From Xenopus tropicalis (lineage: Eukaryota > Chordata > Amphibia > Anura > Pipidae): a DNA stretch of 64,000 nucleotides. A program made the translations under genes and the position numbers. The stretch lies in NCBI RefSeq assembly GCF_000004195.4, contig NC_030677.2:40239142-40303141 (forward strand), written 5' to 3'. Each line of letters begins with the position of its first letter. The stretch's first letter is position 1. The notes below the pieces were generated by a model. The model was not told the origin of the DNA. It did no database searches and worked only from the letters and a program-made list of their open reading frames with translations. Below are positions 1-64,000 of the stretch, piece by piece.

Positions 1-290
1 TTAAGAACTAGATATGATGCCAGTAATATCCATGGCAAAATGGTTGTCAGCCCTCCAGGGTTCCTCCCAGGTGTTAGTGGGCCCTCCTACTCACCTAGTC
101 ATTTGACCTTTTATGCCTATACAATGACTATTTCCCAACTATATAAGAACAACGAGGAGAGATGGTAAGAAGGACAGATGCAAAGCAAAGAGAAGTAGGT
201 GGGTAAAGAGAGAAGAAAAAATATTTTGGAGAGTGGGGTTATGGTGTACAGTTTTCTGGGGGGGGGGGCCCAGGTACCTCTGCACAACAG
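1..290. repeat. Truncated copy of the CAGTGTTGGACTGG-type element
   Basis: Shares the order GTGTTAGTGGGCCCTCCT, CTATATAAGAACAACGAGGA-like and a purine-rich stretch followed by a TGGGGTTATGGTGTA/CCTGATGGGCCC-like end with the element at 12,123-12,407. The left terminus is degraded or outside the recognisable part. Confidence 0.4.
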
Positions 291-3200
291 GCAACTGCAT
301 TGTCTGTATTTACCTCCTGTGCTCAGACTGAAGGAGGCTACATCACTAGAACAGATACACATTTGCACTCTCTGCACTAGAACAGGTACATTTTCAGTTA
401 AAGAAATCAGAAATTTGGCTCATAAAGTTACCACAGAAAGCTTTTTAGCATAGTACCCCCCAATAACAACCAACACCCCCTTCTGAAAGGATCCAAGTTA
501 ACTACTCCATAAGAAATAATGAAATCATCATCCTTGCAATTTGCTGCAGGGCACTTGAAGCGCCCTTACAAACTCTGTGTGACTGAGGCCTAATTACAAA
601 GCCGGCAAGGGCATTAACAGCCATAATGCTCATTCTCTAGAAATGACTGAGTACAAACCATACTTAGCTGAGCTTGCAGTTCATCGTAGATAATGAAGGA
701 ACAATGATCCATCCCAGGAGCTGAATCTGCAACTAAACATATCTGTACATATCACATGGGAAAAGGGCGATTAGCTGTGTTCCGAATCATTGAGTAGATC
801 CTAGAATTAAATAGGATTTTAGCAGATGGCAAGAAATCATATAGACAAGATATGTACTATAGATAAGAGCATACACAGGGCCACAGTTAGGTAAGATGGC
901 TACCTGGACTTTCATCCTTCAATACTCCCACACACAGCTATGCCATTACCCTTAAAGAGGAAAACTGTCTCAAAAATGAAAATTATTTATCTCTGGAAAT
1001 ATGAAACTTTTTAAATATAATAAGTTAACTGTGCTGTACTGTTTCTAAAAATAATCAAGTTCCTCTTCACTATCTCCCTCTCAGCAACCTATCTCTATCA
1101 AACAAAGTAACTGACTCCTGCACAAATTCTGGAGTCATGAGTCATGATGGAAAAGTTACAAAATGGTAATGTCACAAGAAAAAAGGCAAATAAATGAATT
1201 AAGCCATACTGTAGAGCTCTTTCAGATTATTAAAATGAGGGATCTGCCATCTCTGCAAGATGCTTCTGCAAAACATTATCCCATATGAGAGGCGTGCTAG
1301 TGGAGCCCCTATCCTGGTGGGCCCTGGGCAAATGCCCCTTTTGCCCATTTATTACAACGGTCCCGTCAGAGATGGTTACTTTGAATGTGTGAGCTCTAAT
1401 ACATCTAGGAAAAGTGTGTACCCCCCCAAAGGATGTATTATACCTAACTGTCAATCATAATCTGACTCTGTCTCATGCATAAAGAGAACATGAAGAGAGA
1501 CAGATTACTAACTGAAATAGAAAGTTTGGTTTTTCATTGAGATGAAGCTTATATTAAGTTTTCATTTTACCCTTTAGAGAACTTTGGGCGTGCAACTGAT
1601 GAGATGCTGGTATTTATACAAACTTTCTAAACTTGCCATTGATAAGAGTTTATATGGCAAGCAAAAGAGGGGTTTATGGGTTTAATGAAACACCCTGGGC
1701 AATGTGTAGGTGTGACACGGGGGATATCTGCAAATCAATGAAATACAACCTGTGTGCATAAAGTTATTTATTTGTTAAATTATTTATTACTGTTGTCAAA
1801 AAAACATCATTTGCATTTGTTTAGGTTGCCCCCAAACATCCATAAAACAAAATAAAGCAGAATTTGCCCAATGTGCAGGGAAAATGCACTAAGCATTGCT
1901 TTAAAGTAATTAGGCCAACCTTAGTGTTTAGTGGCTCTTCCCATTGTTGGGAAAAGTTCTCTTTATAACAGCTCTGAGTGCTTGTACTCTAAAAGCTCAT
2001 TGCTCTTAATCTCGAGGTGTTCAACTGGTAAATTACAGTGGTAAATCCACCCAATGTCTTTTATGTGAAAAAGAGAAAAGTTCAAAGTACTGTTTCTATT
2101 GAAATGCTTGGGATCTGGGGTAATGGATATTTCTGTTATTTGCAGGTGTATGCCATAAGGACACTACACCGGACTCTAAAAATAAATCCCAGTAAAGTGT
2201 TTTTTCCATGCACTGCATATAGATTTGTTATATTAGTTGCCATCACGTTCAATGTATTTCAGAGAAAATCATATCAGTCAGTATTAAGGAATGACTTACT
2301 TTAATAGGACATTTATGGGCAGCACCTCTTCTTAGGGCTGGAAAGCTGATTGTGGGGACTTTACATTGGCAAATAAGAAACTAACAATAGCCCTTCTCAC
2401 CCCGTCCTTCTATAATCTTTGTAATGTTTATTGGCAGATAGAGAGGGCATTTGCCCAGTATCTCATAGGAGGTTCCCTGGCCAGAAACGCCTCTCAATTA
2501 TAGTACAAACAACATATTATTGCATTTGTGTAGGAATGACATAGGAGAATATTGCAGATCAAATAAAAACACTTCAGTGCATGGATTATTTCTTTATGTA
2601 TTAGTCCTGTGACTCAACTACAATTTACATATGTTTAAATTGCCCCCAGAAGTCCCTAAAACAAAATAAAGCAGTAAATAGTACTAAGCTTTATTTTAAG
2701 GTAATTAGACCCACCTTATTGTTTGGTGAGACTTCCCACTGTTTGGACAAACACTCTTTATGCTAGCTCTGACTACATGTTCTCTAAGATCATTGCTCTT
2801 AATTTCTAGGTGTTAAATCTTATTCAACTGTTAAATTAGGCTAGTTAATCTACCCCATGGCTTTTATGTGAAAATTAGAATAGTTCAAAGCACTTCTTAT
2901 AGGAGGTTGGTTGCTATTGGTAACTGCACTGGTGCAATTTACCCCAAACATCTATTTAGTGTTCCATTTAGACACATGGTAACATCATGGCTGTATGTAT
3001 ATTAACACTAAAAACAAATGAATGGCTCTACTGTCTGGTATTTGTGACCAAATGACTGCATTTTGGACCTTTGCTGGCCAGATTAGATCCCCATTGGCAT
3101 AGTCAGCTAGCCAGCTCTATTGGCTTTATTGTTGGGAAAAATGGGGCTATCTGTCCATGGGTAGAAGGCACAAGGCAACCCTGTCCGTAGTGCCTGGCAT

Positions 3201-3897
3201 AGGCAGCTAGTAAGTACAGGGCTCCATTACAGCCTGGGCGAATGGGGACAGTTAGGGGGCAGGAGGAGGGACTCCCACATGCCTACCCCTCCCCTTCATG
3301 AATATAGAACATAGAAACCTGCAGCAATTCATCTACTGTGCAGGGCACTGCACAAATCGCAAATTACACTGGACTTTGCACTTGCATTTGTAAATTCCCC
3401 TAGTATTTAATCACGTGGAATAACATGATATTGCACTGAAGAAACTGAACAGGTTGGTCATTACGAAGGAATGACTTATATGGATTGGCAAACCCATAGC
3501 ACAGGCAGAGATACCCTTTAATTTTTGTCTGATAGCCCCCTCAAGGCCTGCAATTGGACAGCCATAAATGTATCAATGTGATATGCACCTGAATAGTTTA
3601 TTTGCTTCTACAAGACAAACAGCGCCAGTAATAATAAAGATGCCTCATTACATATAACAAAGAAAGGGAGGGCTCAGGTAAACAAGAATTTCCACAGGTC
3701 CATGCTTTGCGGCCTAAATTCTGTATAGCAGGTATAAGGGCGTAATTACCATACAATACACTTCATGTAAGCTGGTAAATATGATGTAACATACTCAAAA
3801 AGTTTTTCAATCTTTTCTGTCAGTTGTGAGTTTTATACAGGCAGAAACGGTGATAATAGTTTAAATGATTTCTTTTCTGTATGCCACAATCCTGTAC

Positions 3898-4015
3898 AGC
3901 TATCAGGCCCCTTATCTGGAAACCCATTATCCATTATCCAAGTTCAGAATTACAGAAAGGCCATCTCCCATACAATCTCTTCATACAAATACTGTGGCAA
4001 AGTTTTATAAAAAAT
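3898..4015. repeat. MITE fragment, TACAGGTATGGGA family end
   Basis: Short match to the family terminus: CTTATCTGGAAACCCATTAT followed by CAGAATTACAGAAAGGCCAT. The rest of the element is absent. Confidence 0.45.
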
Positions 4016-5299
4016 GCATTTGAATTATTACTTTTTCTGTACCTTAGTTACTCAGAGATATCCTGCTCTTTGTTTGCAGTGGTTCATTTATTATTTGGGG
4101 GAACCAAGTGCCACTTTGTAAATTGGAAGGCTTAAAATTAGAGATTGGCATCATGCCATCAGTTAAACAGAGGCCTGATTGTTTTATTAAATAAAACCTA
4201 AGGTCTGTATTAAACAAAGTTCCACCTGCACCATAAAGTTCTAATTGCCTAAAGCACTCAGTTTGCTTTAAAATAAACAAACCACTCATTTAGGCAATAC
4301 ACATTAACTGCACTGTTTCTATCTGTCCTTTGTCTTGTGAATCTATAATTGGCTAGAGGGTTATAGTAGCCTCACCAGATCTCCTAGAGTGAAGCCAATA
4401 GGTGTGGGCCAAATATACAAAGATAAAACTATTCATGGGCAAACATTAAAGAGCGGCAGGAAATGTGATGGGAATTAAGGTAGGCTAATGTGATCCCTTT
4501 CCTGCTGGGGGCACTCCAGTTGTTTTTCTGGTTCTTTACACTTTGAATGTTCCTCAATAAGAGATGGAGAATATCAAAGAAATGCAAGGTGGGCAAAGGT
4601 ATTTACAGTCCAGGATGTAGAGATCACTGGAGCCTTTGTTATTCATTCAGATGTTGCATTTGCTTCATTTAATATGAAAGATCCAGAGCTGTAACAATCC
4701 AACTATAGTCTCTCCCAAAGTATAATCTTACCTTTTGAGGCCCAGGGGCATTTTCATTATGTCTAATAACGGCACAGTTCTGAATTTTACAATCAGGCTG
4801 TACATTCCAGATATCCTATAATTACTTAAATAACAAACAAAAAGTAAAAATGGTCATCATACTGCAAATGGACAATTTTGTGAGTTTCACCAGCAGCAAT
4901 TTTTGGACCCCCCCAAACAATGGCAACTGATTGAAGGCACTAATTCTCTGAAAAAAACCTGATTCTGTCTTTGTTTTTGTTATATTATATAACAATGACA
5001 CTTTAAGTGGAAGCAAAAGCAAATTGCTATCTGCAAAAATTCACACAGTTTAGATATAAACCACAACATCCTAGGCCCATAATGATGAGTAAAAATGGTA
5101 GACCAAACTAGTAAACTAGGAAGAAGAAGAAGAAATAACACACACATATATATATATATGTTCAAGGTGAAGTCCGAACTGATCCACTCTCCAATCTTGG
5201 GTGCTCGGTCAGTTTTAATTATACAAGGGCCAGCACTTATTATACTGTGAATATTGATTATCTTTTTTTATTTCACCATCGTGCTGCAAATTCCAGCAT

Positions 5300-5385
5300 G
5301 ATCTTATATATATATATATATATGTGTGTGCATATATTTATGTATATATTTATATATGTGTAAATATATATATATATATATAGTT
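5300..5385. repeat. Compound TA/TG microsatellite, intergenic
   Basis: Runs of TA with TGTGTG and TATTTA interruptions. Other short TA runs are at 5,148-5,159, 8,006-8,022, 20,975-20,997, 30,888-30,902 and 39,226-39,243. Confidence 0.85.
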
Positions 5386-7269
5386 TGTGTGTATAATGCC
5401 ATATGACTGCAGTGCAAAGCAGTACAGCAGAACTGAGTGAATAATAAATAGCATTAGGTGCACCCAGATGTAGATTTCATTCTAATTGCCATAAAAATGC
5501 ATCATCCTTAGCAAAGAAAGTGTGGCTGAGTATAATTATAAACCATAATAATGTAGAGGGGGAAGGCAAAATAATGTAACATTTCAGCAGCTGACAAGTG
5601 GCTCCTGAGGAATTATAGTAAATATTGGGTAATAATGGGCTGACAGCTTGTCATTATACCCAGAAGCAGGAATGGCAAAGTGAAATGAGAATGTTACTGT
5701 ACACAGTCTGGGTTTGGCTCACATACTTATTTTTAACCCTATGGAAAATTTGGCTGGTAGGAAAAGAATGTTTGTTTTCACACAGAGACAAACCCTTTAT
5801 ACGGGCGACAATTAAGTTTAGATGTATTACTCATAAAAATGTATGTATGCATATGGAAAATGTTATCATCTTGTGTAATGTAAAAATTCAAACAATATAG
5901 CTATTCATCTGTCATACAGAGGTTTATTTCCTTTACATTGGTAGCACTGAAAATAATGTTATAATCCTCCGTAGGACATAAGTGATAACCAATTATAATA
6001 ATATCATATACAGCTGTGACATCACAGATGTATAGAAGATATATTTTATCTTGTAGGTAAAACTTACTCTAATATAAGTTAGTGTTCAGCTTACAACCAT
6101 TCACCAAGCAGGATATTTTAGGCTACTAACCTATATATCCAGGCCACAATATGGGACACACAGTGTTCTGCCCTGCCCCTGTGTGAACTCCTTTTCTTGA
6201 CTGTCATTCCTTTCTGTCTGTCCTCCTCTACTCCTATACAGCATTTCATAATTCATAAAAGAATAGGTTACTTACTGTTGTGCCTTTATAAGATTTGGTT
6301 TATTGGCTGTGAGACCTTAAGTGTGTCGCCGATTAATTGTCTAGCTTCTGCACTTTATAGGTAAAGCCTTATAATATTTACATTAGTATTTTCTCTGCAA
6401 GTTTGCTTGACGCTGTAAGAGGATGGAAAATAGGATCTTGGTGTTTGCAAGTGCATATGCTACTGAGAAAATACTGTGTCCTTTGACTTCTATTGAGCTC
6501 AGATCCAAGATCAAAGTGCACAAGTGGTTGTGTACTCAGTTGTGCTGATCGACGCACAAAAGTGAAACCAAGTGCAACCTGTCTTGTTATAATACCTTAT
6601 AAGCCTGGGAGATTGTTAAATTATTGTTTCTTTTTATATATACATGTATACATATCATGGACAAGTTGAGGAAGGGCGACATCTAGTGGAGCTTTTTACA
6701 TTTTACAAACATCACAAAAGAATCCTTAATTAAATATAAATGTTGCAAATAAATAATGCTCTTGGGGTAAGTGCTTAACTTTAGATTCTAATGGAAATTA
6801 ACAAGTTATTGCAGTTATTTTTATTCTTAGTATTTCTAAAGCTGAAATGAGTGAAATTTTTAGTTGTGTAGACAGGTGGCACTGCAACCACAGAGCTTAG
6901 CATTATCTTTATACATGGGAAATGGGTAACTGGCATTAGCTACATGGGTAATTGGCTGAACACTGTGGGTATTGGCCAGGGACGTGTCAAATGGCCATGG
7001 GTGAAGCACAGTGCACTTGATGTAACCATAGCTGTGAGAAGTGGATAACAAGTAGAGGCTATACCAATGCACATCAACAGGAAAGTGATGTGATTGTGTT
7101 GTTTTACCAACTTTCATCAGGACATAATGGAAAAGGGCCAAAACTGAATAAGTGAGTGCAAGTTATGCTGAGCTTTACATTACTATATAACAAAGAGGAG
7201 GTCTTAGAATAATTTAACAAACAGCAGGTTAGAGATTAGGATGAGAGGGCCCAAATGAACCTTGTGTCT

Positions 7270-7445
7270 TAACCCTTTTTCCTTGTAGATTGTAAGCTCT
7301 TTTGGGCAGGCCCCTCTTCACCTCTTGTATCGGTTATTGATTGCTTTATATGTTACTCTGTATGTCCAATGTATGTAACCCACTTATTGTACAGCGCTGC
7401 GGGATATGTTGGCGCTTTATAAAAAAAATGTTAAAAATAATAATA
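7270..7445 (+). repeat. SINE/LINE-tail-like repeat with (TAA)n end
   Basis: Contains GATTGTAAGCTCTTTTGGGC, CTCTTGTATCGGTTATTG, TGTACAGCGCTGCGG and GGCGCTTTATAAA, ending in an A/TAA-rich tail. A close second copy is at 48,561-48,720 and a reversed 3' fragment at 16,917-16,983, so it is an interspersed retroposon-like family. Class not determined. Confidence 0.6.
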
Positions 7446-8354
7446 AAATGAAGGAGTTTATAGTCTGAACGGTGAGTAGGGTTGCCAATACCAGCCAAGG
7501 CCAGAGCCAGTATTACAATTTTACCGGCAACATATTCTCTAGTAAATTTTTACCACCAACAGCCCCCCTCCCTCCCCATCCTCTCTCCCCTCACCAAGCT
7601 TGCCAAATATTGCCCTGTCACGTCATTGCTCCGCCCCTATTGCATCACAACTTCACCTATTTTATGTCATTGCCCCAAGCAATGAGTAGAACAAGCATAA
7701 ACAGACAAGGAGCTGCATCAGAATGGCAACCAAAATATGTATATGTGTCATTTGCCATAACCTGTTCTTCATTTGAATGGCAATTGTCCTACCTATGACA
7801 GACAACAGTGCTACCAAGTAGTATCACATTGCAGATTAAATATAACCCACAGACAAAACAGTAGTTTCTTATTTAAGTGAATGGGGAGCAGCTGCCATTG
7901 GACATGGGCATTTTGATCAGAATGGGTCTCTCTGACAGGTGCCTTCTCATTACCTTTGGCCTCAGATTCCAAACTTTAATTAAGTGAATTAAGGTGAGAC
8001 CGTTATATATATATATATATATTGTAGGGTTTTTCTATTGAACTCCGTTTCCTTTGCTTAGGGCCAGTAGTATAACATGTCATCATGCACATGATCATAA
8101 ACCATCCTGAGCACCACACAGTTTTATAGTGGTCCATTGGTTTAAATCTGTGGTGCCCTCTAGTGTTTGTTAATCAAACTACAGGCAAACAATAGCAAAC
8201 TATACAGAATTGATGTTAACCTGCTAGTGCCTCCTCGCCATAATGCAGCACTTCACAAGCTGTCTCCAGCTATTCCTGCTTCTTGATTTACATAAAGGAC
8301 TTCTGGGAAATGTGTTTGGGATACTAAATAAAGAGCAATGGTGCTCTCATCTTA

Positions 8355-8875
8355 TTAAAGTGGACCTGTCTGCCAGACATAAAAAGCTGTATAATAAAAG
8401 CTCTTTTCAAATTAAACATGTAACCCAAAGTAATTTTTTTATTAACACATCTATACTCATTATATAAGCATTTAAAAGTCCCAGCTGTCAATCATATGTT
8501 ACCTGCCCCACCTCTTTGCCTTAGGCATAGAGGTGGGGCAGACAGTTACTTTCACTTTCAATTCAGAACTTCTTAGTTGTTGCTGCACTGCTCACATTCC
8601 CCCTCCCTCCTCACCATGTAATTGTGTAACCAGTGCATGGACATGGGTATCAGGTCCCCCCATACTGGCACAGAAACAAGATTTTAGCAAGATGCACAGC
8701 TTGCCTTAATAACAGTGTCCACAAAATGGTGCCTGTCTGTTTTCTGCAATCATGAATTCCAGCGCTAAACGATATAAGTTTAAAATTTATATAGTGTAAC
8801 TGAAGTTTATTTTGCTTGACAAACACAATAGAAAACAATTTATAATTATTTCTTAGGGTGACAGGTCCCCTTTAA
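8355..8875. mobile_element. T2/Kolobok-like MITE
   Basis: Begins TTAAAGTGGACCTGTC and ends GACAGGTCCCCTTTAA, i.e. inverted termini with TTAA at each border. TTAA target duplication and AAAGG.. termini are typical of the Xenopus T2 family of Kolobok-derived non-autonomous transposons. No transposase coding was seen. Confidence 0.7.
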
Positions 8876-11826
8876 GAACATTGCCCCAGCCTTGCCCGAT
8901 TACCTTCATCATTAAGTGCTGCAAGCAAGCCCAGAAATTTAGACAGAGCTGACCATGAAAACATTCAACCTCTACAATCACAGGGCGGTATAAGGATAGG
9001 TGCACTAGACTGGTGTATCTTTAATCTTCAATGTATCTTTTCCATATTGTTTTTATTAAAAAAAAAAGTAAATATCCGTATTAACTGCATACATATGTGT
9101 AACTGTGTTATAGTATTGCTATGACTAATTATTTACCACTTGGATGATATCTCTAGAATACTCATACAGGACATATGGACAGTTTTGCAGAGAAATTGGC
9201 ACACAAATAGTGGTATAAAATATAAATGTACTGGGGTGAGCGAATTTTTTTTTTACATTGTTTGTAAATATAGCTATTTTCCCCTTTTTATTTATAGTGT
9301 GCTGTGGCTTATACTCATGTTAAAAAACCCTTTGGGGTTTACAAAGCATATGCATACTTCCCAAATCTAAAGGCAGCCTTTCCCTACCTGATACCCACCT
9401 TTATAAAGCAACACACCTCTTGCGTATCCAACTGTTTCAGCCACAATGAAAGTTTTGTATAACAGTATAACAAGGAACACAAATAAATAATATTTTAAAC
9501 AGTAGCTTGTCCTTGATGGTAACTAAACTGCATGAAACCACATTGGTGGTAAAATAATCCTATTGGGTTAATTTCATGTACGCTTCTTTACAAGCCTTAG
9601 GGAAGGTTACTTCAATAAATGAAATGGTGCATTATATGCAAACCCAAGGTCCCAAATAATAGATCATAACTGTAATAAAATCATGGACTCAATAAAAATG
9701 TATTCGTTAGTGAACAAAAAAGTAGGCAATGATCAAAATGTTGGTAATGGTTCAAAACTAGGTAATGATTCTGCAGCCCTTGGGATTATGTGGCCAACAA
9801 ATCTGTAGGGAAGTGCAGAAAACCAACCACTAGTGCCGTACCTTTAATAAGATGAATGACGGTACAAGTGTGCCAATCACTTCATTCACTTGAAAGTTCA
9901 GGTGCTCAAATCCTTTTCATTCATAGGTAACCATAGGTGATCTTATTACCACAATCTGTCTGAATCGCCTACTCACCAGATGCCCATATACCCGGGGCAA
10001 ACATCAATCTCTCATCAGGGGCCTTCAGTGTATCCAATTTCACTTCCCTGGCTTTACAGATGCTGATCAGAAAACCCTGCACTTTAAAGATGAGCTCTAA
10101 TAATCATGTTCAGCAATGTGAGAAGCCAAACTTAGAAGACAAAGCCAGCTTTTCACTCTACTGAGCATGCACACTCGGCCCAGGGCCAAAGAGAAGGAAG
10201 ATGCGGAAGAAGATGGCGCTACAGAAGTTACCTAGGCCATTGCAGTTTTTAGTGCACAGAAGCAACAGCCCAATTCTTAGCTAAACCATTATAATCACTG
10301 GGGGTGCCTAGCATTTGGCTTGTACCAAAATATTAGAAAAAATTTATACTGCTAACAATTGTGCCATTGTGGGTCAGTTCTTCCATCAGTGATACAGTTG
10401 GGAGAACATGTAAAAAGAGAGCCGTTGTGATGTTTTGTTTAAAAAAAGATCTAAGCTTTCTACAGGGACTGCCACACTGTAGCAGATGGGATCTAAGATA
10501 GAATTGGGGTGCCTTGGGGGAGCTGATAACTTTGTAGTATGGGACCCTATCATTACTGATCTCAGGCCTGGGTTTCTATTGTCATCTCTAAAGATAGCAA
10601 CATCAGAACAGTTCTCTTTTTTTTTGAGGCGATCTCTAACAGTATCATGGAAGAAATGACCAGCAGGTGGCACTGTTGTTACAAAATTCATTACATTAGA
10701 AGTATACATTCATCTTCAAACAAAATAATTCATTTCAATTTTACAATAATTTGTTGCAATGGTATATATTGCTTTTTTAAACACCAGAGATTAGCTTTAG
10801 CCTATAGGGCATTCAATAAAAGAGGAGCTGTAGGAGCAATACTGGCTTTCTTTCCTAAAATTCCATCTCCTTTCCATGCAAACCTGGAGAAGGTCTCCTC
10901 ACCTGAAATGCTATTCACACAAGGCCTTTTTTAAATAAAACATTATTAGATTTACATAAACGCTATTTGTAGGACACAAAATCAAAGTTCGGTAAAATAT
11001 TACAGAAATCACATTATTTCAACAAGAATTCAGTGAACAAAATGATGGTCTGAGTAAAAAGCATCAAAGTCATATTGTAGCGAGACATCTTATGTTAATG
11101 GGTAATGTCACTTATTATTAAGCTAGAATCTACTGGTCATCTGTTTAAAAGCTCTGATTGGTTGCTGTGGGTTATGGGATATGGGCACAATTTAGATTGT
11201 TTATTACAAATGGGAAAATTGAAATACATTTAATTTTTAGCCATTGGCACCTAGTTTTATGTTCTGAGCAAAACAGCAAAGCACCACAGCATATATGGCA
11301 CCATGCTCCATTTTACGTGCAAGGGCAGAGCCGTCACCTACCCCCCCCTATTTTTTCAGGAGTTACCCAATTTTTATTAAATCTCTCACTGCAAATTCCC
11401 GTTGTGCAAGTGCAGTAAGCATTTGGTGTAATTGGAAGCATTTGCGTGGGTAGTAATTTTCGGTTTTAGAGGGGCTTTTGCGCTGATGTGTGACATCACC
11501 AGAAGCGTGTGTGACATGGCACGCGTTGCACGAGACACATAGTCCCCCTATAAAGTCATTATATAGGTTGACAGCTCTGAAAGGGGAAAATTGTCTAAAC
11601 AATTATATTTCCATGGAACCATAACTGGCCCTTAGTTTATTTGAAGCCTTGATGACAGTGTGCCCATTGGAACTCTAGAGGCAGTCACTAAAAAACATTG
11701 TATTGATCTGAGGGAAACATAGTAGTACCATCATTCTAACACTAGATGTCACTCTGATTACAGTGTTTTATCTATACAAAAAGCCAAAAGTCCCAACAAG
11801 CAAACAAATCCTCAGTAAACACTGTA

Positions 11827-12103
11827 TTAGGGCTCTGGCACACGGGGGAGATTAGTCGCCCGCGATAAAACTCCCTGTTCGCGGGCGACTAATCTCCCCG
11901 AGTTGCCTACCCCTGCCATCCCACCGGCGAACATGTAAGTCGCCGGCGGGATGGCAGACGCGGCGGCGCGATTTCGCGCAAATTGCCGAAAAAGACTTGC
12001 GAGTCTTTTTCGGCGATTTCCGGAAATCGCCCCGCCGCGTCTGCCATCCCGCCGGCGAGTTTTATCGCGGGCGACTAATCTCCCCCGTGTGCCAGAGCCC
12101 TTA
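11827..12103. mobile_element. GC-rich foldback MITE with TTA target duplication (PIF/Harbinger-like)
   Basis: A 271-bp near-palindrome (11,830-12,100) begins GGGCTCTGGCACACGGGGGA and ends with its complement, flanked by TTA on both sides. A three-base TWA duplication is what PIF/Harbinger transposons leave, but the assignment is inferred. The interior is extremely CpG-rich in an AT-rich region. Partial related copies are at about 17,124-17,183 and 22,370-22,510. Confidence 0.7.
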
Positions 12104-12122
12104 TACATGGTCTTGGTGTAAT

Positions 12123-12407
12123 CAGTGTTGGACTGGCCCACCAGGATACCAGGAAATCTCCCGGTGGGCCCAGGTGTCAGTGGGCCCTCCTGCCCTTTAC
12201 CAAATGGCCTGCTATATGGTCACTACCTATTTCTAAATGGAAATGAAGAGGAGAAATAGATGGAAGAATAGATGCTAGCATGTACAGTGAATAAAAGGGA
12301 CTAGGACAATAAAGAGGTTGGGCGAGGAAAGGAGAAAATATAGTTTAGTGAGTGGGCCTATGATATAAGGTTTCCTGATGGGCCCCTAAGGTCCCAGTCC
12401 AACACTG
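12123..12407. mobile_element. MITE with CAGTGTTGGACTGG inverted termini
   Basis: Starts CAGTGTTGGACTGGCCCACC and ends GGTCCCAGTCCAACACTG. These inverted ends enclose about 250 bp without coding. Interior sequence (GGTGTTAGTGGGCCCTCCT-type) also appears at the start of the window (about 40-270), so that is probably another truncated copy. Confidence 0.65.
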
Positions 12408-12557
12408 TGTGTAATTATACAATGTCATGTCTTGCTTATCCTGGGGATCACTATGTGTATCAGAGATTAAAAAGGGAAAATATTGGGCCTATTTGAATTT
12501 GATTGATTTTCATGGAATATATTATAGTATGTCTAGTATGAAAAAACACAGCCTACC

Positions 12558-12680
12558 CATTGACTCCGATGCATTTGGTGCAAGAAAAAACACCTCCATT
12601 GACTCCAATGCATTTGGTGCAAGAAAGATCACAGCGCCCCCCCACTGACTCCAATGCATTTGGTGCAAGAAAGAATACAG
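12558..12680. repeat. Short minisatellite, three copies
   Basis: The motif TGACTCCAATGCATTTGGTG plus CAAGAAA occurs at 12,561, 12,600 and 12,646 with variable spacers (39 and 46 bp between starts). The first copy has one change (CCGATG). Confidence 0.7.
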
Positions 12681-13757
12681 CAACCCCCACTGTATGATCT
12701 CTATTATTGCCCAGGTTATTGTGATATTTTTTCAGTGGCACCATATTCTGCAGTAAGGAATATACATAAGGGTATGGAATAACTGACAAGACCAATACAA
12801 GAGGTATTAGTTATTTGACTCCACATAGAAGGTCAATTTGCTTGTGCATACCGCCTCCCTCTGGTATGTCTATGTATTCCATACGGCTACTCCACTTTGA
12901 TACCAGGCATGTGTTCATATATACGTGATTTGATAAATGTCAGACAGGAGAAAACAGATTATAGTACGTACTACAACCCGCTGCTTTTTCCCGTAGGATA
13001 TAAATGCTGCTTGTAACTCACAGCAGGTGTGTCATGACAAACAAATACTTACGTCTCCTCACTGCCCACTGTGCCTTGTAGTCAGGAACCACCCAGAGCA
13101 TGCTGGGAAGTGTGCATGACTCTTTATACAGTGTTTACGCTGTATCTTGAATTTTCATTTTAAATGTTCTAATTAAGACAAGAGCCTTAATTTAAAACAT
13201 ATAATAATAAATACGGTACTTTAGAGGAGAGGGTGTGAAGCTACACTTCTGGAATGTCTGGAAGTGGCTGCTAATAATGCAGAAGCAGGAGTTTATCTTG
13301 GCAATTTAGCATGTGCAAGTATATATTTACTATGCAGATTGTAAGATATATTAGACTGTAGGTGTGCCAGCCCATGCCCCTCCAGTTTATAGGATCCATA
13401 CACATTTCCGCAAGTAATGAGGGCTATGCAGTTTCATTTAGAAAAAGTAAGCCATTACTTATAATTATTTTTCATTTGATGGCCAGTTTTACCTATAAAA
13501 GTGTGGGACCTCAATTTGAAATTTGTACCTATGCCAACCTGTATTTCCAGTGCTCGGAGGAGTCTCATATTTTTGGAGGTAATGATTTTTCTCAGTACGT
13601 AAAGTTTTATGGCAGATTCATCAATGGCCGGCTATTTGTATGGTCAGGGCCAGAGGTACAATTTACAGAGATGATGGATTGTATTATCGACAGGCCACTG
13701 ATTGTATGGGCAAGGAAATTAATTACTTAACGGTCTCAATATTTGAATATATATGAG

Positions 13758-14168
13758 TACAGGTTTGGGACCTGTTATCCAGAATGCTCGGAACCTGGAT
13801 ATCCTTATCCGGATAAGGGATCTTTCCATAATTTGGATCTCCATAACTTACGGTAAGTCTGCTAAAAATCATTTAAATATTGAATAAACCAAATAGAATT
13901 GTTTTACCTCCAATAAGGATTAATTATATCTTAGTTGGGATCAAGTACAAGGTACTGTTTTATTATTACAGAGAAAAGGCAATCATTTAACCATTAAATA
14001 AACCCAATAGGACTGTTCTGCCCCCAATAAGGGGTAATTATATCTTAGTTGGGATCAAGTACAAGGTACTGTTTTATTATTACAGAGAAAAAGAAAAATT
14101 AGAATTATTTTCTTATAATGGAGTCTATGGGAGATAGCCTTTCCGTAATTTAGAACTTTCTGCATATA
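13758..14168 (+). mobile_element. MITE, TACAGGTATGGGA family
   Basis: Starts TACAGGTTTGGGACCTGTTA, has the internal AATAAGGATTAATTATATCT and AGTACAAGGTACTGTTTTAT blocks, and runs to a terminus of the CTTTCCGTAATT type. An internal segment of about 90 bp is duplicated (about 13,910-13,985 and 14,000-14,090). One of the most frequent elements in this window. Confidence 0.65.
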
Positions 14169-15839
14169 ATGAAGTATTTATGAATTGAAATATTTATGTA
14201 TTTATGTATTTATTTATTTGCAGTGGTAGTTATACTGACTATCAAATTAATTTGTGTCATATTATTATTATATTGTTTGAGCTTATCAGTGGGAATTGTA
14301 ACAAGTTTTTCAGCATCCCCCCCTTAAAAGTCAGAGACACAGAAATGTATCAAGCATGTTTTATCAAGTTCCAGTAAAATGAGAAGTTTTACTACTAACT
14401 TTTAACCTTTTATTTTAATAATATTTATATTTTATGTAGAATATCTTTCTTATAATGTTCACAAAACCATTGTATGAAAAAGTCATAGTAGTATAGAAAC
14501 GTGGAAAAATATGTCATCGATTATTGTATTAAATCTCCCTTTCCGGAAGATACTGGAAAGCATTTCTAATTACACTATACAGTATATACGGAATATTAGC
14601 ACTCAGGTACTTCAAACAAAATGCAAAATGTGAATGGAGATTAATCCTCAGGCCTGATTTGATACAAAATGCATGTAAACCACTGATGAGATTAGGGTCT
14701 GGTTTAGAAGGGAGAGAAGCATGAACAATAATAGTACCTCTTTGGCGCTGCATGTGTGCCCTGTGTATATTGGCTCAAGGGACATCCAGGGGATCCAGTG
14801 AAAGCATGGCAGTATGGCACTCTGAATGAGGAGATTATTATTCAAAAGCTAACAAGCCAGCCCCAGATAAAATGTTGGTGATTTTATACACTGGGGTGCC
14901 TAAGAAATTGCCACATCCCCACAATTTTTAAATCTTTACCATATAGCTACTGGGTAAATCACCTTGCTTATTGGGCAGAAGACAGTGGGACAGTTCTGCA
15001 CCCATTTACCCTCAACTCTGTGAGCCACAGGGACAGAAAAAGTTACACAGCCCTAACTGAAGACAAAAATAGGAATTAATAATTCAATAAATAATAATAA
15101 TAAGTCTGTGTAAGCAATGCGTTTGGGTGCTTAAAGTGGGGGAATTAAATTATAACCACCATCAGATGATAGGGAGTTATGTGAATGATTACTTATTCTT
15201 TCTAAAGCACTGCTTAATATATAAGTTCTAAATTGTAAAAGTAATAAAAAGGACCATATTTTTGCTTTTTAAAAACATTTTTTGAGTTTTGTTCATTCTT
15301 CAAGCAGTAGATGGCACAGAAATACAATGTTTATTGGAACCAAGGCACACTTACACTATTTTTTTCATTGCTATCAAAACTTCCTCTACTTGGAATAAAA
15401 TTATATTTTATGCCAAGCAATTTTTTATTACATTATTTTTATATATTTTTTTTATTGTTTTAACATAATTAATAGTTATAGTTATAGCTTGCACTGGAGC
15501 AAACCTTAAGGGGATGATTTCATTGTTCAAATTTGATTCTTTTCCGCAATTTGTTTTTTGTGCTAAACCCAAAAATCTAAAAGCTTGCGAGTTTTTTTGC
15601 TCCAGTTTGTGCCGTAGTATTTGTTGTTTTTAACCCACATACATTTGCCCTTTCCCCATTAAGCCTGTTTTTAAATACAACAAAAAGCCTTATTCCATTG
15701 TTTTTTTACCTACATTTTTACTATTGCTCAGAAATACAATATTTAAGTCTCTGAAATTTAGTGAAATGAGTGAGATCTAATTGATCACTATTAAAACTGT
15801 CCTTCATTTTTCTGTAATAATAAAATAGTAGCTTGTACT

Positions 15840-16011
15840 TGATCTCAACTAAAATATAATTAATCCTTATTGGGGGCAAAACAATCCGACTGGGTTTTTT
15901 TTAATGGTTACATGAATGTTAGTAGGATGGAGATACAAAGTACGTAATGATCCCATATCCGGAAAATCCCAGGTCACGAGCATTCTGGATAACAGGTCCT
16001 ATACCTGTACA
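15840..16011 (-). mobile_element. MITE fragment, TACAGGTATGGGA family
   Basis: Reverse-orientation partial copy: contains TTAATCCTTATTGGGGGCAA, then ATTCTGGATAACAGGTCCTA and the terminus ATACCTGTA. Confidence 0.6.
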
Positions 16012-16916
16012 TTAAGCCATAGCCGTTCAGCGCGACACTGACAGAACAAACAACAGGGGGAGCTCAGGTTATGCATTTAAGATACTAGCAGCGTAAAAAC
16101 TGTTAATATGATTCCAAATAAAAGTATTATATAAATTGCAAAATTGGTCTCTCCCTGGCAACTGCAATTAAACTGGAATCATGGGAAAATTTGTGCATTG
16201 TGGGTAAATAACATTGTGATTGCATCTGTGATTTCACTTTGCACCCTGCACTTGCAGTATCAGTCAATTATTCTTTTTCATCCATGCTATGTAAGCACTG
16301 TATTCAGTTTCTTATCTACAATAACCCCTAAACCCCCCCATTATGTAAATAGTGAACGCCACCAAAAACATATAAATTAGAATGACTATATTTTGTAAGA
16401 TATAGTAATGAGTTATAATTAAATATATGTATGAGTAATTAAGAAGTGGCCCAGGGGCCAGTCCCCAGATAACAACACTATTCCAAGTAATGAAAACTCA
16501 ATTTATCAACTGTTTCCGCCCTCGACTCTTTAAACTGATTTTTGTCCAGTACAGATAGTTCACTCCATGCCCATAAACTTCTATGCTGTACTGATATACT
16601 ACAGTGTTTTTCAGTCTGTATTGCTGCCAGACATACATGCAAATTTGGAGTTTCTTCAAAAATAATTTGTGATGGACACAGGCAAATTTGCCATAGTCCA
16701 ACGTACAAAAGAATCTTACTTTGTTGGAAATACTAAGGCCAATTGCTGACTTCTATTGAGTAATTAAATGGAGCTAAAGTCCTACTTCCTTGGGCCTCCC
16801 TTATACCCCATCCTTTCCTTATCTCTCTAATAGGAAAATACAGAAAGCCAATGTCATTTAAGAATGAAAAATGTATTGTACAAAATGTATTTATATACTG
16901 AATACATACAATTATT

Positions 16917-16983
16917 ATTATTATTAACATTTATTTATAAAGCGCCAACATATTCAGCAGCGCTGTACAATAAGTATTGTATA
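16917..16983 (-). repeat. Reversed 3' fragment of the SINE/LINE-tail-like repeat
   Basis: ATTATTATTA, then TTTATAAAGCGCCAACATAT and GCGCTGTACAATAAGT: the complement of the tail at 7,380-7,445. Confidence 0.55.
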
Positions 16984-17408
16984 AGGATTTAATTTCTTTC
17001 TTTGTGTCCTCGTAGGTTGATCGAGAAGAGAACATTTGACAGATTTGTCAAACGGATTTGTCCATGGAGGGCTGCCATCGGAAACCTGCTTTTTATATTG
17101 GGGCCCAGTACAAGTATAAGGGCCATGATACACAGGGAGATTTGTCGCGATGCAACTAATCTCCCCGTGTGCCACAGCCCTAACAGTTAGGGCCCCACAA
17201 TTGTGCCCCTGTCCCTCCCCCGATGGCCAGCCTGGTTCCATGTTTGTTTGTTATTCTTCTTGCAGATAACTCCTGGGATCACAGGAGCTTACTTAGAGGC
17301 ATGTTGGTGGCTTCTTGTTCTTCACCAACTCCTCTCCTGCATAGGTCAGAGATATAAAGCACTTGCTGTAGACATCTTGCTGGACCTTCATGATTTTGTT
17401 TTTTGGCT

Positions 17409-17422
17409 TCATCGCTTTGTTT
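17409..17422 (-). CDS. Predicted last coding exon of the kinase gene (alternative stop at 17,731)
   Basis: After HPFITDTWDVMGAKKDIAKH the exon reaches a strong donor (AGAA|GTAAGG, boundary at 17,760). The next good acceptor (CCCTTCTTCCCTTAG) is at 17,423; splicing there gives the ending ...LQRKTKR and TGA at 17,409-17,411. If the donor is not used, the frame runs on to SKAYCSFAV and TAA at 17,731-17,733. Either way the protein stops a few residues after the kinase domain. Which end is used cannot be told from DNA. Confidence 0.45.
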
Positions 17423-20400
17423 CTAAGGGAAGAAGGGTCAGTGTTAGCCATGCAGTAAGTCTGTGTATAACAATTCTGATATTTGTTCATTAGCCATTAC
17501 ATGATAAACCTCATTTGCCTTTTGCTGTTAATTTAAAGGTAAAAAAAGAAAAACTACCCAACACTATTTTTTCCTATTCTACCTTGGGGTCTTTCTACTA
17601 GATACAGCCTAGAGCACTAACCCCTACACTAAAACAATCTAAGGATTTATTTATGGTGGATTTTGTTATGGAATTATAGTACACATATAAAAGCTAGGGA
17701 ATATTATTTGCACTGGGACAGTAGATAGGGTTATACTGCAAATGAGCAATATGCCTTACTTCTCTGCAGGTGCTTTGCAATATCCTTTTTAGCACCCATT
17801 ACATCCCATGTGTCTGTGATGAATGGGTGAGACAAGAGCTCCTTTGCAGTTGCTCTCTTAGCTGGATCTTTCTCCAGGCACTTCTGAAGAAAGTCATGGA
17901 CCGCTTCACTCCTGGAAAAAGAAATGAAGGCAAAATTGTTATTGTTCATGTAATAAACACAATATCTAATATCTCAGATGTATTTCCCCACTTCCATTCC
18001 CCCCACTCTCTGTATCCATGTGTATGGAAATGACTCACCATTTGTTCCCTGTCAATTCTGGAGCAGGACCATGAATAATTTTTTCGATAAACATCCTTTG
18101 AGGTAGGTTCTTGAATGCTATTTAGTGAAAAAACAATATTAGAAGCTGAATGCTGACTGCTGATTACATAATTTCGTTTTTCATGTTCTTGTTTCATTTA
18201 CATTGGGGACAGCAATATTCAATATCTTTTGACCTTTCTAGTAACACTTCTTTATGTAATACAGTACACACACATGCCAAGAATGGCTGGGGTTTACTTA
18301 CGGAAATATCCTTGTGCCATTTCCATGGCTATGATTCCCAGAGACCACACATCAGTCTAGAAATTAAGAAAAAAGACAACTATTAGACAGGAATTCATGT
18401 CAGTTACAGATCATTCAGATATTTTCCTATTTATCCATCCACACCTTGATATTGCTTCTATTGTTCTGTTTAGAATAACAAATAAATTAGAAACTCACAG
18501 GGACAGATTTATCAAAATGTGAGTTTAAAGCTTAACACATAAAAACTCACCCACGTTCTATTCATTCCTATGGGATTTTTAGAAGTGTATGAATCAAATG
18601 GTGAACTTCTAACTTTCATCCATTGATAAATTGGCTTCTAAAAATCCCATAGGAATGAATAAAATGTGGGTGAGTTTTTATGTATTAAGCTTTAAACTCA
18701 CATTTTGATAAATATGCCCCAGAGTGTTTCAAGGAGTGAGAACTGTGGGTTTCATCACTAAAAAAAATGGCACCGCACACTATACACCTTTGCATAACCT
18801 AAAGTTGGAAAATACCTACATTTTTAAAAAAGAATGAATGTAAAATGTATTTAGGGGTCTCCTGTACTGGCTCACCTCTCCAATCCCCAACTGCAGCAAA
18901 GAAGCTGACCTGGGACTGAGCTAATAAAGCATCAAGCTTGTGCAGTGAAAAACTATAGGGGTTATTTACTTTGACCAGGGGAAGATGTGCCCAATGCCTT
19001 TTTTAAAATAATGACCCCTAATTTATTACTTGCTTAGAAGGTGCTCCTGTTTGGTGATTGCAACTAGAATTTAGAAGATCTAAAGACAAGTGGCCTATTG
19101 TAGGCAGCCAACCCAACTGAGCAACTCTGTATTTTCTAGGTCAGTATGGGAAGCAGGGCTGACCTGGCAGGGTTTTTGCCATGGTTGGAGAAGGAGGAGG
19201 GAGGGCAGACAGGGGACCCCTAATTATGTTGAATGCAGTTTTTTAAAAATCCTATGAAATCCTATCCTATAAATTACAAATTATAACTTTGGTTTTGCTG
19301 TTATGAGAAGGGTACATGAAAGAGTGAGCAAACAAATAAACATTTTACATACGTGACATTGGCTCTAAAATGAAAAGACAGAGAAAAGACGTCACTGTAC
19401 CTTATTATCATATTCAACACTTTTGTCCTTAAGGCAGACTAGTGCTTCTGGTGCCATATATATTCTTGTTCCAGCACCGCTATTACTCTTTTCTCCCTTG
19501 GTGGCAATTCCAAAATCAACTACAAGTGTATGAGAAAAATATGAATTTTAATGTTCATTTAAAAATGTAACATACCGATCAAACACTGTTTCAACACAAA
19601 TTAATTTCATTTATGGGCACTGCCTAAAGAAAAACTTTTCTATGTAAGCTAGCATTAGCAGTATTGTTTCTGCAGAATTAAACATTTTTAAAAGTTTATT
19701 TAAACATTTATGGCCTTGTAAGATAAAGTGGAGATTGAACCATAACGCATCTCTTCACATTCACTAAAGATTCCCAACATGCAACCCGTGTTCAGATTTT
19801 AAGCATCACTTACTTATCTTCACCTCGGCAGATTTGGTAAGCATAAGATTGCTGGGCTTCAGATCATGATGTATAATATTCTGCTCATGCAGGTGACATA
19901 GGCCCTGGGAAAATAATAAATCAGAAGTGAAAATATAAATAATTGTCACACTCTTCATCTAAGATATTGATTTGTTATACAAATATCCAGAGGAGTACCG
20001 AGGTGGATGACATACCTGTAATACCTCTTTGCAGATATAGGAGGTCCATCTTTCGCCTAATGTGCAAAATTTTTTGCTCTCCATTAGGTCTGCGACAGAT
20101 CCACCTTCACAAAGTTCCATAGCAATCTAGAACACAAAGAATATATGGTACATATATTTATACTGCCTACAATTTTGTTAGGAAGCCCAGGAAAAGATTG
20201 AATGTGCATTGGATGCAGCCATTCTTATTTATTTCCTTCTAGAATGTCCAGAAATCCATTTTCATGCTTTTATACACATAAACATATAAAGCGGAAGTAA
20301 ACATGGGCCTTGTTGGATGCCTCCCCTAGTATCTCCTAAGAATGTGCAATTTTATTAATGTGCATTTACTCTAGGGAAACATATCTGTCTGCATGTACAA

Positions 20401-23400
20401 TCTGTTCTGTCTTATGTTTCTATCCCCTTCTCTGTAAAGCGTTGTGTGATATAATATTAGTTCTAAGCTTAGTTGCTTGCCTGATATTGTTGAGTTATGC
20501 ATTAGGCAATACTGATGAAGTGGGACCCTTGAGTGCTGTAATTTAGTGCAACATAATATATTGCACTTGGGGTAGTTTTAGCTTCTGGTTTATGTGCAAC
20601 ACGGGAGAAGTGTAACTAAACTGCTTTGATCTCTCATGCAGAAACATGCTTTGCATGCAGAGAGGGACTGCAATATCAGGTACAAATGAACAAAATGTTC
20701 ACATGGATTGGACCCTTCCAGTAGCTGTTGGTTGGCATGTTGGGTGCACAAAGGTTTAACCTATCTAAACACTTCCTTACCCATAGTCCATTATTTAATG
20801 TCCTCATAGGGTCATTTTGGTAAAATGCCCCATGAAAAGTAATGACATTGTCATGGCCAGAAACTATCTTTAGAACATCTAATTCGTGGAGGATGCGTTC
20901 TTCATCCTAGTAACAAACAAAAGTATGTTAAATAAAATAATAATAATAAAATAATAAAATGGAATATATTCCATATATATATATATATATATATATAATT
21001 ATATAGAATTGCAGCTTTGATATATTATAATTCACTCTATTTGTCCTATTAGTTCTGAAATCCCATTTCCAAAATATGCACATCCATCAAGTTATTTTCA
21101 CCATTCTATAAAGCTGGTTAAATGCTGTACTATATTATACTAACATTCTGATAAATTTCTTTCCATTTTTTCATGAAATAGCAGCCTATCTCCATTTTGA
21201 ATTGAAACAGTTCATTATAAAAGCCAGTGCCATGCTAATATTTGGTTAGCAAGTTCTAATCCTGATAATCATTATGTAGGTGTAGCAAAAGGCTTTGTCA
21301 AAGATGCTTATTATTATGAAAATAGTTGTGATTATTGTTGTTATAGTAATAGTATGAAAACACATTACCTCCTTGTTCTTTATCACTTTTATGGCCAAAT
21401 GTTGGTGTTTTATTTGATGCCATCCCTGTAACAAAAGCAGAGAAAGAAGGTCTGTTATGATGTTTAACTTCAGTATCATATAGAAAACAGCCTCAGAAAC
21501 ACAATCAAAAGACAGAAAGGACAAAAACGGACATGGAAGCATGATACAAAATATTCCATTTCAGCATTAGCTAAATATTTTACCTTATGGACGACTCCAA
21601 AGCTTCCTTCCCCGATAGCCTTTCCAAGTTTTAAAATTCCATCAGGGTCCTAAAAAAAATAGCATTGTATTTAAAGCAAGTTGAATACAATAATAAATGA
21701 TTATAATGTGTTTGTATTGGGGGGAAGTCTGTGGGTTTGGAATAATAAAGTAATAACATGAAAGTTGTGCTTTTGCATCTTTTAGAGTTCCAAAGTATAG
21801 TTTCAAATATCTACTTACTGGAAATGGAGATGTATCATCCTCCTGGGGAAGAAAAAAAGTTTATTAGACTTAGTTTATTATGGAAACTGCTAAAATTATT
21901 ATTTGAAGAGCAAGGTTACTGGAGTTACAAATATGTTGGGTAAAAACTGATCTGAGTTCACACATATCAAGTATATATATAAAACTGAGTATATATGAAG
22001 ATGACCCAAACCTCAGCACAGACTTGGAGGTCCTCTTGAAGGCAGATACTCGTCTCCTTTTCTTCAGAGGGTTTATTCTGGCTGATGTTATTGCCAGTTT
22101 CCTCTGTTTGCTTCTGTAATGCAAAATGCATTAGTATAAGAACTAAACCTTAAAGTAAAGATGGTTAAAGGGGCAGTATATTCCCTTTTCAAAAAATAAA
22201 TCAATGACTAGGTCTTGTACTGAAATATTGTTTGCAGAAACAAAGTTAGTAACAATTCCCCCCCCCCCCCCCACTCCACTCCATGAGGGAGTCTGGTTCT
22301 CTTAATTGTTTTGGGAATATATTCATTTTAAAATTTGGGGTATTTTGGCCATATGTTTCCCTCCTAAGGGCAGTGGTACACGGGGAGATTAGTCGCCCCA
22401 CAGCAAATCTTTGTTGTCGCGGGCGACTAATCTCCCTGCAATGCCATCCCACCAACTAGATTTAGAACTAAATCGCCAGTGGGATGGCAAACGCGGCGCT
22501 GCGATGTCCCACAGTCACCCAAAGTTTCCTCTCAAGACAAAAGAAGGCAGCATTTTCTTGTGATTATCTCTCAAGGCAGCCAAAAATTAGGCTTTCCCAA
22601 TGATAAATAAAAGCAAAAGGCCAAATAACAGTTAAAGTCAATACAACATGTAAGGGAAGCAATTATTATAAGGACTGCATGATAACAACTCATTTCCTGC
22701 TTACCAGGCTGATATTTTCAGCGGGCTCCTCTTGTTGAGCCTGGTTAGGGGATAAAAAGTTAATGTTATTTTACAGAAGGCCTTTCATCTCTCAAGATCA
22801 AAACAAGGCAAGTTATTGCTTTTGAGGAAATATAATTAATGTTTAGAAGTAAATGCAGTACAGGTATTGGACCTGTTATCCAGAATACTTGGGACTTGGG
22901 GGTTTGTGGATAGGGGGGGTCTTTCCATAATTTGGATCTCCATACCAAGTCCATTAAAAAATAATTGAAATGCTACACAAATGCAGTAGTATTGTTTGGC
23001 CTCCAATAAGGATTAATTATATCTTGGGATCAAGTGCAAGATAATGTTTTATTATTACATAATAATTAGAATTATTTGCTTAAAATGGTGTCTTTGGAAG
23101 ATGGCCTTCCCATAATTCAGAACTTTCTGGATAATGGGTTTCCAGATAACAGACACTACACCTGTTTTAATATAGGGGTTTATGGTATTCTGCTAATCAG
23201 CAAAATAAGATGCAAAGCTTAATAGCATTAATAGCTAGAAAAATTGTATTTTTAAAATCTATGTTCAATGTTCAATTCTCTGCTTACCACAATAGTTTGC
23301 TTGGTAGGTTCATCTTGTAGTTCCTAGAATAAAAAATGTATTTATCACAAAAAGATATGATCAAAGGGCCTATCATCCTTTATAAGCAATACAAGGCAAA

Positions 23401-26400
23401 TTATCACTATAGATCAGTGTATGTGAAGTCTTGTATGTGAAGTTTTTTACATCTATGTTGTCCAATTCTTTTCTGCTTACCACAATAATTTCCTCTGTAG
23501 GTTCATCTGGTTGTTTCTAGAATAAAATGGGAGAATGTGGCTGATTGTGAATGAATTAAACACTCATTTTAAGAGGGGTTACAATGATTAGATATGTATA
23601 TAGAGGAGCTTCTTTAAGGTTTTTGATGAAGCTGCATAGCTAAATAGCATAAATAGTTAGTAAATTGTATTATTTAAATCTATGTTGGCCAAATCTTTTT
23701 TGCTTACCACAACACTTTCCTCTACAGGCTCATCTGGTGGTTCCTAGAATAAAAAAATATATTTAAAAGAGGTTAATTAAATAAATGCAGTATGGGACTT
23801 GGCCCCTCCTAGTCAGACACTGTGCATAGATAATAGCATAAATAGCTAGAAAAAAATGTGTTTTTTTATTTATGTTGTCCAGTTCTCTACTTACTACAAA
23901 AGTTTCCTCCGAAGGTTCATCTGGTTGTTTCTAGAATAAAAAATGTATTTATCACTAAAATATATGATCAAAGGGCCTATCATCCCTTATAAGCAATAGA
24001 TGTAGATGGAATGAATGTGTATTAATAAATGCATTAGGGGAGTGGGGCACCCCAGCCGGACACTGCATAGGTGAATAGTATAAATAACTAGAACAATTGT
24101 GTTTTTTATATCTATGTTGTCCAATTCTTCTCTGCTTACCACAATAATTTCCTCCGTAGGTTCATCTTGTTGTTTCTAGAATAAAAATTTTTTTTTTAGC
24201 ACTCAAAGAAATGATCAAATAGGCAAAATAGGCCTGATTAGTATTCAGTGAAGAAATAATGGGAGAATGTGGCTGATTATGAATGTACTAAACACTCATT
24301 TTAAGAGGGGTTATAGTGATTAGATGTATATAGAGGAGTTTCTTAAGGTTTTCGATGAAGCTGCATAGCTAAATAGCATAAATAGTAAATTGTATTATTT
24401 ATATCTATGTTGTCCAGATCTTTTCTGCTTACCACAACAGTTTCCTCGGTAGGCTCATCTGGTGGTTCCTAGAATGAAAAAAAAGTTATCAGATTAATTA
24501 AATAAATGTAGTATTGGGCTGGGCCCCTCCTAGTCAGACACTGTGCATAGATAATAGCATAAATAGCTAGAAAAAAAATGGGTATTTTTTATTTATGTTG
24601 TCCAGTTCTCTACTTACTACAATAGTTTCCTCCGTAGGTTCATCTGGTTGTTTCTAGAATAAAAAAAAGTTTTTATCACTAGAAGAAATTACCCAAATGG
24701 CAAAATTTGTCTGATAATTATTCAGAGGAAAAATAATGGGAGCCAACTGTGAATGAATTAAATCCTCAATATTTGGGGGATTACAATGAAGATGATGTTA
24801 TTTTACAGAAGGCCTATCATCTCCCAAGATCAATACAGGGCAAGTTATGGCTAAAGATCAGTGTAGGTGTATTCTTGGGGAAAAATGTGAGAATACGGCT
24901 AATTGTAAATGAACTAAATCCTCATTATTTTTGGGGGGCTTACAATGAATGAATGTATAGGGGGGCTTCATCAAGTGTTTTTGATGAAGCTGCATAGCTA
25001 AATAGCATAAATAATTAGGAAATTATATTATTTATATCTATGTTGTCTAATTCTACTCTACTTACCACAACCGTTCCCTCGGTAGGTTCATCCAATTGTT
25101 TCTAAAATAAAAAAGTTTTTATCACTAAAAGATATGATCATATAGGCAAAATAGGACTGATCATTATTCAGAGGTGGAATAATTGGGGAATGTGGGCAAT
25201 TCTGAATGAACTAAATCCTCAGTATTTTGTGGTGGGTTACAATGAAGGTGGTGTTATTTTACAATAAGGCCTATCATCTCTCAAGATTAATACAAGGCAA
25301 GTTATGGCTACAGTGTTTGTGTATTCTTAAAAAAATAGCTTTTGAGGGGATATATAAAATGTGTATTAATAAATGCAGTAATGCTGACTGGGACACACCA
25401 GTCAAACTCTATGCACAGATCAATGGCATAAATAGCTAGAAAATTGTGTTTTTTATATTTATGTTGTCCCATTCTCTGCATACCACTATTGTTTCCTCCA
25501 CAGGTTCATCTGGTTGTTTCTAGAATAAGAACGTTTTTATCAGTAAAAAAATGATCACATAGGCAAAACCGCACTGATAATTATTATGATGAGAAATAAT
25601 GGGAGAATGTTGCCAACTGTGAATGAGTTAAATCCTCATTATTTGAGGGGATTACAATGAAGGTGATGTTATTTTATAGAAGGATAGATAGCATAGATGA
25701 ATAGCATAAATAGGTAACAAAAAATTGTGCTTTTTTTATATCCATGTTGCTCAATTCTTCTCTGCTTACCACAATAGTTTCCACTGTTGGTTCATAAAGT
25801 TGTTCCTAGAATTAAAGAAAGTTTTTTATCACTGAAAAAAATGATCAAACAGGCAGAATTGGTTTGATAATTATTCAGAGGATAAATAATGGGAGAATGT
25901 GGCCAACTGTGAATGAACTAAATCCTCATTATTTTTGGAGGGGTTACAATGAATTGGGTATGTATAGGGGGAACTTCATCAGTTTTTTTTTATAGCTAAA
26001 TAACATAAATGGTTAGAAAATTTGTATTATTTACATCTATGTTGTCCAATTCTACTCTACTTACCACAACAGTTTCTTCCACAGGTTCATCTGGTTGTTT
26101 CTAGAATTAAAAAAAAACATTTTTATCACTAAAAGAGTTGATGAAATAGGCAAAATAGATCTGATCATTATTTAGAGGAGAAATATAGTAGAATGTGACC
26201 ATTTCTGAATGAGCTAAATCCTCAGTATTTTGAGGGGGTGGGGGTTACAATAAAACTGATGTTATTTTAGAGAAGGCCTATTATCCTTAAGATCAATACA
26301 AGGCAGACCATGGTATGTATATTCTGGGGAAAAAATGCTTTTGAGGAAATATAATTAATGTGTATAAATAAATGCAGTATCAGTATAGGGATTTATTCTG

Positions 26401-29400
26401 ACAATAAGCACAGGCCAAGGTGCTATCCCTTGCCAGGATATAAAAGTAGATTTTATCATCAACAAAGTCAAGGGTTTTAACAATACAGTCAATGAAGTTA
26501 TACAATGTGTAATCTATGGAGGTAGTAAGGGATGATTCTGACATGGTGCTAAATTCAGGATAGTGTATATAGTTATCTCTCCAAGGAAACGTCTGATTAT
26601 TATTATTGAAAAGAGAAATAATTGGAAAATGTGGTCCAATGCGACTACATTGGCTAAATCCTCATTGTTATTTTGGCGGGGAGGGGTCCCAATAAATTAG
26701 ATATGTATACAGGGCAGTTTTATCAAGATTTTTTGATGAAGTTATATAGCTTAATAATATAAATAGCTAGAAAAAAAATCATTTTTAATATCTGTTCAGT
26801 TCTTCTCTGCTTACCTCAATAATTTCCTGTGTTGGTTCATCTGGTTGATTCTAGAATAAAAAAAGTTTTTGTCACTGAAAGAAATGATCAAACTGGCAAA
26901 ATAGGTTTGATTATTATTTAGAGAAGAAATAATAGGAGAAAAGTACAAATTGGGAATGACCTAAATCCTCAGTATATTGGGGGGGTTACAATTAAATAGA
27001 TTTGTATGCGGGGCAGGCAAGTAAATATAATGATTGGTAAATATGATTATAATGATTTGAATAGCATAAATAGTTAGAATAACCACTCAATAACCGCTCA
27101 ATAACCACCCAGTGAGTGTGTGATAAATTCAAATTTATTACAAAAGATACTTGTGTATTACAACATGATTACAATTCAATAGTGATATAATTACAATTCA
27201 TTAATGATACAGATAAATACTAATTCATGCAGACCCACTATATAAAAAAAATATCAATTAAAAATAATAACACAAATGAGCAATAAATTGGTTCACCCAC
27301 ACTCTAAACTAATATCTATTCCAGGTGCAGAATAAAATACCTAAACACAAGTTTATTGATTGTATGGGAGACCACACTAAAAACCTAAGGGCAAAACACC
27401 TTAGGAAACCTATTCTAAAAATCCCATATAGAAAGAAGAAAAACCAGAATTAATACACATGAGAAACACTGAGGTCAAATTACTTATCCCACATATCTAT
27501 TGCAAAAGGTATCGAGATTTTAGGTTAAAAACAAAGAAGAGGAAAAACCATTTATCAAACCCCAATTATCAGCAGAGAAAAATCAATTTCCCACTCTAAG
27601 GATACTCCTAGGCAAATAAAACTTGCAGGGTAACCGGGGAAGTACACCTGTATTGATGCATAAAATACGCCCTATACCTAAATGTTCAATAAATCTTACA
27701 GTACTGTATGGGCAAGGAATAGGAGAGCTCGCCTAGGGAGAGTTATATAAAATCCCAAGACTTTAATTAAAAAAGCACATGTCCCGGCCGGGAACTTACT
27801 GCAAATGAAGAGAGGTACTCACGCCGGCGGTAATAGGTAATAGGCGCCGATTCAGTCACTACGGGTCCTCTCTAGGTTCTAGTCGACGCGTTTCGCGCTC
27901 TGCGCTTCCTCATGGACTAACACCCCCCTATCGGCTAATCTCTCTTTTTATACCCATCTATGCTAACCAACCTAGTTTCATTAACCCTATATGACCTGAC
28001 CGAAAAAACGCTTAAATTAACAATTTAAACTACTAAAAACTCTAATCCTTTTCAATTACACCTAATTGAGTAAAACCTTATTAAACCATAGGCAGTGAAG
28101 TATTAATTTAAAAGGAGGAAAGAAAGGAAAAGAAAAAAAAAATGTTATGTTTCCCAATTCTTCTCTTCTTACCACAATAATTAGTAAAGAAGAAAAAAGT
28201 TTTTCACTACATGAAACAATCAAGTAGCCAAAATAGATGTGATAATTATTCAAAAGAGAAATAATGGGAGAATGTGGCCAATTGAAATAAACCATCAGTG
28301 TTTTTTGAGATGGGTTACAAGGAATTGGATATATATATATGGTGCATTTTCATTACATTTTGTTGCACCATAGTTGCATTTAAATCTATAGGCAAGTAAA
28401 TGAAATCATTTAAATAACATATTAGGAAAATTGTGTTTTATATATTTATGTTGCTCAGTTCTTCTCTTCTTACCACAATTTGTTTGAAAGATTCATCTGG
28501 AAATATCTAGTAAAGAATAAAAAAGGTTATTCACTAAAAGAAACAATCAATTGGGCAAAAAGAGAAATAATGGGAGAATATGGGATATGTATATGGTACA
28601 GTTTCATAAAGTCTTTTTGATGAAGCTGCAATTAAATGTATAGGCAAGTACATAGAACAATTGTGGGGGGGGGTTAATATCTATATTATTTGCTTACCAA
28701 AGTGATTTCTTTTGTGGGTCCATCTGGTTGTCTCTGTTAAAGAATAAAAAAGAAACAGAAATGAGCAAATAGGCAAACTAGAATATATTTAGTAATATAA
28801 AATCAAACTTGTTCTGGGTTGAAAAACACCTATATATTTAAATAGCGCTATCCCTTTTAAAAAGTCAATTTTTTTTCACCAGACTTTTATTTTTAATTTT
28901 ATATTCCATGGACATTACAATATAAACATGTCTTATGACTTTGTTGAATATTTGCATTAAAGTTAAAGGGGTACTGGGGCCATATTCCCATCTATAGTGA
29001 ATGCTTTCTCCATGGATTTCCACTGCCACTTCTAGAGATTTGGCCAAAACGCAACACTTTTCTCTGGATTCAGATTTGGCAGAAACCTTAGCATTTATTC
29101 AAACTGTATCAGGTGAGGTTATTATTGGGACTTCTCTGAAATCTAATTATACAAATAAGGATTTGAATTTGGTTCAGTAATCTGCAGTACTTAAGATGAA
29201 CCAAAAAGTGTATCTGTGTCATTCTAACACAGCAGTGTATGTAGCACAATACACAGAAATACACAGCTACAGCCTGAGCTGCTAGCAATCTACCATATCA
29301 TCATGTTCAGTATCATGTACGGTGAATGTCAGCTTTCATAGGTCACAAACAGATCAATATTTAGAGATCACCAAGTAAGGTTATAAAACAAGTCTCTCCC

Positions 29401-29513
29401 TCGATAAAGCGATATTACAGTAGACGAATATGATATATATATAAATATGACATACTTACCTTTCGCTTACGCAAGCGAAAGCAAGAGAAACAAGGCCAGA
29501 TTCGCTTCCACAT
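17409..29513 (-). CDS. STE20/GCK-like protein kinase with micro-exon-encoded acidic repeats
   Basis: Unnamed serine/threonine kinase gene, reconstructed exon by exon with GT-AG sites and matching phases. Exons (5' to 3'): 29,460-29,513; fifteen micro-exons from 28,733 to 22,705; 22,012-22,113; 21,819-21,842; 21,584-21,649; 21,369-21,425; 20,781-20,906; 20,016-20,126; 19,814-19,904; 19,401-19,519; 18,302-18,356; 18,039-18,117; 17,760-17,911; then a predicted short last exon 17,409-17,422. Total about 528 residues: basic/Cys N-terminus (1-18), fifteen acidic repeats (19-197), linker (198-239), kinase (about 243-512). Kinase residues: GEGSFG (252-257), Lys 274 in AIK, Glu 288, Asp 373, DFG (391-393), MAPE (411-414). 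The family resembles the MAP4K4/TNIK/MYO3 kinase group (compare EMAQG, HPFI) but has no CNH domain. Function unknown. Transcription unproven. Confidence 0.85.
17760..20126 (-). CDS. Kinase C-lobe exons
   Basis: Exons 20,016-20,126 (111 nt), 19,814-19,904 (91), 19,401-19,519 (119), 18,302-18,356 (55), 18,039-18,117 (79), 17,760-17,911 (152). They encode hinge IAMELCEGGSVADLM, catalytic loop IIHHDLKPSN, DFGIATKGEKSNSGAGTRIY, MAPEAL, TDVWSLGIIAMEMAQG, and KCLEKDPAKRATAKELLSHP then FI. Phases join exactly (0-1, 1-0, 0-1, 1-2, 2-1). The catalytic Asp and DFG are present, but the Arg of HRD is His. The 55-nt exon's donor is CC|GTAAGT. Confidence 0.87.
18499..18720. mobile_element. AT-rich foldback MITE in the kinase gene
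   Basis: Near-perfect inverted repeat: left arm ACAGATTTATCAAAATGTGA, right arm CACATTTTGATAAATATGCC, with a second conserved pair around CCTATGGGATTTTTAGAA. Inserted in the intron between the 119-nt and 55-nt kinase exons. Confidence 0.65.
20781..21649 (-). CDS. Kinase N-lobe exons
   Basis: Exon 21,584-21,649 (66 nt) encodes DPDGILKLGKAIGEGSFGVV followed by HK, with the glycine-rich loop. Exon 21,369-21,425 (57 nt) encodes GWHQIKHQHLAIKVIKNKE with catalytic Lys 274. Exon 20,781-20,906 (126 nt) encodes the helix C region DEERILHELDVLKIVSGH and strand residues NVITFHGAFYQ. The pattern DP..I..L....G.G.(F/Y)G.V followed by HENI(A/T).(F/Y)(H/Y)GAF is that of MAP4K/NIK-type kinases. Confidence 0.87.
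21819..22113 (-). CDS. Kinase gene linker exons
   Basis: Exon 22,012-22,113 (102 nt, phase 0) encodes 34 residues beginning KQTEETGNNISQ and ending LQEDLQVCAE; its first residues resemble the repeat (K-Q-x-E-E-T), so it may derive from an extended repeat exon. Its donor GAG|GTTTGG is weak. Exon 21,819-21,842 is only 24 nt and encodes EDDTSPFP, also phase 0, donor CCA|GTAAGT. Together they form an acidic linker (residues 198-239) leading into the kinase. Confidence 0.7.
22705..22740 (-). CDS. Micro-exon 15 (last of array)
   Basis: Encodes AQQEEPAENISL (residues 186-197), the most diverged unit at the kinase-proximal end. Acceptor CTAACCAG, donor CTG|GTAAGC. Its 36-nt length and phase are kept. 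Confidence 0.75.
22858..23163 (+). mobile_element. MITE, TACAGGTATGGGA family, inside the kinase gene
   Basis: Runs from TACAGGTATTGGACCTGTTA to CAGATAACAGACACTACACC. It lies in the intron between micro-exons 15 and 14 and accounts for most of that intron's extra length. Confidence 0.6.
23288..23323 (-). CDS. Micro-exon 14
   Basis: Encodes ELQDEPTKQTIV (residues 174-185). Acceptor ATTCTAG, donor GTG|GTAAGC. Confidence 0.8.
23481..23516 (-). CDS. Micro-exon 13
   Basis: Encodes KQPDEPTEEIIV (residues 162-173). Acceptor ATTCTAG, donor GTG|GTAAGC. Confidence 0.83.
23708..23743 (-). CDS. Micro-exon 12
   Basis: Encodes EPPDEPVEESVV (residues 150-161), EPP subtype. Acceptor ATTCTAG, donor GTG|GTAAGC. 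Confidence 0.83.
23895..23930 (-). CDS. Micro-exon 11
   Basis: Encodes KQPDEPSEETFV (residues 138-149). Ends GTA|GTAAGT like micro-exon 8. Confidence 0.83.
24140..24175 (-). CDS. Micro-exon 10
   Basis: Encodes KQQDEPTEEIIV (residues 126-137). Acceptor ATTCTAG, donor GTG|GTAAGC. Paired with micro-exon 13 by flanking intron sequence. Confidence 0.84.
24433..24468 (-). CDS. Micro-exon 9
   Basis: Encodes EPPDEPTEETVV (residues 114-125), the EPP subtype shared with micro-exon 12. Acceptor ATTCTAG, donor GTG|GTAAGC. Confidence 0.84.
24618..24653 (-). CDS. Micro-exon 8
   Basis: Encodes KQPDEPTEETIV (residues 102-113), the exact consensus. Ends in GTA rather than GTG before donor GTAAGT, a feature shared with micro-exon 11. 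Confidence 0.84.
25066..25101 (-). CDS. Micro-exon 7
   Basis: Encodes KQLDEPTEGTVV (residues 90-101). Acceptor ATTTTAG instead of ATTCTAG, donor GTG|GTAAGT. Confidence 0.8.
25484..25519 (-). CDS. Micro-exon 6
   Basis: Encodes KQPDEPVEETIV (residues 78-89). Acceptor ATTCTAG; donor GTG|GTATGC, the one unit in this stretch with GTATG instead of GTAAG. Confidence 0.8.
25770..25805 (-). CDS. Micro-exon 5
   Basis: Encodes EQLYEPTVETIV (residues 66-77). Asp-4 is replaced by Tyr in this unit. Acceptor ATTCTAG, donor GTG|GTAAGC. Confidence 0.8.
26065..26100 (-). CDS. Micro-exon 4
   Basis: Encodes KQPDEPVEETVV (residues 54-65). Acceptor ATTCTAG, donor GTG|GTAAGT. Confidence 0.82.
26815..26850 (-). 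CDS. Micro-exon 3
   Basis: Encodes NQPDEPTQEIIE (residues 42-53). Acceptor ATTCTAG, donor GAG|GTAAGC. Confidence 0.78.
27079..28140. mobile_element. About 1-kb unclassified insertion inside the micro-exon array
   Basis: Interrupts the array between micro-exon 3 and the decayed unit. It starts around AACCACTCAATAACCGCTCA and ends in a purine-rich AAGGAAAAGAAAAAAAAAA tract. It contains a CpG-rich motif GTCGACGCGTTTCGCGCTCT followed by GCGCTTCCTCATGG. No coding frame was found. Flanking sequence on both sides belongs to array introns. Class unknown. Confidence 0.5.
28173..28192 (-). pseudogene. Decayed micro-exon unit
   Basis: The flanking repeat sequence is present on both sides (TTCTCTTCTTACCACAATAA on one side, a TCACTA...CAATCAAGTAGCCAAAAT intron block on the other), but most of the 36-nt exon is missing. 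Only the 3' codons before the donor (ATTATTGTG|GTAAGA) remain, with no proper acceptor. It looks like a unit whose exon was removed by a deletion of about 27 bp. Confidence 0.6.
28474..28506 (-). CDS. Micro-exon 2 (33-nt variant)
   Basis: Encodes IFPDESFKQIV (residues 31-41), one codon shorter than the others but still phase 0. Acceptor TTACTAG, donor GTG|GTAAGA. Divergent from consensus; it may be decaying or weakly used. Confidence 0.6.
28698..28733 (-). CDS. Micro-exon 1 of the kinase repeat array
   Basis: Encodes RQPDGPTKEITL (residues 19-30). Acceptor TTTAACAG, donor TTG|GTAAGC. A divergent repeat unit; joins the N-terminal exon in frame. Confidence 0.75.
29460..29513 (-). CDS. Kinase gene first coding exon: basic, cysteine-containing N-terminus
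   Basis: ATG at 29,513-29,511 begins an 18-codon exon encoding MWKRIWPCFSCFRLRKRK, ending at donor AAG|GTAAGT. The peptide has two cysteines among aromatic residues, followed by a strongly basic end. This resembles palmitoylated, polybasic membrane-anchor segments; that function is inferred. A good acceptor (TTTTTGTCTCTATAG) lies about 20 nt upstream of the ATG, so a non-coding first exon further upstream is likely. The 3' end of the exon is part of a perfect inverted repeat (29,460-29,481). Confidence 0.75.
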
Positions 29514-29567
29514 TTTGGTCACTGAAAGTTCTTTCTATAGAGACAAAAAGAAATATCAATTAATATA

Positions 29568-29936
29568 TACAGGTATAGGACCCATTATCCAGAATGCTCG
29601 GGATTCTGGAAAAGGGATGTTTCTGTCATTTGGATCTCCATACCTTAAGTCTACTAAAAAAATCAATAAAACATTAATTAAACCCAATAAGATTGTTTTG
29701 CATCCAATAAGGATCATTTATATCTTAGTTGGGATCAATTACATGGTACAGTTTTATTTCTACAGAGAAAAGGGAAATCAGTTTTAAAATTCTGAATTAT
29801 TTGATTAAAATGGAGTCTCTGAACTTTTGCAGAAACCCGTTATCCAGAAAGCTCTGAATTACGTAAAGCCCGTGTTTTACGTAATTCAGAGCTTTCTGGA
29901 TAACGGGTTTCTGGATAATGAATCCCATAGCTGTAT
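29568..29936 (+). mobile_element. MITE, TACAGGTATGGGA family, just upstream of the kinase coding start
   Basis: From TACAGGTATAGGACCCATTA to the inverted terminus near 29,936. Its right end contains a perfect inverted duplication of the terminal sequence (29,830-29,913). On the gene's strand this element sits within about 60 bp upstream of the first coding exon. Confidence 0.6.
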
Positions 29937-29940
29937 ATAT

Positions 29941-30129
29941 ATATCTCACAAAAACATAGCGCACTCCAGGGACTTTTCTGTAAAAGTTCAATGTTTATTC
30001 TGTCTATGCCATCTGATCAACGCTTCGGCTCTAGAACGGAGCCGAAACGTTGATCAGATGGCATAGATGGAATAGAGATTGAACTTTTACTGAAAAGTCC
30101 CTGGAGTGCGCTATGTTTTTGTGAGATAT
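29941..30129. mobile_element. 189-bp long-palindrome element upstream of the kinase gene
   Basis: Inverted arms ATATCTCACAAAAACATAGC ... complement at 30,110-30,129, continuing inward through GCACTCCAGGGACTTTTC and ATCTGATCAACG to a centre near GGCTCTAGAACGGAGCC. Arms match almost perfectly. Foldback MITE, family not identified. Confidence 0.65.
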
Positions 30130-30360
30130 GGTGATTTTTCCCAAGCTGCACTTGGGCAAGGTTAATGAAGATATAAGTGGATATAAGTATATCAGCGTAG
30201 GGAATGCCATAATTATGTAGGACCAAGGAAAAATTCCCAGAAGTAATTTCTCACATTCTCACATATTCGTGACACCACTTGCAGTATCAAAGCCCATACA
30301 ATACAGTAAAAATATTATTTCTACTAATATTTTTACCCAAATATCAAGAGCTCCACTCAC

Positions 30361-30440
30361 CTCAGTTTCCTGAAAAAGAATGAGCCAGTCTAAGCTTCTG
30401 CTAAACAACTTGGCTGTGCCCATTATGAGATCACATGCTC
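30361..30440 (-). promoter_or_regulatory. Possible 5' UTR exon and promoter of the kinase gene
   Basis: On the minus strand a strong donor (CTGAG|GTGAGT, boundary at 30,361) follows sequence without an ATG-led frame, which fits a non-coding first exon. Upstream on the same strand lie a CRE-like TGATGTCA (30,454-30,461) and an AT-rich CTATTTTTAG (about 30,472-30,481) at a distance suitable for a TATA-like element. A pyrimidine-rich acceptor-like TTCTTTTTCAG sits 9 nt before the donor, so a 9-nt exon is also possible. Inferred only. Confidence 0.3.
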
Positions 30441-32954
30441 TGCGAGATACATTGTGACATCACCCATGTATTTCTAAAAATAGCACAGGGAATGTGCAGT
30501 TATTTTGTGTGCATAATATCAGTAGGAAATGTTGCAATTATATAGTATGTTAATTAAACTGGTATAGGCAATGCCCTACTATTACATATATAAGCCTACA
30601 GGGTATGAGTATTAAAATCTTTCTTTTGGCTAATGTTTTCACCCAAATATCCAATTTGGGCTTCTGCTGAACACTTTGGCTGTGTCCATTATGACAATAC
30701 ACAGGCAACCCAAGTATTTATTTAACATTAGCACAAGGAAATGTTGCCACTGTAGTATGTTTATTAAATCAGCATTGAAAATGCCCTACTATTATATGTA
30801 AAAAAAATATGAACATAGGGAATACCATAATTATTATATGTAGAACTGAATACAATACCCCCTCTTCAAAGACAAAACCTCTCTAATTATATATATATAT
30901 ATACTAACATATTCACAACACAACTAGCAGTCACTAAGCCCATATGGTACCAGTATTATAACATTTGTGCCAGTCTGTAACAGCAATCACTGCTCAGTAA
31001 CACATTAACAGTCAGTTTAAATGTAACAGTTTATTCCTTTTGTGCAGTTAGAGTAGACATTGTCACTTTGAATTATAAAGAAGGGGGGCCCCAGGGATCC
31101 TGCCGCCTGAGACAGAAGTCCCCAAGGGGGGGGGCACATTGCTAGGACAGAGAGTGCAATTGCGCTGTCTGCCCTAGAAGAGACACATTTTTCTTTTTCA
31201 AGCATGCAACTTTTTTGATGCAACCACAACTTTTTTAATGCAACCGCAAATGTTTGTGAAAGTTTCAAACTTAAAAAATAAATTCTCACCCCTGTTCTAT
31301 TTATTTCTATGGAATTGTTTGTTATGCTTTTAACCCACAATACAGAACTTTTCCCCAGGGTGCCCAAACATTTGTACAGAGTGATCAGATGTCACTCATC
31401 AACTTTCAGTGGGGAAATTTAAATTGCTGCCATTCTGACACTATTAAAACTGGGGTCCCTTTTAGCTCAGGGGACACAAATTATACTGCAGAATCTGCTT
31501 TATGACACAAAAAGGGATTTAAAACTATTTATTTGCCTTGTTGCAATCATTATGTTTATGTATAGGAAAACATTTCACATTATTTAGGGGGATCATGGAC
31601 ATGATCATGGAGAGGTCTTAAAACTTTCATTATAGAGCTCAGTATAAAATTAGTAGCTGCAATAAAAGAAATAAAAGATTTATGGGCTTATTCTTTGTCC
31701 CAATACATGCAATGGGCTTGTTTTTGGTGATAAGGAGATTAGATAGAATTATTATTATAATAGAATTATTATTACCCTTAAGACATTACAAACTTTAAAA
31801 TGATATTAAATCATATCCTTATATGTCCTTTATTTTTTCTAGGTCTTGCTTTAGTAAATACTTGGGGCATACTGTACTTTAAAGGACCAGTAACATCAAA
31901 AGATAAACGTGGTTTAAACGGGCGTTTTGGCCCCTAGTGCTGCTCTGAGGCAGCCTACATGATGCCACCCCTCCCTCCTAGCCCATTTTTGCTTTGGGGG
32001 GGCTTCACTAGTGCAGAGAGCACAATAGCACTCTCTGCACTAGAATAGCCAAAATTCTGATTAAAATATTGGAATTCTGGCTCTTGAAGTTACCAGAAGC
32101 GGCTATTTACCACCTCAGTTAGCCTCATGGCAGCACCCTTGGTTTTAAAGTAATTAAAGTATAATGTATAATTACCCTGCACTGGTAAAACACTACTATA
32201 ATTTATATAAATAAGCTGCTCTGTAGCCACGGAGGTGGCCATTCAGTCTGTAATAAATGGCACAGGTTACATAGCAGATAAGCTTTGCAATAGAATACAA
32301 TGGTGTTTTACACAGTATACCTGACTGCTATGCAACCTGTGCGATTTAGCCCTATTTTAACTTGAATGGCTGCCCCCATGGCTACTCTACACCAACCATC
32401 AGCCTCCTTTTGCGAAACCCTTTCCTAATGTTTCATCCTGACGAACGCAATTTCATATCAGCAGAAACCAAAATGAGCTGATTAAATATGTACAAATTAG
32501 ATTTTTCTTCTCCCACAAACACTGGAAATCTTAAACTGCAAAGACAAATTGGGTCCATTAAAATCTAAATTTAAATAAGCAAGTATTTCCCGTCCTTTAA
32601 AATTGTTTAGGAAATAACAAACAACAGGAAATGGACGCAATATTATGAAGTGCTTCCTGGATTTAGCCAAAACAGTGACAGCAATGACATCCAGCAGCCT
32701 TGATGTTTTTAGCTGTAAAGTTCACACCCAATTCTGCCTGGCTGTGCCTGTAGCTGAGAACTGCCTTGGAAATTACTAGAAATTATTCTAATACTACTAA
32801 GTATTATGAGTATCGGTGAAATCTGTTGTATTGGGCAAAGCTACAATCCAGAATTGTTCTGCAGCAGCTATTTCTCTACTTCCTATTATTAGGAGTCATT
32901 TACAAATCTAAATGCAGTGTGCAAATAGCAATACCCAAATTGCATTCATTATAA

Positions 32955-33299
32955 TTCATTAAAACATTGAATAAACCCGATAGGATTGTTTTGCCTCTAA
33001 TAAGGATTCATTATATCTTAGTTGGGATCAAGTACAAGGTACTGTTTTATTATTACAGAGAAAAGGGAATCATTTAACCATTAAATAAACCCAATAGGGC
33101 TGTTCTGCCCCCAATAAGGGGTAATTATATCTTAGTTGGGATCAAGTACAAGGTACTGTTTTATTTCTACAGAGAAAAAGGAAATAATTTTTAAAAATTA
33201 GAATTGTTTAATTAAAATGAAGTCTATGGGAGATGGCCTTTCCGTAATTTGGAACTTTCTGGATAACGGATTTCCGGATAATGGATCCTATACCTGTAA
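32955..33299 (+). mobile_element. MITE, TACAGGTATGGGA family
   Basis: Contains two internal copies of the GTTGGGATCAAGTACAAGGT block and ends GGATAATGGATCCTATACCT followed by GTA. The left terminus is missing. Confidence 0.6.
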
Positions 33300-33439
33300 C
33301 AAAAAATAACAATAACAAACCAATAGTTTTCTGGCTGTCCCATTTAAGAGCTGGAAAGAGGCACTATAAAAAAAATAGACTTTTATATATATATTGTCAA
33401 CTTCAGATATATTTGTAGGTGAAAATGGAGGAGTAGAGG

Positions 33440-33575
33440 CAGGGGTGGGCCGAGCCGAGCCGACGCAAAACTGATTGCGTACTAGGGGTAGGCAGGAGAG
33501 ACTCCTGCCTGGTGCCCCCCAAACGTTGCGCCCTAGGCAGCTGTCTCTTCTGCCTACCCCTAGTTCCGGCCCTGA
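33440..33575. repeat. Hairpin repeat with CTAGGGGTAGGCAG arms
   Basis: ACTAGGGGTAGGCAGGAGAG pairs with TCTGCCTACCCCTAGT further on. A diverged related sequence is at about 63,300-63,390 (CTAGGGGTAGGCAGAAGGCA), so this is an interspersed family. Confidence 0.5.
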
Positions 33576-34284
33576 GTAGAGGCTTATCTGCCCTCTTTTT
33601 ATGTCTTTTTTGTGACTAAGGGGCACAGCCTTGAAAAACTGAATTCACTTTTTGACACAATTAATTGCTTGTCTCTGTTTCTAATTGCATCTTTTTGCCA
33701 GTTTTAAGCTTTTGTTTCTTCCTTTTAACCTTATCCCCTTTTTAACCTTATCCCCTATAACTTCTGAACAGACAGTCCCTCCCCTGGCACACACTCATGG
33801 CATATGGCACAAATGGTAAGGGGAATCCTTTCAAAGCCTACATTAGACCAGTAGCTGTATCCTGACATTTTTTCACATTCAGAAACATGTTTCAGAAATC
33901 TTTGCATGCCACTGGTTAAAGATTTTTCATTTGTGTACCCAGAAAATTTGCAAATATATTGGTGCCTGTTTATAAAGCAAAGTTGGATGACTGGTCCAAT
34001 GTTTAATACTTGGTTAATACTTGAATTATTAAAAAAATCATCAACACAAATGTTTAATTTTGACATACTATTTTACCCATTTTCTCACTTTGCCCTATTT
34101 ATAAAAGTTTCTTTTCAATATCTTCTACAATGCATCAGTATTTTCTATGGGAGGCTTAAAACTAATATGTTAAATGCTATTGAAATACAGGTATAAGAAG
34201 GTTATCTCCCAAAGACCCCGTTTTACCATAATTCAAATTTTTGAAAATTAGTTCCTTTTACTCTGTAATAATAAAACAGTACCT

Positions 34285-34774
34285 TGTACAGGTATGGGAT
34301 CCATTATCCAGAAAGTTCTGAATTACGGGAAGGCCATCTCCCATAGACTCCATTTTAATCAAATAATTTAAATTTTTTATGATTTCCCTTTTCTGTAACA
34401 ATAAAACAGTACCATGTACTTGATCCCAACTAAGATATAATGAATCCTTATTTGCGGCAAAACAATCCTATTGGGTTTATTCAATGTTTAAATTATGTTT
34501 TAGTAAACTTAAGGTATGGAAATTCAAATTACAGAAAGATCCCTTATCCGAAAACCCCAGGTACTAAGCATTCTGGATAACAGGTCCCATATCTGTACTT
34601 GATCCCAAGATATAATTAATCCTTATTAGTGGAAAAACAATCCTATCGGGTTTATTTAATATTTCAATTATTTTTTAGTAGATTTAAAGTTTGGAGAGCC
34701 AAATTACATAAACATCCCTTATCTGGAAAACCTCAGGTCCTGAGCATTCTGGATAACAGGTCCCATGCCTGTAA
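34285..34774 (-). mobile_element. MITE, TACAGGTATGGGA family, one full and one partial copy
   Basis: A copy at about 34,288-34,598 has both ends (TACAGGTATGGGATCC and GGATAACAGGTCCCATATCT). A second, shortened copy follows directly (about 34,599-34,774) and ends GGATAACAGGTCCCATGCCT. An additional fragment precedes them at about 34,190. Confidence 0.6.
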
Positions 34775-35379
34775 TAGGATTTCAGTTCATTTTGCTACTT
34801 TTGCATAATACATACCCTTACCTCTGGCTTTGATGGAGGGATTTTTAAAGCTTAAAAAATAGACATTTTCAACTTTAATATCTGATATCAGTGATTGAAC
34901 GGATTCATGTACTCACAATAATACTGAGGTGCACAGCTGAGCAACAGCACAAGGTACTAAACATTAAAGGTGAGACACATGTAGAACATTTTTTAAATCT
35001 CTTTTGATGTTCTCAGTTTCAGTTAAACTATTCCAAGGCTATCAGAAAAAGAAAAGCTAGAAGGATTGTTTGTCCTTTAACCTCTGTGCACATTTCAGGG
35101 GATTCTGTGACAACAAGCTAATATCCACGAAATTGGGACTTTATGGCCATCTAAGGCACGTCCTCACACTTTGCAGGAAAAACAAAAGTAGAAGTGGTTT
35201 AATGTTGTACTTGTTGTCTTAAAGAAAGATGATCCTTCAAGTAACATCAGTCGACAAAAAAATGCTCTTTATTTCTCTGAACAAAGCAAATCCCCTCACC
35301 TTAACCCTGAATGGTATGTTGGTGTATAGAACCAATAGCTGTTCTGTTTAGAAAATCATGCTTGCTTTTATGAGATTGT

Positions 35380-35793
35380 TTTAAAAAAATAATTGAAATA
35401 TTAAATAAACCCGATAGGATTGTTTTTCCACTAATAAGGATTAATTATATCTTGGGATCAAGTACAGGTATGGGACCTGTTATCCAGAATGCTTACTACC
35501 TGGGGTTTTCGGATAAGGGATCTTTCCGTAATTTGGATCTCCCTAACTTAAGTCTGCTAAAATTCATTAAAACAGTGAATAAACCCAATAGGATTGTTTT
35601 GCCTCTAATAAGGATTCATTATATCTTAGTTGAGGTCAAGTACAAGGTTCTGTTTTATTATTACAGAGAAAAAGGAAATCATTTTTAAAAATTGGAATTG
35701 TTTAATTAAAATGGTGTCTATGGGAGATGGCCTTTCCGTAATTTGGAACTTTCTGGATAACAGGTTTCCGGATAATGGATCCTATACCTGTAA
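35380..35793 (+). mobile_element. MITE, TACAGGTATGGGA family, nested copies
   Basis: A fragment (35,395-35,463) is interrupted by a second copy starting TACAGGTATGGGACCTGTTA at about 35,464 and ending GGATCCTATACCTGTA. Sequence after it (about 35,793-35,870) repeats that after the copy at 33,299, suggesting a larger duplication of this area. Confidence 0.55.
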
Positions 35794-38700
35794 CAAAAAA
35801 TAACAATAACAAACCAATAGTTTTCTGGCTGTCCCATTTAAGAGCTGGAAAGAGGCACTATAAAAAAAAATAAAGACCAATTAAAATGTTGCTAAGAATA
35901 AGTTATTCTATAACATACTAAAGATCAACTTAAAGCTGAATAACCCCTTTAAGTTGCTATGTATATTTATAACGGAATTCTTACCAACCTAAACCTTGGC
36001 CAGAGAAGCTATGAGCTAGTTATTTAGGAAAGGTGAGCAATATTTGTAATTGTTGTATTAGGTGCTATTTAAAACTAAAAATGATTTGACTATGACATAA
36101 TTAACACTGATTGGGTCATTTATCTCAGACACTCTATTAGATTCCTTACACAATACCCTCAAGAGGACCATGTTCCGTTATCAAAGGCTTTTTAGCAAGC
36201 ACTTTGTTTTCACAAGAAACAACAGCATGACACTCTGCCGCGGAACTCTGTGCTCCTCTGGGAGGGAATAAAGCACCATTTGAGTAGACTGCAAACAGCA
36301 ATGAGACCTATGGGTCTGACCTCCAACTCTAGAACATATAATGCTCATTAAAATAACTGTTCGTCAACAAAAAGGAGTCAGTAAAATGGTATGAAGGTTT
36401 GATGTGGCCTAACAAGAAAACAGAAGTACAGGACTTCATTATATCATATTGAACTATGTTGGAGAAGCTTCACAGCCTTGGTGCACTCCACACATTCTTG
36501 ATAACTGTCCAAAGATTATGGGAAAAGGCACTAGTGACATGTTCATGGTACCCTAGACCTGATGAGGAGCAAAGAAGATGATCTATCTATGTGTCTAAAA
36601 CTGTTTACAATGCAATGAAAGTCCACCAAAAGGCATATGTGACTCCTTAACCTTTATAATTCTGACCAGGGAGCAATGGGGGCGACTGGTGGTCAATGAA
36701 GGGGAAAAAATACAGATGTTTTGGTATCACTGTTGGACTACCAGCCCTGCCCTACTCAATCAATCTTCATTTTTCTAGGGGCCCAGAGATCACCCATGAT
36801 AGCTTAGTTATCAAGATTGGATTTCAGTGATGGAATTCTCCTTTCCTGCCATCATAAATCATTTAGCTTTACACTGATATTGGTTTCTAAGAAGGTACTT
36901 TTTCAACTGACGACTTAACAATAAAATAACCTTAGCATTTCCTCTTTTACGGTTCTTTCTCACTACTTCTCTTTATAGTAATAAATTATTGCTTTTTATT
37001 ACTTTGTACTATAGGGTGTACTTGGTTGGCCAACATCAAACAATGAAATATGTTTATGGCAGCCTACCTCAGTACTGCATGTAGTGTTTCAGGTATTTCT
37101 GTATTGTGGTTGTGTATGAATGTCAAAGGGTCTATTTATACTGGCCATTGTTTAACTTGCATGCCCTGAAGTACTTTTTATATTGCTATTGTGTTACTAT
37201 GTTGTATCTTTGTGATCAGTTAAACCTATGGTTTGTGCAAGGCGAAGGTCAGTGAATTTTAAAATTAAAAATATTGAAATTGTATTACAAAAATTGAAAT
37301 TAGAAAGGGTCCATGTATTGAGCTTGTGTTATAATAATTAAAGAATAAGAGCCCAGTAAATTGGGGGTAATCTTTGTGGGTGCTCAGCATGGACCCCAGG
37401 TAGGCGCACTCCCACCTCACCCTGCCCTGCTTGCTCGCTTATTTGCAGTAGGTAGTGAAGTTAATGTGGTGAAAGGCACTTGGGAGGGGGACTGCCAAAC
37501 AGCCCTCTCTGTGATGGTCTGGGCCTCCCTGCCCTCCAGGCACAGGCTCAGTTGTATGGCAGTTATGCCACTGCTTTTGCTGTTCCTGTCTGGATAAGAC
37601 TGCCTTGGAATTTCAGAGCCTGTTTCTTGTCTTTTGATGGGCTATCTTTTACTCTTTCATATTTTTGTAAAAAATATAAAAAACGTGGCGGAAGCACAGA
37701 GAAAAAGCTTGGAATGTGAAAAATAGGAATGAAAACTTATTCAAAGTTCGTTTAATATGCAAAATTTGTCAGATACATTGAAAGACACTCCTCAGTGCAG
37801 CTCCCGAATGCAGCAGGATTTTGTTGTATAAATAAATGGTTTATTGTTTGTGTAACAAAAGGAATACTAAACACAATAGTCAAGAAGGTGCTGGGAATCC
37901 AGGAATAGGTTGGGAGAAGCAAAGCTTTTATTAGATTTCCGTGTGAACTAAATGCCATAAATCCCTAGCATTTTGATCCAATTTTTAGCTTCCCAAGTGA
38001 CCAGCTGCTTCCTTCCATGGATGTAGAGCACTCTAGGCAAGAGAATGGCAGGTCTAAAGTTGTCATTTATTTTATACACATGCTAAAGGAGCCGCCAAGA
38101 AGCCATTATGTGCTACAGGACTGTTTGGAACTGTGTGGAGTGCACAGAAATTTGCACACAGTTTGCACACACATACACAGGCTTATTTACTATGAGCAGG
38201 GTGCACTAAATTAAAAATGTGGTGCAAGGTCCAGAGCACTGGGAGCCCTGCAGGCAGTAAGTATAAGGCTCCCTTGCCCCTAGTGTCAATAGGTGTGCTT
38301 GATGTACATTCTCTGGATGCCCCCCTCTGGTACGTAGTGCTACAAGGCGTAAGCAGTACCACATACTGAGGGAGATGCAACTTTTTGCACTCGATTCTGG
38401 GAGTGCAATGCCTTTACACCTATAGGTACAAATAAAATGGTGCTTTGTGCATGATTTTTTTGCACTCTTTACCGCGACCCCCCATTCATCCATTTCACAT
38501 ATGAATGGATAACCTAAAACATAACTTTTCAACTTAAAGGAAATTTAAACCTTGAAAACATTGTATTATGCCTTTGCTTAATTGCCATTTCCAGACGTAG
38601 TGGCAAGTGCTATACACATAGGTGGAGTAGGCCTAGTCAAGCCAGTATTGAACCCATCCATGCTGTGAAAACTGGAACATAGTAGGACTTTGGGGATGCT

Positions 38701-40463
38701 GATGTTTCCTTTCCCTTTAAAGAATTCTTCCAATGCTCTTACTTTAAAAACAAGTATGTTCTATTGTTAATGTTGCTTACATTGTTTGAATAAAGAGCTA
38801 GTCTTTATTTTCAGGAAGAGAGTATTCTATAGACAAGTCCCTTCAATCTCAAGCAAAGCTTTTACTACACAGTTGTGTTAAAAGAAAGGTGGTTCAGAGA
38901 AGTCCAACCTTTAGCACTTCCTGCTTAGTTTAAGAACATTAATAAGTTGGGAAAACAGCCAGAGGACCAAGGCCCTAGGGGCAGCGGGCATCAGTAGTCA
39001 AGAGAACAATGTCTGTGTTTGTGTGTGTGTAGTTGCTACAACTACGGGAAAAACATCACTTGTGCTTCATGAATAAAAATAGAAACAGAGCAGTGAAGTT
39101 GATGGTCTTAAAACTGACAAGGCATGCTACTTTACATACTTTGCCTTTATTTATGTTTTATATATTGTCTGTATTGTTGTGTATTGAAACTGTACAGTGC
39201 TACATAAAAATGTATATACAGTATTTATATATATATATATATATAGAATTGACATATCCATAGAGATTGTGGATTGTCATCAGTCCTTTTCCCTATGCGT
39301 CTTTATACACTAGCCTCCCTGTCAGTTTGACACACTAAAGTTAGTTTTACTTTTGAGGCAACTTACTTGCCCTGCTTGGAATCCAAATCAGAATAGCAGT
39401 GCTGTGAGACACAAACGCTAACCAATGCACCACCATATAATGTTTAAAGGCAAGGCCAGATGGCAGACTACCACATATGCTCTGCATAAAAATGTCTATG
39501 GTGATTCTAGAGGGAAGCCAATCCATTCACTATGGATATCTGTCCATTCAGGAATCAAGCCTGCTTGAAAATCTTATCTGGTGATGAACCATATCTAAAG
39601 TTGCCACCTTTGTCCTCAATAAATAATGGAAACACAATTTTGACATTCTGTTGGGAGCACAAAAATTTTCGGGGGGGGGGTGGTATAATCTTGTAAAAAT
39701 GCCAATCTGGCAACATGTTTTTTTATGTTTCCTTGCTTTACAGTAGAAGAAAAGGAAACTACTATCAGTATTCTAGTGCACATGGAATGGACACCCCAAA
39801 TGTCCATTTATTCTATCAGTTGCTAAAAAGACTAATATATTTTCATCTTGCCTGAGAAAATGGACTTTATCAGTCGCATCTGGCAGACATTCTCCCATTT
39901 CCTCTTCCTCATGAGGCATCGCATTGTGCTTGCTTATGTTTCCGGGAGGGCAAGCTCTGATGAATGCTTTCTCGTTTACTCACCTTCATGCACAGAGAAA
40001 GTCCAAGTCAATGAGCTGGAACCAGAAAATAAAGGGGATTCCAGCTCCTGGGGAGACTCATTTGAGGACGGGGCATTACAGTCCTTCAATAGGCTGGAAA
40101 CGGTTTTCATTTGTGTGTGGTCCTCTATTACTAGTGATAGTGACAGGCTCCTATCAGTTATTGGATCACACTTTAAAAATACGTTTTTATAAATCCTTTT
40201 CTTATCTATTAATTGCTAATGACATGAGTGTCTAACATATGGTTAAAAGTAAAGAATGCACTGTAATTAGGAGGCATCTGTTAATATGAGCATTATATAC
40301 AGAGGCTGCCTGCACATCTGGGAAGAAGTTCCAACAGAGGCACCTATTTTAATCAAATTAAGTAACAATTGAAATCCAGGTTTCATGGAGACTGGAAGAA
40401 TTCCAAAGATTTAAAGTGATCAACAGGCACACATAAGGCTGAGTCACGGAGTCATTTATTTAG

Positions 40464-40767
40464 TTAAAGGGGCAGTATACCCCCATGTACAGCATATGTG
40501 CAATGAACATACATTTATTGCCTATTGTTTTAATCACAAAAAATATATGGTATTTGTTTTCTTTATCTAAACAGGGCAAGGATCTGTGCACTTGTAATCA
40601 AATGATCTATCTTGCAAGGACCACACATGGATTAGCTTCAGCCCTGATAGCTTAAGATATAACAAAAAACTGATTTTTAGTATTAAAACATTAGGCAAAA
40701 AGTATGCTCAGCCCAAGCCCTATTCACTGCACTTATGTTGAAAAATGGGGTTTTACTGTCTCTTTAA
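40464..40767. mobile_element. T2/Kolobok-like MITE
   Basis: Starts TTAAAGGGGCAGTATACCCC and ends GGGGTTTTACTGTCTCTTTAA-like, with TTAA at both borders (40,464-40,467 and 40,764-40,767). Related single termini occur at about 22,166, 28,965, 31,878 and 41,308, so fragments of this family are scattered through the window. Confidence 0.65.
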
Positions 40768-41249
40768 TAAACCAGTATTTTTACATTCTATACAGTCTAC
40801 CAGAATGCCAATGGTAACAGAGTTTAAAAAAATGTCTCATAAAGATGAAAAATAGCAGGCCAGGCAGCAGTTTTGGGTGCAGTAATATAGAGGGATCCTG
40901 TAGGGATGCACCAAATGCAACATTTTAGGATCCCTGAATCCTTTGTGAGAGATTCAGCCAAATGCTGAACTGAATCCGAATGTGCAACTTCTGTGTTGAT
41001 TTGAAAAAAGTCACGATTTTAAGGTTAAGATTGAGACCCAGGCAGCAATACCTGGAAGGGCAGTCTCATTACAGAGCACTCATTATATCATTCTACTCTA
41101 AATGCTGTTACCCTCAGTTTCGACCTCAACTACAACTGTGCCCCAACTCTACTCCTATGTATCAAGTGACAGCGCCTACGACTGTCATACTTGCCAGGGA
41201 AAAAAAACTCAAAGACTTAAAAACCAGACACTGTTTTTCTTGTAAAAAT

Positions 41250-43114
41250 ACTCAGTTTAATATTTGATTTAAATTCTTTCTATTATACAAGAACAAGTTT
41301 ACACATTTAAAGGGATACTGACACTCTTATGAAATTTCTGCTGTGCCATTCTCTGGACCTAATGTCCTGACCTCCTTAACTGATAGGCTGCAGCCACTAA
41401 AGAGCACTAGAAGTGGGCACCTAACAGCTCTCCTCTATGGCAGGGCACAGCAGTACAGCTTCAGCTTGTTGGGCTTGGAAGTTCAGGCTGCCCTAGCCCT
41501 GGAAAAGAGAGCAATTTTGAAATTTGCCATCACTAATAGTATCAGGTCCTTTCAATGGAAGTGCAGTCATTTTAAAATATTGTCATTATCTCTTAAAACA
41601 AGAAAAGACATTTAGTGAGTGCTTTTTAAATTAGAAATGTCCAACATGCGTTCCTCAACTAATACCATGGCAAACAGGCTGGGGGAGGGATGCTCAGTAA
41701 CTGCTGGGGACTGGCTCTCCCATCTAAATTACATCTTATAAGGCATAGCTTATCTAAGACACAGCGAGGTTTGAAAAATCTTTTCATCATCATACCGAAA
41801 CTTTCATGAATTAAAATAAAATTCTATATGGCAGCTAATTGGTTCAGTTAGAAAACTTTATACAAAAAATATAAAATTAGAAGTTTATAAAACTGTTCAT
41901 TATATATACACATATAAAACCTTTTACTAATATAAATAACTATATATTACATTTCTTTTCACTACAATGGACTATAAATATGTAAAATGGTGTTTGTGTC
42001 TCCTTTCATCTCTGCTGAATGAATGTATTAAAACTAAATCAGCCTCAGAATGTAAGGCATTTCTGTCACTGGATTGTTTTGCTAGCCTTGATACATAATG
42101 ATGTAGGAACTACCTGGTAACCCTATGCTTTCTAGAAAAGTGAAACAAAATAATGTTAATACTGTTATAATGTCCTGTAATTAAATAACATATTCATTTT
42201 ACAGCTTTGATATAATGACTGTTGATATAGCTTTGATATAATGGCAGGTTTATCATCTATTCTACATTATAATAAATATTCCCCAAAACACCAGATCATC
42301 ATATAAAATGATGGAGTATATATGCTACATTTTAACAACAAATTAACCACTGTTCATCTGTTTCATTTCAGCCTAGGGACAATATTTCATTATTCTATGA
42401 TACAAGTTGTGTAAAAGAAAGGAGTCAAATAATTAAGGCAAATGGTAAAAAATTGCTATTGCTCATGTGTTTGTATGTAGCACACAAGTTACACTTGTTA
42501 TCATCACTCTCCAGTATCCAGGAACTATACCAATCCATAACTGGTATTCTAAAATGACTGGTAGTCAATACACTGTAAGTCTCTCTTACAAAACATGACC
42601 TAATATGAAGCCATGATAACACCATATAACATTATTGACTTTGATTTTCTTGTCTTCAAGACAGAACTGTAGTAGAAATAGTGCAGCAGCAACTCAGTTT
42701 TTCACAGCTCAAGATTTGATATTTCCAAGATTAGTTCAAGGGCATGACTTGCATTAAACACTGTACTGAAGGGGAATCAGGAGTCTTAATATTTTTATCA
42801 GTTACTCTTTCAGTCTCCCATAATGCAATAGCAGACATTTGGTGTCCATACAAGAATCATGGCTTCAGAAGATCCATACTCTGCCCTCAAAATTATATAA
42901 AAATATATTCTTTGTTTAAGGCATTGTCATTTGGAATCTATTCCTTATTGCTGGGTAGATCCAAAGAAGCATACATTTGTCCTTAATATCTTCTGGCCTC
43001 TTGCTGGAAGGAGTTGAAGAAATACAATATTAAGAGTAGTGCACAGGAAGACTAGTTTGTTTGTAGCTCCTAGGAAAGCTTCTTAAATTGAAAGGCACCA
43101 GCCTGCCTCCATGT
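41250..43114 (-). other. kdr: kdr 3' UTR (extent inferred)
   Basis: The region downstream of the kdr stop on the minus strand is AT-rich and has no supported coding sequence. I found no minus-strand AATAAA between about 41,600 and 43,100. The nearest good variant signal I see is ATTAAA near 41,252-41,262, which would give a 3' UTR of about 1.9 kb. The end point is a guess; a T2-like terminus lies at about 41,308. Confidence 0.3.
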
Positions 43115-62539
<19,425 letters not shown>

Positions 62540-62850
62540 CTTCAGCTTTAGCCCAGGTCTGATAGTGATATCCCAGTAGACAGCCAGAGTAAGATACCAG
62601 GGCAGAACCCAGTGGTCCCAGAGACATGGACTGTGATTAGGCCCTGAAGGCAGTGCGCAGGAGGGAAGCAGGCAGGGAGCACTGACAGGTCTCTGAGGTA
62701 AAGTTGCCAGAGATGCTCACTCTGAGGATGTATCTCCAGCGCTACACAGCCAGTCTGTGCTCCACAGGCAACAGCAGCAGCAGCTTCCCAACTTGGCTCC
62801 CAAGCCACGCCCCTACAGCCGAATGCCCGCCCCTCCGCTCGAATTTCTGG
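62540..62850 (-). promoter_or_regulatory. kdr: kdr 5' UTR and GC-box promoter region
   Basis: Upstream of the kdr ATG the sequence becomes more GC-rich. Two GC/KLF-type boxes are visible: the complement of GCCACGCCCC at 62,804-62,813 and of CCCGCCCC at 62,826-62,833, about 265-295 bp before the start codon. No TATA box was seen between them and the ATG, in line with the known TATA-less, Sp1-dependent KDR promoters of mammals. The transcription start is not determined. Confidence 0.45.
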
Positions 62851-64000
62851 CAAGTTGTTTGCTGGGGTTGTTGCTCTGTGTAGCTGCTAGGGAAACGGGA
62901 TGGCTTTTACCCGCGCATCTCCTTGTTCTGCCTAATCTCTTATTATCCTTATTAGTGGTCACATATCTTGCCTAGTTATGCCTAAGCAGCAGCTCAGGTC
63001 ACACAATTAAGCAGTTTGGGGGTTTATGTATTAAAGTTTACAGTAAGTTGTGTGGGAATGTGTCGGTCAGTGCCACAAACCTGTGCTGTGTGAGAAATAG
63101 AGCAGGAAACTGGGGCAGTGTTCCATTTGCACATTTGAAATGGAAACTTATCACCCCCTATATTGTTTCCCCCACAGGAGGTACAGGCTTGTTAGTGCCC
63201 ACTTTGGTTAGGGCAAACAATAATTAAAAAAAAAAAAAAATAGCCCCTGCCAGCATTAGGCTACCTGCACCGGGAGAGAGCTTACAGGTGTGACACATGC
63301 AGGGCTGGGGCTAGGGGTAGGCAGAAGGCAGGTACCTAGGGTGCAATGCTGGGGGGCGCTAGGCACATGCCTCTGCTTCTCCCCTATTGCGTGCCCTTGT
63401 CCCCACACAGGCTGCTTCTTTTTGCTAACAGCGTGGGTGTTGCGTATTTTCTTGCACACTCACCGGCCGCGCTCCCCCCCCCCCTCGCTGCCAGCGCACA
63501 TGCACACATGCTGTCAAAGGAGGGTAACACGATGGGAGAGGAGAGGGGCCATGCAGTGGGCAAGCTGGCCAGCCAGGCTGTCTAGGGCACCCGGCCGCCC
63601 AGGCCCGGCACTGCACACATGCGCGTAGTAAGCGGGTGCCACAACTTGTTTATTATACACATGCGTGTGGCGCAGGAGGGTGAGTCGTATCCACCGCTCC
63701 TATGTCTGGCGCATGTGCATCATTTCTAGGACACAGAGGTACAAACAGCCCTCACCAGCCCACTAAATAGAGTCTATTGCATCTTACTGTTGCCCCTCTG
63801 GCATTTTCCAGTATAACAGATTGCCAGTCCGGGCCTGTATGGAACCTCTTACTTAAGGCCTGTTCAAGGATCGGCCAAAAGTGTTCTCTTGCACGCGCGG
63901 AAGGCCACACTTGCATATGGAGCAGTGGGGAGAAGTCGCCATTGCTATGTATGGGAGCAAAATTTTGGTGCGGCGGGGAGGCATGCCACCCCCAAATTTG

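Follow-up and report, generated by a model that had tools for sequence, protein, structure and literature searches.

The stretch of Xenopus tropicalis DNA analysed here (64,000 nucleotides, hereafter the window) carries on its minus strand a kinase gene in which a row of very small exons separates a Cys/basic N-terminal exon from an intact, TNIK/MAP4K4-like kinase domain. Fifteen consecutive micro-exons, 14 of 36 nt and one of 33 nt, extend from 28,733 to 22,705. Each is preceded by AG, is followed by GT and has a length divisible by 3, and there are 0 stops across all 15 in the shared phase-0 frame. A preliminary description had placed fifteen phase-0 micro-exons at 22705..28733; all are present there with intact splice borders, the symmetry claimed for them holds for every unit, and splice sites and GT-AG-consistent exons support the minus-strand gene as a whole. 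Coordinates throughout are window positions, read on the minus strand for the kinase gene, whose features are the following.

29460..29534, minus strand: first coding exon, with an acceptor before 29534, the ATG at 29513, MWKRIWPCFSCFRLRKRK and the donor GTAAGT
28698..28733, minus strand: micro-exon 1, 36 nt, RQPDGPTKEITL
28474..28506, minus strand: micro-exon 2, 33 nt, IFPDESFKQIV
28173..28182, minus strand: fossil unit, final 10 nt of a micro-exon and its donor, acceptor and 5' part lost
26815..26850, minus strand: micro-exon 3, NQPDEPTQEIIE
26065..26100, minus strand: micro-exon 4, KQPDEPVEETVV
25770..25805, minus strand: micro-exon 5, EQLYEPTVETIV
25484..25519, minus strand: micro-exon 6, KQPDEPVEETIV
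25066..25101, minus strand: micro-exon 7, KQLDEPTEGTVV
24618..24653, minus strand: micro-exon 8, KQPDEPTEETIV
24433..24468, minus strand: micro-exon 9, EPPDEPTEETVV
24140..24175, minus strand: micro-exon 10, KQQDEPTEEIIV, weakest acceptor of the array
23895..23930, minus strand: micro-exon 11, KQPDEPSEETFV
23708..23743, minus strand: micro-exon 12, EPPDEPVEESVV
23481..23516, minus strand: micro-exon 13, KQPDEPTEEIIV
23288..23323, minus strand: micro-exon 14, ELQDEPTKQTIV
22705..22740, minus strand: micro-exon 15, the terminal unit, AQQEEPAENISL
22012..22113, minus strand: 102-nt phase-0 exon of the acidic spacer, KQTEETGNNISQ...VCAE, poor donor GTTTGG
21819..21842, minus strand: 24-nt phase-0 exon, EDDTSPFP
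17818..21649, minus strand: kinase domain in nine exons, with GEGSFGVV, LAIK, IIHHDLKPSN, DFG and APE
21649-21584, 21425-21369 and 20906-20781, minus strand: kinase exons 1-3
20126-20016, 19904-19814 and 19519-19401, minus strand: kinase exons 4-6
18356-18302, 18117-18039 and the first part of 17911-17760, minus strand: kinase exons 7-9
17409..17422, minus strand: last coding exon and stop, end of the protein

Twelve of the 15 units are close to KQPDEPTEETIV, and the three divergent ones stand at the edges of the array (RQPDGPTKEITL, IFPDESFKQIV and AQQEEPAENISL). The repeated unit is an exon together with its intron, and the spacing is irregular, with array introns of 149-1623 nt. Tandem Repeats Finder reported no array at the micro-exon region, and Rfam gave no match in the whole window at the gathering threshold. 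A sixteenth unit survives as a fossil, of which the donor and the final 10 exon bases (28182-28173) are left while the acceptor and the remaining exon are lost; 15 of the 16 units are intact. The first 36 nt (22113-22078) of the exon at 22113-22012 are identical to micro-exon 15 at 22 of 36 positions, a likeness equalled by 11 of the 57,815 other 36-mers of the minus strand. The 24-nt exon EDDTSPFP has counterparts of 36 nt in paralogs (EDDTYEFVETYP, EDDTYQFIETYP and ENDTYHFQEKYP).

Both strands of the window were scanned for open 36-nt exons whose splice scores match or exceed those of the weakest array micro-exon. The entire minus strand yielded 14 matches, all of them within the array, and the plus strand one. 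A scan for 33-nt exons on the minus strand gave three matches, one belonging to the array. In each of four paralog pieces, the opposite strand, taken as a control, contained 0 open 36-nt candidates. The whole-strand scan and these controls rule out chance splice-like sites.

The micro-exons account for 537 of the 1,587 coding nucleotides. In the modelled protein of 528 residues, the N-terminal 18 residues have a charge of +7 and are followed by a 221-residue spacer with a charge of -51, in agreement with the layout of N-terminal exon and acidic spacer in the preliminary description; over the array, the net charge is -43. The first coding exon contains two cysteines and a basic cluster, and is proposed to be a Cys/basic membrane anchor. 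From its letters alone, we infer that the spacer is disordered. The kinase domain closes with HPFI, and the protein ends 23 residues further on; a 3' end giving 567 aa was superseded by this GT-AG-consistent one.

Judged by its sequence, the kinase domain is of the TNIK/MAP4K4/MINK1 (GCK-IV) type. Among distinct PDB sequences, the 15 best matches are all TNIK, MAP4K4 or MINK1, with 213-231 bits (TNIK 231, MINK1 and MAP4K4 213-216), and the next, SLK, scores 158. The STE20-like domain had been described as intact, and in the alignment the glycine loop, the VAIK Lys, the HRD Asp, DFG and APE are indeed all kept, the HRD motif reading HHD with the Asp retained. By these motifs, the window kinase would qualify as catalytically active. 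The HHD is a difference from TNIK, MAP4K4 and MINK1, and so is the C-terminal position of the kinase region, which follows the spacer and begins at residue 240 of the 528, whereas the kinase domain is N-terminal in MINK1, as an excerpt of PMC11727420 has it. The model also departs from GCK-IV kinases at the C-terminus: Pfam on its 567-aa version gave kinase-type models only and no CNH domain, and the stop codon lies 23 residues after the kinase domain, whereas GCK-IV kinases have a C-terminal CNH domain. In the alignment to solved structures, the activation segment is four residues shorter than that of TNIK.

The window gene is a member of a gene family, and related kinases in the same genome bear arrays of their own. 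Exact matches to an acceptor plus unit start number 23 genome-wide; all 23 fall at 8 kinase-family loci, upstream of a kinase exon and on its strand. The number of intact units ranges from 4 to 15 per locus, with 14, 12 and 12 in three arrays on C6, 7 on C5, and 4 on C7, where three 45-nt exons are added. Between the window gene, C6b and C7, kinase exons e1-e8 are 61-65% identical, have the same lengths or differ by one codon, and show dN/dS values of 0.21-0.29 (0.26-0.29 for the window gene against the two paralogs). C6b, with VTIE and NFE at the catalytic motifs, lacks the motif set of an active kinase and looks like a pseudokinase. Upstream of the C7 array, a scan of 4.4 kb revealed no recognisable anchor exon, which counts against the anchor model. 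The relative at C7:94.72M has a stop in the e4 exon, and no array was seen in the 6 kb read there. No convincing kinase relatives were detected in 230 kb of neighbouring pieces (best E 0.012). A weak match within the window (E 0.001, 46.3-46.6 kb) falls in the neighbouring receptor kinase. All paralog comparisons concern loci within this one X. tropicalis genome. The same-genome family, its pseudokinase-like member, the HHD in place of HRD and the protein end 23 residues past the kinase go beyond the preliminary description.

In a tree of units from five loci, the terminal unit of all five forms one clade (100), which includes micro-exon 15 of the window array. Twelve window units form another clade (92) and 31 C5/C6 units a third (96). 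By this grouping, the terminal unit is common to the five loci, and the window units and the C5/C6 units expanded separately. Block duplications comprise four exons in C6a (666 nt, two copies 99.4% identical), two exons in C6b (97.8%) and two exons in the window array (89.9%). The earlier suggestion of unequal crossing-over thus gains support in the window and in the paralogs. Row length differs from one related gene to the next, so spacer length in this genome seems to grow and shrink through the copying of whole exons.

Broken units were sought evenly in six arrays with unit profiles. They make up 4 of 11 in C5, versus 2 of 59 in the remaining five (Fisher P 0.0045) or 2 of 35 in the window, C6a and C7 only (P 0.023). 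The C5 paralog, in which the glycine-loop exon was not detectable, is clearly decaying. The preliminary description had named stops and broken splice sites in related loci as evidence against its reading; among the paralogs, this applies to C5. One fossil unit is present in the window array and one in C6a, and three of the six arrays show none. Under a model of neutral decay along the unit tree, with intron divergence as the rate and the fossil scored as broken, 6.7 of 14 units would be intact on average. The observed number is 13 of 14 (P = 0.006 with substitutions only, 5e-5 with indels). Strong codon-level selection inside the array was tested and is unsupported, as pN/pS among the window copies is 0.53 where neutral simulation gives a median of 0.85 (P 0.064, one-sided), which amounts to weak codon constraint. 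Copy-to-copy identity is 0.79 for the exons, and 0.76 and 0.84 for the upstream and downstream flanking introns, contradicting the notion that the exons are better conserved. The weak codon constraint, the exon identity not above that of introns, and the fossils in the window array and C6a count against a functional linker.

The mean donor score is 8.5 for the 15 micro-exons versus 6.6 for the 10 downstream exons. All micro-exon donors are at least in the 94th percentile, and the donor of the first coding exon is at the 99.8th percentile among the GTs of the strand. For acceptors, the means are 6.6 for micro-exons versus 8.5 downstream, with a span from 1.2 to 10.2 in the array. These lower scores, the weak acceptor at 24175 and the poor donor of exon 22113-22012 argue against a functional linker. 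Intron length is 93-154 nt for 10 of the 11 introns in C6b and for 10 of the 13 in C6a. Strong donors and mostly short introns together favour constitutive inclusion.

We consider it likely that the window gene encodes a functional, probably membrane-anchored kinase, whose acidic linker owes its length to the number of exon copies, as changed by unequal crossing-over. The N-terminus would be attached to the membrane by lipid. The micro-exons would mostly all be spliced in, because their donors are strong, and short introns would permit recognition across the intron rather than across the 36-nt exon. Together, the units would form an unstructured, strongly acidic linker, which would keep the kinase at a distance from the membrane, or from its basic anchor and substrates. 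Unequal crossing-over would add or remove exon blocks with the frame kept, because every unit is an exon plus intron in phase 0, so that the linker may evolve in length by increments of about 12 residues.

A pseudogene in decay, or a repeat in which splice-like sites line up by chance, might account for the fossil unit and would have a precedent in C5, but is very improbable in view of the 15 of 16 intact units, the intact kinase with its dN/dS of 0.26-0.29, and the arrays that are mostly or wholly intact at four further loci. A more serious competitor takes the array as genuine and included in the mRNA, and assumes that an unstructured linker tolerates any number of units, which then grows or shrinks by chance. 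Unit numbers from 4 to 15 depending on the locus, exons that diverge about as fast as introns, and weak codon constraint all fit such near-neutrality. The window and C6 arrays, which expanded separately, nevertheless retain both an acidic composition and units of 36 nt, and we regard this explanation as a reasonable possibility, though not the likely one.

Regulated skipping of micro-exons is possible. Pronounced skipping, tissue-specific or random, would give one gene many spacer lengths, in the manner of schistosome micro-exon genes (MEGs). An exon of 36 nt is a difficult target for exon definition, the units are all in phase 0 and interchangeable, and their acceptor scores are uneven. Alternative splicing is described for MEGs and caseins with exons of this kind in excerpts of PMC4350168 and PMC12470106. 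Against such skipping stand the strong donors and the short length of most introns, and the micro-exons do not bear the SRRM4-like UGC motif near their acceptors (TGC within 30 nt in 1 of 15). Neuronal SRRM4-type microexons measure 3-27 nt and have this motif close to the acceptor; their class is excluded by both the 33-36 nt size and the missing UGC pattern. Such a splicing dial is rather unlikely. The wider idea that arrays in the frog kinase/pseudokinase family act as length dials, through unequal crossing-over in evolution and splicing choice per cell, with linkers that tether the kinases to the membrane, is equally tentative, as is a unit number that differs from one individual frog to the next. 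Finally, each unit could be a proline/acid/threonine stretch that promotes turnover, the unit number setting the half-life of the kinase. With a PESTfind-like formula, three stretches of the window array score above 11 (20.95, 17.43 and 11.67), but three others reach 5.09, -2.14 and -8.30, and PEST scores are weak predictors, which makes this role improbable.

Arrays of tiny symmetrical exons were previously known from a muscle spring, milk proteins and parasite proteins, and the preferred reading, a kinase on a linker of variable exon number, can be set beside all three. Like titin PEVK, where small repeated coding exons encode a spring rich in P, E, V and K, the window array has 97 of 179 residues that are P, E, V or K. 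No sign of homology to titin was seen beyond composition. The units here measure 36 nt and are strongly acidic (-43), the protein is a 528-aa kinase from a multi-gene family with separate expansions, and Pfam on the modelled protein gives kinase-type models only, so that the gene is not a titin gene. Casein gene exons are small and duplicated too, but less uniform in size, and caseins are secreted milk proteins without a kinase. Exon duplication and loss are reported for titin PEVK-CA in an excerpt of PMC6469411, and an excerpt of PMC12470106 describes how exon duplication broke CSN1S1 and CSN1S2 up into many small exons, some of which were dropped, and reports skipped exons of 24 and 39 nt. 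In schistosome MEGs, according to a part of PMC4350168, very small symmetrical exons form most of the coding region and permit many isoforms. The window gene shares the symmetry, whereas its micro-exons are a minor part of the coding region and form one segment of a kinase, unlike the secreted or gland-associated MEG proteins. In the open-licence literature, titles and abstract beginnings among the matches listed indicated no micro-exon array on a kinase.

The new setting is a set of signalling kinases that share micro-exon arrays; the arrays expanded separately, some contain recently duplicated blocks, and the one locus in decay serves as a comparison. Loci with 4, 12, 12, 14 and 15 intact units, together with the decaying one with 7, form a natural series for studying the effect of linker length on a kinase, and the birth, upkeep and loss of exon arrays. 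The arrays also suggest how rows of 36-nt exons persist, probably by means of short introns.

The array in the window comprises 15 micro-exons on the minus strand, from position 28,733 to 22,705, of which 14 are 36 nt and one is 33 nt long. All 15 have AG/GT borders, are in phase 0 and are stop-free; every micro-exon claimed in the preliminary description was located. In a full-strand scan of the window, open 36-nt exons with equally good splice sites numbered 14 on the minus strand, all inside the array, and one on the plus strand. With splice-site weights that we assumed for scoring, the acceptors lie at the 67th-99th percentile among the AGs of the strand, and the donors at the 94th-99.6th percentile among its GTs. 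Repeat similarity reaches beyond the exons into the introns, which indicates that the array grew by exon-plus-intron duplication. The biggest recent block duplication involves two exons (24653 and 24468 versus 23930 and 23743, 89.9% identity over 404 columns). Of one further unit (a micro-exon with its own acceptor and donor), only 10 exon bases and the donor remain, as a fossil at 28182-28173. A stretch adjoining this fossil, at about 27,100-28,140 within the largest array intron, resembles a mobile-element insertion by eye.

The first coding exon encodes MWKRIWPCFSCFRLRKRK; it is followed by the micro-exons, two acidic exons of 102 and 24 nt, nine kinase-domain exons, and a short final exon with the stop. 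The product has 528 residues, with the stop 23 residues past the kinase domain and a spacer of 221 residues with a net charge of -51. Its composition suggests an N-terminal membrane anchor and a disordered spacer that may act as a tether. The start exon of C6b, a paralog on chromosome 6, is comparably Cys-rich (MFRCFFHCFFRVCG), and an anchor-type start exon was not recognised in the 4.4 kb scanned for C7, a paralog on chromosome 7. Pfam finds kinase-type models only (in an earlier, 567-residue version of the gene model). Among solved structures, the best match is TNIK (231 bits), ahead of MAP4K4 and MINK1 (213-216 bits) and then SLK (158 bits). The catalytic residues are present in the sequence, in agreement with the intact STE20-like kinase domain originally described, and HHD replaces HRD both here and in the two compared paralogs (C6b and C7).

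The kinase domain resembles those of GCK-IV kinases. However, it is located at the C-terminal end and CNH is absent from the gene model, and the protein is therefore not a GCK-IV member by architecture. The exon logic is common to titin PEVK (PMC6469411), caseins (PMC12470106) and schistosome MEGs (PMC4350168). Among the matches listed in a literature search, no report of such a micro-exon array on a kinase was found.

Just 5' of the first coding exon, at 29,825-30,129, there are two near-perfect inverted repeats with arms of 91 nt (93%) and 43 nt (95%), perhaps short palindromic mobile elements. A 114-nt tandem repeat is present in two copies at 32,956-33,183, and a tandem motif of about 113 nt near the C6b gene, in reverse complement, is similar to it by eye. 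Open reading frames at 43,000-62,800 on the minus strand contain receptor tyrosine kinase exons (immunoglobulin pieces, a transmembrane stretch and a split kinase). The array gene adjoins, on the same strand, this gene, which looks KDR/VEGFR2-like.

The genome searched consists of 1,451,301,209 bases in 167 contigs (217,471,166 bases in chromosome 1), and the window occupies C1:40,239,142-40,303,141. The kinase domain yielded at least 142 matches at E <=0.001 on several chromosomes (144 of 1,220 first-look candidates scored), and a 37-residue kinase exon at least 150 (150 of 191 candidates scored). Identity to this exon was >=64% in 13 of the 150 matches listed, the window gene included. Array regions were read at six of the 12 other loci. 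A relative at 94.72 Mb on chromosome 7 has no array in the 6 kb read; the others are as follows.

Micro-exon arrays at paralogous kinase loci
C6a, chromosome 6, 25.13 Mb: 14 intact units and one fossil
C6b, chromosome 6, 25.15 Mb: 12 units
C6c, chromosome 6, 25.17 Mb: 12 units
C5, chromosome 5, 132.98 Mb: 11 units, seven intact
C7, chromosome 7, 109.34 Mb: four units and three 45-nt phase-0 exons

Identity between the C6b and C6c arrays is 99.1%. The 45-nt exons in the C7 copy read, ET[IT]AV[CR]EEPPQEIGE, are a second type of micro-exon repeat. Copies at 109.34 and 109.45 Mb on chromosome 7 have opposite orientation and identical matches to kinase exon e4. In the whole genome, CTAGAAACAACMAGATGA (acceptor and unit start) has 23 exact matches, all upstream of kinase-family exons on the same strand, at eight loci. 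One mismatch adds 25 matches, 10 at family loci and 15 elsewhere, versus seven altogether for the backward control pattern. The family loci counted here include C6:48.62M, whose kinase exon is fragmentary and contains a stop. Among the matches listed, more distant relatives (about 46-61% over one exon) form large clusters at C4:16-26M, C8:13.6-16.9M, C6:94M, C2:28-29M and C1:16M, and amount to a big kinase expansion in this genome.

In a tree built with 53 units of five loci (without C6c, fossils and two frameshifted C5 units, but with the stop-containing C5 unit), the final units of all five loci form one clade (support 100), indicating that one unit at a minimum, the terminal one, was already present in the common ancestor. 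The 12 core window units (support 92) and 31 C5/C6 units (support 96) form separate clades, and hence these arrays expanded independently. The nearest neighbour of a window unit is another window unit in 14 of 15 cases. Expansion is recent in places: C6a contains a four-exon block of 666 nt twice (99.4% identity), and in C6b a block of about 358 nt, spanning two exons, is repeated at 97.8%.

Among the 12 core window copies, exon identity is 0.79, compared to 0.76 upstream and 0.84 downstream in flanking introns, so the letters drift about equally fast in exon and intron; splice-site columns reach 0.87. The pN/pS ratio of 0.53 (one-sided P 0.064) is only suggestive of codon-level constraint. 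It is the reading frame, the exon borders and the lack of stops that are preserved. For 14 units on a UPGMA tree (12 core units, the fossil and the 33-nt unit, leaving out the two at the outer ends, which are hard to align), neutral decay predicts on average 6.7 intact units with substitutions only, or 3.6 with indels, versus 13 observed (P 0.006 and 5e-5, respectively). A star tree that ignores the fossil gives P 0.004 to 5e-6; we prefer the UPGMA version as the fairer test.

A profile search applied to all six arrays alike found four broken units among 11 in C5 (two of frameshifting length, 40 and 35 nt, one with a stop, and a fossil without donor). With units taken as independent, this compares to 2/59 in the other five arrays (Fisher P 0.0045), or 2/35 in the window, C6a and C7 (P 0.023). 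These two are the fossil of the window array and one in C6a that also occurs in C5; excluding the shared one, C5 has 3/10 versus 1/58 (P 0.0088) or 1/34 (P 0.032), again for independent units. The shared fossil, which lacks a donor (L033, about 3008-3059; L034, reverse strand, about 2113-2164; both pieces with paralog loci), is absent among the profile matches in C6b and C6c. The C5 glycine-loop exon was not found at its expected place. C5 exemplifies a relaxed array, and the window array looks less decayed.

Introns between units measure 93-154 nt in C6b (10 of 11) and C6a (10 of 13), and 149-412 nt in the window (11 of 14). Short introns and strong donors would favour splice-site recognition across introns, and 36-nt exons could then be spliced in without special enhancers. 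These properties speak for constitutive inclusion, which appears more likely than a combinatorial code, although some cell-specific skipping of micro-exons may occur.

Over kinase exons e1-e8, the window gene, C6b and C7 share 61-65% identity (dS 0.8-1.2, dN/dS 0.21-0.29). C7 retains VAIK and DFG. C6b (C6:25.15M; pieces L029, L030 and L036) has VTIE and NFE instead, with neither the lysine of VAIK nor the aspartate of DFG, and is thus probably a pseudokinase. Nevertheless, none of its 12 units is broken, and the spacer may hence have a role other than catalysis, for example in tethering or scaffolding.
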